From Erythrobacter aurantius (lineage in GTDB: Bacteria; Pseudomonadota; Alphaproteobacteria; Sphingomonadales; Sphingomonadaceae): 64,000 nucleotides of DNA. The stretch is taken from contig NZ_CP090949.1 in assembly GCF_023823125.1 (NCBI RefSeq), forward strand, positions 1,760,001 to 1,824,000. The letters run 5' to 3'. The translations under genes and the position numbers were made by a program. The notes below the pieces were generated by a model, which saw only the letters and a list, made by a program, of their open reading frames with translations, was not told the origin of the DNA and did not search any database. Every line of letters begins with the position of its first letter. The stretch's first letter is position 1. Shown here in pieces: positions 1 to 64,000 of the stretch.

Positions 1-55
1 CCTTCCCATATTCGGGCAAACGGCGCGCCCCAATGGCGGCCTCGGATAACAGAAT

Positions 56-2464
56 ATGACCCAAAGCTTTCCTCTCCTCCCCTTGCGCGACATTGTCGTG
101 TTCCCCGGCATGGTCGTGCCGCTGTTCGTCGGGCGCGACAAATCTGTTGCCGCGCTCGAAGCGGCGATGGAAACGTCGAAGGACATATTCCTGCTCGCCC
201 AGCTCGATCCGGGCTGCGACGATCCCGAAGGCGATGACCTTTACGATGTCGGCGTCGTCGCGCGGGTGCTGCAATTGCTGAAACTGCCCGACGGCACTGT
301 GCGAGTGCTGGTCGAAGGCGTCGAGCGCGCGAGCCTTGCCTTACTGCGGACCGAAGAAGACTACGTTGTTGCCGAAGTATCGGTGACAGAGCCGGAAACC
401 GTTGCCGGAACCGAAGTCACCGCGCTGATGCGGCAAGTGGTCGAACAGTTCGGCGAATATGCCAAGCTCAACAAGAAGATGGGCGAGGAAACCAATGTCG
501 ATCTGACCGATGTCGATGACGCTGGCCAACTGGCCGACACCATCGCCGCGGCGCTGAATGCCAAGGTTTCGGACAAGCAATCCTTGCTGACCGAGGTCAA
601 CCCGTTGAAGCGGCTCGAACTCGTCATGGCCTTCATGGAAGGCGAATTGTCGGTGCTGCAGGTCGAGCGCAAGATCCGCGGGCGCGTGAAGCGCCAGATG
701 GAGAAGACCCAGCGCGAATATTACCTCAACGAACAGCTGAAGGCGATCCAGAGCGAACTGGGCGGCGGTGACGGCGAAGAGGCCGACGAAATCGCCGAAC
801 TGACCGACAAGATCGAGAAAACCAAGCTTTCGAAAGAGGCCAAGGCCAAGGCGAAATCGGAGCTTAAGAAGCTCAAGGGCATGCAGCCCATGAGCGCCGA
901 GGCAACCGTGATCCGCAATTACCTCGATGTGCTGCTGGGCCTGCCCTGGGGCAAGAACAGCCGCATCAAGAAGGATATCGGCAAGGCGCAGGAAATCCTC
1001 GATGCCGATCACTACGGGCTTGAAAAGGTCAAGGACCGGATCATCGAATATCTCGCCGTGCAGGCGCGCACCAACAAGCTGAAGGGGCCGATCCTGTGCC
1101 TCGTCGGCCCTCCGGGTGTGGGCAAGACCTCGCTTGGCAAGTCGATTGCAAAGGCGACGGGCCGCGAATTTGTGCGCCAGTCGCTGGGCGGCGTGCGCGA
1201 CGAGGCCGAAATCCGTGGCCACCGGCGCACCTATATCGGCTCGATGCCGGGCAAGATCGTCAACAATCTGCGCAAGGCCGGGACGAGCAATCCGCTGTTC
1301 CTGCTCGATGAAATTGACAAGCTGGGGCAGGATTTCCGGGGCGATCCGGCTTCGGCGCTGCTCGAAGTGCTGGATCCGGAACAGAACAACAAGTTCCAGG
1401 ATCACTATCTGGAGCTGGATCTGGACCTGTCGAACATCATGTTCGTCACCACCGCCAACAGCCTCGATCTGCCGCAGCCGCTGCTTGACCGGATGGAGAT
1501 CATCCGGCTCGAAGGCTATACCGAGGACGAGAAGGTCGAGATCGCCAAGCGCCACCTGATTGATCGCCAGATCAAGGCTCATGGATTGAAGAAGGGCGAA
1601 TTCGAGCTGACCGAGCCGGCCCTGCGCGATCTGATCCGCTACTACACCCGCGAAGCCGGTGTCCGCACGCTGGAGCGCGAGATCGCCCGGCTGGCCCGCA
1701 AGAGCCTGCGCAAGATACTCGAAAAGGAAGTCGCCTCCGTTTCGATCACGCCCGAGAACCTTGGCGACTTCGCCGGGGTGCGCAAGTTCAAGCACGGGAT
1801 GAGCGAGGACGAGCCGCAGGTCGGTGCTGTCACGGGGCTTGCATGGACATCGGTGGGCGGTGAACTGCTCACCATCGAATCGGTGACCACCCCGGGCAAG
1901 GGGGAGATCCGAACGACCGGGAAACTGGGCGATGTGATGCAGGAAAGCGTCGCTGCCGCATTTTCCTTCGTGAAGGCGCGTGCGCCCAGCTACGGTATCA
2001 AGCCGTCGCTGTTCCAGCGCAAGAACGTGCACATCCACTTGCCCGAAGGTGCCGTGCCAAAGGACGGCCCCAGCGCGGGTATTGGGATGGTGACATCAAT
2101 CGTATCGACCCTGACGGGCGCTGCTGTGCGCCCCGACGTGGCGATGACGGGCGAAGTCACCCTGCGTGGCCGGGTGCTGGCGATTGGCGGGCTCAAGGAA
2201 AAGCTGCTGGCCGCCCTGCGCGGCGGGATCACCACGGTGCTTATTCCTGAAGAGAATGTGAAGGATCTCGTCGAACTTCCTGAAAATGTGAAGGAAGGGC
2301 TGGAGATCATTCCGGTGAGCCATGTCGATCAGGTGCTGCAACACGCGCTGGTTGAAATGCCCGCACCAATCGAGTGGACCGAAGCGGATGATCTGGCCTC
2401 GCAGCCGACGGCGCAGGGACAGGCGGTCGGCAGCGGCGGTTCTGACGTGCCAACCGCGCATTGA
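56..2464 (+). CDS. lon: ATP-dependent Lon protease (La)
   Basis: Cytoplasmic ATP-dependent serine protease that degrades misfolded and selected regulatory proteins. The 802-residue length matches bacterial LonA. In order: an N-terminal substrate-binding domain starting FPLLPLRDIVVFPG; a coiled region around 200-270; an AAA+ module with Walker A GPPGVGKT near residue 351 and Walker B FLLDEIDK near 420; and a C-terminal protease domain with the PKDGPSAG serine near 674 and the partner lysine in GGLKEKL near 715. All catalytic residues are present. The tail after about 780 is Gly/Ser/Gln-rich and not conserved in the family. It is followed by the HU gene, a common bacterial order. Only 55 bases lie upstream in the window, so its promoter cannot be judged. 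Confidence 0.98.
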   Translation: MTQSFPLLPLRDIVVFPGMVVPLFVGRDKSVAALEAAMETSKDIFLLAQLDPGCDDPEGDDLYDVGVVARVLQLLKLPDGTVRVLVEGVERASLALLRTEEDYVVAEVSVTEPETVAGTEVTALMRQVVEQFGEYAKLNKKMGEETNVDLTDVDDAGQLADTIAAALNAKVSDKQSLLTEVNPLKRLELVMAFMEGELSVLQVERKIRGRVKRQMEKTQREYYLNEQLKAIQSELGGGDGEEADEIAELTDKIEKTKLSKEAKAKAKSELKKLKGMQPMSAEATVIRNYLDVLLGLPWGKNSRIKKDIGKAQEILDADHYGLEKVKDRIIEYLAVQARTNKLKGPILCLVGPPGVGKTSLGKSIAKATGREFVRQSLGGVRDEAEIRGHRRTYIGSMPGKIVNNLRKAGTSNPLFLLDEIDKLGQDFRGDPASALLEVLDPEQNNKFQDHYLELDLDLSNIMFVTTANSLDLPQPLLDRMEIIRLEGYTEDEKVEIAKRHLIDRQIKAHGLKKGEFELTEPALRDLIRYYTREAGVRTLEREIARLARKSLRKILEKEVASVSITPENLGDFAGVRKFKHGMSEDEPQVGAVTGLAWTSVGGELLTIESVTTPGKGEIRTTGKLGDVMQESVAAAFSFVKARAPSYGIKPSLFQRKNVHIHLPEGAVPKDGPSAGIGMVTSIVSTLTGAAVRPDVAMTGEVTLRGRVLAIGGLKEKLLAALRGGITTVLIPEENVKDLVELPENVKEGLEIIPVSHVDQVLQHALVEMPAPIEWTEADDLASQPTAQGQAVGSGGSDVPTAH

Positions 2465-2628
2465 TCGGATAGAGCCGCGCATGCTTGTCGCGATTCGCGG
2501 TAGGGTCGCTTGATGTTTCGGAATTTGACGGTGTGTCGCATCGCTCTGGCGGTGCGAAGGCCGGCTATGTCGTTGCCCTGTCTTGATCAGACTGGCTTCT
2601 GAATGGCTCTATTCCGGGAGATTTGTCT

Positions 2629-2657
2629 TTGACAGCCTCCGCAAAAAGGTTTCAATC
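2629..2657 (+). promoter_or_regulatory. candidate sigma-70-type promoter of the HU gene
   Basis: A perfect -35 hexamer TTGACA (2629-2634) is followed after 17 bases by TCAATC, a weak -10 match; one base further gives CAATCT. It sits about 65 bases before the HU start codon in the 256-base lon-hup gap. The rest of that gap holds no gene or repeat that I can see. Confidence 0.45.
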
Positions 2658-2720
2658 TACCGCCTTTGCGGCTTGGCGATTCACCAATTCCGATTTCAAT
2701 AAAATAGAGGGGACGACGAG

Positions 2721-2993
2721 ATGAATAAAAATGACCTGATCAGCGCGGTTGCCGAATCCAGCGGACTTTCCAAGAATGATGCGTCGAACGCCGTAGAAGG
2801 CGTTTTTGAAGCCATTCAGAAGGCTTTGGCAAATGGTGACGAAGTGCGCCTGGTCGGGTTTGGGACCTTCGCGGTTGCCAAGCGCAAGGCCTCGATGGGC
2901 CGCAACCCGCGCACCGGCGAACCGATGCCGATCAAGGCTTCCAACCAGCCCAAGTTCAAGGCCGGCAAGGGCCTCAAGGACGCGGTGAACTGA
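2721..2993 (+). CDS. hup: HU-family DNA-binding protein
   Basis: Small histone-like nucleoid protein that binds and bends DNA as a dimer. The 90-residue length is exactly that of HU. It begins MNKNDLISAVAESSGLSK, and the signature GFGTFAVAKRKASMGRNP leads into the beta-arm (residues about 46-75), including the RNPRTGEP tip whose proline intercalates into DNA. The start follows a purine-rich stretch (GAGGGGACGACGAG). A candidate TTGACA promoter lies upstream and a strong bidirectional terminator downstream, so it is probably monocistronic. HU rather than IHF is preferred because the arm sequence is HU-like; IHF-alpha/beta cannot be fully excluded by eye. Confidence 0.96.
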   Translation: MNKNDLISAVAESSGLSKNDASNAVEGVFEAIQKALANGDEVRLVGFGTFAVAKRKASMGRNPRTGEPMPIKASNQPKFKAGKGLKDAVN

Positions 2994-3045
2994 TCCGGCC
3001 GGATTAGACCGCAACGGCGCCTGACCTGGCGCTAGCGAATAAAAG

Positions 3046-3087
3046 AACCCCGCCTGCCACATGCCGTGGCAAGCGGGGTTTCTTTTT
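3046..3087. terminator. bidirectional rho-independent terminator between hup and the lipoprotein gene
   Basis: A 15-base arm AACCCCGCCTGCCAC, loop ATGCC, and arm GTGGCAAGCGGGGTT form a near-perfect hairpin. TCTTTTTG follows on the plus strand and TTCTTTTATT on the minus strand, so it can serve both convergent genes. Confidence 0.92.
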
Positions 3088-3096
3088 GCTCTGCAA

Positions 3097-3975
3097 TCAG
3101 CGCGACAGGTCGAGCAATGCCGTAGGCGCGGTTTTGGTGCGCGGTGAGATTGCCCAGGTCAGCACCTCGCCATTGGGCGAGCGGCTGGCCCCTTCATCGG
3201 TGTTGTTGGCCATGATGCGACCACTGGTGACGATGGTGAAGGTGCCTTCGACAGTCGGAAATTCGGGCATCTTCGGCCCGTCCTCACCTTCGTCGCTGAT
3301 AGCCGACAACCCTGCGAGGCCTGCCATGCCGCCCATCATCGCGGCCAAAGGATTGGCATCATTCTCGGCAGCGAAGCCGGGGGCGTTGATTCGCACGACA
3401 TCGCCCTTGCGCAGGATGATCTGGACGAACGGATTGGTCGTCGGGAAATCCTCGATCACGGGGAACATGAAGTCGTGGTTCAGCTCTCCGGTGACGGAAT
3501 AGCGGATGTCAAACAGGCCATCGCCCTTGGCTTCGACCTTTTCCCACCCTTCCTGCCGCAGCAGCAGCCGCGTCAGCTCGGCGGTGGCTTCGGGGTTGGC
3601 CGGGTCGATCCCAGCCATCAGCGCTGCCATCTGTTCCGATTTGCGCGCAGCCTCCGCCGCGCGCGCCTCCGCCCCGGCTTCCCATTCGGCGCGCTGGCCG
3701 GCGATTTCATTCCGGCTGCATTCGCGTTCTTCGAATGTGTTGTCGTTGAAGCAGGGTTTGGGCTCGAACGTTTCGGGCGCGTTGCCCATCTCGGCAAGCT
3801 GCGAAAGCCCGACGAAGAAGATTTCGCCTTCGTAGGTGAAGGTGAATTGGTCGGGTTCTGTCAGGATCAGTTCCGAGGTGAATTTGCCCGGCGTGACGAA
3901 ACAGCCGGAAAGCACCATCGAAAGGCCCGCCAACAGGGCGGTGGCCGCCATCCGTGTCGCTTGGTGCATTCTCAT
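3097..3975 (-). CDS. putative lipoprotein, function unknown
   Basis: 292-residue predicted lipoprotein. The chosen ATG is preceded by a good ribosome site (AGGGAGG) and opens a type II signal peptide: basic start, hydrophobic stretch, then lipobox LSGC with Cys25 as the lipidation site. A longer in-frame extension upstream runs into the methyltransferase gene and has no signal logic, so it was rejected. The mature part is soluble, with an Ala/Glu/Arg-rich helical segment around 110-140 and a beta-rich C-terminal half. I recognise no catalytic motif. It lies 22 bases downstream of the rRNA methyltransferase on the same strand and may be cotranscribed with it. Confidence 0.8.
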   Translation of the reverse strand: MRMHQATRMAATALLAGLSMVLSGCFVTPGKFTSELILTEPDQFTFTYEGEIFFVGLSQLAEMGNAPETFEPKPCFNDNTFEERECSRNEIAGQRAEWEAGAEARAAEAARKSEQMAALMAGIDPANPEATAELTRLLLRQEGWEKVEAKGDGLFDIRYSVTGELNHDFMFPVIEDFPTTNPFVQIILRKGDVVRINAPGFAAENDANPLAAMMGGMAGLAGLSAISDEGEDGPKMPEFPTVEGTFTIVTSGRIMANNTDEGASRSPNGEVLTWAISPRTKTAPTALLDLSR

Positions 3976-3997
3976 CGCCAATCCTCCCTTTGTGTAT

Positions 3998-4795
3998 TCA
4001 TCCAGTCGGGCGCGTCGCCACGGCGTACAATGCAATCGCTGCTGCATTGGAAACATTAAGACTTTCGATATCCGACGATATCGGCAGCTTGGCCAAGGCA
4101 TCGCAATGAGCGGCGATATTATGCCGCAAACCTTCGCCCTCCGCACCCAGAACAATGGCGAGCGCCCCCACCGGCATCGCTTCGGCGAGGGTTGCTTCGG
4201 CTTCACCAGCCATGCCAATGCGCCAGTATCCGGCTTCGGCCAGTTCATCGAGCGCCCTTGCGAGGTTCACCACCCTGATCCACGGCACAACCTCCAGCGC
4301 GCCCGAGGCCGATTTCGCCACCACCCCACCTTCGGGCGGAGCATGGCGATCCTGCGTGACGATGCAGGCGGCGTTGAACGCGGCGGCAGATCGCAGGATC
4401 GCGCCGACATTGTGCGGATCAGTCACCTGATCGAGTACGACAACAGGCCGTGCCGGATCGCCGTCCGCCACCTCGTCGAGAAACCGGTCTTCCAGCGGCT
4501 CGCATTCCAGAACTAGCCCCTGATGCGGCGCGTCCTTCGCCACCAGACGCGCCAGATCGGCGACATCGGCATATTCCACCGGAAAATCGGGCGGCAATTC
4601 TCCGTCGAGGCTCTCGATTCCCTCGCGCGTCGCCCACAATTTGCGATGCTGGCGATCGGGGTTTTTCAGGGCGGCTTCGACCGGATGGCGTCCCCACAGC
4701 CGGACATAGCCGGAGGTAGCCCGACCGGAACCGCGCCCTCCCTTCATCCGTCCCGCGCGTCCGCGCAGTGCGCGTTTCTTGTCACCTTTGGCCAT
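3998..4795 (-). CDS. rlmB: TrmH/SpoU-family RNA 2'-O-methyltransferase (RlmB-like)
   Basis: SAM-dependent RNA ribose methyltransferase of the SPOUT class; the closest known role is Gm2251 methylation of 23S rRNA. 265 residues. A basic, Gly/Arg-rich N-terminus (about 1-25) precedes the L30e-like substrate domain beginning GRHPVEAALKN. The catalytic SPOUT domain has all three motifs: DQVTDPHNVGAILRSA (conserved Asn and Arg), VLGAEGEGL, and LPISSDIESLNVSNAAAI, which form the trefoil-knot SAM site. The start is taken at MAKGDKK, in line with the basic head. The exact rRNA/tRNA target is inferred from family resemblance. Confidence 0.93.
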   Translation of the reverse strand: MAKGDKKRALRGRAGRMKGGRGSGRATSGYVRLWGRHPVEAALKNPDRQHRKLWATREGIESLDGELPPDFPVEYADVADLARLVAKDAPHQGLVLECEPLEDRFLDEVADGDPARPVVVLDQVTDPHNVGAILRSAAAFNAACIVTQDRHAPPEGGVVAKSASGALEVVPWIRVVNLARALDELAEAGYWRIGMAGEAEATLAEAMPVGALAIVLGAEGEGLRHNIAAHCDALAKLPISSDIESLNVSNAAAIALYAVATRPTG

Positions 4796-4950
4796 TTGTC
4801 GTCCTGATATCTGAAGTTCTGATGCTCCCCTGCCAGTCGCCCCATTGACAGGCAAGCGTCGCTTCGCCAAAGGGGCGCCTCTCGGCAGCGGGGCCCTTGT
4901 GGCCGCGCGCATTTTTCGGAGCCGCGAAAGCTCCCGAAAGGCCCATGTGT

Positions 4951-5036
4951 GGACAGGTGGCCGAGTGGTTAAAGGCAGCAGACTGTAAATCTGCCCGCGC
5001 AAGCGTACGCTGGTTCGAATCCAGCCCTGTCCACCA
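4951..5036 (+). tRNA. tRNA-Tyr (GTA)
   Basis: Class II tRNA with acceptor arms GGACAGG and CCTGTCC, anticodon GTA inside CTGTAAATC, a long variable arm (CCGCGCAAGCG region), T-arm GGTTCGAATCC, and encoded CCA at 5034-5036. It lies between the divergent methyltransferase and the FabH-like gene. Confidence 0.97.
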
Positions 5037-5116
5037 CCGGCCTGCTTCTGACATTTGAGGATTGCCACAATCACAGGCTTGCAGCGTCTGAGGTCGAGGC
5101 CTAATGCCTGCGCCCC

Positions 5117-6283
5117 ATGCAAGACACCCTTTCGCAAACGGCGCAAGACGGCGCCAAGCTGACCGGTCGCCCGGTCATTTCCGCAACCGGGCTTTTCACC
5201 CCTGCGGAATCGATCACGAATGAAGAGCTGGTCGCCAGCTTCAACGAATATGTTGACCGGTTCAACGCGGCCAACGCGGCCGCCATCGAAGCGGGCGAGA
5301 TGGAGGCCTTGCAGCATTCCTCGGTCGAATTCATCGAGAAGGCGAGCGGGATCAAGGCGCGCCACGTGATGAGCAAGGCGCCGATTCTCGATCCCGACAT
5401 CATGGCGCCGCGCTGGGATGCGCGATCGAATGAACAATGGTCGATGATGGCCGAAATCGGTGTCGCGGCTGCCAAACAGGCGCTTGAGCGGGCCGGGCGC
5501 AAGCCAGAGGATGTCGATGCGGTACTGTGCGCGGCATCGAACATGGAGCGTCCCTATCCCGCGATGGCGATCGAGATCCAGCAGGCGCTGGGCATCGAAG
5601 GTTTCGGCTTCGACATGAACGTAGCCTGTTCCTCCGCCACTTTCGGCATCCAGACGGCAGCCGATTACATCCGTGCGGGCAATGCCAAGAGCGTGCTGGT
5701 GGTCAGCCCGGAAATCACTTCGGGCCATCTCAACTGGCGCGACCGTGACAGCCATTTCATCTTCGGCGATGTCGCCACCGCGGTGCTCGTCGAAGACGCA
5801 GCCATCGCCCCGGCAAAGCACTGGGAAATCCTAGGCACCAAGCTGAAGACGGTGTTTTCCAACAACATCCGCAACAATTTCGGCTTCCTCAACCGGGCCA
5901 ACCCCGAAACCGCCGGAACGGCTGACAAGCTGTTCGTCCAGGAAGGGCGCAAGGTGTTCAAGGAAGTGGTGCCGATGGTCGCGCAGATGATCATCGACGA
6001 AGCGCAGCGGCTTTCGCTCGAACCGACGGCACTGCGTCGCCTGTGGCTGCATCAGGCGAATGCCGGGATGAACCGCCTGATCGCGCACAAGGTGCTGGGC
6101 CATGAAGCCAATGATGACGAAAGCCCGACGGTGCTCGACACCTATGGCAACACGTCAAGCGCGGGTTCGATCATCGCCTTCCACCTGAACAGCGATGATC
6201 TGGCTGCCGGTGACACCGGGCTGATCTGCAGCTTTGGCGCGGGCTATTCGGCAGGGACAGTGTTCGTCCGCAAGACCGCCTGA
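5117..6283 (+). CDS. beta-ketoacyl-ACP synthase III-like protein (FabH-like thiolase fold)
   Basis: Condensing enzyme of the KAS III type, forming a C-C bond between an acyl-CoA and malonyl-ACP. 388 residues, longer than housekeeping FabH (about 320). The catalytic triad is complete: Cys in NVACSSATFGIQ (about 177), His in LWLHQANAGMN and Asn in YGNTSSAGS near the C-terminus. An insertion near residues 50-75 and the long N-terminus place it in the extended FabH-like subfamily (like Pseudomonas FabH2), whose members often take longer acyl chains. Its 3' end overlaps by 40 bases with the convergent PAP2_3 gene. Substrate is unknown; assigning it as the main FabH would be unsafe. Confidence 0.88.
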   Translation: MQDTLSQTAQDGAKLTGRPVISATGLFTPAESITNEELVASFNEYVDRFNAANAAAIEAGEMEALQHSSVEFIEKASGIKARHVMSKAPILDPDIMAPRWDARSNEQWSMMAEIGVAAAKQALERAGRKPEDVDAVLCAASNMERPYPAMAIEIQQALGIEGFGFDMNVACSSATFGIQTAADYIRAGNAKSVLVVSPEITSGHLNWRDRDSHFIFGDVATAVLVEDAAIAPAKHWEILGTKLKTVFSNNIRNNFGFLNRANPETAGTADKLFVQEGRKVFKEVVPMVAQMIIDEAQRLSLEPTALRRLWLHQANAGMNRLIAHKVLGHEANDDESPTVLDTYGNTSSAGSIIAFHLNSDDLAAGDTGLICSFGAGYSAGTVFVRKTA

Positions 6284-7356
6284 TCGCGCGCATCGGTCCA
6301 TTTGTCCCACGCAGCGACAATCCGCTGCGAAACGGCCCAGATCGCGGCGACCGCCAGCAGCGAAACAAGCCCGTCTACCGCATAATGGTAGGCCAGGTGG
6401 ACGCTGCTGATCCATGTGATGAAGAAGAACACGGCGAAGAACGCGCCCCATTTGGGTGAGATGCGGCGCACCGCGATCCAGTAAAGGAAAGCGATGGCGC
6501 AATGCATGCTGGGCATGGCGGTGATCCCGCTGCCAAGGCCGCTCTGATCCTTGCCATACCATTCCAGCAGCATTTCCTGCACCGGCAGCACCATGATCGG
6601 CACCTGTTCGTTGGCCGCGTACAGATAGGCCATCTGCGCGTCGAAAGTGCTGTTGCCCAACATGGGGCCGACAAAGCACGGGCCAACCGAGGCGAGCCAG
6701 GTCGCCATCGCCCCGCCGACGAGCGTCCAGCTGAGCACATAGGACAGGAAGAACTGCCGCCGCACCCGGCTGTCGATATTGGCGAAGGCGAAGAACATCA
6801 CGCCCGGATAGAGCAGCAGGAACCACAGGTGGTACAGCAGCGCCAAAGTAGCGGTAACGATCGGATAGCCGAGCACCGGCTGCAACACCTGCCATGCATC
6901 TTGGCCAAAGAAGATCGCCCGGTCCCATTCGATGAAGGCGCGGTCCCAGGTGTAGGCATTGAACAGCGGAATCGCCGATTTCATCTTTGAAAAATACGGC
7001 AGAAGGAAGATCGCGACCCCAAGCATGGGCAGACCGGCGGCAACGCGCAGCCTGAATTCGGGGGTGGAATAGCGCGCCTTGAGATGGGCGACCGGGCTAT
7101 CGGGGCGGTGGCGATGCAATTCGCGCACCGCATCCCAGCAGGCCAGCACCACCACGAACATGAAGAATATCTGCGAATTGGCGAGTATGCCGGTGACACC
7201 TGGGTTGATTCCATGTGCCGCGAGCAGGCTCACGCACAGGATCATCAACGCGCAGCCGATGGCATAGATCGGCACTTCTCCCAGCCATCGCTGTGCGAGC
7301 GGGCTCGCAGTGGCTTGGCCGGATGGCGTGCCGGGCGTCGTTGCTGCCGTGTCCAT
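6244..7356 (-). CDS. PAP2_3-family membrane phosphotransferase (Aur1/inositol-phosphorylceramide-synthase-like)
   Basis: Integral membrane protein of 370 residues with about six hydrophobic segments. The C-terminal half carries a PAP2-type active site: [10 protein letters not shown] followed some 40 residues later by [10 protein letters not shown]. These give the Ser/His and His/Asp residues used by Aur1/Ipt1-like phosphotransferases and by lipid phosphatases of this superfamily. The start at MDTAATTPG is chosen because upstream sequence approaches psd, which is divergently arranged 140 bases away. The setting beside psd and pssA suggests lipid headgroup transfer or removal at the membrane; in Sphingomonadales a sphingolipid substrate is attractive but unproven. 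Confidence 0.85.
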
Positions 7357-7496
7357 TGGGCGAAATTGCTCCCGTACTGCCCGCTGCGATCCTTCGTCCG
7401 GCAAATAGGGTAAACATCTCACTAAAGTGTGAATGGGCTCAATCGGTTGCGCACGCTCGCTTGCGAGGCGTTGCGCCACAGCCTAGAGGCGTAGGC

Positions 7497-8249
7497 ATGG
7501 CAGGTGAAATTCTCGACAATCAGGGCCGCGGCGAAGCAAGCTGGGGTTGGCCCCCGATCCATCCCGAAGGTCGCAAATATGGCGTGATCGCCATCGCGAT
7601 TTCTCTCATCCCGCTCCTGATCTTCGATTGGGAGATCATCGGCTGGCCGCTGTTGCTGCTGTCGCTGGGCGTCTTCGCGTTCTTCCGCGATCCCGAACGC
7701 GTGGTGCCGCAGGGCGACAATTCGATCGTCGCGCCGGCTGACGGTCTGGTGACGCTGATCACCACGGTGGAGCCGCCGGTGGAATTGCAGGTGGATGACG
7801 GCTCGGGCAATCCGGGACTTCCGGCTGGTCCGGTCACGCGCATTTCGATTTTCATGAGCGTGTTCGACGTACACATCAATCGCGCGCCGATTGCGGGCAC
7901 CGTACGACGGGTCGTCTATGTGCCGGGGAAGTTCGTGAATGCCGATCTCGACAAGGCGAGCGAAGAGAACGAGCGCCAGCACATCCTGATCGAAGGCGGC
8001 GATGGCCTCGCCATCGGCTTTACCCAGATCGCCGGACTGGTCGCGCGCCGCATCGTCCCGTTCGTGAAGCCGGGCGATATGGTGGCCAAGGGGCAGCGCG
8101 TGGGCCTGATCCGGTTTGGCAGCCGGGTCGATGTCTATCTGCCCGCGGGCACCGATGCCAAGGTGATGATGGGGCAGAAGATTGTCGCAGGCGAGACGGT
8201 GCTGGCGGAAATCGGCGCGACCCAGCTGATCGAAGGGATTGCGCAATAG
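7497..8249 (+). CDS. psd: phosphatidylserine decarboxylase proenzyme (short type)
   Basis: Makes phosphatidylethanolamine from phosphatidylserine at the inner membrane. 250 residues; the short archaeal/alphaproteobacterial form. A membrane hairpin (about 25-60) is followed by the conserved FFRDPER motif, APADG, the [13 protein letters not shown] motif with the catalytic His, and near 203 IRFGSRVDV, whose Gly-Ser bond is the self-cleavage site that creates the pyruvoyl group. The next gene, pssA, makes the substrate, so the two form a PE-synthesis operon. Confidence 0.97.
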
Positions 8250-8292
8250 TGATCGCCGCAGGCGGTCGCGCGCAGGATTGCAGGACGTTCCA

Positions 8293-9147
8293 TTGAAGAA
8301 GCGCTCCATCTCCCGGTTCAAGCCGCAATTGCCCGCCCGGGTCGGCCCGAAGGCGGCTGAGGACGAGGACTCGAAGGAAGCGACCGACGGACGCGGGCTG
8401 AGCCTGCGGGCGATGCTGCCCAATGCGATCACCGCGGCGGCGCTGTGCGCGGGGCTTACGGGCGTTCGTTTCGCGATTGAGGAGCAGTGGGCCTATGCCG
8501 TGCTGGCGGTGGCGCTGGCGGGCGTGCTGGACGGGATCGACGGACGGATCGCGCGGCTGCTCAATGCGCAATCGCGCTTTGGTGCGGAGCTGGACAGTCT
8601 GGCGGATTCGCTGTCTTTCGGGATGGCGCCTGCGCTGATCCTCTACATGTGGTCCTTGCAGGATTTGCCCCGGTTCGGGTGGTTTGCCGCGCTCGCCTTC
8701 GCGATCTGCTGCGCGCTGCGGCTCGCTCGCTTCAATGCGCGGATCGATGTTGAGGACCAGCCGCACAAATCCGCCGGTTTCCTGACCGGGGTTCCCGCGC
8801 CTGTCGGAGCAGGGCTGGCGTTCACACCGTGCTATCTCTGGATCGAGACGGGAATGGATATCTTCCGCGATCCGGTGATCCTGGCAATCTGGTTGGCGGT
8901 GATCGCGATCCTGCTGATTTCGAACATGGCAACGCTAAGCTGGACGGCGATCAGGCCGCGCCGCGATGTGCGCCTGCCGCTGCTTGCGTTCTCGGCCATG
9001 GCGTTTGCGGCCTTGCTGCTGGAGCCGTGGTGGACGCTGACCGCGATCAGCGCGGTCTATCTGGCGTTGATGCCCTATGCGTTGATCAAATACGGCAAGA
9101 TCAAGCGGCGCCGGGCAGAGGCGGCGATCAGCCAGCAATCTGAGTGA
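8293..9147 (+). CDS. pssA: CDP-diacylglycerol-serine O-phosphatidyltransferase
   Basis: Membrane enzyme that condenses CDP-diacylglycerol with serine to give phosphatidylserine, used by Psd just upstream. The CDP-alcohol phosphatidyltransferase signature is intact around residue 78: DGIDGRIAR then GAELDSLAD, with all Asp residues. About seven to eight hydrophobic segments; a basic N-terminus of about 40 residues and a basic tail. No ATG lies in the right place: I chose the TTG preceded by a GGA stretch, giving 284 residues; another in-frame TTG at 8239, inside psd, would add 18 residues. Type II PssA of about 250-290 residues fits. Confidence 0.95.
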   Translation: MKKRSISRFKPQLPARVGPKAAEDEDSKEATDGRGLSLRAMLPNAITAAALCAGLTGVRFAIEEQWAYAVLAVALAGVLDGIDGRIARLLNAQSRFGAELDSLADSLSFGMAPALILYMWSLQDLPRFGWFAALAFAICCALRLARFNARIDVEDQPHKSAGFLTGVPAPVGAGLAFTPCYLWIETGMDIFRDPVILAIWLAVIAILLISNMATLSWTAIRPRRDVRLPLLAFSAMAFAALLLEPWWTLTAISAVYLALMPYALIKYGKIKRRRAEAAISQQSE

Positions 9148-9385
9148 CGGGCAGGGGAAGGCGGCGCGCATAGGGGCGCGTGGCGGCTGCCAGAGTCCGG
9201 CGGGCCGGGCGGCGCAGGCGAACTTCATGCGCGTGAACCTGCGGGACGAACCCGGCGCGCAGCAAGGCCTGTTCGCGCTTCACCGCGCGATAGGCCGCTT
9301 TCCCGCGCAGCCAGCTGTCCAGCAGGCTGAGAGCCGTGGCGATGGTCGCGAGAATTAGCAGGCAGGTGGCAATCGTGGCGATCAT
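9128..9385 (-). CDS. small single-span membrane protein, probably SOS-regulated
   Basis: 85 residues. A hydrophobic segment at about 4-22 (IATCLLILATIATALSLL) is followed by a strongly basic cytoplasmic part rich in Arg and Ala. No known family recognised. Evidence that it is real: a ribosome site GGAG nine bases before the ATG; a -35 TTGACT upstream on its strand; and two GTTC-N7-GTTC LexA boxes in that promoter. The stop codon overlaps the convergent pssA end by 20 bases. Small LexA-controlled single-span proteins in alphaproteobacteria (SidA of Caulobacter) block cell division; a similar role here is inference from regulation and topology only, not from sequence similarity. Confidence 0.62.
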   Translation of the reverse strand: MIATIATCLLILATIATALSLLDSWLRGKAAYRAVKREQALLRAGFVPQVHAHEVRLRRPARRTLAAATRPYARRLPLPVTQIAG

Positions 9386-9429
9386 CTCGAAGGTCTCCGT
9401 ATCCGACGTTCAGCGTTTGTTCTGATCAC

Positions 9430-9458
9430 TTTGTTCCCCAGGTGTTCCACTTAGTCAA
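9430..9458 (-). promoter_or_regulatory. candidate promoter of the small membrane protein gene
   Basis: Read on the minus strand, -35 TTGACT (9458-9453) and, after 17 bases, a weak -10 AACAAA (9435-9430), about 45 bases before the start codon. One LexA box covers the spacer and -10, and the other lies just upstream of the -35, the layout expected for repression. Confidence 0.5.
9433..9447. promoter_or_regulatory. LexA box 1 (alphaproteobacterial SOS operator)
   Basis: GTTCCCCAGGTGTTC fits the alphaproteobacterial LexA consensus GTTC-N7-GTTC exactly. It overlaps the spacer and -10 of the minus-strand promoter for the 85-aa membrane protein. Confidence 0.7.
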
Positions 9459-9465
9459 GAAGTTT

Positions 9466-9480
9466 GTTCCACTTGTGTTC
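9466..9480. promoter_or_regulatory. LexA box 2 (alphaproteobacterial SOS operator)
   Basis: GTTCCACTTGTGTTC is a second exact GTTC-N7-GTTC match in the same orientation, 33 bases (about three helical turns) from box 1, upstream of the minus-strand -35. Being on the same helix face favours cooperative binding. It is about 190 bases upstream of rpsB on the other side, where a regulatory role is less likely. Confidence 0.65.
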
Positions 9481-9673
9481 CAAAGCGGCGTTTGGCACTA
9501 GATTTTGTGGAGGAAGGCGGCTAATGGCGCGACCTCGTTGATGGCCCGTTCCGAATCATTCGGCGGCGAATCAGCGAAATTCACATGGAAGGCGCAACAT
9601 ACCGGTGCTGCCCGCGGGATCTCCGCAGGTCGGTTCCATGCTTTCCAGAGGAACAACCGGAAAGGAAATACCT

Positions 9674-10459
9674 ATGGCGGCCACTACCGTCACCATGCAG
9701 CAATTGATCGAGGCCGGCGCACACTTCGGCCACCAGACCCACCGCTGGAACCCGCGGATGAAGCCGTACATCTTCGGCGCCCGCAACGGTGTTCACATCA
9801 TCGACCTGTCGCAGACCGTGCCGCTGTTCGCGCGCGCGCTCGATTTCGTCGAGCAGACTGTCCGCGCAGGCGGCAAGGTGCTGTTCGTCGGCACCAAGCG
9901 TCAGGCGCAGGAGCCGATCGCCGAAGCAGCCCGCATGTCGGGCCAGCACTTCGTCAACCACCGCTGGCTGGGCGGCATGCTCACCAACTGGAAGACGATC
10001 AGCGGTTCGATCAAGCGTCTCAAGACCCTTGAAGAGCAGCTTTCGGGCGACACCAGCGGCTTCACCAAGAAGGAAGTCCTCCAGCTCACCCGTGAGCGTG
10101 ACAAGCTCGAACTCTCGCTCGGCGGTATCCGTGACATGGGCGGCATTCCGGACGTGATGTTCGTGATCGACGCCAACAAGGAAGACCTCGCCATCAAGGA
10201 AGCAGCCGTGCTCGGCATTCCGGTGATCGCGGTGCTCGACACCAACACCGATCCGACCGGCATCGCATTCCCGGTTCCGGGTAATGACGATGCGGCGCGT
10301 GCGGTGCGTCTGTACTGCCAGGCGATCGGCGATGCCGCCATCGCGGGCAAGGGCGGCGCGGTGCAGGCCTCGGGCGAAGATTTCGGCGCGATGGAAACTC
10401 CGCCGGCTGAACCGACCGCTGAAGCTCCGGCTGAAGAAGCGACTGCTGAAGAAGCCTGA
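9674..10459 (+). CDS. rpsB: 30S ribosomal protein S2
   Basis: Small-subunit ribosomal protein S2, 261 residues. Typical opening [21 protein letters not shown] and the conserved segments [21 protein letters not shown] and [17 protein letters not shown]. The C-terminal 30 residues are Glu/Ala-rich, common in this class. The ATG after AAAGGAAATACCT is used; an in-frame extension upstream is leader sequence. Followed by tsf at 120 bases, the classic rpsB-tsf operon. The roughly 190-base leader may contain the autoregulatory S2 site, but I could not define a structure. Confidence 0.98.
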
Positions 10460-10579
10460 TCCGTTTCGTAATGCGGCGCGCGCAACCCGCGCGTCACAAT
10501 TGAAGACTAGCGCGCCGGGCATCCGCAACCCATTCTTGGGCGGTCCCGGCGCCCAAAACCCTATTAGAAGGAATTTCCC

Positions 10580-11506
10580 ATGGCCGATTTCACCGTCGCC
10601 GATGTGAAGAAGCTGCGCGAAAAGACCGGCGCAGGTATGATGGACGCCAAGAAGGCGCTCGCCGAAGCAGGGGGCGATATCGAAGCCGCCGTTGACGCTC
10701 TGCGCGCCAAGGGCCTCGCCACCGCTCAGAAGAAGTCGAGCCGCACCGCGGCTGAAGGCCTCGTCGGCGTCGCCGTCGAAGGCACCGCTGGCGTGGCTGT
10801 CGAAGTCAACTCGGAAACCGACTTCGTCGCCAAGAACGACAAGTTCCAGGATTTCGTCCGCAAGACCACCGCTGCGGCGCTGACGATCGACAGCGACGAC
10901 GTCGAAGCGCTCAAGGGCGCTGCCTATCCCGACGGCGGCACCGTTGGCGACAAGCTGACCGACAACGTCGCCACCATCGGCGAAAACCAGCAGATCCGTC
11001 GCATCAAGACCGTTTCGGTCGGCTCGGGCGCGGTCGTTTCCTACGTCCACAACGCCGCTGCCGAAGGCCTCGGCAAGATCGGCGTTCTCGTCGCGCTTGA
11101 GAGCGATCTGGCTGCCGACGTGCTCGAACCGTTCGGCAAGCAGCTGGCCATGCACATCGCTTCGATGTTCCCGATGGCTCTGAACGCCGAAGGGCTGGAC
11201 CCCGAAGTGATCGCGCGTGAACGTGCAATCGCTGCGGAAAAGGCTGCCGAAAGCGGCAAGCCGGCCGAAGTGCAGGCCAAGATGGTCGATGGCGCAATTG
11301 CCAAGTTCGCCAAGGAAAACGCGCTGCTCAGCCAGATGTTCGTGATGGACAACAAGAGCACCGTCGAAGCCGTGGTTGCCAAGTTCGGCAAGGACAACGG
11401 CGGCAGCGTGCAGCTGACCGACTACGTCCGCTTCCAGCTGGGCGAAGGCATCGAGAAGGAAGAAAGTGACTTTGCCGCAGAAGTGGCAGCCGCTGTCGCT
11501 GGCTAA
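10580..11506 (+). CDS. tsf: translation elongation factor Ts
   Basis: Guanine-nucleotide exchange factor for EF-Tu, 308 residues. The N-terminal UBA-like part has [19 protein letters not shown], then [12 protein letters not shown], the conserved loop that inserts into EF-Tu (about 75-86). It ends with a normal coiled and C-terminal module. A ribosome site GAAGGAATTTCCC precedes the ATG. Forms an operon with rpsB; a strong bidirectional terminator follows. Confidence 0.98.
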
Positions 11507-11531
11507 GTCCTAACCGACTTCAAACAAAATA

Positions 11532-11568
11532 AAAGGCCGGCGCAGGAAGACCTGCGGCGGCCTTTTTC
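11532..11568. terminator. bidirectional rho-independent terminator after tsf
   Basis: Hairpin AAAGGCCGGCGCAGG, loop AAGA, CCTGCGGCGGCCTTT, with TTTTTC on the plus side and TTTTATTTTG on the minus side. It overlaps the last bases of the convergent protease gene. Confidence 0.9.
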
Positions 11569-12793
11569 ATTGCGCGGCCAAGGACAGCGCAACGACCTCG
11601 CCATCGCGCAGCACCGATAGCACGCGGGCGGTGTCTGCGGGACGATCCTCGATCAGCCACCGCATCGCCTCACATTGCTGCGCGGGATCGGTCAGCGCGC
11701 GTCCGTCAATCGCCGCCACCTCGTCGCCCAGCCTCAATCCAGCCTGCTCGGCAGGGGAGCCTGCGTAGAGTTGCACCACCCTGGCCGTGCCATCGATCAT
11801 GCTGATCGCATAGCCGGGATGCGCCTTGGGCGTCGCCGGGTGCGAGCGCTCACGCAGCAGCATCCGCTTGCCGGGATAATCGAGCGTCACGTCGTAGCGG
11901 TCGAGCATCCCCAGACCGATCAACGTGGGCGGCGCATTGCGGGTGGTCGCAGGAAGGGTGGGGAAAGGCGCGCCGATTGTGAAGCCTGACAGGTTAAATC
12001 GCCGCAGGTCGGTCACGGCCCCCGCGCCGCCTGCCGAAACACCTTGCGAGCCGCGCCCCTTTGCCATGCTGCCGGAAACAAGCGCCTTCTGCACCTGCTC
12101 GTCGCCGAGCACCCGCTCGAACAGCGTCACCGTGTCCGAACTCCCGGTATCGAAAAGCGCGCGGTCGCGGAAGCTGCCGAAGCTGTAGGCGAACACCGGC
12201 GCGTAGGGGTAGCCGCCGATGAAAAGCTCGGATTCGAACGGGGCGGGTCCGGTGTCCTCTAGATCGATGTCCCCGAGCGAGGCTGCGATCCTCAATTCCT
12301 GCGCCTCGGCGTCAAAGTGCCATACGCTTCCGGGGAATATCTCCGACCCGATAACCCCGCCATCGAAGAAGCAGCGCCCCGGATCGGCGGCGCTGAAGTC
12401 GGCGATCAGGACCGGGACATCGGTGAAAGTCAGCCCGCCGATGGTCAACCGCTCGACCAACGCGATATCGGTCGTCACCGCGCGCCCATTGGCGTCGCGC
12501 CCGGTGTTGGTTCCGATCACCTTGAGGTTGAGCGTCTCGGCAAATGCGCGCGAGATCAGAGTCGGTGAGCCGGTATCGAAAACGAAGCTGCGCTCCTCGC
12601 CGTTGACGCCCGCGCGGATGGCGTATTTGCCCATATGTGGGACCAGCGCGATAGTCTCGACCGTGTTGGCGCGCTCGACGGTAACCGGGCGCTGTATGGC
12701 GGCAGCGGCCTCGGGCGCCATCTGCGCCTGCGCGGTAGGCGGAATGATCAGAACCGCCAATAGTGCCAAACCAGACCAAACGCGATGCATCAT
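11567..12793 (-). CDS. periplasmic double retropepsin-like aspartic protease with C-terminal PDZ domain
   Basis: 408-residue secreted protein. A Sec signal peptide ends near PTAQAQ (about residue 24). Two retropepsin-like half-domains follow, each with an aspartic-protease triad: FDTGSPT near 74 and FDTGSSD near 210. A PDZ domain at about 325-395 contains AGSPAEQAGLRLGDEVAAIDG. Two DTG sites in one chain can form an intramolecular pepsin-like active site. The ATG is chosen because GGAGAG precedes it; a TTG six codons upstream is an alternative start. Substrates are unknown; the PDZ suggests recognition of C-terminal or hydrophobic tails in the periplasm. Confidence 0.87.
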   Translation of the reverse strand: MMHRVWSGLALLAVLIIPPTAQAQMAPEAAAAIQRPVTVERANTVETIALVPHMGKYAIRAGVNGEERSFVFDTGSPTLISRAFAETLNLKVIGTNTGRDANGRAVTTDIALVERLTIGGLTFTDVPVLIADFSAADPGRCFFDGGVIGSEIFPGSVWHFDAEAQELRIAASLGDIDLEDTGPAPFESELFIGGYPYAPVFAYSFGSFRDRALFDTGSSDTVTLFERVLGDEQVQKALVSGSMAKGRGSQGVSAGGAGAVTDLRRFNLSGFTIGAPFPTLPATTRNAPPTLIGLGMLDRYDVTLDYPGKRMLLRERSHPATPKAHPGYAISMIDGTARVVQLYAGSPAEQAGLRLGDEVAAIDGRALTDPAQQCEAMRWLIEDRPADTARVLSVLRDGEVVALSLAAQ

Positions 12794-12873
12794 CCCAATC
12801 TCTCCACCCAAGATGCGCAGGCGTAAATAGGGCCGAGGGCTGAACCGGAGCTGACCTTGAGCGATCTATGATC

Positions 12874-13737
12874 TCAGGTGGCGGGCCGCAGCTCCACTAC
12901 CCAGATTTCCGGCTGGGTGAACAGGCGGATCGGCAGCAGGCTGGTGCCAAGCCCGGCTGTCGTTACCAGCGTCTTGCCATGCAATTGCTTCACTCCGCAG
13001 GCGTAAGTCTCGCCATAGTCGGACATGGTCGCGGGCGATCCGCCCCAGGGGTAGGCGATCTGCCCGCAATGGGTGTGCCCGGCCAGCACCAGATCGGCAC
13101 CGACCGGGACCGACGGGAAGATGTCCGGGCTGTGCGACAGCCAGATGCGCGGGCCGTTCAGGGGCAGAAGTGCCGCCTGTGTCCTTGCGACATCGGCCTG
13201 CCCGGTGAAATCATCATCCACCCCGCCGATGGCGACCGGGCCGAGCTGCGCGGCCTCGTTCTCCAGCAAGGTGACGTTGCGCAGGCGTTGGAGCTGCGTC
13301 TTCAACGCAGGCCAGTCGAACCAGTGATCGTGATTGCCCGGCACCACGACGATACCGTGCCTTGCCTGCAATGCCGCGAGCGGAGCGATGGTTTCGGCGG
13401 CGGAATAGTGCCGGGTCGCGCTGCGCTTCTCACTGATGAAATCGCCGGCGATGGCGACCAGATCGGGCCGCGTCGCGTTGATCTGTGCGACGATCCGTTC
13501 CAGCCGTTCTGGCGGCATGTCCGGCCCGGCCACGTGGATGTCGGCAATGAAGGCGATGGCGAAGGGCGGTGATCCGGCGGGGAGGCGCTCGCTTTCGATC
13601 ACCAGTCGCTCGATCACGGGATCGCGCATGGTGTCGTGCCACGCCTTGGCCGCAAGAATGATGGTCAGCAGCACGCCAAGGGCCAGCAGGGTTCTGACCC
13701 AAGGGCTGCGCATCAGGGCCACGATGAATGCGTTCAT
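12874..13737 (-). CDS. membrane-anchored metallophosphoesterase (YkuE-like)
   Basis: Calcineurin-like phosphoesterase of 287 residues. An N-terminal membrane segment (about 11-31) precedes the domain. Metal-site motifs are complete and in order: IADIHVAGPD (about 63), AGDFIS, VPGNHDHW, and LAGHTHCGQIAYPWGG. The GHTHCGQ form with one N-terminal span is typical of YkuE/YaeI-type enzymes, some of which act on phospholipid-like substrates. The internal ATG (MNAFIVALMRS) is preferred because the segment before it lacks a ribosome site. Substrate unknown. Confidence 0.88.
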   Translation of the reverse strand: MNAFIVALMRSPWVRTLLALGVLLTIILAAKAWHDTMRDPVIERLVIESERLPAGSPPFAIAFIADIHVAGPDMPPERLERIVAQINATRPDLVAIAGDFISEKRSATRHYSAAETIAPLAALQARHGIVVVPGNHDHWFDWPALKTQLQRLRNVTLLENEAAQLGPVAIGGVDDDFTGQADVARTQAALLPLNGPRIWLSHSPDIFPSVPVGADLVLAGHTHCGQIAYPWGGSPATMSDYGETYACGVKQLHGKTLVTTAGLGTSLLPIRLFTQPEIWVVELRPAT

Positions 13738-13977
13738 GTCATGCCTTTGCCGGGGAAGCGCCTGCGATAGCAATGCGGGACGCGCGATTTTCCTACTTCG
13801 CCGGGCTGCGGTATTGCACGGGCGGTTCTTTCACATCGTCGGGTTCAAGCCGTGCGGCTGCCGGGGTCGGCTTTTTCGGAAAGTCACACCGCGTTTGCGT
13901 AAGTAGCGGAAAAGAATATGAAATAGGGGAAATCTATTTTTTCAAAGCACCGGCTTCGGTGTTCCACACAAGCCTCC

Positions 13978-15045
13978 TCACATCGCTTCTGACCGGCTGA
14001 TCGCATCGCCTTCCGGAGGCAGGGAGAACACCATTCCGTCTTCGCCGACGACGATCTCCCCGTCGAACATGTCCGGCGCATCGCCGAGGAAAGCGGGATA
14101 GATGAAAGCGTTGGGGATTGGTGGGACGAGGTGGGAAAGCACCAGCATTTTCGCCCCGGCGGTCTGCGCGCTGGTCGCGGCATCCTCGGGCGATGCGTGA
14201 TAGTCGAGGATGTCGCGGGTGATGGTTGCGACATTGGTGTTCCCCGCAGAATCGAGCGCGGTGGTCATGTGACCGACCAGCTTGGGTTGCAGGGCATCGT
14301 GGACGATTATGTCGGCGCCCTTGGCCACTTGTTCGAGCAGGGGGCTGCGCGCCGCATCGCCGCTGATGACGACGGATCGGCCCTTGTAGTCGAAGCGATA
14401 GCCGACAGCAGGGGCGACCGGATCATGATCGACAAGGAACGCGGTGATCGTCAGGCCGCCGCGATCCAGAACGGTGACGGGACCGTCCGCGATCTCGAAC
14501 GGGTTGGCGACAAGGCCGCCGCCGGTTTCGGGCACAATCTCCACCCCGTGATGGGCGATGCGATAGCTGTGGTCGAGCGCGTAGGCTTCGTTGAAGCCGT
14601 TGACGAGCCGTTCCAGACCCTGCGGCCCGATCACCGGAAGCGGCACGGTGCTGGCTCTTTGCGTCCAGTACATCAGCGCAAGCGGGCCGATGCCATCGAC
14701 ATGGTCGGAATGGTAATGGGTCAGCAGCAGCGCATCGAGCGTCGTGATGTCGAAGCCGATGAGGTTGATGTTGCGTGAGCCGCCTTCGCCGATGTCGACG
14801 ACAAACGCCTGATCGCCGGCAATCACAAGATTGCACGGCCCCGCGCGGTCGGGATTGGGCAGGGGAGACCCCGTGCCGCACAGGATCAGGTGCAGGCCAT
14901 CGTCAAGCTCAAGTCCCGGCGCAGCGATGCGATCTGCAGCGACGCTGGCGAACAGCCGCTCGCCCAGCTGGCGCTGAAACACTGTCGCTGCAACACCTGC
15001 GAGCACCACTACAGCCAGCAGCGCCAGTATGATCCGTTTTGCCAT
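13978..15045 (-). CDS. membrane-anchored or secreted MBL-fold metallohydrolase (RNase Z/arylsulfatase-like)
   Basis: 355 residues with an N-terminal hydrophobic segment (about 4-22) that is either an anchor or a signal peptide. The beta-lactamase fold motifs are present: GTGSPLPNPDRAGP, the Zn motif THYHSDHVDG, DHDPVAPAVGYRF, and ISGDA with later HD/SHLVPP residues. This pattern resembles tRNase Z-like and arylsulfatase-like enzymes, but export rules out tRNA processing. Substrate not identifiable. The 240 bases between this gene and the metallophosphoesterase hold no gene I can support. Confidence 0.85.
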   Translation of the reverse strand: MAKRIILALLAVVVLAGVAATVFQRQLGERLFASVAADRIAAPGLELDDGLHLILCGTGSPLPNPDRAGPCNLVIAGDQAFVVDIGEGGSRNINLIGFDITTLDALLLTHYHSDHVDGIGPLALMYWTQRASTVPLPVIGPQGLERLVNGFNEAYALDHSYRIAHHGVEIVPETGGGLVANPFEIADGPVTVLDRGGLTITAFLVDHDPVAPAVGYRFDYKGRSVVISGDAARSPLLEQVAKGADIIVHDALQPKLVGHMTTALDSAGNTNVATITRDILDYHASPEDAATSAQTAGAKMLVLSHLVPPIPNAFIYPAFLGDAPDMFDGEIVVGEDGMVFSLPPEGDAISRSEAM

Positions 15046-15139
15046 TTGCCCGTCTCCCCCTTGATCTTTCCCCTTTGCGCGCCAATCACAGCTTGTCTAA
15101 GGGGACCTCACCTCACAACCAATCGGACGTATCTCACCC

Positions 15140-15859
15140 ATGCCTATGCCCCAGATCAAGCGCGTTCTTCTCAAACTCTCGGGCGAGGTGCTGATGGGGG
15201 AACAGGAATACGGGATCGACCCGGCCTATGTCGCGCGGCTGGCCGAAGAGGTGAAGGCGGCCAAGGACAGCGGGATCGAGGTCTGCCTGGTGATCGGCGG
15301 GGGCAACATCTTCCGCGGGATCAGCGCCGCTGCCAAGGGGCTGGACCGCACCACCGGCGATTACATGGGGATGCTGGCAACGGTGATGAACGCGCTGGCA
15401 ATGCAGAACGCTCTGGAACAGCTGGGCGTCCAGACGCGGGTGCAGAGCGCGATCCCGATGTCGTCCGTGTGCGAGCCTTACATCCGCAGGCGCGCTGAAC
15501 GGCACCTTGAAAAAGGACGGATCGTGATCTTCGCCGCGGGAACGGGCAACCCGTTTTTCACCACCGATACCGGCGCTGCGTTGCGGGCAGCCGAAATGAA
15601 CTGCGATGCGCTGCTAAAGGGCACCAGCGTTGACGGGGTCTATGACAGCGATCCCAAGCACAACCCCGACGCCACCCGGTTTGAAACCATCACATACGAC
15701 CACGTGCTGTCGCAAAACCTCAAGGTGATGGATGCCACCGCAGTCGCGCTTTGCCGAGAGAACGACATTCCGATAGTGGTCTTTTCCATCCGTGAAAAAG
15801 GCAACGTGGCCCGCGTCCTTTCCGGCGAGGGCACACAGACGATTGTACAGAAGGACTGA
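15140..15859 (+). CDS. pyrH: UMP kinase
   Basis: Phosphorylates UMP to UDP with ATP; amino-acid-kinase fold, 239 residues. Conserved segments: [62 protein letters not shown] and [13 protein letters not shown]. First gene of the pyrH-frr-uppS-cdsA-dxr-rseP-bamA-ompH-fabZ run, whose genes are separated by few bases or overlap. Confidence 0.98.
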
Positions 15860-15865
15860 ATACCG

Positions 15866-16423
15866 ATGCCGCAATATGACAAGGCCGATATCGAACGCCG
15901 CATGAAAGGCGCTGTCGAATCCCTCAAGGGCGACCTTTCGGGCCTGCGCACCGGCCGCGCGAACACCAGCCTGCTCGATCCGGTTATGGTCGAAGTCTAT
16001 GGCGCGATGATGCCGCTCAATCAGGTCGCGACCGTTTCCGCGCCGGAGCCGCGCATGCTGAGCGTGCAGGTGTGGGACAAATCGAACCTGATCGCCGTCG
16101 AAAAGGGCATTGCCAAGGCCAACCTCGGCCTCAATCCGATGATCGACGGCCAGACGCTTCGCCTGCCGATGCCCGACCTGACCGAGGAACGCCGCAAGGA
16201 TTTGGCAAAGCTTGCAGGGCAATATGCCGAACAGGCAAAGATCGCGATCCGCAACGTGCGTCGCGATGGGATGGAAGCGTTGAAGAACGACGAGAAGAAG
16301 AAGGAAATCTCCGAGGACGAACGCAAGCGGATGGAAGACGAAGTCCAGAAGCTGACTGACAAATATGTCGCGGAAACCGACGAGGCAGCCGCCAAGAAAG
16401 AACAGGAAATCCTGACCCAGTAA
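15866..16423 (+). CDS. frr: ribosome recycling factor
   Basis: Splits post-termination ribosomes together with EF-G. 185 residues, the normal length. Conserved [28 protein letters not shown], then [23 protein letters not shown] core (here [15 protein letters not shown]) and the [10 protein letters not shown] segment. Starts six bases after pyrH. Confidence 0.98.
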
Positions 16424-16451
16424 GGGCGGGTTTTCGGGCAGGGGAGACCGA

Positions 16452-17159
16452 ATGGGCGCTGGCCCCGTGAAATCAGACGCGCGCTCCGAAGGCGGTGCGC
16501 GGCATGTTGCCATCATCATGGATGGCAACGGTCGCTGGGCCAAGAAGCGCGCTTTGCCGCGTGCCGTCGGTCATCAACGCGGGGTCGAAGCCGTGCGCCG
16601 TCTGGTGCGCGGGCTCGAGCCAATGGGGCTGGACTGCCTGACGCTCTATGCGTTCAGTTCGGAAAACTGGAAACGTTCCGAGGACGAAGTCGACGATCTG
16701 ATGAACCTGATGCGCAAGTTCATCAAATCGGACCTCGCCGAATTCGTCGCCAATAATGTGAAGCTCAAGATAATCGGCGACTGGCAATCGCTCGCCCCTG
16801 ATATTGTCGCCATGCTCGAAGACGCATTGGCACAGACCGCGAATGGCAGTCAGACGCTGGCAGTGGCTCTGAATTACGGGGCGCAGAACGAAATCGCGCG
16901 TGCAGCGGCAAAGGCTGCTCAGGCGGGAGAGGTTACCCCGCAAACGATCGAGCAGCATCTCGACACGCATGATCTGCCGCCGCTCGATCTGCTGATCCGC
17001 ACCAGTGGAGAAATCCGCTTGTCGAACTTCCTGCTGTGGCAGGCGGCCTATGCCGAAATGCTTTTCGTCGATACGCTGTGGCCGGATTTCAAGCCCGAGC
17101 ATCTGGCTCAGGCGCTTGATGATTTTGCGCGAAGGGAGCGCCGCTATGGTGGACGTTGA
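16452..17159 (+). CDS. uppS: undecaprenyl diphosphate synthase (isoprenyl transferase)
   Basis: Cis-prenyltransferase that makes the lipid carrier for peptidoglycan. 235 residues. The catalytic Asp is in HVAIIMDGNGRWAKKR (about 18-33), with GHQRGVEAVR, YAFSSENWKR, and LLIRTSGEIRLSNFLLWQ downstream; all are hallmark regions. The start after GGGGAGACCG fits. Overlaps cdsA by 14 bases. Confidence 0.97.
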   Translation: MGAGPVKSDARSEGGARHVAIIMDGNGRWAKKRALPRAVGHQRGVEAVRRLVRGLEPMGLDCLTLYAFSSENWKRSEDEVDDLMNLMRKFIKSDLAEFVANNVKLKIIGDWQSLAPDIVAMLEDALAQTANGSQTLAVALNYGAQNEIARAAAKAAQAGEVTPQTIEQHLDTHDLPPLDLLIRTSGEIRLSNFLLWQAAYAEMLFVDTLWPDFKPEHLAQALDDFARRERRYGGR

Positions 17160-17892
17160 CAGCCAGATTGACGCAACGCCGCCTTCATCGGGTGGCATGG
17201 GCGATCTGCTGGTGCGCTTTGTTTCGGCCGTAGCATTCGCCGGTGCGGCGATGATCGCGCTGTGGCTGGGTGGTTGGTTCTGGGTCGGCTTTGTGGTGTT
17301 GCTCGCTGGGTTGGTGCTGTGGGAATGGAACGCCATTGTCAGCAAGTTCGGCATTTCCGCAGCTGGCGAAATCGCGTGGCAGTTTATCGGGGCGCTCTAT
17401 GTCGGGGCGGCGGCGCTTGCCATGGTGCAGGTGCGTTTCAATTACGACATGATCACGGTGATGGTCGTGTTCATCGCCCCGATCGTCGCAGTCGACGTTG
17501 GCGCCTATTTCTCTGGCAGGCTGATCGGAGGGCCGCGCATTCTTCCCTCCGTCAGCCCGTCAAAGACATGGGCGGGATTGTTGGGCGGCGCATTGGCTGC
17601 ATCGCTCGTCTGCATCGGGGCCGAATTCTACGACATCGGGCCGGGGGGCTATATCCCTGGCTTTGATCTCACCGGCCTGGGCAGCGCGATCACCACGGGA
17701 TGCCTGATCGCGGTTATCGCCCAAAGCGGTGATTTCTTCGAAAGCTGGATGAAACGCCGCGCTGGCGTGAAGGATTCGGGCAGCATCATGCCGGGGCATG
17801 GCGGCATCTTTGACCGGCTCGACGGATTTATCGCCGTGTTCTTCATCCTGTTTCTGATGGCGGTGGTTCCCGCCTATCTGCAACAGGTGTGA
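17146..17892 (+). CDS. cdsA: phosphatidate cytidylyltransferase (CDP-diglyceride synthase)
   Basis: Membrane enzyme forming CDP-diacylglycerol, the precursor for PssA and PgsA encoded elsewhere in the window. 248 residues from ATG at MVDVDSQID, with GAAGGGAGC before it. About seven hydrophobic segments. The family signature is complete at about 200-230: SWMKRRAGVKDSGSIM then PGHGGIFDRLD. Overlaps the end of uppS, and its stop overlaps the start region of dxr. Confidence 0.96.
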   Translation: MVDVDSQIDATPPSSGGMGDLLVRFVSAVAFAGAAMIALWLGGWFWVGFVVLLAGLVLWEWNAIVSKFGISAAGEIAWQFIGALYVGAAALAMVQVRFNYDMITVMVVFIAPIVAVDVGAYFSGRLIGGPRILPSVSPSKTWAGLLGGALAASLVCIGAEFYDIGPGGYIPGFDLTGLGSAITTGCLIAVIAQSGDFFESWMKRRAGVKDSGSIMPGHGGIFDRLDGFIAVFFILFLMAVVPAYLQQV

Positions 17893-17894
17893 CA

Positions 17895-19058
17895 ATGGCG
17901 CGGACGCTTTCACTCCTTGGTGCAACCGGATCGATCGGCGCTTCGACGCTGGACCTGATCCGACACAATCGGGGTGATTGGCAGGTGGAGGCTCTCACCG
18001 CCAATTGTAGCGCGAAGGAGCTCGCGGCACTTGCCATCGAGTTCGACGCGAAGATCGCTGTGGTGGGCGAGGAAAGCTGTCTCGACGACCTGCGAAGCGC
18101 GCTTGAGGGTACGGGGATTGAGGCGGCGGGTGGGGCACAGGCGCTTTGCGAAGCCGCGGCCCGGCCTGTCGATATGACGGTTGCCGCGATTGTCGGTTGC
18201 GCGGGGCTGGCGCCGACTATGGCCGCTGTCGAGCGCGGCGGGACGATTGCACTCGCCAACAAGGAAGCGCTGGTTTCGGCAGGCGAAATCCTGAAATCGG
18301 CGGTCGAACGTGCCGGGGCGACGCTGTTGCCGACCGATTCCGAACACAACGCGATTTTCCAGTGCCTCGCCGGAAACGATATCGCGCAGGTCAGGCGGAT
18401 CATCCTCACGGCCAGCGGTGGGCCGTTCCGCACGCTGGATGCGCAAGCGCTCAAATCGGTGACGCGCGAGCAGGCGTTGAAGCATCCCAACTGGGAAATG
18501 GGCGCGAAGATTACCATCGATTCCGCCACGATGATGAACAAGGGACTCGAATTCATCGAAGCTCATCACCTGTTCCCGGTGGGGCTGGAGAACATCGAGA
18601 TTATCGTCCACCCGCAAAGCATCGTGCATTCGATGGTGGAGTATCGCGACCGTTCGGTGCTGGCGCAGCTTGGCCCCTCGGATATGCGCGTGCCGATTGC
18701 GTCATGTCTCGCATGGCCCGAACGGATGGATACGCCGCTTGCGCCGCTGGATCTGGCGGCCATCGGAGAGCTTACGTTTCAGGCCCCGAATGAGGAGCTG
18801 TTCCCGGCAACCCGCATTTGCCGCGAGGCGATCGAGGCGGGCGGGGCAGCACCGGCAATCCTCAACGCCGCGAACGAAATCGCGGTTGAAGCGTTCCTGT
18901 CCGGTCAGATCGCGTTCACACGCATTACGGCAGTGGCGCAGGAGACACTTGCGCGCTATACGGCGCACGCGCCGGGCACGCTGGAAGAAGTGCTCGCAAT
19001 AGATGCAGAAGCGCGTGCCCGCGCGCGCACCGCACTGGAGAGTTCCGCACTTGTTTGA
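17895..19058 (+). CDS. dxr: 1-deoxy-D-xylulose 5-phosphate reductoisomerase
   Basis: Second step of the non-mevalonate isoprenoid pathway; feeds UppS. 387 residues. NADPH site LGATGSIGASTLDLI at the N-terminus, substrate/metal motifs LPTDSEHNAIFQ, SGGPFR, and HPNWEMGAKITIDSATMMNKG, plus the flexible-loop histidines. ATG at 17895 chosen; a GTG two codons earlier, overlapping the cdsA stop, is also possible. Confidence 0.97.
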   Translation: MARTLSLLGATGSIGASTLDLIRHNRGDWQVEALTANCSAKELAALAIEFDAKIAVVGEESCLDDLRSALEGTGIEAAGGAQALCEAAARPVDMTVAAIVGCAGLAPTMAAVERGGTIALANKEALVSAGEILKSAVERAGATLLPTDSEHNAIFQCLAGNDIAQVRRIILTASGGPFRTLDAQALKSVTREQALKHPNWEMGAKITIDSATMMNKGLEFIEAHHLFPVGLENIEIIVHPQSIVHSMVEYRDRSVLAQLGPSDMRVPIASCLAWPERMDTPLAPLDLAAIGELTFQAPNEELFPATRICREAIEAGGAAPAILNAANEIAVEAFLSGQIAFTRITAVAQETLARYTAHAPGTLEEVLAIDAEARARARTALESSALV

Positions 19059-20172
19059 ATCGCCCCCATTCTGGATGTACGTCGCCGGGTTCCTGCTGTT
19101 GTTGGGGCCGCTGGTGACTGTGCACGAACTGGGTCATTATCTGGTCGGCCGCTGGTTCGGCGTGAAGGCCGACGCGTTTTCGATCGGCTTTGGCAGTGAA
19201 ATCTTTGGCTGGACGGACAAGCGGGGAACGCGCTGGCGGATTTCCGCCTTGCCGCTGGGCGGATATGTCCAGTTCAAAGGCGATATGAATCCGGCGAGCG
19301 TGCCTGATCCTGATGCACCAGCCGAACCGGGCAGTTTTCAGGGTGCCGCCCTTTGGAAGCGCGCTCTGATAGTGGCGGCGGGACCGGTGACGAACTTGCT
19401 GGTCGCCATCGGAATTTTTGCGGCATTTTTCGTAATTTACGGCAATCCGACGATTGTTGGCGCAGAGGACTCGCGCACTGTCGGGGAATTTGCCGAAGAA
19501 TCGGTTGCGCGCGACGCTGGGATGCAGATTGGCGATACGATTGTGGCGATCGATGGCGATTTGGTCGCCAATTTCGATGCCATCCGTAACGAAGTGCTGC
19601 TTCACCCCGACAAGCGTATGGTCTTCACGGTCGAACGTGACGGCACGAAACTCGACATCCCGCTGACCACAGCACGGATCGAGGAAACCGACGGTTTTGG
19701 CAACGTCAGCGTGCTAGGCCGGATCGGCGTAGGCCCGGATGGCGGGCAATATGTGCTGGAAGAAGTCGGCGTGCTCGAGTCTGTTCCGCTGGCGGTTGCG
19801 CGCTGCTGGGACATCACCGGCATGATGATCACCGGCATCCGTCAGATTATCACTGGCGAACGTTCGATCAAGGAATTGGGCGGGCCGGTAAAGATTGCCA
19901 AGTTCTCTGGCGAGCAGTTGAGCCTCGGCCTGCTGGCCTTCATCAACTTTGCCGCGCTGATCTCGCTTAATTTGGCATTCATCAACTTCTTGCCAATCCC
20001 CGCGCTCGATGGCGGGCATCTTGCCTTTTACGCCGCCGAGGCGATCCGGCGCAAACCGGTTGGTCCGCAGGCGACGGAATGGGCATACCGGACCGGTATC
20101 GGCATTGTTCTCGTCTTCATGGTGATTGTCACCGTGAATGACGTGATCTCGCTGCCGCTTTTCGGCAGTTAA
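19051..20172 (+). CDS. rseP: RseP/RasP site-2 intramembrane metalloprotease
   Basis: Cleaves membrane anchors such as anti-sigma factors. 373 residues. Zinc motif HELGH at 25-29 in the first membrane span, PDZ region around 130-210, and the C-terminal span with NFLPIPALDGG supplying the third zinc ligand. I use the TTG start (MFESPPFWMYV), which follows GGAGAG by nine bases and overlaps dxr by eight bases; this gives the family's usual short N-terminus. Confidence 0.95.
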   Translation: MFESPPFWMYVAGFLLLLGPLVTVHELGHYLVGRWFGVKADAFSIGFGSEIFGWTDKRGTRWRISALPLGGYVQFKGDMNPASVPDPDAPAEPGSFQGAALWKRALIVAAGPVTNLLVAIGIFAAFFVIYGNPTIVGAEDSRTVGEFAEESVARDAGMQIGDTIVAIDGDLVANFDAIRNEVLLHPDKRMVFTVERDGTKLDIPLTTARIEETDGFGNVSVLGRIGVGPDGGQYVLEEVGVLESVPLAVARCWDITGMMITGIRQIITGERSIKELGGPVKIAKFSGEQLSLGLLAFINFAALISLNLAFINFLPIPALDGGHLAFYAAEAIRRKPVGPQATEWAYRTGIGIVLVFMVIVTVNDVISLPLFGS

Positions 20173-20398
20173 ATCAGGGGTCTGGTTTCTCTTTGGCGCG
20201 CTGTTTTGCGTGTCTTGGACGAGATCGGCGCAACGGACTGTCGGGCATTGTTCGTCCAATGACCGGCATGGCTTCTTGACCAGCGCCACGCGCATCGGGC
20301 AGAGGCGACGGAGAGTTAGATTGGCGAGGCTTAACGGCCTTGTTTTTGCGCCCCGGGCAGGCGCGGTAGACTACGGGTTGGACGGGAACACATATTCC

Positions 20399-23116
20399 AT
20401 GAATCGATGCAGCGAAACGGGCGTGCGGCCTGTGGTATCCAAGAATGCAGCACGGCGCCTTGCCACGGCACTTACCGGTGCGACGATGCTGGCGGGTGTT
20501 CCTTATACGGCTCTGGCACAGGATGAAGGGACTGCCTCGACCGGTGCGAGCCAACCCGCGCCCAATCCAGCGCAGCCGGCATCGACCAATGTCATCCGCA
20601 CGATCAGCGTGGCCGGGGCAGAGCGGCTCGAACCGACGACGATCCTTTCGTACATTCGCCTGCGCGTGGGCCAGGAATACACCTCCGCCGCCGCTGACGA
20701 GGCGCTGAAGGATCTGGGCGCGACCGAGCTTTTCGCGAATTTCTCGATCCGCAATGACAACGGCAATGTCGTTATCACGGTCACCGAAAACCCGGTGATC
20801 AACCGCATCGTTCTCGAAGGGAACGATCGGCTTGATGCGGACAAGATCCTTCCCGAAATCCGCCTTGCACCGCGCCAGATCTTCACCCGTTCCAAGGTCC
20901 GCGCCGACGTTGCCCGCATTGTGGAACTGTACAAGCGCCAGGGCCGGTTCGCCGCGCAGGTTGAGCCGAAGATGGTGCAACTGCCGCAGAACCGCGTCGA
21001 TGTGGTCTTCGAAATCACCGAAGGCCCCAAGTCCAAGGTTCGCCAGATCAACATCATCGGGAACGAGGTGTTTTCCGACAGCGAGCTGCGCAGCGAGATG
21101 GTGACGAAGCAGTCGCGCTTCTTCCGCTTCTTCAGCTCCAACACCAGCTACGATCCGGATCGTTTGGCGTTTGACCAGCAGAAGCTTCGCCAGTTCTATT
21201 TGACCGAAGGCTATGCCGATTTCCGCGTGGTGTCCGCTGTTGCCGAACTGACCCCGGATCAGCGCGATTTCATCATCACCTATGTGGTTGAGGAAGGCGA
21301 ACGCTACAACTTCGGCGAAGTCGAAGTGGAAAGCCAGCTGCGCGATTTCGACAGCGATGCGCTTCAGGCCGGTCTGGCGATGAAGACCGGCGATTTCTAC
21401 AACGCCAAAAGCGTTGAGGACACTGTCGAGCAGCTGACTGAGCTGGCTGGCCGGTTTGGCTATGCCTTTGCCGACGTGCAGCCGCGCTTCAACCGCAATC
21501 CCGACGAACTGACGATGGATATCACCTTCATCCTGCGTCAGGCCCCGCGCGTTTATGTCGAACGCGTCGATGTGAACGGCAACACGCTCACCCAGGATAA
21601 GGTGATCCGCCGCGAATTCCGTCTGTCCGAAGGCGATGCGTTCAACTCTCTGGGCGTGCAGCGCACCACGGCGCGCATCAACTCGCTGGGCTATTTCCAG
21701 GAAAACTTCGAAGTCGCTCAGGTCGAAGGCAGTGCGCCTGACCGGATCGTGCTTGAAGCCAACGTCGAAGAACAGCCGACCGGCGAACTGCAGTTCTCGG
21801 CCGGTTTCTCGTCCATCGAGCAGTTCATTCTGGCAGGCAGCATCCGCCAGCGTAACTTCCGCGGACGCGGACAGACCATCGGGCTGAGCCTCAACTATTC
21901 GCAGTTCTCGCGTTCGGCACAGGTCAGCTTCACTGAACCCTACGTGTTCGATCGCAACATTCAGGCCGGTGCAGACATATACCGGCGCGACTTCAACAGC
22001 TTCAACTTCACCAACCGCCAGCGCAACACGACATTCGAGCAGGCAACCACCGGGACTTCGTTCCGCGTCGGTGTCCCGCTGACTGAATACATGTCGCTGA
22101 TCGGCAGCTATACGCTGAACTACGACGAAGTGAGCCTTGCGGAGAACCTGTTCTTCTCGGACACCGACGGTGATGGCGATATCGAATGTGACCCGCTGCT
22201 CGCCGGCCGCTTCCTGTGTGATGCACTGGGCAACCGGCTCAGCTCGATCGTCGGCCTCAGCGTCAGCTATAACTCGCTGAACTCGCGCCTGCGCCCGACC
22301 CGTGGCCGCAACATCACGCTCAGCACCGAGTTCGCCGGGCTTGGTGGCGATGTGCGTTATGTGCGTTTCCGCGGACGCGGACAGCAGTTCTGGAACGTTG
22401 CCAACTCGGGCTTCATCTTTTCGATCGCACTGGAAGGCGGGACGATCATTCCGCTTCAGGACCGTGGCGGCGCAGGGGTTGACGACATCCTGTTGACGGA
22501 TCGTTTCTTCCTGGGCGAACCGCAGTTCCGCGGGTTCGAGATCCGCGGCGTCGGTCCTCGCATTCTGACGCAGCCGTACATCCTAGACCAGTCCAACAAC
22601 AACGTGCTGGACGATGATGGCAACCCGACCTTGATCACCGAACGTCGCTCCATCCGCGACGACTCGATCGGCGGGCGCAATTACTATCTCGGCCGCGCGG
22701 AGCTCGAATTGCCGCTCGGCACGGGCGCGCGTGAACTTGGCCTGCGCCCATCGATCTTCCTTGATATCGGCGCGCTCTGGGGCGTTGATCGGCCTGTCCT
22801 GCAGGACAATCCGCTCGGCATTCCGCAGATTGACGCCGACGGCAACCCGCTCTTCATCGGTATCGATGACGGCCAGCTTACAACTGATCCGTTCGCTGCC
22901 GATGGCGTGACCCCGAATACCCGGCTGATCCGGCCGGGCAGCGCGATCCGCGAGGTGTTCCTCGGCGATTCGCCCAGTCCGCGTATCACCGCGGGCATCG
23001 GGGTTAACTGGAACTCGCCCTTTGGCCCGTTCCGCATCGACTTCGCCCAGACGATCCGCAAGGTCGAAGGCGATGATGACCAGACATTCACGTTCAACGT
23101 AGGAACTCAATTCTGA
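20399..23116 (+). CDS. bamA: outer membrane protein assembly factor BamA
   Basis: Core of the BAM complex that inserts beta-barrels in the outer membrane. 905 residues from ATG at MNRCSETG. A signal peptide ends near YTALAQ (about 42). Five POTRA repeats follow (about 60-470), then a 16-strand barrel ending FTFNVGTQF, with the C-terminal Phe of outer-membrane proteins. Barrel hallmark VRFRGRGQQ-type and Arg/Gly-rich strands are present. Located between rseP and ompH/skp, the standard order. The 226 bases before it hold no separate gene. Confidence 0.95.
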   Translation: MNRCSETGVRPVVSKNAARRLATALTGATMLAGVPYTALAQDEGTASTGASQPAPNPAQPASTNVIRTISVAGAERLEPTTILSYIRLRVGQEYTSAAADEALKDLGATELFANFSIRNDNGNVVITVTENPVINRIVLEGNDRLDADKILPEIRLAPRQIFTRSKVRADVARIVELYKRQGRFAAQVEPKMVQLPQNRVDVVFEITEGPKSKVRQINIIGNEVFSDSELRSEMVTKQSRFFRFFSSNTSYDPDRLAFDQQKLRQFYLTEGYADFRVVSAVAELTPDQRDFIITYVVEEGERYNFGEVEVESQLRDFDSDALQAGLAMKTGDFYNAKSVEDTVEQLTELAGRFGYAFADVQPRFNRNPDELTMDITFILRQAPRVYVERVDVNGNTLTQDKVIRREFRLSEGDAFNSLGVQRTTARINSLGYFQENFEVAQVEGSAPDRIVLEANVEEQPTGELQFSAGFSSIEQFILAGSIRQRNFRGRGQTIGLSLNYSQFSRSAQVSFTEPYVFDRNIQAGADIYRRDFNSFNFTNRQRNTTFEQATTGTSFRVGVPLTEYMSLIGSYTLNYDEVSLAENLFFSDTDGDGDIECDPLLAGRFLCDALGNRLSSIVGLSVSYNSLNSRLRPTRGRNITLSTEFAGLGGDVRYVRFRGRGQQFWNVANSGFIFSIALEGGTIIPLQDRGGAGVDDILLTDRFFLGEPQFRGFEIRGVGPRILTQPYILDQSNNNVLDDDGNPTLITERRSIRDDSIGGRNYYLGRAELELPLGTGARELGLRPSIFLDIGALWGVDRPVLQDNPLGIPQIDADGNPLFIGIDDGQLTTDPFAADGVTPNTRLIRPGSAIREVFLGDSPSPRITAGIGVNWNSPFGPFRIDFAQTIRKVEGDDDQTFTFNVGTQF

Positions 23117-23805
23117 TGAAACTCTTCAACAAAATGCTCGCCCCGGCGGGCCTGGCGCTGTGCGCGCTGGCCGCAGCTGCACCCGCAACGGCTCAGGTCG
23201 ATGGCCGTCTGGCCACCGCCGATATTGGTCGTGCCATCATTGGCACCAACGCGCTGCGCATCGCCTATGAGCAGGTCGGCACAACCTATGCTGCGCAGAT
23301 CGAGCAGCGCCAGACCAAGCAGCAGCAGCTCACCACCCTGTTGCAGCCGTTCGACGCCAATGGCGACGGCCAGCTCGACGATTCCGAACTGCCTGCGCTG
23401 CAGAGCTCACCCAACTTCCAGCAGATTCAGACGCTGGAACAGGAAGTCGGTGCGCTGAACCAGCAGGTAAACGCAGCGCGCATCTATGCGGTCGAGCAGA
23501 TCCTCGCGAAGTATCCCGAAGCTCTGACCGAAGTCACGACGCAGCAGCAGATCGTAATGGTCATGCAGCCCGACACGTTGCAGTTTGCAGCGCAGGGCGC
23601 GGACATCACTCCGCTGATCGTCAACTCGCTCAATGCCAAGGTGCCTTCAGTCGCGATCGTGCCGCCCGCCGATTGGCGCCCGACCCGCAACGCCGCGCAG
23701 CTGTTCCAGGAAATCCAGCAGACGCTGATCACCGCGCAGCTGATCCAGCAGCAACAGGCCGCACAGCAGGGCCAGCAGCCGCAACAGGCGCCGGCTGGTC
23801 GCTAA
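23116..23805 (+). CDS. OmpH/Skp-family periplasmic chaperone with an EF-hand-like loop
   Basis: Holdase that escorts outer-membrane proteins to BamA. 229 residues, somewhat longer than Skp (about 160). Signal peptide ends at PATAQ (about 27). The helical, Gln-rich body fits the Skp tentacle. Unusual: a 12-residue segment at 80-91, DANGDGQLDDSE, matches a canonical calcium-binding EF-hand loop at every ligand position. The C-terminus is Gln-rich. Starts on the last base of the bamA stop, so the two are tightly coupled. Confidence 0.88.
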   Translation: MKLFNKMLAPAGLALCALAAAAPATAQVDGRLATADIGRAIIGTNALRIAYEQVGTTYAAQIEQRQTKQQQLTTLLQPFDANGDGQLDDSELPALQSSPNFQQIQTLEQEVGALNQQVNAARIYAVEQILAKYPEALTEVTTQQQIVMVMQPDTLQFAAQGADITPLIVNSLNAKVPSVAIVPPADWRPTRNAAQLFQEIQQTLITAQLIQQQQAAQQGQQPQQAPAGR

Positions 23806-23826
23806 GCAAGCATACGGGGGCAGGGC

Positions 23827-24303
23827 ATGACCGACGAAACAAGCGCAGCTGCGCCGATCACGGACTATGACATCCACAAGGTGTTGAAGGCCCTGCCTCA
23901 CCGCTATCCGTTGCTGCTGGTTGACCGGGTGAAGGAGCTTCACCTCAACCAGCGCATCCATGCGGTGAAGGCCGTGACCATGAACGAGGAGTTCTTCCAG
24001 GGTCATTTCCCCGGCGCTCCTATCATGCCCGGCGTGCTCCAGATCGAGGCGCTGGCGCAGGCCGCCGCGATTCTCGGCATCGAGACGCTTGAGCTTTCGG
24101 GCACGGGCAAGCTGGTGATCTTCATGGGGATCGAGAGCGCCAAGTTCCGTTCACCGGTCACACCCGGTTGCCTGCTCGATCTGGAGGTCGAATTCCTCCA
24201 ACAGCGCCGCACGATCTACAAGTTCAAGGGCCGTGCCAGCGTCGAAGGCAAGACCACTTGCGAGACCGAGTTCACCGCGATGATCGCCGATCCGCCCGCC
24301 TAG
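23827..24303 (+). CDS. fabZ: 3-hydroxyacyl-ACP dehydratase FabZ
   Basis: Dehydrates 3-hydroxyacyl-ACP in fatty acid elongation. 158 residues, hot-dog fold. Catalytic His in [15 protein letters not shown] (about 60) and Glu in QIEALAQAA. The N-terminal [12 protein letters not shown] is typical. Last gene of the long operon; often found next to lpxA/lpxD, which are not here. Confidence 0.97.
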
Positions 24304-24619
24304 GGGGATGGATGGAACAGTGAAGGCGGGTGTTTGAAAATATTCCCGCTTCCCGCAAGTACCTGATTAGATTATATAAAGTGGGACTTCACGGCTCGCG
24401 AGTGTGACTTTTCACGCTTCCATCCCTGACAGGGTCTGGAGCGGTGAAATTGGAACGACGATGGGAAAGAGCGGCGCCTGTAATACCGTGCTGCCATCGA
24501 GTAGGAAATCAGCGGGCCACAAGGCTTGCTATTTTCAGGGAACCACACTAGAGCGCGCGCTTTCCCGCACCACAGCTTGCCCGGTCGGAACCGGACACCA
24601 GCTAGCAAGGACAAGAGAC
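24304..24619. other. intergenic region between fabZ and rpmE
   Basis: 316 bases with no gene I can support. An AT-rich patch lies at about 24335-24390. No clear intrinsic terminator for the fabZ operon is visible. The rpmE promoter is likely near the right end. Confidence 0.6.
24526..24554 (+). promoter_or_regulatory. candidate rpmE promoter
   Basis: TTGCTA, 17-base spacer, TAGAGC, about 66 bases before the rpmE start. The hexamers match moderately; position and spacing are the main support. Confidence 0.3.
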
Positions 24620-24844
24620 ATGAAAGCCGAAGGGCACCCCGATTATCACATGATCACGGTCAAGATGACCGATGGCACCGAATTCCAGACCCGCTCTACC
24701 TGGGGCAGCGAAGGCGACACTCTCGCTCTCGATATCGACCCGACGAGCCACCCGGCATGGACCGGCGGTCGCCAACAGATCCAGGAAGGTGGCCGCGTGG
24801 CTGCGTTCAACAAGCGCTTCGGCGGTCTTACTCTCAAGAAGTAA
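24620..24844 (+). CDS. rpmE: 50S ribosomal protein L31
   Basis: 74 residues; begins [19 protein letters not shown] and continues through [22 protein letters not shown] and FNKRFGGL, the L31 core. There are no CXXC zinc cysteines, so this is the C-minus form. Start preceded by AAGGACAAGAG. An upstream in-frame extension is rejected as leader. Confidence 0.96.
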
Positions 24845-24880
24845 GCGGCACACGAGCTTTGCGCCTTCGGGCGCTGGAGA

Positions 24881-24910
24881 AGGGCAGTCCGACGGGGCTG
24901 CCCTTTTTCT
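24881..24910 (+). terminator. rho-independent terminator after rpmE
   Basis: AGGGCAG, a short loop region, CTGCCCT, then TTTTCTTT. Sits between rpmE and the convergent MOSC gene. Confidence 0.85.
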
Positions 24911-24926
24911 TTGCGAAGAAGCCGCC

Positions 24927-25481
24927 TCAGACCCGACCAAGCGGGATATGTGGCCCCTCGGGGCGTTCGACATGGATTCCGTCGCCCGGTTGCACAATGC
25001 CACCGCGCAGAGCCACGCACATGATCCCGGCCTTTCGAACAATCTGATCGCCGGTTTTCTCAACCAGTTCGGCCAACAGTCCCGGAGCGAATTCATCCAC
25101 CTGCGCGCAGGGATTGCGCAAGCCCGTCACACTCAGCACCGCATCGGACCCGATCCGCAGCAGCGTATCGCGGCCAAGGTGCAGAAGATCGACCCCGCGT
25201 GTCGTGATGTTCTCACCCAGATCGCCGGGGTTTACCTCGAAGCCTTTGCGATCGAGTTCTTCGAGCAGTTCGGCGTGGATCAGATGCACCTGCCGCAGGT
25301 TCGGCTGGGTCGGGTCTTGCTCAACACGGCTTCGATGTCGCACGGTGTCTCCGCCATGGGCATCACCTCGCACACCGAACCCTGCGAGGATTTCGATGCT
25401 GCGCACCGGCTGCTTGCTGAAGCGGTGCTTGTTGTCGCTGCTGACGGCAACGACCAAGCCGTTGCTGGACGAGTATGTCAT
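24927..25481 (-). CDS. MOSC-domain protein
   Basis: 184 residues spanning one MOSC (molybdenum cofactor sulfurase C-terminal) domain. Supporting motifs are GVRGDAHGG, QVHLIHAELLEEL, NPGDLGENITTRGVDL, and GLRNPCAQVDEF with the conserved cysteine that may carry sulfur or bind the cofactor. Stand-alone MOSC proteins such as YiiM are linked to detoxification of N-hydroxylated compounds or to sulfur transfer; which applies here cannot be said. No molybdenum genes nearby. The 182 bases before its start hold nothing recognised. Confidence 0.9.
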   Translation of the reverse strand: MTYSSSNGLVVAVSSDNKHRFSKQPVRSIEILAGFGVRGDAHGGDTVRHRSRVEQDPTQPNLRQVHLIHAELLEELDRKGFEVNPGDLGENITTRGVDLLHLGRDTLLRIGSDAVLSVTGLRNPCAQVDEFAPGLLAELVEKTGDQIVRKAGIMCVALRGGIVQPGDGIHVERPEGPHIPLGRV

Positions 25482-25663
25482 GGGTTTATCCCATTACCGA
25501 TGACCTTCGCGCCCAGAAAAATAGACAGTCCGATCAGTTGAGGCAAGCGCCGCAGACCTGAGCAATGGGGTGGTCCCAGCCGCTTGCCTCATCACCCGTC
25601 TAACTGATTGGACACATTGGCGCTTTGCGCAAAATCAAACTTGCTGCCTGAATCGCGGTGGCC

Positions 25664-26299
25664 TTACCACGGCCATTCGCGTTCGCGATACCATTTCGTG
25701 ATGACATATTTCACACCCTGTCGCACCTTCATCCCGTGGTGCAGCGTGTTGGGATTGACGCTGCCATCGGGCCGTGCGTTGTTCCAGCAAAGAAGCTTCC
25801 CGGTTTCGGGCTGGAACGTCTTCCCCACCACCTTGAACCGGGTCGCTCCGCCGGCCTCGACTTCGTTGAGGTAGATCATGAAGGTCCAGGTGCGCTGCCC
25901 GCTTTGCGAGCAATATTGTTCGTAATCGGGGCCGCCGGGGGTGAAGTAATCGGTGTGCGCCTTGAATTCCTGCCCCACCGCATAGCGTTGGCCCTGCACC
26001 GGTTCGCCCAGTTTCGGATCGATCCCGTTCAATGCGAAGAACAGGGCTTCGAGCTCCTGGACGGACGGATCCTTGCGAGAAAGATCACAGGTTTCGCTGG
26101 TGCGGAAATAGTCGTCGCCATTGGCATCGGCGATGGTGGAGGGGCGGCGATCCTTGTCGATCAGTTCGATCAGCCGGGCGCACAGATCGGGCGAGATGAA
26201 CTGGCGCAGCTGGAACAGCTCGATCTTGGGGTGCGGCACGCGCTGCACGCCATCGCGCTGGTTCAGCCTGCTGGGGACAGAATCGGCCTGTGTTTCCAT
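25664..26299 (-). CDS. 2-oxoglutarate/Fe(II) oxygenase, prolyl 4-hydroxylase type
   Basis: 211 residues. The iron site is HTDYF (His and Asp) and HHGMKV (second His), with the following Lys/Arg in KYVITKWYRER as 2-oxoglutarate ligand. FISPDLCARLIELI and YFRTSETCDL match the P4H-alpha catalytic domain. ATG at METQADS chosen since the longer upstream stretch is Arg/Lys-rich and untypical. The protein substrate in bacteria of this group is unknown. Confidence 0.9.
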   Translation of the reverse strand: METQADSVPSRLNQRDGVQRVPHPKIELFQLRQFISPDLCARLIELIDKDRRPSTIADANGDDYFRTSETCDLSRKDPSVQELEALFFALNGIDPKLGEPVQGQRYAVGQEFKAHTDYFTPGGPDYEQYCSQSGQRTWTFMIYLNEVEAGGATRFKVVGKTFQPETGKLLCWNNARPDGSVNPNTLHHGMKVRQGVKYVITKWYREREWPW

Positions 26300-26537
26300 G
26301 CTGCGAAGCTTAAATACGGCCCGCCGCGAGGCAAGCCATGAAACGCAGGCGTAATATTCTTGCGTGGAAGCTCGTTTCACGCAGTTTTCGCTTTTCTTGA
26401 AACGCGCTTTGTGCAACAGGCTCGCGCCCGTCCACAGCGGCCTTGACCGACTGTGAGAGCCGCGTAAACCGCCGCTCTTGCGCGCATCAAGGCGAAGGCC
26501 CTTTCGATCGGAAGGGCCGGGCTGGGGTGGGGCATGT

Positions 26538-26615
26538 GGCGATCGTAGCTCAGTTGGTTAGAGCGCCGGTTTGTGGTACCGGAGGTCGCGGGTTCGAACC
26601 CCGTCGATCGCCCCA
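26538..26615 (+). tRNA. tRNA-His (GTG)
   Basis: Anticodon GTG in TTTGTGGTA. The acceptor includes an extra 5' G (26538) opposite C73, the identity feature of tRNA-His. T-arm GGTTCGAACCC and encoded CCA at 26613-26615. Confidence 0.97.
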
Positions 26616-26669
26616 TTTTCCTCCAGTCACCGTCATCGGGAATGCCGCGCATCATTGTGAGGCATTGCT

Positions 26670-27737
26670 ATGACCGCGTTCTGGACCGAGCCTGATTTTG
26701 ACGATCACGAGATGGTGCACTTTGTGCGCGATCGCGAATCGGGACTGACGGCGATTATCGCGGTCCACTCCTCGCACCTCGGGCCGGGCGCTGGCGGAAC
26801 GCGCTTCTGGCATTATCCCAATCCCAAGGACGGGCTGCGCGATGCGCTGCGCCTGTCGCGCGGGATGAGCTACAAGAACGCGATGGCCGGCCTGCCGATG
26901 GGCGGGGGCAAGGCGGTGATCCTTGCCGACGAGGCCCGCACCAAGACACCCGAACTGCTCGCCGCTTTCGGTGACGCGGTCGAAGGGCTGAATGGCCGCT
27001 ATGTCACGGCAGAGGATGTCGGCATCAGCGAAGCCGACATGGTCGCCGTCTCGCAGCGCACCTCGCATGTTTCGGGCCTCCCCGTCTCGGGGCAGGGCAG
27101 CGCCGGGGGCGATCCGGGTCCGTTCACCTCCTATGGCATTTATCTCGGCATCAAGGCCGCGGTGCAGCACCGGCTCGGCACGGACAGCATGGCCGGGGTG
27201 CGCGTCGCGCTTCAGGGAACCGGCAGCGTCGGTGGCGGGGTTGCCCGCCTGCTGGCAAAGGACGGCGCGAAGCTGACACTGGCCGACATCAACAAGGACA
27301 GCGTGACCGCTCTGGCGCAGGAACTGGGCGCGGAAGTGGTCGATCCGCAGGCGATCATGACGACGCCGTGCGACGTGTTCAGCCCGAATGCACTGGGTGC
27401 GATCCTGAACGAGGAAAGCATCGCCAAGCTGGATACACAGATCGTCGCGGGCGGAGCGAACAACCAGCTGGCGCGCAGCGCGCACGGGCAGGTGCTGTTC
27501 GAACGCGGCATTCTCTACGCGCCCGATTACGTCATCAACGCGGGCGGGATCATCTCTGTGGCGACCGAATACCTTGCCCGGCGCGAAGGCCGCACCGGCA
27601 GCGTGGATGAGGTCAATGCGCTGATCGAACAGATTCCGGGCCGCCTCGAACGCATCTGGCAGGCGAGCGAGCAGGGCGCGACTTCGCCTGATGTCGTGGC
27701 CGATCGCATGGCGCAGGAACTGATCGGTCGCGGCTGA
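26670..27737 (+). CDS. Leu/Val/Phe-type NAD-dependent amino acid dehydrogenase
   Basis: Reversible oxidative deamination of a branched-chain or aromatic amino acid. 355 residues. Substrate/catalytic region GMSYKNAMAGLPMGGGKAVI with both conserved lysines, the AEDVG segment, and a Rossmann site LQGTGSVGGGVARLL near 180. The length is like leucine dehydrogenase (about 350-365) rather than glutamate dehydrogenase. Specificity cannot be set by eye. Two short hairpins lie between it and ccmC. Confidence 0.92.
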   Translation: MTAFWTEPDFDDHEMVHFVRDRESGLTAIIAVHSSHLGPGAGGTRFWHYPNPKDGLRDALRLSRGMSYKNAMAGLPMGGGKAVILADEARTKTPELLAAFGDAVEGLNGRYVTAEDVGISEADMVAVSQRTSHVSGLPVSGQGSAGGDPGPFTSYGIYLGIKAAVQHRLGTDSMAGVRVALQGTGSVGGGVARLLAKDGAKLTLADINKDSVTALAQELGAEVVDPQAIMTTPCDVFSPNALGAILNEESIAKLDTQIVAGGANNQLARSAHGQVLFERGILYAPDYVINAGGIISVATEYLARREGRTGSVDEVNALIEQIPGRLERIWQASEQGATSPDVVADRMAQELIGRG

Positions 27738-27855
27738 TTTGTAGGTTCAGGCACCGGGCAAGACGGTGCTTGCATGAAAATCATGCGCAACTTGCGTCTT
27801 TTGCGCCCTTGCGACCCTCGCGCAGGACAGTAATACCGGGCGAGAGGATACTGAC

Positions 27856-28614
27856 GTGCATATCTACGCCAATCCAAAGCGCTTCCTGTCGCTTGCCAGC
27901 TGGCTGATGCCTCTCCTGTTCTGGAGTGGGCTTGTGCTGTCGTTGGGCGCGGTTGCCTGGGGCCTGTTCATGGTGCCGCCGGATCGGCTGATGGGCGAAA
28001 CCGTGCGCATCCTGTTCATCCATGTGCCCGCCGCATGGCTCGGCATGGGCGGATGGGCGGGCCTCGCCATTTCCAGCGCCGCGCTGCTGATCTGGAAACA
28101 CCCGCTTGCCGGGATCGCCGCGCGGGCGATTGCGGTGCCAGGGATGGTTTTCTGCGCGATCTGCCTAGCCACCGGCTCGATCTGGGGGCGTCCGACATGG
28201 GGCACATGGTGGGAATGGGACGGGCGGCTCACTTCGATGCTGGTGCTGCTGTTCCTGTATGGCGGATATATCGCGCTGTCTCAGGCAGCCGCGCGCGAAG
28301 GCGGATCGATGAAGATCGCCGCCATTTTCGGCATGGTCGGCGCGATCAACGTACCGATCATCAATCGCAGCGTGGTGTGGTGGAATTCGCTCCACCAGCC
28401 GCCCAGCCTGACCGCGGGCAAGAGCGCGATTGATCCGGTGTTCCTGTGGCCGCTGCTGGTCGCGGTGATCGGCTTTTCGCTGCTGTTCGGGGCGATTGTG
28501 CTGATGCGGATGCGCGCGTTGATCGCGGAACAGCAGGTGGAGGCGCGCCTGCGCCGCCGCGCTCTGGATGACGAGGCGCCCTTGGCGGCGGCTCCGGCAA
28601 TGGAGGGTGCGTGA
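27856..28614 (+). CDS. ccmC: heme exporter/transfer protein CcmC
   Basis: Membrane protein of cytochrome c maturation system I that presents heme to CcmE. 252 residues, six hydrophobic segments. The heme-handling tryptophan-rich motif WGRPTWGTWWEWD is at about 113-125, flanked by conserved histidines. GTG start. The stop overlaps the ccmD start (TGATG). No ccmA/ccmB precede it. Confidence 0.97.
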   Translation: MHIYANPKRFLSLASWLMPLLFWSGLVLSLGAVAWGLFMVPPDRLMGETVRILFIHVPAAWLGMGGWAGLAISSAALLIWKHPLAGIAARAIAVPGMVFCAICLATGSIWGRPTWGTWWEWDGRLTSMLVLLFLYGGYIALSQAAAREGGSMKIAAIFGMVGAINVPIINRSVVWWNSLHQPPSLTAGKSAIDPVFLWPLLVAVIGFSLLFGAIVLMRMRALIAEQQVEARLRRRALDDEAPLAAAPAMEGA

Positions 28615-28754
28615 TGCGTGAATCGCTGGATCACTGGCCTTTCGTGATCGGTTCCTATGCGGTCGGGCTGATTGCGCTCGCGCTGCTGATTATCTGGAGC
28701 TACCGCGCAATGCGCCGCGCGGAAAAACGGCGCGAGGAGATGAAGAAGCGATGA
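28614..28754 (+). CDS. ccmD: heme exporter protein CcmD
   Basis: 46-residue single-span protein between ccmC and ccmE, overlapping both by 1-4 bases. MRESLDHWPFVIGSYAVG leads into the membrane span, with a basic tail (RRAEKRREEMKKR). Size, topology, HWPF-Y motif and position all match CcmD, which helps release holo-CcmE. Confidence 0.93.
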   Translation: MRESLDHWPFVIGSYAVGLIALALLIIWSYRAMRRAEKRREEMKKR

Positions 28755-29224
28755 GCACGGGCATGAAGGCAAAGCACCAACGCATGACGCTGGTGGTGCT
28801 CGCGCTGGTTGCGATTGTCGCGGCGGGGCTGATCGCGACCTGGGCGCTGCGCAGCCAGGCCAATTACTTCTACCTGCCCGAACAGATGGCCGCAGAACCG
28901 CCCGCGGTGGGCCAGCCGGTGCGTCTGGGCGGCATGGTGCAGGCCGGGTCGATCGAAACACAGGCCGATGGCATCACCGTCAACTTCGTCGTCACCGGCA
29001 ATGAAAACAGCACCAGGCGAGTGACCTACAGCGGCATCTTGCCCGATCTGTTTGTCGAAGGATCGGGCGTGGTCGCCGAAGGCAGCTTGCAGGCCGATGG
29101 CACTTTTCTTGCCACCAATCTGCTTGCCAAGCATGACGAGAATTATGTCCCGCGCGAGCTCGAAGGGCTGGAAGGCCACAAGGGCAACGAGGATTACGCC
29201 GAAACCGTCGCCGGGCTGGATTGA
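28751..29224 (+). CDS. ccmE: periplasmic heme chaperone CcmE
   Basis: Binds heme covalently and hands it to CcmF. 157 residues: N-terminal anchor (about 12-33), OB-fold body, and the heme-binding His128 with Tyr132 in LLAKHDENYVP. Confidence 0.97.
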   Translation: MSTGMKAKHQRMTLVVLALVAIVAAGLIATWALRSQANYFYLPEQMAAEPPAVGQPVRLGGMVQAGSIETQADGITVNFVVTGNENSTRRVTYSGILPDLFVEGSGVVAEGSLQADGTFLATNLLAKHDENYVPRELEGLEGHKGNEDYAETVAGLD

Positions 29225-29242
29225 GATAGGCAGGCAGAACCG

Positions 29243-31240
29243 ATGATCGCTGAACTGGGTCTTGCTGCGCTCTGGCTATCGGCCGCTCTGGCAGTTTTGC
29301 AGATGGTTTCGGGCGCGCTCGGATTGCGCGATGGCGCTTCGCCGCATGCGCTCTATGCGCGGCCCGCCGCGGTGGTGCAGGCGTTTCTTGCGACGCTCGC
29401 CTTCTTCCTGCTGCTCTATGCCTTTGCCGTCACCGATCTGTCGATCAAGCTGGTGGCCACCAATTCGCATTCGGCCAAGCCCTTCATCTACAAGCTGACA
29501 GGCACCTGGGGGAACCACGAAGGCTCGATGCTGCTCTGGATCGCGGTGCTGGCGCTGTCGGGCGGCTTGCTTGGCGGGCTGGAACGGCGGATGCCGGAAA
29601 AGACCATGAGCGCGACGTTGATGGTGCAGGGATTTGTCGCGCTCGGCTTCTACGCTTTCCTGATCCTGTCCTCTAACCCGTTCGAACGGTTGCCCGTGCC
29701 TGCGGTGGAGGGATCGGGGCTCAATCCGCTGTTGCAGGACATTGGTCTCGCGATCCATCCGCCGACGCTTTACATCGGCTATGTCGGCCTGTCGGTCGCC
29801 TTCAGCCTCGCGATGGGTGCGCTGATCACCCGGCAGGTGACGCCCGATTTTGCCAAAGTGATGCGCCCGTGGGTGCTGGGGGCATGGGTGTTCCTGACCT
29901 TCGGCATTACTGCGGGCTCTTACTGGGCCTATTATGAGCTAGGCTGGGGCGGCTGGTGGTTCTGGGACCCGGTCGAGAACGCCTCGCTGATGCCGTGGCT
30001 CGCGGCGACCGCGCTGCTGCACTCGGTCAGCGTTCTGGCGGCGCGCGACGCGCTCAGGACCTGGACGATCATGCTGGGCGTGCTCGCTTTCTCGATGTCG
30101 ATGCTCGGCACCTTCCTTGTGCGCTCGGGCGTGCTCACCAGCGTCCATGCTTTCGCCGTCGATCCCGAACGCGGGGCATTTATCCTCGGCCTTTTGGGGC
30201 TCTACATCGGCGGCGCGCTGGTAGTGTTTGCGATGCGCGCCAGTTCCATCGCCGAAGGAAAGCGGTTCACTGCCACCAGCCGTGAAGGCGCGCTGGTGTT
30301 CAACAACGTGATGCTGTCCGCAATCCTCGCCATCGTGTTGCTTGGCACGCTTTATCCGCTGCTGACAGAGGCGTTCGACGTGCGCGTCAGCGTTGGTCCG
30401 CCATACTTCAATCCGGCGGGCGCGATTTTCGCGATCCCGATGTTCATCGTCATGGCGATCGGCCCGCTGCTGCGGTGGAAGGACGACAAGCCCGGCCGCA
30501 TCCAGTTCGAAGCGGCGATGCTGGCCGCCATCGTCATCGCGATTGTCGCACTGGTGGCGGTGCTGGGCGATTATGCGATCTTGCCGCTGCTCGGCCTTGC
30601 GCTGTCGGTGGCGCTGGCGGTGGCCGCGTTCCTGCCCCTGCGCGGGCGGAATATCCGCCGCGTGCCGACTGCGACATGGGGCATGGTGCTGGCGCATTTC
30701 GGCGTGGCGGTGTCGCTGTTCGGAATGGCATGTGAAAGCGCCTTTACCTCCGAAAGGCTTGCCGCGGTCGCTCCGGGCGATACCACTCAGGTCGCCGACT
30801 GGACGGTGACGCTGGAAAGCGTAGATCCCGTTGCCGGGCCCAACTGGACCGCGATCGAAGCGCGCGTTCTTGCCTCGCGCGGCGATGAGGAGCCCACGGT
30901 GCTTACTCCGCAGGCCCGCAATTTCTGGTCACCGCCGCAGCCCACCAGCGAAAGCGCGCTGATCACAAGGCTCGACGGCCAGCTCTATGCCGTGATCGGC
31001 GATTCCGCCGGGGTGGATGCCAATGGCAAGGAACGCTGGCAGCTGCGCGTCTGGTGGAAGCCGTTCGTCACCTTCATCTGGTACGGTGGCCTTCTGATCG
31101 CGCTGGGCGGAATCGTCTCGATTGTCGGGCGGTTGCAGGTCGATCTGAAACGGCGCAAGGCCAAGGCGCTGGGCGATGCCCGCCGTGATGATCTGGATGA
31201 AATCAAAGGTGGCGACACCCTGCCGGAGCCTGCCGAATAA
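29243..31240 (+). CDS. ccmF: cytochrome c heme lyase subunit CcmF
   Basis: 665 residues and about 15 membrane spans. The WWD motif GWGGWWFWDPVENASLMPWL is at about residue 235, with conserved His residues around it. Attaches heme from CcmE to apocytochrome c. Overlaps ccmG start by one base. Confidence 0.97.
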   Translation: MIAELGLAALWLSAALAVLQMVSGALGLRDGASPHALYARPAAVVQAFLATLAFFLLLYAFAVTDLSIKLVATNSHSAKPFIYKLTGTWGNHEGSMLLWIAVLALSGGLLGGLERRMPEKTMSATLMVQGFVALGFYAFLILSSNPFERLPVPAVEGSGLNPLLQDIGLAIHPPTLYIGYVGLSVAFSLAMGALITRQVTPDFAKVMRPWVLGAWVFLTFGITAGSYWAYYELGWGGWWFWDPVENASLMPWLAATALLHSVSVLAARDALRTWTIMLGVLAFSMSMLGTFLVRSGVLTSVHAFAVDPERGAFILGLLGLYIGGALVVFAMRASSIAEGKRFTATSREGALVFNNVMLSAILAIVLLGTLYPLLTEAFDVRVSVGPPYFNPAGAIFAIPMFIVMAIGPLLRWKDDKPGRIQFEAAMLAAIVIAIVALVAVLGDYAILPLLGLALSVALAVAAFLPLRGRNIRRVPTATWGMVLAHFGVAVSLFGMACESAFTSERLAAVAPGDTTQVADWTVTLESVDPVAGPNWTAIEARVLASRGDEEPTVLTPQARNFWSPPQPTSESALITRLDGQLYAVIGDSAGVDANGKERWQLRVWWKPFVTFIWYGGLLIALGGIVSIVGRLQVDLKRRKAKALGDARRDDLDEIKGGDTLPEPAE

Positions 31241-31764
31241 TGCGTCTCGCCTATCTGATACCGCTGGGCCTGTTCCTGTTTTTCGCAGGGCTCGCCGGAT
31301 ACATGCTGACTCAGCCGAAGGAACAGAATGTTCCGTCGCAGATGATCGAGCAGCCGCTGCCCGATTTCACGCTTGAACCAGCGCTCGAAGGAATGCCCGG
31401 TGCGACCAAGGCCGATTTCGTCGGTGGCGAGCCGCGCCTGCTGAACATCTGGGCAAGCTGGTGCCTGCCCTGCATTGCCGAAGCACCGCATCTGGAGCGG
31501 TTGAAGCAGGAAGGCGTCGAGATCATCGGCGTCGCCGTGCGCGACCGGCCCGAAGCGGTAGAGGATTTCCTCTCGCGCTATGGCAATCCCTACAGCCGGA
31601 TCGGGGCTGACGACATTTCCGAACTGATGCTGGAAATCGGCGCTTCGGGTGTCCCGGAAACCTATGTGATCGATGCGGCTGGCAATATCCGGTACCAGCA
31701 CATCGGCGACATCCGCGAGGAAACCGTGCCGTTGTTGCTCGAAAAGCTGGAGGAAGCGCGATGA
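31240..31764 (+). CDS. ccmG: thiol:disulfide interchange protein CcmG/DsbE
   Basis: 174 residues, N-terminal anchor then a thioredoxin fold with active site WCLPC (Cys75, Cys78), and the cis-Pro region SGVPETYVID. Keeps the CXXCH cysteines of apocytochrome c reduced. Overlaps ccmH by four bases. Confidence 0.96.
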   Translation: MRLAYLIPLGLFLFFAGLAGYMLTQPKEQNVPSQMIEQPLPDFTLEPALEGMPGATKADFVGGEPRLLNIWASWCLPCIAEAPHLERLKQEGVEIIGVAVRDRPEAVEDFLSRYGNPYSRIGADDISELMLEIGASGVPETYVIDAAGNIRYQHIGDIREETVPLLLEKLEEAR

Positions 31765-32186
31765 TGCGGCTGTTGATCGCATTGGCCGCGCTGCTGGCTA
31801 TGCCCGTCATGGCGCAACAGGGCATGCCGCCCGCGCCCTACGCTTACACCCAGCTTGAAGACCCCGCGCTCGAAGCGGAGGCGGTCGAACTGATGGAGAC
31901 GCTGCGCTGCCTCAAGTGCCAGTCGCAGAGCATCCATGACAGCGACGCGCCGATGGCGGGCGATATGCGGCATCAGGTCCGCTCGCGCCTACTGGCGGGT
32001 GAAAGCCCGGAACAGATCAGGGCGTGGCTGACGCAACGCTATGGCGACTATGTCAGCTACGAACCGCAGGTGTCTTCGACGACATGGCCGCTGTTCGCGA
32101 TCCCGCTGCTGCTGTTGCTGGTTGTTGGCCTGATCCTGCTGCGCCGCCTCGGCAAACGCCGTTCTGACGAAGAAACGGCAGCCTGA
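31761..32186 (+). CDS. ccmH: cytochrome c maturation protein CcmH
   Basis: 141 residues: signal peptide, the redox motif LRCLKCQSQS with its two cysteines, the three-helix domain, and one C-terminal membrane span (about 110-130). Works with CcmG and CcmF. This is the short CcmH; the TPR part is the next gene. Confidence 0.96.
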   Translation: MMRLLIALAALLAMPVMAQQGMPPAPYAYTQLEDPALEAEAVELMETLRCLKCQSQSIHDSDAPMAGDMRHQVRSRLLAGESPEQIRAWLTQRYGDYVSYEPQVSSTTWPLFAIPLLLLLVVGLILLRRLGKRRSDEETAA

Positions 32187-32827
32187 TGGGCGGTTGGCTG
32201 GCCATCCTGTCGCTGACCTTGGTCAGCTTCGCCATCGCGGCTTTCATGTTGCGTCTGCCCAAACAGGGCTTTGCCGTGTTCGGCGCGGTGCTGTTGCTGG
32301 GCCTTGTCGGCTATGCGTGGACAGGATCGCCCGGACAGCCGGGCAGCCCCAAGCAGCCCGATCTCGCGCTTGATCGCCAATCCGGTGAGGAAATGGTCGA
32401 GGCGCGTCGGCAATTGTTCGACGAAACCCGGCCAAAGCCAGATTACCTCGTGCTGTCAGACGGTTTCGCGAGGCGCGGCCGTTTTGACGAAGCGGCGCAA
32501 TTGTTGCGCAAGGGGTTGAACGACAATCCCGAACACCTCGAAGGGTGGCTGGCGCTGGGCATGGCCTTGACCGGCCATGCCGATGGTTTTGTTACCCCGG
32601 CTGCCGCCTATGCCTTTGGCAAGGCACGCGAACTTGACCCGATCAATCCTGGCGCCGATTACTTCATGGGTTTCGCGCTGCTGCGCACGGGCCAGATAAT
32701 CGCCGCGCGCGACACATGGGCTAGCCTGCTTGAACGCACGCCGGAGGATGCGCCGTGGCGTCCGGGTCTCGAATCCGAAGTCGCGCGGCTGGATGACATG
32801 ATCGCCCGTGCACCGATGCTGCAATAG
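32186..32827 (+). CDS. CcmI-like TPR protein of cytochrome c maturation
   Basis: 213 residues. Two hydrophobic segments at the N-terminus (about 5-45) and a TPR-rich periplasmic domain, with repeats near 90-120 and 130-185 (GRFDEAAQLLRKGL, PGADYFMGFALLRTG). Such proteins bind the apocytochrome c C-terminus (CcmI, or the second half of E. coli CcmH). Last gene of the ccm run. Confidence 0.85.
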   Translation: MGGWLAILSLTLVSFAIAAFMLRLPKQGFAVFGAVLLLGLVGYAWTGSPGQPGSPKQPDLALDRQSGEEMVEARRQLFDETRPKPDYLVLSDGFARRGRFDEAAQLLRKGLNDNPEHLEGWLALGMALTGHADGFVTPAAAYAFGKARELDPINPGADYFMGFALLRTGQIIAARDTWASLLERTPEDAPWRPGLESEVARLDDMIARAPMLQ

Positions 32828-32928
32828 GATGGTTTCGAGTCGCGATATTGCAGGTGCCAAGCCGCGGTGCTAAGCGCCGCCGCCTTGGATGGGCCCTGTG
32901 GCCCGGCCGTTCGGGATAGTCGCCGATA

Positions 32929-34851
32929 ATGAGCGAGAAAGCAGCACCAGCCCACCAGCCGCCGCAGGGCGGCCATGCGCATAGCGGATCAAAGGCTGCG
33001 CTGGCCGTTGGTGCTATTGGTATCGTCTTTGGCGATATCGGCACCAGCCCGCTTTACGCATTCCGTGAAACCTTCGCCGGGACCGCGAATATCGCGATCG
33101 ACCGGATGCATGTGCTGGGCGTTGTCAGCCTGATTTTCTGGTCGATGCTGCTGGTCGTTTCGATCCAGTATGTCACGATCCTGATGCGCGCCGATAACAA
33201 GGGGCAGGGCGGCAGCCTTGCTCTGGTGGCGCTGCTTTCGCGTCACATCGGCAAATCAAGCTATGGCTGGCTGGTGGTGTTGCTGGGCGTGTTCGCCACT
33301 GCGCTTTTCTATGGCGACAGCATGATCACACCGGCGATTTCGGTACTTTCAGCGGTCGAAGGGTTGACGGTGGTCGATCACACGCTGGATCGCTTTGTCA
33401 TTCCGATTGCGCTCGGTCTGCTGGCGCTTCTGTTCATGTTGCAGGCCCGTGGTACAGCAAAAGTCGGCGCGTTGTTTGCTCCGGTGATGATCGTCTATTT
33501 CAGCGTAATTGCCTTGCTCGGCGGCTGGCAGATCATCCAGAACCCCGACATCCTCAACGCGCTCAATCCCTATTACGCGGTGATGTTCTTTGTCAGCGAT
33601 GGCGTGGTTGCATTCCTCGCGCTGGGCGCGGTCGTCTTGGCGGTGACGGGTTCTGAGGCGCTCTATTCCGACATGGGGCATTTCGGGCGTGGCCCGATGC
33701 GCCTTTCGTGGTTCGGTTTCGTGATGCCGTGTCTTCTGCTCAACTACTTCGGACAAGGCGCGATGATTGCCGGCCTGCCTGCAGAAGAGGCAGCGATAGC
33801 AGTGCAAAATCCGTTCTTCCTGCTGGCGAGCGAAGAATATCGCCTGCCACTGGTTTTGCTGGCGACGGTGGCAACTTTCATCGCCAGCCAGGCGGTGATT
33901 TCCGGCGCGTTTTCGATCACGCACCAGGCGGTGCAGATGGGCTTCATGCCGCGTCTGAACATCCGCCACACCTCGGAAACCGAAGGCGGCCAGATCTATA
34001 TTCCGGTTGTGAACTGGGCGCTGATGGTGGCGGTGATCATACTCGTCCTGACGTTCCAGAATTCGTCCAACCTCGCCAGCGCATACGGCATCGCGGTGAC
34101 GGGTGCGGTGACGATCGACACACTGCTGATGGCGGTGTTGCTTGTCAGCGTGTGGAAGTGGAAATGGTGGTACGCGGCGCCGGTGGTACTGCTGTTCCTG
34201 ATCGTCGACGGCGCCTATTTCGCCGCGAACCTGACAAAGGTGCCGCAGGGCGGCTGGTTCCCGCTTGTCGTCGGCCTTATCGCCTTTACCCTGCTCACGA
34301 CATGGTCTCGCGGGCGCAAGCTGATGCGCGAGCGGATGAGCGAACACGCGCTTCCGATGGAAATCTTTGCCAAATCGGCCAAGAATTCGGCCCTGCGTGT
34401 GCCGGGGACGGCCATCTTCATGGCGTCCAGCACCGCCGGTGTCCCCTCCGCGCTGCTGCACAATATCAAGCACAACAAGGTGCTGCACGAACGCGTCGTG
34501 ATCCTGACGGTGGAGATCGGCGACATCCCCTATGTCGATCCCGATCAGCGTTGCGAATTTGTCGACATGGGCGACGGGTTCTTCCGGGCAAAGCTGCATT
34601 ACGGCTTCATGGAGGAAACCGACGTTCCAACCGGGCTCAAGAAGATGGAGCGGTGCGGCGGCGAATTCGACATGATGCAGACCAGCTTCTTCCTGTCGCG
34701 CCAAACGCTGCTGCCCAGTGAAAAACCGGGAATGCCGATCTGGCGCGAGAAGATTTTCGCGTGGATGCTGCGCAACAGCGCGAGCGCGATGGACTTCTTC
34801 AAACTGCCTACCAACCGCGTGGTGGAGCTGGGCAGCCAGGTCGAGATCTAG
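32929..34851 (+). CDS. kup: Kup-family potassium transporter
   Basis: Proton-coupled K+ uptake. 640 residues: 12 membrane segments starting with [20 protein letters not shown], a hallmark of Kup, and a cytoplasmic C-terminal domain (about 490-640). The [17 protein letters not shown] and [11 protein letters not shown] segments also fit. Likely monocistronic; convergent with the M24 peptidase four bases later. Confidence 0.97.
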
Positions 34852-34855
34852 CGGC

Positions 34856-36202
34856 TCACTCCGCCCCGATCGCCGTGATCGCGGTCTGCCGCCCGTCGAG
34901 GAACCGCACGCTTTCCCCGTCGAACCATGCGTCTTCCTCGGTTCGGAAATCCACGCGCTGCCCGCCCCATTCGGGGACTTCGGCGTAGCTGGTCAATTCG
35001 ATTGACCATGCGGTGTTGGCGCGCAGCGTGTCTTCCCCGCGCGGATCGGCGTTTTGGTTATCCCAGAAACCGATGGCCGTGCCTGCCCCGTGGCCGTGAT
35101 AGCCGATGGGGTGCGAATAGATCGACGGGTCGAGCCCCTCTGCCAGCGCCCGTTCGCGCGCCGCGGCGAGGACAGCGTTGCCCGAAAGCCCGACCTTCAT
35201 TTCCTCGCGCAGGATATCCTGCACCCGGTTCGAATTGGCGAGGCCCTGTGCCAGTCCCGCCGGAACCTCTGTCTCGCCGGGTTTGAGGACATAGGCGAGA
35301 TGCTGCGTATCGGTGTTGAGCCGCAGATATGTGATGCCGAAGTCGGTCCACAGCAGGTCGCCCGGCTGGATTACCGTTTCGCCATTCATCATCCCCGCTT
35401 CGCCTTCGCGCTGGATGCCGACGCTGGGGTGAAACCACGGGGTCAGGCCAAGCTGCATCAGCCTTTCGCGATACCACCATTGCACATCGGCGGCGGTGGT
35501 CTGGCCGGGCGTGATGACAGCATTCGAAAACGCCTCGCCAATCACCGCATGGGCGATGCGCACGATGCCGGGATAGATTTCCATCTCGGCCGGCGTGCGC
35601 ACTTCGAGCCAGCGCGTCGCCAGCTTCTCGCCCGAAATCACGCGGTCGCGATATTCGGCAGGCAGCGCGGCCATCATCGCGTCATACTGGCTTTTCGTCA
35701 TACCGTCGCCGAAACGGGTCGCGTCGGATACGTTGATGGCGATATTGGCCGGATCGCGCGCGGCGATGATGCCGGCCACGGCCTTCCACTGGTCAGGCTG
35801 CTCCGCCGGGTCCCAGGCGGGTTCGAACAGCCCGGCAAGGCCATAGCGGCTCACAGTCAGTCGTTCGATCGGTTCGCCATTTCCGGGATCGTGGAAGATC
35901 AGGATAGTGCGCCGCCGCGCATGGAAGCTGTTGGCATCGAGCATGGTGGCGATCACCGGCTCTTCGAAATATTCGCGCGCCATCAGCAACCATAGCGACA
36001 CGCCCTCTTCGCGCATCAATTGCGGGATCAACGTGTCGAGCCGTTCCGCCAGCAACCGGTCGATCACCTCGGCGCGTTCGCGCGGGGGCAGGATCTGGGG
36101 AAGGGCGGGGTGCGCCTCCTCCGTCTCGCTCATCGGGATGACGGGTTGTGCGCAAAGCGGCGCGGAAAGGGCCAGTGCGGCCAGCAGCGAAAGGGCACGC
36201 AT
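34856..36202 (-). CDS. secreted M24-family (Xaa-Pro dipeptidase-like) metallopeptidase
   Basis: 448 residues with a signal peptide ending near APLCAQ (about 19). The pita-bread C-terminal domain has metal ligands Asp in LLWTDFGITY, His in SHPIGYHGHGAG, and Glu in SIELTSYAEVP and FRTEEDAWF. Exact cleavage preference is uncertain, and one or more ligands may diverge from prolidase. Abuts yciB by a one-base overlap. Confidence 0.88.
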   Translation of the reverse strand: MRALSLLAALALSAPLCAQPVIPMSETEEAHPALPQILPPRERAEVIDRLLAERLDTLIPQLMREEGVSLWLLMAREYFEEPVIATMLDANSFHARRRTILIFHDPGNGEPIERLTVSRYGLAGLFEPAWDPAEQPDQWKAVAGIIAARDPANIAINVSDATRFGDGMTKSQYDAMMAALPAEYRDRVISGEKLATRWLEVRTPAEMEIYPGIVRIAHAVIGEAFSNAVITPGQTTAADVQWWYRERLMQLGLTPWFHPSVGIQREGEAGMMNGETVIQPGDLLWTDFGITYLRLNTDTQHLAYVLKPGETEVPAGLAQGLANSNRVQDILREEMKVGLSGNAVLAAARERALAEGLDPSIYSHPIGYHGHGAGTAIGFWDNQNADPRGEDTLRANTAWSIELTSYAEVPEWGGQRVDFRTEEDAWFDGESVRFLDGRQTAITAIGAE

Positions 36203-36852
36203 CAGCTTTCCGTCTTTTCATTGGCGGCATCTTCACCGTCATCCAGCGACAGGCCGTGCTTCATCAGCAGCGGTATCTGCGAGAAGGTGAAGAGGAAGGA
36301 CAGCGGCATGAAGACCCAGAATTTCGCCCAAAGCCAGCTTTCGAAACTCAATTGCGATCGCAGAACCTCGTTTAGTCCCGCAAGGAACAGGAAGAAAATT
36401 CCCCAATTGCGCGAGAGCTTTAGCCAGCCCTGTTCATCCACGCCCTCAAACGCGGCTTCGAGCAGGATTTGAAGCAGCGCACGGCCCATGAAGAAACCGA
36501 CGATCAATGCCGCGCCCATCAGCGCATAGATGATCGTTGGTTTGATCTGGACGAAAGTCGGGTCGCCGAAGAAGATTGTGAGCGCGCCGAAGCCGACGAT
36601 CAGCGCAGTCGAAAACCACAGCATCGGCGAAATCTTGCCGAGCAGGGCGCGGCTTGAAATCAGGGCGATAATTGCGGCAACCATGAACGCACCCGTGCCA
36701 TAGATGATGGCGAGCAATTCCCCCGCAGGGTTCGGATCAGCAGGCGCGTTGAAGCGGTATACGCCAAGGAACACCAGCAGCGGGCCGTAATCGATGGCGA
36801 CATTCAGCCAGCCCGATCCCTTCTTCTTCGGCGCGGTTTCGGCCTCGCTCAT
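36202..36852 (-). CDS. yciB: inner-membrane septation protein YciB/IspZ
   Basis: 216 residues with about five membrane spans. Conserved DYGPLLVFLGVYRF, MLWFSTALIVGFG, FFGDPTFVQIKPTIIY and LNEVLRSQLSFESWLWAKFW match the family. Implicated in septation and envelope shape. Shares its start/stop bases with ftsY. Confidence 0.95.
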   Translation of the reverse strand: MSEAETAPKKKGSGWLNVAIDYGPLLVFLGVYRFNAPADPNPAGELLAIIYGTGAFMVAAIIALISSRALLGKISPMLWFSTALIVGFGALTIFFGDPTFVQIKPTIIYALMGAALIVGFFMGRALLQILLEAAFEGVDEQGWLKLSRNWGIFFLFLAGLNEVLRSQLSFESWLWAKFWVFMPLSFLFTFSQIPLLMKHGLSLDDGEDAANEKTES

Positions 36853-37766
36853 CAGGCAACCCCTGCAATAACTTTCGCCACCAGATCGGGATCGAACGGG
36901 CGCAAATCTTCCATTTTCTCGCCCACCCCGATCGCGTGGATCGGCAGGCCGTATTGCTCCGCTGCCGCCACCAGCACGCCGCCGCGCGCCGTGCCGTCCA
37001 GCTTGGTCATGATCAGGCCAGTGACGCCCGCCACTTCCTTGAACACGTCAATCTGCGACAGCGCGTTCTGGCCATTGGTGGCATCGAGCACCAGCACCAC
37101 GTCATGCGGAGCTTCGGGATTGAGCCGCCCGAGCACCCGGCGGATCTTCGCCAGCTCCTCCATCAGCTCTTTCTTGTTTTGCAGGCGGCCTGCGGTGTCG
37201 ACGATCAGCGCGTCGATCCCGGTGTCAGTCGCCTGTTTTACGGCGTCAAACACGATTGATGCCGGATCGCCGCCTTCGGGGCCGCGCACGATGTCCACCC
37301 CGGCGCGTTCAGCCCAGGTGGCAAGCTGGCCGATGGCAGCGGCGCGGAAAGTGTCACCGGCGGCCAGCAGCACGCCGTAATCGTCTTCGGTGAACAGATG
37401 CGCCAGCTTGGCAATCGTGGTGGTCTTGCCCGATCCGTTGACTCCGATCACCAGGATCACCTGCGGGCGCGGGAAAGCGGTGATTTCCAGCGGCTTTGCC
37501 ACCGGGCGCAGGATTTCGGCGATTTCTGCCGCGACCGCTTCCTTCAATTCCTTCTGCGTGATTTCGAGGCCAAAACTCTTGTCCGACAGGCGCTGACGGA
37601 TGCGCGCAGCCGCAGCCGGACCGAGGTCGGATGTGATCAGCGCGTCCTCGATATCGTCCAGCGTCGCATCGTCCAGCCGCGCGGCGACCCCGGTAAGGTT
37701 GCTGCCGAGCCGTTCGGAAGTCTTGCGGAAACCGCCCAGCAGGCGTTCGGTCCAGCTGGTACTCAT
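36852..37766 (-). CDS. ftsY: signal recognition particle receptor FtsY
   Basis: SRP-GTPase that docks ribosome-SRP complexes to the membrane. 304 residues; no acidic A domain, as in many alphaproteobacteria. N domain helix, G1 GVNGSGKTTTIAKLA (about 109), DTAGRLQNK, and TKLDGTARGG are intact. Overlaps mtaB by four bases. Confidence 0.97.
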   Translation of the reverse strand: MSTSWTERLLGGFRKTSERLGSNLTGVAARLDDATLDDIEDALITSDLGPAAAARIRQRLSDKSFGLEITQKELKEAVAAEIAEILRPVAKPLEITAFPRPQVILVIGVNGSGKTTTIAKLAHLFTEDDYGVLLAAGDTFRAAAIGQLATWAERAGVDIVRGPEGGDPASIVFDAVKQATDTGIDALIVDTAGRLQNKKELMEELAKIRRVLGRLNPEAPHDVVLVLDATNGQNALSQIDVFKEVAGVTGLIMTKLDGTARGGVLVAAAEQYGLPIHAIGVGEKMEDLRPFDPDLVAKVIAGVA

Positions 37767-38953
37767 CGCAATAGGCCTCCTTCGATTGAGCGCGGCGTGA
37801 TGTCGATCAGCTTGCCGGCGGGTGTCCCTTCCGGCAGGTCAACCCGCGCGTAACTGGGCGCATAGCCCGTGCCGTCGCGTTCGGCGAGGATGGACAAGGT
37901 TTCGCCCACAAGACTGTGCAGCCAGCGCTCGCGTCGCACTGCCACCGCCTCGCGCAATTCGGCGGCGCGCTGTTTCACGGTCTCACGTGCGACCTGTGGC
38001 ATCCGCGCCGCCGGGGTGCCGGGGCGGGGTGAGTAAGGGAAGATATGCCCATGCACGATATCAAGCTCGTCGATGATCGAAAGGTTGGCGTCGTGATGCT
38101 CCGGGGTTTCGGTGGGAAACCCCGCGATAAGATCGGCACCGATGGCGATATCAGGCCGTCGTGCTTTCAACCGCTGCACCAAAGTCACGGCATCGGCGCG
38201 ACTGTGCCGGCGCTTCATCCGTTTCAGGATCAGATCGTCGCCGTGCTGCATCGACAGGTGGAGATGCGGCATCAGCCGCTCCTCGCTGGCGAAAAGTTCG
38301 AACAAGGCCTCGTCAATCTCCACCCCGTCGAGCGAGGACATGCGCAGCCGTTGAAGCTGCGGGAAAGCATCGAGCACCGCTGCCACCAGCGCGCCGAGCG
38401 GGGGCGAACCGGGCAGGTCGTGTCCCCATGAAGTGACATCCACCCCGGTCAGCACAACTTCGCGCGCGCCCAGTTCAAGATGATGCTCAACCTCGCGCAG
38501 CACCTCGGCAATCGTCATCGACCGGCTGGCTCCACGACCCTGCGGGATGACGCAAAAAGTGCAGGCGTGATCGCAGCCGTTCTGCACCGCGATGAAGGCA
38601 CGCGTGCGGGTCGGCGGCGGGGGCGCTTCGGGCAGGGGAACGTTCCATGCCCTCGGATCGAGTTTGGCCGCGTTGGCGATCAACCCGTCGACTTCGGGCA
38701 TGTCGGCCAGTTGGTCGCGTTCGATATCGGCGGCGCATCCGGTGACGATCAGCCGTGCATCAGGCCGCGCGCGCCGGGCCTTGCGGATAGCCTGACGGGT
38801 CTGGCGCACTGCTTCGGATGTTACAGCGCAGGAATTGATCACGACGACATCGCCGCTGTCGGCCAGCATCGCCTTCATCCGCTCGCTTTCGGCGATGTTG
38901 AGACGGCAACCCAGCGATATGACTTCAGGCTTGATCGAAGGGGGTGCGTTCAC
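37763..38953 (-). CDS. mtaB: tRNA t6A37 methylthiotransferase MtaB
   Basis: Radical-SAM enzyme converting t6A37 to ms2t6A37 in tRNA. 396 residues. N-terminal UPF0004 cysteines (LGCRLN, SCAV, TGCA), radical-SAM motif GCDHACTFCVIPQGRG, and a C-terminal TRAM-like part. I use the GTG (GTGA overlap with the dapF stop); an ATG five codons upstream is possible. The cluster dapF-mtaB-ftsY-yciB is overlapping and probably cotranscribed. Confidence 0.94.
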   Translation of the reverse strand: MNAPPSIKPEVISLGCRLNIAESERMKAMLADSGDVVVINSCAVTSEAVRQTRQAIRKARRARPDARLIVTGCAADIERDQLADMPEVDGLIANAAKLDPRAWNVPLPEAPPPPTRTRAFIAVQNGCDHACTFCVIPQGRGASRSMTIAEVLREVEHHLELGAREVVLTGVDVTSWGHDLPGSPPLGALVAAVLDAFPQLQRLRMSSLDGVEIDEALFELFASEERLMPHLHLSMQHGDDLILKRMKRRHSRADAVTLVQRLKARRPDIAIGADLIAGFPTETPEHHDANLSIIDELDIVHGHIFPYSPRPGTPAARMPQVARETVKQRAAELREAVAVRRERWLHSLVGETLSILAERDGTGYAPSYARVDLPEGTPAGKLIDITPRSIEGGLLR

Positions 38954-39771
38954 GCGTATTCGTCCCATTCGAAGGTGCCACGGAACGCTTCGGTGGCTGG
39001 GCCGGTCATGGTGATTGTGCCGCCCTCGTGCCAGTCGATCACCAGATCACCGCCGGGCAGGGTGACTGTGACCGGCGCGGTCACCAGCCGCCGACGGATC
39101 GCTGCCACGGCGGTTGCACAGGCGCCCGTGCCGCAGGCCCGCGTCAGGCCCGCACCGCGTTCCCACACATGCAGCTTCAGGTGATTGTCCCCGGCAAGGC
39201 TGGCGACATTGACGTTGACGCGCTGCGGGAACAGCGGATCGTGTTCGATTTCCGGGCCGATAGCGCCGAGGTCCACCGCATCGGCATCCTCCACAAAGAA
39301 GATCACGTGCGGGTTGCCGACATTGACGGCCATCGGGCTTTCCAGCGCGCCGTTTTCCAATGGCCAGCCCACCGGCATGGCGGCGGTGTCCATCGCATAG
39401 GCGAGCGGGATCGCATCCCAGTCGAACCGAGGTGCACCCATGTCGACGCTCGCGCCGCCTTCGGCCGGTTCCAGCGTGATCGAGCCGCCCGCAGTCTCCA
39501 CCCGTGCAGGCGCACCATGCAGCAGCGCCACCGCGCGGCTGGCATTGCCGCAGGCTTCGACTTCGCCGCCATCGGAATTGAATATCCGCATCCGGAACGC
39601 TTCGCTTGCGCTAGGCTCCAGCAGGATCAACTGGTCGCAACCGATCCCTTCGCGCCGGTCCGCCAGCGCTCGGGCAATCGCCGGAGTGATTTCGGGCAGA
39701 GGTGCGCCGCGCGCATCAAGCACGATGAAATCATTGCCGAGGCCATGCATCTTGACGAAGGGGACGCGCAT
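38950..39771 (-). CDS. dapF: diaminopimelate epimerase
   Basis: Converts LL-DAP to meso-DAP for lysine and peptidoglycan. 273 residues. Both catalytic cysteines are present: EACGNASRA (about 73) and TRACGTGACATA (about 220). N-terminal VKMHGLGNDFIV is typical. Start at MRVPFVKMHG follows AGGG; an ATG four codons earlier is the alternative. Confidence 0.97.
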   Translation of the reverse strand: MRVPFVKMHGLGNDFIVLDARGAPLPEITPAIARALADRREGIGCDQLILLEPSASEAFRMRIFNSDGGEVEACGNASRAVALLHGAPARVETAGGSITLEPAEGGASVDMGAPRFDWDAIPLAYAMDTAAMPVGWPLENGALESPMAVNVGNPHVIFFVEDADAVDLGAIGPEIEHDPLFPQRVNVNVASLAGDNHLKLHVWERGAGLTRACGTGACATAVAAIRRRLVTAPVTVTLPGGDLVIDWHEGGTITMTGPATEAFRGTFEWDEYA

Positions 39772-39826
39772 CACGCCCTGCATCTATGCACAGGCAGGGC
39801 CAGCGTCCAGTCCCTTGCCGGGTGCC

Positions 39827-41488
39827 TTACCGTTCGGCGGCGCGGGGCCTGTCGTCAGAGGTATCCGCTTCGGGCTCTTGGCGAGGCTCCTGCGCGTCGC
39901 CTTCCTTGGCCAGCTTGCCCGCAATCGCCAGCCGCTGGAGCACTTCTTCGCCGGATTCAGGTTTGCCATAAAGGTATCCCTGACCCTTGAGCTTGCCCAT
40001 GGATCGCAGCGCCAGCAGGATGTCTTCGTCCTCGATCCCTTCGGCGGTCAGTGGTAGTTCAAGCCCCCGGCCAAGCGAAACGATTGCATCGACGATCTTG
40101 GAATTGCGATTGGGGTTCTTGAGCTCCTGCACAAAGCTGCGATCGATCTTGAGCCGGTCAAACGGCAGCGTACGGAGCTGTTCGAGCGACGAATAGCCGG
40201 TGCCGAAATCGTCAAGACTGACCCGCACCCCCTGATTGCGAAGCGAGGTGATGATTGAACGCACCATGCCGACATTTTCATGCAGGCAGCTTTCGGTGAC
40301 TTCCACTTCGAGCCGGTGGGCTGGGAAATTGTGCTTCACCAGCATTTTCAGCAGCTTTTGCGCAAACCACGGATCGCGCAGCTGAACCGGAGAAATATTG
40401 ATGGCGAGCGTGATCGAGTTGTCCCAGCTGCGGGCATCCCTGAACGCCTTTTCCATCAACTGGTCGGACAATTCGGTGATCAGGCCGATTTCTTCGGCGA
40501 TGGGAATGAAAATTTCCGGGCTGACCACACCCATCTGTTCCGAGCGCCAGCGCGCCAGCATCTCGAAGCCGACGATTTCCCCGGTCTCGATATCGACCTG
40601 CTGTTCGTAGAAGGGCACGAATTCGCCATTTACGACACCGCGGCGGATGCCGAGTTCCAGCTCGTTGCGGAACCGCAATTCGTTTTCCATCGTCTGTTCG
40701 AACCAGAAATAGCGGTTCTTCCCCTGCTTCTTGGCGTTGTACATGGCGATGTCGGCACGCTGCATCAGCGCGTCGGAATCGGCCAGCACCGGGTTGAAGC
40801 CGTGTTCGTCATGATCACTTGAAACACCGATGGAGACGGTGGCATCAATGGAAATTCCGTTGACCTCAAACGGCAGCGACATGCGTTCATACAGACGAAT
40901 GATCAAATCATCGATCCGGTCGCGATTGGACGGATCGAATGGCGTGACAAAAGCGAATTCGTCACCGCCAAGCCGGGCCAGATGGGCTTCCTTTGGCAAT
41001 TCCCCGATGATCCGCCGGGTTATCGCCACCAGCACCGCATCACCGACGGAATGGCCGTACATGTCATTGATCTGCTTGAAGTTATCCAGATCAATCATGC
41101 AATAGGCCACGGCATATCCGCGGGCATTTGCGCGTGCGCGCAAGGCATCGGTGGCCGTCAGCATGCTGCGACGGTTCAGGCAATTGGTGAGGGGATCGGT
41201 TTCGGCGAGTTCGCGGGCAAGTTCCTCGGCCCGGCGACGCTCGGCGATTTCCTGCTGCAATTCGCGGTATCGCCGCCAACCGAAGATGATCAGCACGATG
41301 TTGAGCAACAGCGCGTTGACCAATAGATAGTCGGGCGCCTTTCCGTCGAAGAACACTGCATTGATCGCGCTCGGCAAGACTGATCCGCCGGTCGCAACGA
41401 ACAGGATAATTGCTGCAGTGGCAATGCCCAACGCGACCATATCCCGCTCGGCCTTGCCCAATGTGTCTTTTGCAGTCCTGGATTCCAC
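39827..41488 (-). CDS. membrane GGDEF/EAL cyclic-di-GMP protein
   Basis: 553 residues: two N-terminal membrane segments with a short loop, a linker helix, GGDEF domain (LARLGGDEFAF) and EAL domain. The EAL motif reads EML in GFEMLARW; the other phosphodiesterase residues are present (NISPVQL Asn, EVTES Glu, DDFGTGYSSL, KIDRSF, AEGIED). The GGDEF signature is complete, but the inhibitory RxxD site before it is degenerate (KEAH). Both activities seem possible. The GTG start after GGGGA is preferred to a TTG 17 codons upstream. The tail after about 525 is charged and disordered. Confidence 0.92.
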   Translation of the reverse strand: MESRTAKDTLGKAERDMVALGIATAAIILFVATGGSVLPSAINAVFFDGKAPDYLLVNALLLNIVLIIFGWRRYRELQQEIAERRRAEELARELAETDPLTNCLNRRSMLTATDALRARANARGYAVAYCMIDLDNFKQINDMYGHSVGDAVLVAITRRIIGELPKEAHLARLGGDEFAFVTPFDPSNRDRIDDLIIRLYERMSLPFEVNGISIDATVSIGVSSDHDEHGFNPVLADSDALMQRADIAMYNAKKQGKNRYFWFEQTMENELRFRNELELGIRRGVVNGEFVPFYEQQVDIETGEIVGFEMLARWRSEQMGVVSPEIFIPIAEEIGLITELSDQLMEKAFRDARSWDNSITLAINISPVQLRDPWFAQKLLKMLVKHNFPAHRLEVEVTESCLHENVGMVRSIITSLRNQGVRVSLDDFGTGYSSLEQLRTLPFDRLKIDRSFVQELKNPNRNSKIVDAIVSLGRGLELPLTAEGIEDEDILLALRSMGKLKGQGYLYGKPESGEEVLQRLAIAGKLAKEGDAQEPRQEPEADTSDDRPRAAER

Positions 41489-41682
41489 CTTGAGCGTTCC
41501 CCGATGCGCAGGAACTCTTTTTCCCGCGTCGTTTCGCAAGGCTATGCCTCAGGCAATTGAAAATAGAGTTAATTCGCGTACCAGTGCGTGGATTACCGAG
41601 TGCGAGGGCTGGCGCGGGTGCCGGGTAGCCATTAACGGGTGCGGGGTCCCCCTTTCAATCCAACGGCAGGAGAAGCTCCCCC

Positions 41683-42093
41683 ATGCCAAGCTACTGGCTC
41701 GTGAAATCGGAACCCTTCAAATACAGCTGGGACGATCTGGTTGCGGAACAGGAAGGCACCTGGGACGGGGTTCGCAATCATCTCGCAAAGAACAACTTGC
41801 AAGCGATGGAAGTGGGCGACGAGGCGTTCTTCTATCACTCGCGCGAAGGCTTGGAGATTGTCGGCATTTGCGAAGTGTCGGTCGCGGGCATCACCGATCC
41901 AACCGACGAAACCGGCAAATGGGCCGCGGTGAAGGTCAAGCCCAAGCGCAAGTTCGACAACCCCGTCACGCTCAAACAGATCAAGGCCGAGCCAAAGCTG
42001 GCCGATTGCGAGCTTGTGCGGCTGTCGCGATTGTCGGTTGCCAAGATCACGCCCGAGGAATGGGACGTTATCTGCAAGATGGCAGAGGGTTAG
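41683..42093 (+). CDS. EVE-domain protein
   Basis: 136 residues, a complete EVE (PUA-like) domain: MPSYWLVKSEP, WDGVRNHLAKNN, GDEAFFYHS, and the C-terminal LSRLSVAKITPEEWDVI. EVE proteins bind modified bases in DNA or RNA (5-methylcytosine or similar). Likely single-gene unit with its own terminator; the 193 bases before it hold no gene I can support. Confidence 0.93.
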   Translation: MPSYWLVKSEPFKYSWDDLVAEQEGTWDGVRNHLAKNNLQAMEVGDEAFFYHSREGLEIVGICEVSVAGITDPTDETGKWAAVKVKPKRKFDNPVTLKQIKAEPKLADCELVRLSRLSVAKITPEEWDVICKMAEG

Positions 42094-42124
42094 GGCGGCT
42101 AAAGAAGCCCTCAGCCGCCTTTCT
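42094..42124 (+). terminator. rho-independent terminator after the EVE gene
   Basis: GGCGGCT, loop, AGCCGCC, then TTTCT. Overlaps the end of the convergent TPP-enzyme gene by two bases. Confidence 0.75.
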
Positions 42125-43814
42125 AACGCCTTAAGTCGCCTTTTGCCTTCGCACGCAGACCGCTGATTGTCGCACCGCTCGCCGCGAGCTGCTCCACGTC
42201 GATCTTCACATGGATAAACCGCAGACCTGATCGTTGTTGCGCGTCGTCAAGTGCGGCGATGAACTCCGCCGTTGTCGATGCCGTAGCGCTCCATGCGCCA
42301 AAGGCGGCGCCCAGCGCGGCGAAATCGGGGTTGGCCAGTTGCGTGCCTGAGACGCGGCCCGGATATTCGCGCTCCTGATGCATCCGGATCGTGCCATAGG
42401 CGCCATTGTCGACGACGATCACCAGCAGATTGACGCCGTATTGTGCAGCGGTCGCAAGTTCCTGACCATTCATCAGAAAATCGCCGTCTCCTGCCACGGC
42501 AACAACCGTTCGTTCCGGAAACCGCAGTGCCGCCGCGACAGCTGCGGGCACGCCATAACCCATGGCTCCTGCGGTCGGCGCAAGCTGGCTGGGATAGCCG
42601 GCGTAGCGCCAATAGCGGTGCCACCAACCGGCGAAATTGCCCGCGCCGTTGCATATGATCGTATCGGCTGGAAGCGCCTCTCGCATGGACGTGACACAGG
42701 CCGCCATATCCAGCGCCGGAGGGTTATCCGCCGGTGAATGGGTCGCCCATGCGAGCCATTCGCGATGCGCTTCGGCTCCGGCATCGAACGGGATGATGGA
42801 GTGATCTTCCCACAGGGCGGCGGCTTCGGCAAATTCGTCCACCGCGCAGCAAAGCCCCAGCTCGGTCAGGTAGACCCGGCCTATTTCCTCCGGATCCGGG
42901 TGTACGTGGACCAGCAATTGTTCGGGATGGTCCGTCGCAGGAAAGCTGTATCCGTCAGTCGTCGCTTCCCCCAGGCGCGCACCCACGGCCAGCACGAAAT
43001 CGGCCTGTTTCACCCGCTCGACAAGCTTGGGATTGGGGCCGTATCCAAGATTGCCGGCATACACGGGGCTGTCCGGCGAAATCGCGTCCTGACGCCGGAA
43101 AGCGGTGGCGACCGGCAGGCCGATGCTTTCGGCAAAAGACTGGAAATGCTCATGCGCCTTGGCGTTCCAACCCGCGCCGCCGATTATGGCAATCGGGCTG
43201 GCTGCATCAGCAATCATCGCAAACAAGGCCTGCATCGCGTCCGGGCACACGGCCTGCGCAGGGCGGGTCACGAGCGGGCGCGGCCTGATCGCAGCATCGA
43301 CATGATCGCACAGCATGTCTTCGGGAAGGGCGAGCACAACCGGGCCCGGCCTGCCGCTGATCGCCACGGAATAGGCGCGCGCGACATATTCGGGGATACG
43401 GGCAGGGTCATCGATCCGGGCTGCCCATTTCGCGATGGGGCCAAAGAATGCTTCGAAATTGATTTCCTGAAAGCCTTCGCGGTCGCGCATCGGCCGGGCG
43501 ACATCGCCTACAAACAGGATCATCGGCTGCGAATCCTGAAACGCCACGTGGACGCCGATGCTGGCATTGGTGGCGCCGGGGCCACGCGTGACGAAGGCGA
43601 TCCCGGGTCGGCCGGTCATGGCACCGTCGGCGCAGGCCATGAAAGCGACACCGCCTTCCTGCCGACACACCACGGTTTCGATTCCGCTGCGTTCGTGCAG
43701 CGCATCGAGCACGGCGAGAAAGCTTTCGCCGGGTACGGTGAACAGCCGCTCCGTTCCCTGTTCGGCAAGGCAATCGACCAGCAATTCGGCGGCGGTTTGG
43801 GTGCTGTTTGTCAC
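42123..43814 (-). CDS. thiamine-pyrophosphate enzyme, acetolactate-synthase-like
   Basis: 563 residues, three-domain TPP enzyme. The N-terminal catalytic Glu is in CRQEGGVAFMA (about 52), and the C-terminal TPP motif GDGDFLMNGQELAT leads to the Asn/Gly ligands in VVDNGAYGTIRMH. Similar to large-subunit acetolactate synthase, benzoylformate decarboxylase and relatives; no ilvN partner is beside it, so a biosynthetic AHAS role is unlikely. Substrate not determined. Confidence 0.85.
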   Translation of the reverse strand: MTNSTQTAAELLVDCLAEQGTERLFTVPGESFLAVLDALHERSGIETVVCRQEGGVAFMACADGAMTGRPGIAFVTRGPGATNASIGVHVAFQDSQPMILFVGDVARPMRDREGFQEINFEAFFGPIAKWAARIDDPARIPEYVARAYSVAISGRPGPVVLALPEDMLCDHVDAAIRPRPLVTRPAQAVCPDAMQALFAMIADAASPIAIIGGAGWNAKAHEHFQSFAESIGLPVATAFRRQDAISPDSPVYAGNLGYGPNPKLVERVKQADFVLAVGARLGEATTDGYSFPATDHPEQLLVHVHPDPEEIGRVYLTELGLCCAVDEFAEAAALWEDHSIIPFDAGAEAHREWLAWATHSPADNPPALDMAACVTSMREALPADTIICNGAGNFAGWWHRYWRYAGYPSQLAPTAGAMGYGVPAAVAAALRFPERTVVAVAGDGDFLMNGQELATAAQYGVNLLVIVVDNGAYGTIRMHQEREYPGRVSGTQLANPDFAALGAAFGAWSATASTTAEFIAALDDAQQRSGLRFIHVKIDVEQLAASGATISGLRAKAKGDLRR

Positions 43815-43947
43815 GCTTCAGATTCTCCCGTCTCAGGCGCGCTTAGGTGGTCTCGCGATTAACCACAACCCGGGCTTACTGTCCCCTTTTTGGGCAGGGG
43901 ATACAGCGGCCTCGCCAAAAGTTAAGAAATCGTTAACTCGTCGTTTC

Positions 43948-44199
43948 ATGACCTACGCAAGCCTTACAAGCGATCACGTGAAACGGCCCGGCATCATGCA
44001 TGGACGGCGCCGTCGCAGCCTAGTCCTTACCGACGAAGGTGCCCGCCATCCCTTCCGTGCCAGCCTGCCTCCACACGTCCGCGAGGATTTGCTGGACATT
44101 CCGGCCGAAAGCCTTTGGCGCTTGACGACAGAAGACGTGCGCGGCGTTGCCAGCACCTATGTCGCCACGCTGGCGGCCGTTCTGGTCTTCATCATGTAA
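43948..44199 (+). CDS. small protein with C-terminal membrane anchor, function unknown
   Basis: 83 residues. N-terminal half basic (HGRRRRSL), middle PHVREDLLDIPAESLWRLTTEDV, and a C-terminal hydrophobic end (TYVATLAAVLVFIM) that may be a tail anchor. Codon use looks like coding sequence of this genome. No strong ribosome site; ATG at 43996 or GTG at 43978 are possible internal starts. No family recognised. Confidence 0.5.
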   Translation: MTYASLTSDHVKRPGIMHGRRRRSLVLTDEGARHPFRASLPPHVREDLLDIPAESLWRLTTEDVRGVASTYVATLAAVLVFIM

Positions 44200-44208
44200 G
44201 ACTGCTGG

Positions 44209-45624
44209 TCAGTCCGGGCAATCCGTCAGGTTGCCGGTTTGATCTTCGGCAGCCTGCTTTTCCGCCTTGAACAGCATCCAGCCGAGCCATGCGGAAATTA
44301 CCGTCATGGCCGCTGCGAAAAGCAGTTGTTCGACTACTGGAATTCCTAGTCCCGTCAGGCCGATGGCGATCACCGAACCGATCACCATTGCCAGCGAATT
44401 GACGATGTTGTTCGCCGCAATGGTGCGCGATGCCGCGTCATGGGCGCAGCGCGTCGTCAGGAAGGCGTATAGCGGCACCACGAAAAAGCCCCCAGCAGTC
44501 GAAATGCCAAGCAGCATCAGTGAAAGCGGGATCGCCAGCGGTTCGAGTATCCATGTTTGAACCGGCAACAATTCGCCAGATTCATTGGGGATCCAGGCTT
44601 TCGACACGATGTAGAAGCCGATCACAAAGACGCCCATCACCACGACCGACAAGGGGGCGAACCGGGCAGAGACCTCGCCCTTCAACAGCGCATTGATCCC
44701 GACCGATCCGATTGCGATGCCAACCGAGAAGATAACCAGGAACAGGCTGGCGACTTCCTTGGATGCCATCAACTGGTTCTTGGCCAGTGGCGGAAACTGG
44801 ATGAACAGCACGGCACCGATCGTCCAGAAAAAGCTGATCGCGACAATCGCAAGCCAGATTTCGCGATTGTGCATTGTGTCGCGGATCAGGCGCCAACTCA
44901 TCACCGCCTGGTCTGCCACAGCCACCGCCGGATAGCCGAGCCAACGCAGGGCGCGATTTTCCACTTTGCGGCCATAAGGCTCAAGCAAGGGATAATGCAT
45001 CTCGTAATCGCTTTGCGGCGGTGCCTCAGGCACAAACGTGCTGGAAAAATAGCCGACGAAAGCAGTGACCACGATCAACACCATCGCGATTTCGACGGCA
45101 ATGAAGCCGGCCAGGATCGTGCCCGCAAGGATCGCGATATAGGTTCCCGCCTCGACCAACCCGGTGCCGGGCAGCACCTCTTCCTTCTTAAGGTGCTGAG
45201 GCAGGATCGCGTATTTGATCGGTCCAAGAAAAGTCGACTGGGCCGCGGCGAGAAATACCACGAACAGCAGCAGCGGGATTGCAACCGTGTGCACCGCGAT
45301 CCCCTGCCAGGCCATGAACAGGCCGACCGCGCCGAGCGTTGCCCAGCCGATTTCGCATATTTTCACGATTCGTATGATCCGCGCCTTGTCGCGCGTGTCG
45401 GCCAATTGCCCGGCGAGTGCGGACAGGACCACGAAAGGAACGATGAAAATGACTGAGGCAAGCCCGCTAAACAGCGCTTCCTGCTGTTCGTCATTGTAGA
45501 CCGAATAAACGACAAACAGCACCAACGCCGTCTTGAACAGGTTGTCGTTGAAAGCGTTGAAGAATTGCGTGACCATCAGCGGCAGGAAACGCTTCTGGCG
45601 CATCAGGTGTGTCGATGTCGTCAT
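44209..45624 (-). CDS. MFS transporter, LplT-like (lysophospholipid transporter family)
   Basis: 471 residues, about 12 membrane spans. The N-terminal LMVTQFFNAFNDNLFKTALV motif is characteristic of the LplT/AcyltransferaseLike MFS group. LplT imports lysophospholipids for re-acylation. In many Sphingomonadales this domain is fused to acyltransferase and acyl-ACP synthetase domains; here it is alone. The shorter ATG is chosen. Divergent from pgsA. Confidence 0.82.
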   Translation of the reverse strand: MTTSTHLMRQKRFLPLMVTQFFNAFNDNLFKTALVLFVVYSVYNDEQQEALFSGLASVIFIVPFVVLSALAGQLADTRDKARIIRIVKICEIGWATLGAVGLFMAWQGIAVHTVAIPLLLFVVFLAAAQSTFLGPIKYAILPQHLKKEEVLPGTGLVEAGTYIAILAGTILAGFIAVEIAMVLIVVTAFVGYFSSTFVPEAPPQSDYEMHYPLLEPYGRKVENRALRWLGYPAVAVADQAVMSWRLIRDTMHNREIWLAIVAISFFWTIGAVLFIQFPPLAKNQLMASKEVASLFLVIFSVGIAIGSVGINALLKGEVSARFAPLSVVVMGVFVIGFYIVSKAWIPNESGELLPVQTWILEPLAIPLSLMLLGISTAGGFFVVPLYAFLTTRCAHDAASRTIAANNIVNSLAMVIGSVIAIGLTGLGIPVVEQLLFAAAMTVISAWLGWMLFKAEKQAAEDQTGNLTDCPD

Positions 45625-45779
45625 GGTAGCGTCGCGCCCGCCTGTCCTCTTCTCTCCCACCTCCCATAGCGGACATGCGAAGCCGCACAAGTCCGCCAAG
45701 GCAAGCGATCAAGCTTGTGTATGCTGACAATGGTTAGTGTTTTGCTGCGAGGCAGGAACGGCTAAGGCGAAAAACGATC

Positions 45780-46388
45780 ATGCTGACGCTGCCCAACATC
45801 CTCACCATGTCGCGGATTTTTGCGGTTCCGCTGCTCGGGTTCTTCCTCTGGTGGCCCGATTGGCAGCTTGGCTATCTGATCGGCTTTGCGCTGTATTGCG
45901 TTATTGCGATCACCGATTTCTTTGACGGCTATCTGGCAAGGGCGCAGGGCACGGTGTCGAAGCTCGGCATTTTCCTCGATCCGATCGCGGACAAGATCAT
46001 GGTGGCTGCAGTGATCCTTATCCTGACGGCTCAGGGTTATCTGCGCGGGCCGTATGTCGGTGACATGCATGTCATTGCCGGGCTGGTGATCCTGATCCGT
46101 GAGATCACGGTTAGCGGCTTGCGCGAATTTCTCGGTGGAATCCAGGTTTCGGTGCCGGTGACAAAGCTCGCCAAATGGAAAACGACGTTTCAGCTGGTGG
46201 CACTGGGAGCGCTGATCCTTGGTGGGGCGGTACACGGCCAGCCGTGCCAGTCTCCGCTAGAGAATTGCAAGACGCTGGCCGAAAGCTGGGTTCACGTTGT
46301 GGGCCTCGCCAGCCTCTGGGCGGCAGCGGTGCTGACCTGCGTGACGGGCTGGGACTACTTGCGGGTCGGCATCAAGCACATGGATTGA
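45780..46388 (+). CDS. pgsA: CDP-diacylglycerol-glycerol-3-phosphate 3-phosphatidyltransferase
   Basis: Makes phosphatidylglycerophosphate. 202 residues, four to five membrane spans. CDP-alcohol motif complete: DFFDGYLAR then GIFLDPIADK. Opening LTLPNILTMSRI is typical of PgsA. Confidence 0.95.
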   Translation: MLTLPNILTMSRIFAVPLLGFFLWWPDWQLGYLIGFALYCVIAITDFFDGYLARAQGTVSKLGIFLDPIADKIMVAAVILILTAQGYLRGPYVGDMHVIAGLVILIREITVSGLREFLGGIQVSVPVTKLAKWKTTFQLVALGALILGGAVHGQPCQSPLENCKTLAESWVHVVGLASLWAAAVLTCVTGWDYLRVGIKHMD

Positions 46389-46396
46389 GGCAAGGC

Positions 46397-48361
46397 TCAG
46401 GCCAGATCGCCTAGCGCCGCCTTCAAATCGCCCAGCCACGGTTCGAACGGTTTCCACGCGCCTTGGCCCTTGCGATTGATCGGCTGGCGCACCTGTTCGC
46501 TCGACGCCGTACGCACCGCCCGCGGGGTCTTGTGAAACGCAAGGCATTGCTGCTCGAACGGCAGGCCGAGAAAATCGAGCATGCGCCGGGTCTGTCCTTC
46601 CAGATCATCGAGGACGTCTTCGTGCTGAACGCGTAGCACCTTGCCCGGCAGCACTTCGTCCCAGTGATCCATCAGCCCGACATAATCGGAGTAATAGCGA
46701 CCTATCTCGGTCAATCCGTAGGTGAATTCCTGTCCTTCGGCGAACAGCTGCTTGAACCCGGAAAAGCAGCAATCCATCGGCGCGCGCCGGGCATCGATGA
46801 TCTTTGCATTGGGCAGGATCAGGTGGATGAGACCGATGTGCCGGAAATTGTTCGGCATCTTGTCGATAAAGAACGGCGCGCCCTGTCGGTGGATGCGGGT
46901 ATTCTCGATGAAGTCGGCGCCGAATTTTTCCAGCTGTTCGGCGGTCAGATCATGCAGGATTTGCGGGTAGCGCGATTGCCCTGCCTTTCGCCCGCGCAGA
47001 CGGTGCGCCAGCGCGAGGATATTCGGCAATTCCAGAGTTCCGTCGATCTGTGAATGGCTGGCAAGGATCTGTTCCAGCAAGGTCGAACCGGCTCTGGGCA
47101 AGCCGAGGATGAAGATCGGATCGGGGGCAGGGTGGCCGTTGCCCTTGTGCTTTTCGAACAGCTCCGCTGAGCAGACTTCCTTTTGCAGCGTCAGCTCACG
47201 CGTCATGGCTTCGGCGCGGTATCGGGTCTGCGCGCGCTTCAGCGCATTGCCCTCGTCATAATGATGGAAGCTGGCTTCGTAGTCGCCTTCGTCTTCCATG
47301 GCCTTTGCCAGCGCAAAGCTAAGGTGAACCCTGTCCATGAAGGCCAGATCGTTGCGTGCGACTTGAGCCCGCATTGCCGCGATTTCGTCAGCACCAAAAC
47401 GATAAGTCTTGAGGTTTGCGAGCGCATAGAAGGCATCGCCATGATCCGGCTTTGACGCGATCGCCGCGCGATAGCTGGCTTCGGCCTCTGCGCGATCCCC
47501 CTTGGTCTTTAACGCATGCCCGCGACTGGTCAGGCTGGCAGGATCATGTGGCAGCTTCTCCAGTACCTTTTCGAACAGGTCCAGTCCGCGAGTGTAATCG
47601 CCTGTCTGGATGCATTCGATCGCCAGCCGCGACTGAAACAGCGGATTGGCGGGATCACGCCGATAAAGCTTTTCTGCTTGATCCAATGCCTCGGCAAATT
47701 TCTGCCTCCGCCTCAGGACGTCGATATAGTCGAACCGCAATTGGACATCATCGGGCGAAAATTCGACTGCACTTTCGAGCAGGATTTCCGCATCGTCGAG
47801 AATGCCGAACTCGATCCCGATCTTGGCGAGCAGGCGCATGCCTTCGACGTTTCGCGGGTTCTGGCGCAGATAGTGGCGGCATATCTCTTCGGCCCGGGCC
47901 AAGCGGCCTTCAGCAAGATGGTTGGTGACAGCCACCAGTTCCCGGGGAAGCCCGGCGATACGCTGCTGCTGGGCGGCCGCGCCCTGTGCTTCGGCTGGAC
48001 GTCCTGCGGCAGCATGCAGCCGTGCCTGCTCGCGCCAACTTGCCTCCAGCGCGGGGTTGAAGCGGGTCGCCTTGGCAAAGGCGGAGAGTGCCGCCTGATT
48101 GTCCCCTTTTGCGAGCGCTAGGTGGCCTTCTTCCTGCCACGCGCGACCATATTCGGGCATTGCGGAGTGTAGCGAGGAAAGGTGCCTGGACGCTTCGTCA
48201 AGACGCCCGAGATAACGCGCCGCCACCGCAGCCATATAGAGCGCCTCACCATCCAACGGATCAGCGCCGATCAGCACCTTCGCCAATTCAAGGCCAGCCT
48301 CGAATTGACCCGATTGCAGGGCCGCCTGTACTTGTCTCAGCTGGTCTTCACGGGTGGTCAT
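46397..48361 (-). CDS. TPR-containing sulfotransferase
   Basis: 654 residues. N-terminal TPR array (about 1-380) and a sulfotransferase domain with the PAPS 5'-phosphosulfate loop LGLPRAGSTLLEQIL near 417 and a 3'-phosphate region DARRAPMDCCFSGF. This fused form is common in Caulobacterales/Sphingomonadales. Located directly downstream of a TonB receptor with a hairpin between. The acceptor is unknown. ATG after AAGG used. Confidence 0.9.
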   Translation of the reverse strand: MTTREDQLRQVQAALQSGQFEAGLELAKVLIGADPLDGEALYMAAVAARYLGRLDEASRHLSSLHSAMPEYGRAWQEEGHLALAKGDNQAALSAFAKATRFNPALEASWREQARLHAAAGRPAEAQGAAAQQQRIAGLPRELVAVTNHLAEGRLARAEEICRHYLRQNPRNVEGMRLLAKIGIEFGILDDAEILLESAVEFSPDDVQLRFDYIDVLRRRQKFAEALDQAEKLYRRDPANPLFQSRLAIECIQTGDYTRGLDLFEKVLEKLPHDPASLTSRGHALKTKGDRAEAEASYRAAIASKPDHGDAFYALANLKTYRFGADEIAAMRAQVARNDLAFMDRVHLSFALAKAMEDEGDYEASFHHYDEGNALKRAQTRYRAEAMTRELTLQKEVCSAELFEKHKGNGHPAPDPIFILGLPRAGSTLLEQILASHSQIDGTLELPNILALAHRLRGRKAGQSRYPQILHDLTAEQLEKFGADFIENTRIHRQGAPFFIDKMPNNFRHIGLIHLILPNAKIIDARRAPMDCCFSGFKQLFAEGQEFTYGLTEIGRYYSDYVGLMDHWDEVLPGKVLRVQHEDVLDDLEGQTRRMLDFLGLPFEQQCLAFHKTPRAVRTASSEQVRQPINRKGQGAWKPFEPWLGDLKAALGDLA

Positions 48362-48384
48362 GGATCGGGGCCTTAAACGGCAAA

Positions 48385-48417
48385 GCGGCGGGAGTGAACC
48401 GTAGCCACTCCCGCCGC
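48385..48417. terminator. hairpin between TonB receptor and sulfotransferase genes
   Basis: Perfect 12-base stem GCGGCGGGAGTG / CACTCCCGCCGC with a nine-base loop. On the minus strand (transcription direction) the T-run after it is weak (GCTTTGCCGTTT), so it may be a partial terminator or an RNA-stabilising structure between the two genes. Confidence 0.55.
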
Positions 48418-48435
48418 CTGATTGGATGGGTTCGA

Positions 48436-51105
48436 TCAATAGTCGAACGAAACACGCATACCCACCGTCAACGGACGATTGGTGATGATGCGTTCCCGAT
48501 CATTGCCGAACACACCGGAAATTTCCGCGCGTTCGTCCGAAAGGTTCTCACCGAACACCTCGAAGCGCCAACGATCAGCCACGACACCTGCCGAAAGGTC
48601 GAACACGGTGTAGCTATCGAGCCGGATCTTGTTGATCTCGATAATGTCGGTGAATTTCGACGCCGAATAGGTCATCTGCGGCTGGATGAACGCCTCCAGA
48701 TCACCGTTCAGATCCCATTCGTAGCGCGCCCTGATGTTGCCCTGGAAGCCCGGGGCGTAGGCCAGTTCTTCTCCCGCGATCACATCGCTGGTCGGAATCA
48801 ACACCTCGGTGATCTCCGTGTCGAGGATCGAAAACGCCCCGGCAAAGGTCAGGCCCGGCGTCGAATACGGGGCGATCGTGAAATCGGATTCGATCCCGTA
48901 GATTTCAGCATTCGCCGCGTTCGAAGAGAAGAACAGATTTGTGATGGAAGGATCGAAAATCTGCGTTTGCAAGTTGGAGATATCGACGAAGAATGCCGAA
49001 CCGTTCCAGCGGAACTGGCCGTCGATCAGGTCCATTTTCCAGCCGAATTCGTAGTTCTTGACTTCATCGGTCTCGACCTCGAACGGAACCGTAAAGCCGC
49101 TGCCCCCCGGTGCCACCGCGCCACCCGGACGGTTAAGCAGACCGGGGCGGAAGCCTTCGGAATAGGTGGCGTAGAACAAGAGGTCCGGCGTCGGGGTCAG
49201 GGTGATCGTGCCCTTGAAGATAGTGCCGCTGGTGGATGCGGTGTCAGGGGCGCGGACGGCGTTGAACACCTGCTGCGCCTGTGTGGCGGAAAGTCCTGCG
49301 GCCTGAATATCGGCGAGGCTGTCGCTCAGGTCGAACGTCTGACGCAAGGCTGCGTTGCATGATCCGATAAACGTGAATTGGCCGTCGCCGTTGTACAGAT
49401 CGCTGATGTCCGTACCGAAGGCATTGGCATCCTGAGCCGCCCCGGAATTACAGAACGACCCATTAGCCGACCCTTCGAAGTCGACTTCGACATCGTAATA
49501 GCGAGCCCCGAAAGTCACGGTCAGCAGATCGGGGACCACGTCAAAGCTGGCTTCGCCAAAAATGCCAAACTGTTCGTCTGTCCGGCGAATGTCGTTGCGG
49601 AAGATCGTATCGCGCGGGAAAGGTCCCGGATCGGAAAAGAAACCGGTGGTCTGGGGGAAATTCGGTGCAAACGGCCCGAATGGCTCCGCCAGAACATTCC
49701 CCGGATAAGCGAAGTCGACGCGTTCTTCGAGGCTGAGGTCCGAATAAAAGCCCCCGCCCTGAAACCGGACGCGCCAATCTTCGGGGGTGCTGAAGCGGAG
49801 CTCCTGAGTGAACACCTCCGTCTTGCTGAAAGAATTGATGTAGAGGTTGGGTGCCTGGCAGGTCCCGCTCGGATCGGCAGCACCCGGATAGCTGACGGAG
49901 CCGTCACAGATGTAATACGGCAGATACTGACCGGCGAACATGTAATCGGTGTAGTCGGCGCGCTGTTCGCTCTCGCGATCGGTGTATGCGCCTGTGTAGA
50001 TCACATCCAGCCAGCCGATGCGGCCTTCGACTGTCCAGCTGGTATTTGAGAAATCATCCTCCAGCCTGTCCGTCTCAAACCGTTCGATTTCAAGGTCGTC
50101 GAGGCCACCCAGTTCCGGATCCGCAAAGAACACACCGTCGCTTTCGAGGCTCTGCCGCTGGTGCGACAGGTTTACGGTCCAGTCAGGGGTAACTTCCCAC
50201 AGGGCGCTCACGCGGAAGCCCGCATATTGGGTGTCGTTGAAATCGTCCTGTGCGATGCCGGCATTGTCGGCTTCGAGGAAGGTGACATTGGACAGGTTGG
50301 CGGTCGACTGGAAGCCAGCACGGATAGCGGACACGGGAACACCGTTGGCGCGAACGGTGCCTTCGGGGCGGAACCGTGCACTTTCCCGCAGGTCACGGGT
50401 GCCTTGGACATTGTCGACGTAGCCACCCTGATCATCGAGATATGCGACCGCGCGAAGGGCAAAGGTGTCAGTGACTGGCACGTTGACCATCACTTCGCCC
50501 TGATAGCTTGCCTCGCCCCCTTTGGTGAAAGAGACTCCGGCTGAACCCTTGCCATAGAAACCCGAAAGGTCGGGCTTGTTGGTGATCAGGCGGACAACGC
50601 CTGCTTGCGAACTGGCGCCGAACAGCGTGCCTTGCGGACCTGAGAGGACTTCGATCCGCTCAAGGTCAGCGGCATAGACGTCGAGATTGCGCCCCGGCTG
50701 CGAGAGGGGTTGATCGTTCAGATACAGCGCGACGTTGGGCGCAAGCCCGGCAACACCGGCTACCGTAATGTTGGGCGTAGTGGAGGCGAGGCCGCGAATG
50801 TAGATCGTGCTTTGTCCGGGGCCATTGCCGCCAGCCGTAACTGTCGGGATCTGCTCAAGATAGTCTTCGAAGGTATCGATGTTGAGTTGGTCAAGCTCCT
50901 CGGCGCCGATCGCGCTGACCGAAACCGGCACGTCCTGCAGATCTTCGCTCTTGCGCTGCGCCGTGACGACGATGGTGCGAACGCCGCCTTGACGCTGCGT
51001 GCTTTCGGTTTGTTGCTGAGCCGGTTGGGTGGTTTGCGCATAAACAGGTGATGCGATTGCGACTGCGAGTGCGCCGATCGACGCCCCGCTTATATATTTC
51101 GACAT
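48436..51105 (-). CDS. TonB-dependent outer-membrane receptor
   Basis: 889 residues. Signal peptide ends at SPVYAQ (about 24); plug with TonB-box-like IVVTAQRKSEDLQDVPVSV and TIYIRGL; 22-strand barrel ending GMRVSFDY with an aromatic C-terminus. A strong ribosome site AAAGGGGC precedes the ATG. The ligand is unknown. The downstream gene is the TPR-sulfotransferase. Confidence 0.95.
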   Translation of the reverse strand: MSKYISGASIGALAVAIASPVYAQTTQPAQQQTESTQRQGGVRTIVVTAQRKSEDLQDVPVSVSAIGAEELDQLNIDTFEDYLEQIPTVTAGGNGPGQSTIYIRGLASTTPNITVAGVAGLAPNVALYLNDQPLSQPGRNLDVYAADLERIEVLSGPQGTLFGASSQAGVVRLITNKPDLSGFYGKGSAGVSFTKGGEASYQGEVMVNVPVTDTFALRAVAYLDDQGGYVDNVQGTRDLRESARFRPEGTVRANGVPVSAIRAGFQSTANLSNVTFLEADNAGIAQDDFNDTQYAGFRVSALWEVTPDWTVNLSHQRQSLESDGVFFADPELGGLDDLEIERFETDRLEDDFSNTSWTVEGRIGWLDVIYTGAYTDRESEQRADYTDYMFAGQYLPYYICDGSVSYPGAADPSGTCQAPNLYINSFSKTEVFTQELRFSTPEDWRVRFQGGGFYSDLSLEERVDFAYPGNVLAEPFGPFAPNFPQTTGFFSDPGPFPRDTIFRNDIRRTDEQFGIFGEASFDVVPDLLTVTFGARYYDVEVDFEGSANGSFCNSGAAQDANAFGTDISDLYNGDGQFTFIGSCNAALRQTFDLSDSLADIQAAGLSATQAQQVFNAVRAPDTASTSGTIFKGTITLTPTPDLLFYATYSEGFRPGLLNRPGGAVAPGGSGFTVPFEVETDEVKNYEFGWKMDLIDGQFRWNGSAFFVDISNLQTQIFDPSITNLFFSSNAANAEIYGIESDFTIAPYSTPGLTFAGAFSILDTEITEVLIPTSDVIAGEELAYAPGFQGNIRARYEWDLNGDLEAFIQPQMTYSASKFTDIIEINKIRLDSYTVFDLSAGVVADRWRFEVFGENLSDERAEISGVFGNDRERIITNRPLTVGMRVSFDY

Positions 51106-51463
51106 GTAATTGCCCCTTTTGAGCCGGATTGCGGGCCCGCGGCGCAGAGAAGCACCAGCGTAAGTCCCAATAGAGGCGAGCAATGCAGCTAAAGATCGCT
51201 CGCGCGTAGGGCCGGATAGCAAGGGATCAATAAGGTGACCACAGTGGAGTCTGGAGTCTTATTGGAGTCAAAATATCATGTTGCAAAATAACAACAGAAA
51301 AATAATTCGAAGAAAATATTCAAATGCAGGTTTATGAAATTCAAATATAGAAATTCTATATTTTATTGTTATTCAAAAAATGCCAAGTTTGTCGGAAAAT
51401 ATTCAAGAAATGTGAAGTCTAGGGTCATGAATATTTGAGAAACTCAAATGTCGAGCCAAGTCT
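51106..51463. other. AT-rich intergenic region with repeats upstream of the TonB receptor
   Basis: 358 bases without a gene between TonB receptor and BCCT genes, both minus-strand. About 51265-51450 is far richer in A/T than anything around it. It holds a direct repeat GAAAATATTCAA at 51312-51323 and 51395-51406, several ATTCAA units, a palindrome at 51343-51363, and three GGAGTC units near 51247-51270. Likely regulatory, possibly a nucleoid-protein or repressor site for the receptor. Confidence 0.6.
51343..51363. repeat. palindrome AAATATAGAA-A-TTCTATATTT
   Basis: Ten-base perfect inverted repeat with one central base in the AT-rich gap. It could be an operator or, with the following TATTG, a weak terminator-like hairpin. 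Confidence 0.6.
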
Positions 51464-53074
51464 TCAGCCTTCACTCCGGGCTTCAGCCCATTCCTGACAG
51501 GCTTCTGCAGTGGTCGGCACACCGTGCTTCTTGCGGATCAGATCGAACACCACCGCCTTGATGATGGAAATGCACATCAGCAGGACGACAAGCGAGAAGG
51601 GCAAGGCCCCTATGATCATGGTGATGCGGATTGCCTCGATCCCGCCAAGGATTAGCATCGAGCCGACAACGAATGCCAAGGCAAAGCCCCAGAAAAGGAT
51701 GTGGTAGCGGCGACCGCCTTCGTCTTCGCCCGCGCCGTTGATCGTATTGACGATCAGGATCGCGCTATCGACCGACGTGATCAGGTAAGTCATCAGCAGC
51801 AACACCACCAAGCCGGACACGATCAGCGCCACATCGGGGCTGAGCAGTACGCCGATGGTTGCATAAAGCTGGGAAGATATTCCCGTTGAAAGGATTTCGC
51901 CCTGAGCCGCGCCGCTCAGCTCCAGATCGATCGCGGTCCCTCCAGCGAGACCCATCCACAGGAAACACATTAGTGCGGGGACGAGTGCTACACCCAGAAC
52001 ATACTCCCGGATAGTTCGTCCTCGCGATATCCGTGCGATAAACATGCCGACGAAGGGCGCGAATGCGATCCACCAGGCCCAGTAGAACACCGACCAGTCC
52101 AGTTGCCATTGCACCAGCGCTTCACCCACGTCGGAGCCGTCACTCGAAAACAGCGTCAGCGAATTGGCTGGCAGGCTCACGAAGTAATCCCAGATTCCCA
52201 CGCCCAGCAGTTTCAAGCCGTAAAGGCCCGATCCGAAGACGGCGAAAAGGGCAAGTAAGCCGATTGAGAGCGCCATGTTGATGTTCGACAGCCATTTGAT
52301 GCCTTTGCCGACACCCGAAAGCGCGCTGAGCGTCGATGCGCCCACCAAAACAAGCAAGGCCAGCACAATCGCCGCGGCCGAGGCTGTCTGCACTCCAGTC
52401 GCATCCGCGACCATCAGCCAATCGCCCATACCCACCCGGTGAAGCCCGGCGACGAATTGCTGGACTCCAAGCCCCATTGTTACCGCCACACCGAGTATGG
52501 TGGCCACCACGGCGACCACATCGACAATATGCCCCGGCAGTCCCGACAAGACTTTGCCGAACAGGGGGGCGAGGCTCGAACGGATGGTCAGCGGCAAACC
52601 GCGCCGGTGCGCGACATAGCCGATCGCAAGGCCAACAAGCGCATAGGTGCACCATGCGCCAAAGCCCCAATGCAAAAACGTCCACATGAATGCCGAACGG
52701 ACTGCTTCGGGTGAAGCGCTTTCGACAGTGCCGCGGATGATGTCGGGATTGCTGACGAAATGGGCCAGCGGCTCGCCGGTCGAATAGGTCAGCATCCCGA
52801 TCCCGATACCCGCGCCGAACAGCATCGAAAACCATGAGAAGCGTGAGAATTCAGGCTTTTCGCCCGGCGCGCCGATGCGCAAAGTCCCCGTCTGCGGGAT
52901 CAGCGCCAGCGCGAAACAGACCATGATCAGCGCGGCGACAAGATAGACATACCACCCGCTGAAAGATGAAATGATCGTCGAATTGGCAATTTGCAGAGCC
53001 TGCATCGCACGGACAGGAAAGAAAATCGCCCACATGATGATCAGCGAAACGATGATCTTGCCGGGTATCGTCAC
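51464..53074 (-). CDS. BCCT-family betaine/choline/carnitine-type transporter
   Basis: 536 residues from GTG, 12 membrane segments. Substrate region HWGFGAWCTYALVGLA and WAWWIAFAPFVGMFIARISRGRTIRE match the BCCT consensus (the Trp box). The only conventional start places translation at the edge of the first span, but coding-like sequence with BCCT-style residues (ETHDSGFYDGF) continues in frame for about 120 bases upstream to a stop at 53200 without ATG, GTG or TTG. So the true N-terminus may be longer, begun at a rare start, or lost by a small mutation. Confidence 0.9.
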   Translation of the reverse strand: MTIPGKIIVSLIIMWAIFFPVRAMQALQIANSTIISSFSGWYVYLVAALIMVCFALALIPQTGTLRIGAPGEKPEFSRFSWFSMLFGAGIGIGMLTYSTGEPLAHFVSNPDIIRGTVESASPEAVRSAFMWTFLHWGFGAWCTYALVGLAIGYVAHRRGLPLTIRSSLAPLFGKVLSGLPGHIVDVVAVVATILGVAVTMGLGVQQFVAGLHRVGMGDWLMVADATGVQTASAAAIVLALLVLVGASTLSALSGVGKGIKWLSNINMALSIGLLALFAVFGSGLYGLKLLGVGIWDYFVSLPANSLTLFSSDGSDVGEALVQWQLDWSVFYWAWWIAFAPFVGMFIARISRGRTIREYVLGVALVPALMCFLWMGLAGGTAIDLELSGAAQGEILSTGISSQLYATIGVLLSPDVALIVSGLVVLLLMTYLITSVDSAILIVNTINGAGEDEGGRRYHILFWGFALAFVVGSMLILGGIEAIRITMIIGALPFSLVVLLMCISIIKAVVFDLIRKKHGVPTTAEACQEWAEARSEG

Positions 53075-53274
53075 TTCTCGACTGAAACCATCGTAGAAAC
53101 CGCTGTCATGGGTTTCGATCGGCAGCTCGACAATCGGCGGATCTATGGGCAGGTCCGCAGGCTCATTCGTTTCCGGATTTAAGATCGGTCTTCCCGTTTA
53201 TGTCTGTTTCGCAGAACGTCGCAACGGGTCGGTTACATACGGATTTGAGCCGTCGATGCAAATTTGTGGTCTGA

Positions 53275-54171
53275 TCAGCCTGCCCGCAGTTCTTCGGCCA
53301 ACAGCCGGAAATCCGCTTCACGCGGGGAATTCTTGCGCCACACCAGCACTATTTCCCGCTTTGCCGTGGGGCTGTCGACCGGGCGGGCGACGACTTCGGT
53401 TCCGTTCAATATTCCGGCGTTCAAAGCCATTTCGGGCAGCATCGTCAGGCCCAGATCGTTGTCCACCAATTGCACCAGAGTGTGCAGGCTGGTGCCGATC
53501 ATGCTGGCGGAATCGCGCAGTTCGCTGCGGTTGCAGGCGGCCAGCGCATGATCGCGCAGGCAGTGGCCGTCTTCTAGCAACAGCAACCGCCCCTGATCGA
53601 TCATGTCCGGCGGGATTGTCGCGGGGGGATCGCGCGGGTCATCCTTCGGAAACGCCACGAACAAACGATCATCAGAGATATGCTCGACCTCTACCTCTCC
53701 GGTGTCGAAGGGGAGGGCGAGCAATACGCAATCGACCCGGCCGTGCTGGAGCGACTCCACGGCGTCCTGGCTGGTTTCTTCGCGCAGCATCAATTGCAGG
53801 TCGGGGCGCTCATTCTTGAGCCGCGGAAGAATGCGCGGCAGCATGAAGGGGGCGATGGTCGGGATGACGCTCATGCGGAGTTGCCCGGAGAGCGGCTTCC
53901 CGGCGGCCTGAACCAGATCGGCCAGTTCCTCCGCTTCGCGCAGCAGGCGGTTGGCTTTTGCCACGACCTGCTCACCCAGCGACGTAAACCGAACCACACG
54001 GCGCGACCGCTCCACGAGGGTCACACCGAGCAGCGACTCCAACTCGCGTATCCCCGCCGACAGCGTCGATTGCGAAACGAAGCTGGCATCCGCTGCCCTG
54101 CCAAAATGGCCGTGTTCGTGCAGCGAGACGAGATATTGCAACTGCTTGATGGTGGGCAGGTAAGTGGACAC
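53275..54171 (-). CDS. oxyR: hydrogen peroxide-sensing LysR-type regulator OxyR
   Basis: 298 residues: N-terminal winged HTH (about 5-64) and a regulatory domain. The redox cysteines are both present as Cys204 and Cys213 in LEDGHCLRDHALAAC, the same nine-residue spacing as the E. coli disulfide pair. Other LysR groups lack this motif. Ten bases after rnd on the same strand, so cotranscribed; no catalase or peroxiredoxin gene is adjacent. Confidence 0.95.
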   Translation of the reverse strand: MSTYLPTIKQLQYLVSLHEHGHFGRAADASFVSQSTLSAGIRELESLLGVTLVERSRRVVRFTSLGEQVVAKANRLLREAEELADLVQAAGKPLSGQLRMSVIPTIAPFMLPRILPRLKNERPDLQLMLREETSQDAVESLQHGRVDCVLLALPFDTGEVEVEHISDDRLFVAFPKDDPRDPPATIPPDMIDQGRLLLLEDGHCLRDHALAACNRSELRDSASMIGTSLHTLVQLVDNDLGLTMLPEMALNAGILNGTEVVARPVDSPTAKREIVLVWRKNSPREADFRLLAEELRAG

Positions 54172-54180
54172 GCCTCGCTT

Positions 54181-55383
54181 CTACTCCGCCGCCAGCGCTT
54201 CTTCCATGCTGGCTTGCATGTCGTCGATATGGGTCATCGTCAGCTTGCCGCCCTTGACCGCGAAGGCGAGCTTGCCTTCGACCAGTTCAAGCGCGTCCTT
54301 GCCGAAAATGTCATAGCGCCAGCCTTGCAGCACCGGCAGATCGCGCACCCCTGCGGCAAGCGCTTCCATTTCGTCGGCGCGGGTCAGCAGCCGCGCGGCA
54401 ACGTCGATTTCCCGGGCGCGGATCTTGAGCAGCAGCTTGAGCAGATCCGCCACGAGCGCGCCTTCCTTGCCCAGCGGCGCGCCGCGTTTGATCTTTTCGG
54501 GCATTTCTTCCTGCGAAAGCGGGTCAGCCTCGGCAATCACCTTCATCAGCCGTTTGCCGATGTCGTTGTCTTTCCACGCGGCAGAAAGCCCGCGCACCTT
54601 GGCAAGATCGCCCTGTTTTTTCGGCGGATGGCTGGCGATGTCGGCCAGCGTTTCGTCGCGCATGATCCGGCCACGCGGAATGTTCTTGTGCTGCGCTTCG
54701 CCTTCGCGCCATGCGGCCAGCGCCTTGAGCCGACCAAGGACCTGCGGATTTCGCCCCGGCTGGCGGATGCGCTTCCAAGAGGTTTCAGGATCGACGAGAT
54801 AGTTCGCAGGATCGGCGAGCTTTTCCATTTCCGCATCCAGCCAATCGCCGCGTCCTGTCTTGATCAGCTTTTTCAGGATCTTGGGGAATATCTTGGACAA
54901 ATGGGTCACGTCGCCAATCGCGTATTCGATCTGGCGATCGGTCAGGGGGCGGCGGCTCCAGTCGGTAAAACGCGCGCCCTTGTCGATCTGAATGTTGAGC
55001 CAGTGATCAACAAGGTTTGCATAGCCGATCTGTTCGGACTGGCTGATCGCCATCATCGCGATTTGCGTGTCGAACACCGGATGCGGGGTCTTGCCCGTCA
55101 GGTTGACGATGATCTCGACATCCTGTCCGCCCGCGTGGAAGACCTTGAGCACGTCTTCATTGTTGCACATCAGCTCGAGCAGTGGAGCAAGGTCGATACC
55201 GGGAGCCAGCGGATCGATCGCGGCGGCTTCTTCGGTGTTGGCTATCTGCACCAGGCACAGTTCCGGCCAATAGGTGTTTTCGCGCATGAATTCGGTGTCG
55301 ACGGCAACGAATTCGGATTGGGAAAGACGCTCGCACAGGTCGGCCAGAGCATCCGTGGTGGTGATCAGATCATGTATCTTCAT
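54181..55383 (-). CDS. rnd: ribonuclease D
   Basis: 400 residues. DEDDy 3'-5' exonuclease motifs: FVAVDTEFMREN, VFHAGGQDVEI, and YAIGDVTHL with the Tyr; followed by HRDC domain(s) (LKALAAWREGEAQHKNIPR...). Matures tRNA 3' ends. ATG at MKIHDLITTTD chosen. Confidence 0.95.
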   Translation of the reverse strand: MKIHDLITTTDALADLCERLSQSEFVAVDTEFMRENTYWPELCLVQIANTEEAAAIDPLAPGIDLAPLLELMCNNEDVLKVFHAGGQDVEIIVNLTGKTPHPVFDTQIAMMAISQSEQIGYANLVDHWLNIQIDKGARFTDWSRRPLTDRQIEYAIGDVTHLSKIFPKILKKLIKTGRGDWLDAEMEKLADPANYLVDPETSWKRIRQPGRNPQVLGRLKALAAWREGEAQHKNIPRGRIMRDETLADIASHPPKKQGDLAKVRGLSAAWKDNDIGKRLMKVIAEADPLSQEEMPEKIKRGAPLGKEGALVADLLKLLLKIRAREIDVAARLLTRADEMEALAAGVRDLPVLQGWRYDIFGKDALELVEGKLAFAVKGGKLTMTHIDDMQASMEEALAAE

Positions 55384-55574
55384 CGTTCTTCTTGTCGTTT
55401 TGAGCGGAGTGCCGCTCTCGCCCCCTATGCAGGAGGCCGGTCTTGTGAGAGGTGCGCGACTTGACAAAGTGCAGGTCATGCCCTGTTAGCGCGCGCAGAA
55501 AACGCGGGGATCGAACCGCCGCGAAATGCTGGCGCGCCAATAGCGCCATACCTTCGAACAGGACAAGAGTTTAG

Positions 55575-57368
55575 ATGCACGCCTATCGTACCCACACTTG
55601 CGCACAGCTTTCGGCCAAAAATGTCGGGGAAACCGTCCGTCTTTCTGGATGGATGCACCGCAAACGCGATCACGGCGGGGTGCTGTTTGTCGATCTGCGC
55701 GATCATTACGGCATTACCCAGATCGTTGCAGACGAAGATTCGCCGGCGCTTCCGGTGCTCGAAAAGCTGCGTGCCGAGTCGGTCGTGACGATCGACGGTG
55801 AGGTGAAGGCCCGCACCGCTTCGACCGTGAACAAGGATTTGCCGACCGGCGAGATCGAGATTTTCGCCCGCGCGATCACCGTGCAAAGCGCAGCCGAAGA
55901 GCTGCCGATGCCTGTCGCCAGCGGGGAAGAATATCCCGAACACATCCGGCTGAAGTATCGCTTCCTCGATCTTCGCCGCGAAGTCATGCATCGCAATATC
56001 ATGCTTCGCTCAAAGGTGATCACATCGCTGCGCCGTCGCATGACCGATCAGGGCTTCACCGAATTCCAGACCCCGATCCTTACCGCTTCCAGCCCCGAAG
56101 GCGCGCGCGACTTCCTCGTGCCCAGCCGTATGCATCCCAACACCTTCTACGCGCTCCCGCAGGCGCCCCAGATGTTCAAGCAGATGCTGATGGTGTCGGG
56201 TTTTGATCGCTATTTCCAGATCGCGCCGTGCTTCCGCGACGAAGACTTGCGCGCCGATCGCAGCCTTGAATTCTACCAGCTCGATTTTGAAATGAGCTTC
56301 GTCACCCAGGAAGACGTGTTTCAGGCGCTCGAACCCGTGCTGGCCGGGTGCTTCGAGGAATTTTCGGGCGGCAAATCAGTGACGCCTTCGGGCAGCTTCC
56401 CGCGCATTCCCTATGCCGAAGCGATGCTGAAATACGGCACCGACAAGCCGGACCTGCGCAACCCGTTGATCATCAGCGATGTCACCAGCCACTTCGAACA
56501 GAGCGGCTTTGGCCTGTTTGAAAAGATCGTCGGCAGCGGCGGCGTCGTTCGCGTTGTTCCGGCCCCGAACACGGCGGACAAGAGCCGCAAGTTCTTCGAC
56601 GACATGAACAACTGGGCGCGCGGTGAAGGGTTCGCGGGCCTTGGCTATGTCACCCGCAAGGGCGGCGAATTCGGTGGCCCGATCGCCAAGAACCACGGGC
56701 CGGAGCGGATGGAAGAGCTGTACAACGAGCTCGGCCTCGGCCCGGACGACGGCCTGTTCTTTGCCGCCGGCAAGGAAAAGGACGCGGCCAAGCTGGCTGG
56801 TGCTGCCCGGACGCAGGTGGCAGAGCAACTCGACCTGATCGAACCCGATTGCTTCAAGTTCTGCTGGATCGTCGATTTCCCGATGTTCGAATATGACGAA
56901 GAAGCGAAGAAGATCGACTTCAGCCACAACCCGTTCTCGATGCCGCAGGGCGAGATGGAAGCGTTGGAAACGCAGGACCCGCTGACGATCAAGGCGTGGC
57001 AGTACGACATCGTCTGCAACGGTTACGAGTTGTCCTCGGGTGCGATCCGGAACCACAAGCCGGAAATCATGTACAAGGCTTTCGAGATCGCCGGTTACGA
57101 CAAGGAAACCGTCGACCGCGAATTCTCCGGCATGATCGAAGCCTTCAAGCTGGGCGCACCGCCGCACGGCGGATCGGCACCGGGGATTGACCGGATCGTG
57201 ATGCTGCTTGCCGGTGAAGAAGCTATCCGCGAGGTTATCGCCTTCCCGATGAACCAGAAGGGCGAAGATCTGATGATGGGGGCACCTTCGAAGGTGTCGC
57301 CGCAGCAGCTGCGCGAATTGCACCTGCGTCTGGTCGAACCGCCGAAGAAGGAAGGACAGACGGGCTAG
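55575..57368 (+). CDS. aspS: aspartyl-tRNA synthetase
   Basis: 597 residues. N-terminal OB-fold anticodon domain ([21 protein letters not shown]), class II motif 2 around [15 protein letters not shown], a GAD insertion, and motif 3 [14 protein letters not shown] near the C-terminus. Alphaproteobacterial enzymes of this type are often non-discriminating with GatCAB; that is an inference here. Confidence 0.97.
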
Positions 57369-57422
57369 GCCGAGGCGGCTCGGCCGCGCAATCTTGGGGA
57401 TGTGCGCATTGGCGCATGCATC

Positions 57423-57451
57423 TTGACTTGCGCTACGTCGAACCGCCCTTT
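57423..57451 (+). promoter_or_regulatory. candidate acpP promoter
   Basis: CTTGACTTG gives -35 TTGACT (57423-57428); 17-20 bases later lies a weak TTTAGG-like -10. It is about 50-70 bases before acpP. A GGCCGAG...CTCGGCC hairpin at about 57368 lies just upstream, after aspS, without a T-run. Confidence 0.35.
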
Positions 57452-57497
57452 AGGGCGAATAACGATTTTCAAAACCCCAAATCCAAGAGGGAAAACT

Positions 57498-57734
57498 ATG
57501 AGCGATACTGCCGACCGCGTGCAGAAAATTGTCGTCGAACATCTCGGCGTCGAAGCAGACAAGGTAACTCAGGAAGCAAGCTTCATCGATGATCTGGGCG
57601 CAGACAGCCTCGACATCGTCGAGCTGGTGATGGCTTTCGAAGAAGAATTCGGCGTGGAAATCCCCGACGATGCAGCTGAAAAGATCAGCACCGTCGGCGA
57701 CGCGACCAAGTTCATCGAAGAGAACAAAGGCTGA
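57498..57734 (+). CDS. acpP: acyl carrier protein
   Basis: 78 residues, four-helix acidic protein. Ser37 in [19 protein letters not shown] is the phosphopantetheine attachment site. The ATG follows AAGAGGGAAAACT. Carrier for FabF, FabZ and the FabH-like enzymes here. Confidence 0.98.
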
Positions 57735-57796
57735 TATACAGGGCTAATCGCCCTCAGAATGCCCGCTGCCCCTGTCGGTGCGCGGGCGTCTGACCG

Positions 57797-57841
57797 ACAG
57801 GCCCGAGCCCTCTTGCAGGGTCGCGGGCCTGTAGTGTTTTT
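57797..57841 (+). terminator. rho-independent terminator between acpP and fabF
   Basis: ACAGGCCCG...CGGGCCTGT outer stem with inner CCCT/AGGG pairing, followed by TAGTGTTTTT. Probably lets acpP be transcribed more than fabF. Confidence 0.75.
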
Positions 57842-57898
57842 GGCCCTGCCGCTTTGATGCAGGGTGGATTTGCGCCCGTCCGGGCTGTGGAGAATGGA

Positions 57899-59158
57899 AT
57901 GCGCCGTGTTGTTGTGACCGGTCTTGGTCTTGTCACCCCGCTCGGGGGCGATGTCGAAACCTCGTGGAAGAACCTGATCGCTGGCGAAAGCGGTGCAGGG
58001 CAGATCACCCGTTTCGACACCTCGAACCAGAAATGCACCATCGCCTGCGAAGTGAAGGGCAAGGATCACCCATGGGGCTTCGATGCCGACAAGCGGGTTG
58101 ACCACAAGGTGCAGCGGCAGGTCGATCCCTTCATCGTCTATGGCATTGATGCTGCCGGTCAGGCGCTGGAAGATGCAGGTCTGACCGACATGTCCGACGC
58201 CGACAAGGAGCGCACCGGTTGCTCGATCGGATCGGGCATCGGCGGTCTGCCGGGGATCGAGATTGAGAGCGTCAACCTCCACGAACGCGGTCCGGGCCGG
58301 GTCAGCCCGCACTTTGTCCACGGGCGACTGATCAATCTCATCACCGGGCAAGTGCAGATCAAATACGGCTTCATGGGGCCGAACCACGCCGTCGTCACCG
58401 CCTGTTCGACTGGCGCGCACTCGATTGGCGATGCGGCGCGCATGATCATGATGGATGATGCGGACATCATGCTGGCGGGCGGTGCGGAAAGTACCATCAA
58501 CCCGCTCGGCATTGCAGGTTTCGCTCAGGCGCGCGCGCTCAACATGAGCATGAACGATCGCCCGACCGAGGCGAGCCGCCCCTATGACAAGGACCGCGAC
58601 GGTTTTGTCATGGGCGAAGGCGCAGGGGTGCTCGTGCTTGAGGAGTACGAACACGCCAAGGCGCGCGGTGCGAAAATCTACGCCGAAGTGACGGGCTATG
58701 GCCTGTCAGGCGATGCCTACCACGTCACCGCGCCCCATCCCGAGGGCAAGGGCGCCGAACTCGCCATGCGCATGGCGATGAAGAAGGCAGGTCTTGGGCC
58801 AGGGGATATCGACTATGTCAACGCCCATGGAACCAGCACGATGGCGGACACGATCGAACTCGCGGCAGTAAAGCGGGTGCTGGGGGATGACCTCGGCGGC
58901 GCGTCGATGAGCTCGACCAAGAGCGCGATCGGACACCTTCTGGGTGGCGCAGGCGCCGTTGAGGCGGTGTTCTGCATCCTTGCCATGCGCGATCAGATCG
59001 TCCCGCCGACGCTCAATCTCCACAATCCGGATGACGGCACCGAAGGCATCGACCTTGTCCCGTTCAAGGCAAGGCAGCGCGAGGTTCGCGCCGTTCTCAA
59101 CAACAGCTTCGGCTTTGGCGGGACCAATGCCTCGCTGATCATGCAGAAAGTCGACTAG
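57899..59158 (+). CDS. fabF: beta-ketoacyl-ACP synthase II
   Basis: Elongation condensing enzyme, 419 residues from ATG at MRRVVVTGLG. Catalytic Cys in VVTACSTGAHSIG, and the two His in NAHGTSTMAD and SAIGHLLGGAGA. Between acpP and mltG, a conserved order. Confidence 0.97.
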   Translation: MRRVVVTGLGLVTPLGGDVETSWKNLIAGESGAGQITRFDTSNQKCTIACEVKGKDHPWGFDADKRVDHKVQRQVDPFIVYGIDAAGQALEDAGLTDMSDADKERTGCSIGSGIGGLPGIEIESVNLHERGPGRVSPHFVHGRLINLITGQVQIKYGFMGPNHAVVTACSTGAHSIGDAARMIMMDDADIMLAGGAESTINPLGIAGFAQARALNMSMNDRPTEASRPYDKDRDGFVMGEGAGVLVLEEYEHAKARGAKIYAEVTGYGLSGDAYHVTAPHPEGKGAELAMRMAMKKAGLGPGDIDYVNAHGTSTMADTIELAAVKRVLGDDLGGASMSSTKSAIGHLLGGAGAVEAVFCILAMRDQIVPPTLNLHNPDDGTEGIDLVPFKARQREVRAVLNNSFGFGGTNASLIMQKVD

Positions 59159-59162
59159 ACCG

Positions 59163-60131
59163 GTGAAGCGCGCAGGGCTGTTGATCGTCAGCCTGGTTCT
59201 GCTGCTGGCTGCCGCTTTTTTCGCGGCTCCTGCGTTGCTGGGCGAGGCCACGATCGAGGAAGAAACCCAGTTTCTGATTCCTGCCGGTTCCTCGCTGAGC
59301 GCGGTTGCCCGGGATCTGGAGGCTGCCGGGCACATTTCCTCGGCTGACGGCTTCCTGCTGAATGCGCGCATATTCGGATCGTCCGATCCCATTCAGGCGG
59401 GCGAATTCTCCTTGAAGCCGGGCATGTCGCAGGGAGACATCCTTGCCGCGTTCCAATCAGGCGATGTGATCCGCCGGTTTGTGACCATTCCCGAAGGCAT
59501 GCCTTCAGTGCTCGTCTGGGAGCGGCTAATGGCAGAACCGCTGCTGACCGGCGAGATCGAGGTTCCCGCCGAAGGATCGATCCTGCCCGACACCTATGCC
59601 TTTGAACGCGGGCAGTCGCGGGCCGAACTGGTCGAGCAGATGCAGGCGGCGATGGACCTCTACCTGGCTGAGGCTTGGGCGAAGCGCGCTGACGGCATAG
59701 CGGTCGATACGATTCGCGAAGCCTTGATCCTTGCCTCGATCGTCGAAAAGGAAACCGGAAAACCTGAAGAGCGGCGCACTGTCGCAGGGCTATATTCCAA
59801 CCGTTTGCGGGTCGGCATGATGCTGCAGGCGGACCCGACAATCATATATCCCATAACTCAGGGCAAACCGCTGGGCCGCCGCATTCGCCAATCGGAAATC
59901 GCCGCGGTGAACGGCTACAACACCTACACTATGCTGGGCCTGCCAGACGGCCCGATCACCAATCCCGGGCGCGAAAGCATCGCAGCCGTGCTGGATCCCG
60001 AAAAGCACAATTACCTCTTCATGGTTGCAGACGGATCGCGCGGCCACGAATTCAACGAGACGCTCGACGGCCACAATGAGGCTGTCGGACGCTGGTTCGA
60101 ACTGCGCCGCCAGCGCGGCGAGATGGAATAG
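59163..60131 (+). CDS. mltG: endolytic murein transglycosylase MltG
   Basis: Cleaves nascent glycan strands to set their length. 322 residues: N-terminal membrane anchor (about 4-24), LysM-like part, and the YceG domain with catalytic Glu in LASIVEKETG and the LPDGPITNPG motif. GTG start five bases after fabF. Confidence 0.95.
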   Translation: MKRAGLLIVSLVLLLAAAFFAAPALLGEATIEEETQFLIPAGSSLSAVARDLEAAGHISSADGFLLNARIFGSSDPIQAGEFSLKPGMSQGDILAAFQSGDVIRRFVTIPEGMPSVLVWERLMAEPLLTGEIEVPAEGSILPDTYAFERGQSRAELVEQMQAAMDLYLAEAWAKRADGIAVDTIREALILASIVEKETGKPEERRTVAGLYSNRLRVGMMLQADPTIIYPITQGKPLGRRIRQSEIAAVNGYNTYTMLGLPDGPITNPGRESIAAVLDPEKHNYLFMVADGSRGHEFNETLDGHNEAVGRWFELRRQRGEME

Positions 60132-60132
60132 G

Positions 60133-60651
60133 GTGGGCAAGCCCTTTATCGTGACGGCGGCCCTGCCGCCTGACATTCAGGGCTGGGCCGAAAAACTGAG
60201 GCGGCAACATTATCCGCCCCAGCGCAATCATCTGCATGCGCACGTCACCATGTTCCATTCGTTTGCGCCATCCCTGTTCGAGGAACTGAAGGATTACCTG
60301 CCAAAGCTGACCCGCAATTTCGCTGCACCCTGTGGCGAAGTAAGTGGTTTGCTTGATCTGGGAACGGGCACGGCGATAGCGCTGAAAAGCCCCCAGTTGC
60401 TTGCCCTTCGCGAGGCAATGGCAGACCATTTCCACGGCAGCCTAACTGCACAAGACCTGTACGACCCTCGCCCGCACATAACGATCCAGAACAAGGTCAC
60501 GAAACAGGAGGCGAGGGCGCTGCAAGCGGAACTGGCCCCCTCTATTACACCCCGCAGCTTCTCCTTCCCGGCGCTGGAACTGCACTTGTATCGCGACGGT
60601 CCGTGGGACTTGATAAAGCGGTACTCCTTTCGCGGTAGCGAGGCTCTGTAA
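60133..60651 (+). CDS. 2H-phosphoesterase (2'-5' RNA ligase-like)
   Basis: 172 residues. Two HxT motifs: HAHVTMFH near 36 and RPHITIQN near 117, forming the 2H active site of LigT-like cyclic-phosphodiesterases. GTG start two bases after the mltG stop; upstream in-frame extension lies within mltG. RNA or small-nucleotide substrate unknown. Confidence 0.85.
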   Translation: MGKPFIVTAALPPDIQGWAEKLRRQHYPPQRNHLHAHVTMFHSFAPSLFEELKDYLPKLTRNFAAPCGEVSGLLDLGTGTAIALKSPQLLALREAMADHFHGSLTAQDLYDPRPHITIQNKVTKQEARALQAELAPSITPRSFSFPALELHLYRDGPWDLIKRYSFRGSEAL

Positions 60652-60704
60652 ACCGGCGCATTTTTGGCTATTCAGGCGAGGCTTAAGGCTGATAGGACAT
60701 TGAC

Positions 60705-61361
60705 ATGGAAAACTGGGGGCAATGGCTGGGCTGGCTTGGAGCGATGGCGCTCGTGTGGGCGATGGCCCCGCATCAGGTTCGCGATATCCGCCGCATCTGC
60801 CTTGGCGCTGGGGTATTGGCTGTCGCCTATTTCGCGCTGGTTCACGGTTTCGGCGCCGGACTTGCGCTTTCTGTTGCCTTCACTCTCGTCAATGCGGGGC
60901 GCCTCTTCGAATTACGGCAACGCGCTCGCTCGGGCGTAATGACACGCGAGGAGCGCGAGCTGTTCGATCACGTCATGAAGATCGAAGAGCCTTCACAGCA
61001 AAGCCGTTTGCGCGATCTCATGGTATGGCAGGATGTGCCCGTCGGAACGACATTGATCAAACAGGGGCAAATCGATCCGCCTCTGATCTACATCGCCAGC
61101 GGTCGGGCCGAGATCGAGCGTGACCTGGCTATCGTAAGTGAATGTGGCGCGGGTGAATTCCTTGGCGAGATGAGTCACGTGTCTGGCGAACGCGCGAGCG
61201 CCACCGTCACGGTCACGCAGGAAATGCGCATGGCGCGGCTGGATCGCGACGCGTTGGGACAGCTGGCCAAGAGCCTGCCAGAGGTTGGCAAGGCTGTCGA
61301 CAGGGCCTTCAATCGCTCGCTTGCGGTAAAGGTTTTGCGCATGAACGAAAGTGCGCGCTGA
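60705..61361 (+). CDS. membrane protein with cyclic-nucleotide-binding domain
   Basis: 218 residues: two or three N-terminal membrane segments (about 4-65) followed by a cNMP-binding fold (about 95-190). The phosphate-binding cassette reads GEFLGEMSHVSGERASATV, with the position of the usual Arg replaced, so nucleotide binding is uncertain. Architecture resembles Popeye-type proteins. No DNA-binding domain. Confidence 0.8.
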   Translation: MENWGQWLGWLGAMALVWAMAPHQVRDIRRICLGAGVLAVAYFALVHGFGAGLALSVAFTLVNAGRLFELRQRARSGVMTREERELFDHVMKIEEPSQQSRLRDLMVWQDVPVGTTLIKQGQIDPPLIYIASGRAEIERDLAIVSECGAGEFLGEMSHVSGERASATVTVTQEMRMARLDRDALGQLAKSLPEVGKAVDRAFNRSLAVKVLRMNESAR

Positions 61362-61484
61362 CGGCATTTGTCGGAGCCTGAAACTTGTGGTTGACCACGG
61401 CCACTCCCCGCCCTAAATGCGCCGCTCGCTTGAGGCGATTTGCCTCGCGAGTTTTGGCTGTTTTACCGGCCAATTGCCCTTTGG

Positions 61485-61561
61485 GGCGGAGTAGCTCAGG
61501 TGGTTAGAGCAGCGGAATCATAATCCGCGTGTCGGGGGTTCGAGTCCCTCCTCCGCTACCA
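61485..61561 (+). tRNA. tRNA-Met (CAT), elongator type
   Basis: Acceptor arms GGCGGAG and CTCCGCT (G1-U72 wobble), anticodon CAT in AATCATAAT, T-arm GGGTTCGAGTCCC, encoded CCA at 61559-61561. tRNA-Ile2 with lysidine has the same anticodon; the body looks more like elongator Met. Its 3' end is the likely integration site of the element that follows. Confidence 0.9.
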
Positions 61562-61593
61562 TTTTTCAATCACTTAGCGATGTGCCCGCTGGG

Positions 61594-61617
61594 CGGTTTA
61601 CACGGCGGTGTAAACCG
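61594..61617. promoter_or_regulatory. palindromic operator-like site CGGTTTACAC-GGCG-GTGTAAACCG
   Basis: Perfect ten-base inverted repeat with a four-base centre, 33 bases after the tRNA and overlapping the start of the first small gene of the element. A related half site GCGTTTACAC occurs at 63711. It fits a repressor, integrase-accessory or partition-type binding site. Confidence 0.6.
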
Positions 61618-61832
61618 TGACGCATTTTGTAGCATCTGGCAGGGGTTGGAATTGGCTTTCGCTTCCCGCTCGCAGCGAGGCCGCGCCCATTGATCGGCGG
61701 CGGATGCGCCCTGCTCAACCCGCGCCCGCCCCGCGCCCGAAATCCAAGCCGATGCGCCCGATGCTGGTCGCCAATGAGGCGATGCAACGGCGGCTCGCTT
61801 GGCACGAGTTCAAACCTTGGTGGGCGCGCTGA
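61617..61832 (+). CDS. small basic protein at element edge, unknown function
   Basis: 71 residues from GTG, or about 42 from ATG at 61704. Pro/Arg-rich middle and a tryptophan-rich end (QRRLAWHEFKPWWAR). Its stop TGA overlaps the start ATG of the ATPase, so the two are translationally coupled, which is the main reason to accept it. Confidence 0.45.
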   Translation: MTHFVASGRGWNWLSLPARSEAAPIDRRRMRPAQPAPAPRPKSKPMRPMLVANEAMQRRLAWHEFKPWWAR

Positions 61833-63175
61833 TGGCTTCGTTCGATGATGGAAAGCGCACGTGGGATGCGGAGCGAGGCAGGTGGGTCGATAATCCGCTC
61901 ACTGCCATCACTCCGCTGCGCGCGATGGATATTGCCGCGCTCGCCGGGGTCGAGCCGCAACCCGTCCGGTTCATAGTCGAGGGGCTATTGCCAGCGGGGG
62001 AAACTACGGGGCTTTCTGCACCGGGCGGCGGAAACAAAACCACGCTATCGCTTATGATCGCAATCGCGATGGCAGCGGGGCGCGACAGCGTTCTTGGCAT
62101 GGCGATCGAGCCGGGGCCTGCTGCTTACATTGGCATGGAGGATTCGGAGTCCCGGCTGCACTGGTCGATCCACCATGCTTGCAGTGGTCTTGGCGTGGCG
62201 ATGCGCGACCTTGCGGGGCGGCTGCACGTGGTTTCGATGCGTCAGGAGCTTCACAACGGCTTGGCGAGCTTCACTCATGCCGGGGAGATAGAGCCGAGCG
62301 ATCTCTATCACCAAGCGCAAGAGCTGATCGAGGCGACAGGTTCAAAGCTGCTTGTGCTGGACAATCTGGCGCACCTGTTTCTCGGCAACGAGAATGACCG
62401 AATGCAGGCAACGCGGTTCTTGTCGCTGCTTAACAAGCTTGCCAGCGACACCGGGGCGGCGATCCTCCTGCTGGCGCACACTCCAAAAAACGGAGCCGAC
62501 TATAGCGGTTCAACCGCGTGGCAGAACGCGATCCGCTCGCACGCTTCGATCGAGAAGGAAGAAGGCGGCGATCCGGATGTTCGGGTGCTCAAGGTGTCGA
62601 AGGGCAATTATGTGAAACCGGGCGAGGTGACACGGTTCCGGTGGCATGATCATTACCTGATCAGGCCCGAGGATTTGCCAGCGGATATTGCTGGCCAGTT
62701 GGCGGCAACGTCGAGGGCAACCGCAGCCAACGAGGCGTTCTTGCGATGTCTCAACACGGTGGATGGACAGGGCCGAGCTGTGTCTCATTCGCGTGGTGCG
62801 AATTTCGCGCCGCGTGTTTTCGCCAAGATGCCGGAGGCCAAGGGTTTCGACCAGGACGACATGGAAGCGGCTATGGAGAGGCTGCTGCACAAGGGAACAA
62901 TCTTAGCCGATCAGGAGGTTGGCAAGTATGCAAATCGGACAGCGCGCCGGGGCCTAAAGCAAGTCGATCAGGCTGCACAAAGCCCTGCACAAAGCCCTGC
63001 ACAAAGCCCTGCACAAGACGGTGCACAAGACGCACAAGACCAGTCGGCACAACTGCACAAAGCGGGTGCACACTCACCCCCTATCCCTAACGGGATAGAT
63101 GGGGACTTGGGTTCCCCATCTAATCCCGTTGGGAGTGGTGCGCCCGATCCGGATTGGATGCCGGGCGATGACTAG
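61832..63175 (+). CDS. RepA-like AAA ATPase (AAA_25/RecA-type) of a mobile element
   Basis: 447 residues. The RecA-like fold resembles RSF1010 RepA-type hexameric helicases: Walker A position APGGGNKTT (63-71), Walker B KLLVLDNLAHLF near 175, and the sensor LLLAHTPKNG. The Walker A is odd: Asn68 stands where a Gly normally precedes the catalytic Lys69. The C-terminal 70 residues are low-complexity (AQSP repeats, then DGAQDAQDQS) and include strong DNA hairpins. ATG at 61832 is coupled to the upstream small gene. Role in replication or mobilisation inferred from type and location. Confidence 0.85.
   Translation: MASFDDGKRTWDAERGRWVDNPLTAITPLRAMDIAALAGVEPQPVRFIVEGLLPAGETTGLSAPGGGNKTTLSLMIAIAMAAGRDSVLGMAIEPGPAAYIGMEDSESRLHWSIHHACSGLGVAMRDLAGRLHVVSMRQELHNGLASFTHAGEIEPSDLYHQAQELIEATGSKLLVLDNLAHLFLGNENDRMQATRFLSLLNKLASDTGAAILLLAHTPKNGADYSGSTAWQNAIRSHASIEKEEGGDPDVRVLKVSKGNYVKPGEVTRFRWHDHYLIRPEDLPADIAGQLAATSRATAANEAFLRCLNTVDGQGRAVSHSRGANFAPRVFAKMPEAKGFDQDDMEAAMERLLHKGTILADQEVGKYANRTARRGLKQVDQAAQSPAQSPAQSPAQDGAQDAQDQSAQLHKAGAHSPPIPNGIDGDLGSPSNPVGSGAPDPDWMPGDD
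62974..63028. repeat. tandem TGCACAA 12-base iteron-like repeats
   Basis: TGCACAAAGCCC three times in tandem, then TGCACAAGACGG and another TGCACAA at the same 12-base step; further copies at about 63032 and 63054. Within the ATPase gene they encode the AQSP repeats. Regular spacing near a helical turn is iteron-like. Confidence 0.7.
63081..63129. other. mutually exclusive DNA/RNA hairpins near the end of the ATPase gene
   Basis: Hairpin A: CTATCCC (63081-63087) with GGGATAG (63092-63098). Hairpin B: 16-base stem from 63090-63105 to 63113-63129, seven-base loop, one bulged A. They share bases and cannot form together. No T-run follows. Confidence 0.7.
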
Positions 63176-63443
63176 GGGGAGGGGGTGGGTCAATCTCCAG
63201 AACGTCGGCGGCGCGAAAACCGCCCCCCCAGTCATTGCGAGATTTTTTTGCCGGGGACCGGGATATTCGCACGCGGTAGCGGTGGTGGGCTGTCGGTGGG
63301 GCCTGTGGTTGCCCGCTGCGCGCGCGCATTCATGCGATCCCGCGCGGCGGGGTAAGAGGCTCAATCATCGCCCATCGAGGGCGAGCGTGGCGCTGGTGGC
63401 GCTTTTCGGCTGCGGGTTCGTAAGGTGCAGGAGGTCAATTTGA
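63168..63443 (+). CDS. possible small gene of the element, unknown
   Basis: 91 residues beginning MTRGRGWVNLQNVGGAK; Cys/Arg-rich. Starts 8 bases inside the ATPase gene and overlaps the start of the HTH gene. No family could be fixed; it has the look of small cryptic prophage genes, but that is an impression. If it is not a gene, 63176-63439 has no other content apart from the ribosome site of the next gene. Confidence 0.3.
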   Translation: MTRGRGWVNLQNVGGAKTAPPVIARFFCRGPGYSHAVAVVGCRWGLWLPAARAHSCDPARRGKRLNHRPSRASVALVALFGCGFVRCRRSI

Positions 63444-63673
63444 GGGGTGAATATTGTTACACGCAGTGTGATCTGTTCGGCGCGCCCATCCCGGTGCGCC
63501 GGGGGCGGGGGAGGCCCGCCTATGTCCCCGATGAGGCAACGCGGCGGCGGGTGGTCGAGCTGCGGCGCGGCGGCGCGACGGCTGCGGCGATCGCGGTGGC
63601 GATCGGTATCGGGCGGACGACGCTTTACCAGTTCTACGGTGCAGAAGTGAGAAAGGAAAATGACGATGGCTGA
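63440..63673 (+). CDS. small helix-turn-helix protein
   Basis: 77 residues. A perfect ribosome site AGGAGGT (63429-63435) decides the TTG start; a GTG at 63425 is the in-frame alternative. The C-terminal half DEATRRRVVELRRGGATAAA...IGIGRTTLYQFY is a clear resolvase/Hin-type HTH. Probably a regulator of the element. Confidence 0.75.
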   Translation: MRGEYCYTQCDLFGAPIPVRRGRGRPAYVPDEATRRRVVELRRGGATAAAIAVAIGIGRTTLYQFYGAEVRKENDDG

Positions 63674-63941
63674 ATTTGGCAAGGGGCCGATGCGCCCGAC
63701 AACGGACGCAGCGTTTACACGCGCAGCGCGGCGGGTGGCGCTGGGGTTTCAGGATCGAGCCGCGCGGCTTGGCATGGGGCCGGACGAAACCGCGAATCTG
63801 GCGCTGGCGGCGCTGGTCGAGGTGGTGGCGGGGCAGCTGGGCGATCCGTTCCGCGCGATCGAGCGGCTGCGCGATGCAGCCGATGCGTTCGAGGCGCAGT
63901 GCCTAGCAGACGGTGGAAAACGTAGCGCGCCGGGGGCTTGA
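63660..63941 (+). CDS. small hypothetical protein of the element
   Basis: 93 residues, overlapping the HTH gene end by 14 bases, with AAAGGAAA before its ATG. Mostly helical, Ala-rich (FTRAARRVALGFQDRAARLG, ETANLALAALVEVVAGQLGD). No family recognised. Overlap and ribosome site argue it is real. Confidence 0.6.
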   Translation: MTMAEFGKGPMRPTTDAAFTRAARRVALGFQDRAARLGMGPDETANLALAALVEVVAGQLGDPFRAIERLRDAADAFEAQCLADGGKRSAPGA

Positions 63942-64000
63942 ATTTCGGCGGCAATTGATTCATGTTTTGTTCCATTCCCGGCGATCGCCGGAGGCCCACG

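Follow-up and report, generated by a model that had tools for sequence, protein, structure and literature searches.

Several of the division inhibitors that are induced by the SOS response are small single-span proteins that act on FtsW or on late division steps (PMC13396833, PMC4211646). SidA of Caulobacter crescentus is a small inner-membrane protein controlled by LexA through a GTTCN7GTTC motif (PMC4211646, PMC12700426); it interacts with FtsW and inhibits division there (PMC4211646). YneA of Bacillus subtilis is an SOS-induced single-span division inhibitor that is rapidly degraded and targets FtsW through its membrane helix, and modelling predicts that ChiZ, SosA and SidA also bind FtsW (PMC13396833). 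SosA of Staphylococcus aureus has 77 amino acids, an N-terminal membrane helix, a variable sequence and a fixed place on the chromosome, and its extreme C terminus limits its activity by proteolysis: SosA that lacks its last ten residues does the cell far greater harm, and CtpA seems to restrain the protein (PMC6851548). DidA, also from C. crescentus, is a 71-aa single-span division inhibitor that is induced by damage independently of SOS and activated by DriD (PMC4211646). For sphingomonads, our literature search returned no report on such a gene or on division arrest after DNA damage; an expression study of Sphingopyxis granuli describes SOS induction in anaerobic growth (PMC6472365).

We analysed a 64,000-nucleotide stretch of the Erythrobacter aurantius chromosome (the window; NZ_CP090949.1, positions 1,760,001 to 1,824,000), in which a small gene lies between pssA and rpsB. 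On balance we favour the reading that LexA represses this gene and that its product, a small bitopic protein of the inner membrane, serves as the SOS checkpoint effector of sphingomonads. Compared by description with SidA, which has 29 amino acids, the members of the family are longer (63–111 aa, with 85 aa for the window protein), and we saw no counterpart next to rpsB in those other families of the order or class that we read. YneA has an extracellular LysM domain, whereas the window protein has no Pfam match and no LysM appears in the family listing of 50 members, which leaves no sign of a domain of the YneA/ChiZ type. DidA is likewise a small single-span protein but is independent of SOS, and the boxes here are of the LexA type. 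We set the small gene apart from the SidA, YneA and SosA families; the proposed likeness is functional and, for SidA, drawn from its description. The features of the locus are as follows.

8239 to 9147, plus strand: pssA (as named in an earlier sequence-only reading, with the start as listed mechanically), convergent with the small ORF
9128 to 9385, minus strand: ORF of 85 amino acids with an ATG start, a stop codon at 9128–9130 and the C terminus TQIAG
9395 to 9398, minus strand: probable ribosome-binding site GGAG, by sequence reading, 9 nt before the ATG
9408 to 9422, minus strand: LexA-type box 3, an exact match within the putative 5′ leader, where many members of the genus also carry a box
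9433 to 9447, minus strand: LexA-type box 2, which fills the spacer between −35 and −10 and is conserved in position across the family
9453 to 9458, minus strand: −35 element TTGACT
9466 to 9480, minus strand: LexA-type box 1, an exact match to GAAC-N7-GAAC upstream of the −35 element
9674 to 10459, plus strand: rpsB, divergent neighbour of the small ORF and anchor for synteny

On the minus strand, GGAACACAAGTGGAACAAACTTCTTGACTAAGTGGAACACCTGGGGAACAAAGTGATCAGAACAAACGCTGAACGTCGGATACGGAGACCTTCGAGATG comprises the three GAAC-N7-GAAC boxes, the TTGACT −35 element, GGAG and the ATG of the 85-aa frame. The sequence-only reading had described two GTTC-N7-GTTC sites 33 bp apart, one over the spacer and −10 and the other upstream of TTGACT, followed by a ribosome site and an 85-aa single-span basic protein. 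These elements were confirmed: both sites are exact (9433–9447 and 9466–9480), TTGACT reads from 9458 to 9453, and GGAG (9398–9395) precedes the ORF (9385–9128, minus strand, ATG). The third box, at 9408–9422, was absent from that account. A box at the position of box 1 is present in only part of the genus. A strict sigma-70 scan of 8900–9700 returned no promoter and no terminator, and TTGACT is not followed by a recognizable −10; the weak −10 is the weak point of the promoter reading.

The bare GTTC-N7-GTTC motif is common, with 95 sites in the 3.42-Mb genome versus 84 for a reversed control pattern, so a single site means little. The window holds 4 sites versus 1.67 expected, a number that 11 of 100 shuffles reach. 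Only at 9408–9480 do three sites of the genome cluster together, and about 2 of 20,000 uniform placements give three starts within 58 bp. Chance as the origin of the boxes before the small ORF is ruled out by their conservation in front of rpsB across the family: at 82 loci, the 420-bp stretches that precede this gene hold 116 sites versus 1.96 expected from adjoining DNA. The fourth site in the window (50609–50623) is off the pattern, with a GC-rich spacer and a position inside a 928-codon minus-strand open frame, and is probably due to chance.

The first set, of 82 loci of the family anchored on rpsB, comes from searches of the genus (31 genomes) and of 59 and 79 genomes, with the best 30 loci read per search; one genome (G155) gave no rpsB match, and we left out of the counts L009–L022, which are rpsB duplicates or places away from rpsB, and L105, which offers 26 bp upstream. 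A second set of 80 loci comes from a scan of contigs with rpsB as the query, after a scan with the window protein had returned no relative; it overlaps the first set through shared genomes and includes Erythrobacter, Qipengyuania, Tsuneonella, Pelagerythrobacter, Novosphingobium, Sphingobium and Sphingomonas. Listed first among its matches to the RpsB of the window is one from an uncultured Erythrobacter sp. (94%).

Within the genus, 30 of the 31 genomes yielded an rpsB locus and all 30 loci carry at least one exact box upstream. Across the family, 72 of the 82 loci have an exact box no more than 420 bp upstream of rpsB, 114 of the 116 sites share one orientation, and in 68 of 71 loci TTGAC starts 9–12 nt ahead of a box (exactly 11 in 56). 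The second set has a box within 700 bp in 71 of 80 loci, a box with TTGAC in 66 and the ORF in 75. The sequence-only reading had named lack of conservation in relatives as evidence against its proposal; the boxes are clearly conserved, and its idea of an SOS-type promoter ahead of a gene for a small membrane protein has strong support. Among the exceptions, L063 and L076 (and L234 in the second set) have boxes with one mismatch, L086 has the ORF and no box, and six loci (L089, L090, L091, L102, L103 and L104) have neither box nor ORF, nor was pssA found beside rpsB there. Three Novosphingobium loci (L247, L248 and L259) have the ORF beside pssA and no box within 700 bp even at one mismatch, possibly through a loss or change of control, and L211 has pssA with neither ORF nor box. 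Outside the family we found nothing comparable: a site lies within about 1.5 kb of rpsB in 1 of 30 loci from other families of the order and in 2 of 28 from other families of the class (L177 close, L168 distant), the latter being 28 new loci read from 56 class genomes with rpsB.

The boxes lie about 195–270 bp before rpsB in the window, on its sense side, and could in principle belong to that gene, with LexA controlling ribosomal protein synthesis. We regard this as most improbable, as TTGAC and the boxes are arranged for transcription of the minus strand and the 28 rpsB loci from other families of the class show a single close site. Where rpsB lies elsewhere, moreover, the box stays with pssA: in nine genomes searched for pssA, 8 matched, and a box lies no more than 305 bp after pssA in 7 of the 8.

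Caulobacter LexA likewise recognizes GTTCN7GTTC (PMC12700426), and lexA is present in the E. aurantius genome. From 111 boxes of relatives, with those of this genome left out, we built a weight matrix and used it to rank the 95 sites; the three boxes of the window rank 6th, 20th and 21st, in an order that favours them, as the matrix was built from the same locus in relatives. The 20 other best-ranked sites were fetched, and ten neighbouring proteins were chosen by eye for a Pfam scan. Nine of the ten matched Pfam families in keeping with a repair or SOS function: RmuC, peptidase S24, DNA polymerase III alpha, UvrD, RecA, MmcB-like, LexA, UvrA and a KaiC/AAA protein with a LapB-type zinc ribbon, which we take to be RadA. 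The tenth had no Pfam match and is presumably ImuA. Judged by these neighbours, GTTC-N7-GTTC is the LexA-type box of this genome, and on the sequence evidence SOS control of the gene for the small membrane protein is close to certain.

We next considered the protein. An automatic rule that keeps ORFs of 55–115 aa and requires an N-terminal hydrophobic stretch found the small ORF in 74 of the 82 loci, and synteny including hand reading found it in 76. The sequence-only reading had proposed a search of relatives for the gene between pssA and rpsB: pssA adjoins in 74 loci, and the ORF was found in 72 of these by rule and in the other two by hand, a family-wide link with pssA that this reading had missed. 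Two ORFs came from hand reading: that of L095 has a slightly less hydrophobic helix, and that of L099 lies farther away, an open frame whose stop is outside the sequence read. In the second set the small gene is convergent with pssA in 74 of 75 loci. Nonsynonymous change is lower than synonymous change (pN < pS) in 36 of 36 pairs from one group of the genus and in 65 of 66 from another, with median ratios of 0.49 and 0.71, evidence that is qualitative because synonymous changes approach saturation (median pS 0.71 in one group). From these comparisons, we conclude that the small ORF is a real protein under purifying selection.

Its sequence changes fast. Of 149 family genomes, 14 gave a match in a sequence search with the window protein, as against 76 of 82 loci by synteny. 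Both sets together gave 137 distinct proteins with lengths of 63–111 aa (median 84), of which 135 have no charged residue among the first six and 136 are net positive after residue 24. An N-terminal hydrophobic stretch, indicating a single membrane span, is present in every ORF that the rule kept, as the rule itself required. AlphaFold2 models the window protein as one confident helix (residues 2–43) with a low-confidence tail (mean pLDDT 79.3). By the positive-inside rule of membrane topology, this distribution of charge predicts that the N terminus is outside and the tail inside. As read from their sequences, the members share a plan rather than a sequence, namely an N-terminal membrane helix, a net-positive tail and, in most, an -AA end.

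The window protein matches no Pfam and no NCBIfam family, no such family occurs in more than 2 of the 50 members scanned, the best hit in a PHROGs scan has an E value of 0.4, and there is no solved relative. A profile search of proteins returned 70, all without Pfam domains and either unnamed or named hypothetical. The same approach across the class matched 2 of 192 genomes, a count that cannot show absence, since it failed to match G091, in which synteny places the gene (L095). The earlier proposal of a new SOS effector finds support here, as no Pfam or NCBIfam family fits and the relatives are hypothetical or unnamed; a role in division is argued from analogy below.

A further conserved feature, also missed by the sequence-only reading, is the C terminus, which is -AA in 119 of the 137 distinct proteins. 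The tmRNA (ssrA) tag of the genome itself is ANDNEALAIAA, and the resemblance suggests that the -AA end acts as an inbuilt signal for degradation. The window protein ends in -IAG and a few relatives also depart from -AA, which weakens this suggestion for E. aurantius. Of the 54 open frames in the window with 300 codons or more, none ends in -AA, a weak control that includes non-coding frames.

The end of the small gene lies inside pssA. The two overlap by 20 bp in the window, and in 67 of 72 loci the stop codon of the small gene falls within pssA in the same phase. Using codon counts conditioned on the protein only, we found a bias in the pssA codons that determine the stop and the last alanine codons of the small gene: the pssA arginine whose codon gives the last alanine codons is CGG in 54 of 58 cases, versus 393 of 1,186 arginine codons elsewhere in pssA; the second set gave 52 of 60 versus 326 of 1,073, and the preceding pssA residue, when it is arginine, is AGG or AGA in 27 of 27 versus 71 of 1,073. 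The genomes are related, so neither these counts nor those of -AA ends are independent. We set aside as evidence of bias the AGR codons at i+1 (26 of 26), which are partly forced because the stop codon there needs an A. The simplest reading of these codons is that the antisense small gene constrains those of pssA. We also considered the -AA end as a by-product of the overlap with the conserved V/I-K-R-R end of PssA and rejected this, as the ORFs without an adjacent pssA (L073, L086 and L235) still end in -AA, which argues against it.

The position of the stop codon inside pssA in 67 of 72 loci, with no terminator after the gene in the 8900–9700 scan, would also suit a role for the transcript in place of the protein, whereby SOS transcription antisense into pssA lowers pssA expression. 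This is very unlikely in our view, as the frame is under purifying selection, the plan of the protein is conserved and the gene persists without an adjacent pssA.

Alternatively, the SOS protein might act on PssA or phospholipid synthesis and not on the divisome. The small gene and pssA are convergent in 74 first-set loci and in 74 of 75 second-set loci, which fits such a role, as does the box that follows pssA where rpsB lies elsewhere (7 of 8 loci), although the automatic filter found a membrane ORF ending in -AA in only 3 of those 8. The gene and box nevertheless persist in L073, from a genome (G006) with no pssA at E ≤ 1e-10, and in L235, with no pssA within 2 kb, and we consider this role rather improbable. 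In both L073 and L235, the latter from a Citromicrobium MAG, gene and box stay beside rpsB; the lack of pssA from G006 would be unusual for phospholipid synthesis. In two other loci (L162 and L163, from G068 and G137), a box lies about 37 bp past the end of the pssA match and the filter found no small membrane ORF; in G068 the rpsB locus (L086) holds an ORF with this plan and lacks a box.

The preferred reading is that of a LexA-controlled checkpoint protein that acts on division. LexA on the box between −35 and −10, with two more boxes here, would almost certainly keep the gene off. After DNA damage, RecA would cause the cleavage of LexA, as in the established pathway, and transcription would run away from rpsB towards pssA. 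Judging from the distribution of charge, the protein would very probably insert with the short uncharged N terminus facing outwards and the Arg/Pro-rich tail facing inwards. On the analogy of SidA, YneA and SosA, we lean towards a membrane helix that stops division at a late step, with the FtsW/FtsI/FtsN complex as its likeliest target. The C-terminal -AA (here -IAG) would probably make the protein short-lived through ClpXP or FtsH, such that division resumes after repair.

Division inhibition is, by analogy, the likeliest function of the small protein. In SidA the action at FtsW is described (PMC4211646), and the same function is proposed here. Against this reading stand the weak −10, the few genomes with the ORF and no box, the fast-changing sequence and the topology. 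The C-terminal part of SosA is extracellular, with a proposed cut by CtpA (PMC6851548), and that of YneA is also outside the membrane, the opposite of what we predict here, with a cytosolic tail and an ssrA-like end. We offer, as a tentative view that is a little less probable than not, that the gene encodes the equivalent of SulA and SidA for the whole family, a fast-evolving SOS division inhibitor with no earlier description, reversed in topology relative to SosA and YneA, with a C-terminal self-destruct signal that is encoded antisense in the 3′ end of pssA and constrains its codons.

The small SOS protein could instead depolarize the membrane or slow growth, and so resemble TisB in effect without being a specific division inhibitor. 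DinQ is described as an SOS-controlled toxic single-membrane-span peptide (PMC3567139), and the presence of three boxes points to a product harmful enough to need tight repression. A pore-forming peptide, however, would not seem to need so long a net-positive tail or the conserved C terminus, and we hold this explanation to be unlikely.

The small gene provides a direct and easily tested candidate for division arrest in Erythrobacter, Qipengyuania, Sphingobium, Novosphingobium and Sphingomonas. A fixed place, a conserved LexA box and topology together offer a way to find inhibitors that change too fast for homology, and if the -AA end is a degron, then the switch-on by LexA and the switch-off by proteolysis can both be read from the sequence.

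We also observed boxes of interest elsewhere. A LexA-type box of high rank, GTTCCCTATATGTTC, stands 69 bp ahead of an ORF at L138 (G000:C1:1087513-1090513); by eye this ORF resembles a tyrosine integrase, perhaps marking an SOS-linked mobile element. Two loci of this genome, L144 and L145, carry an identical box, GTTCCTATTATGTTC; one copy precedes the ORF that we take to be imuA-like, and the other precedes a different ORF.
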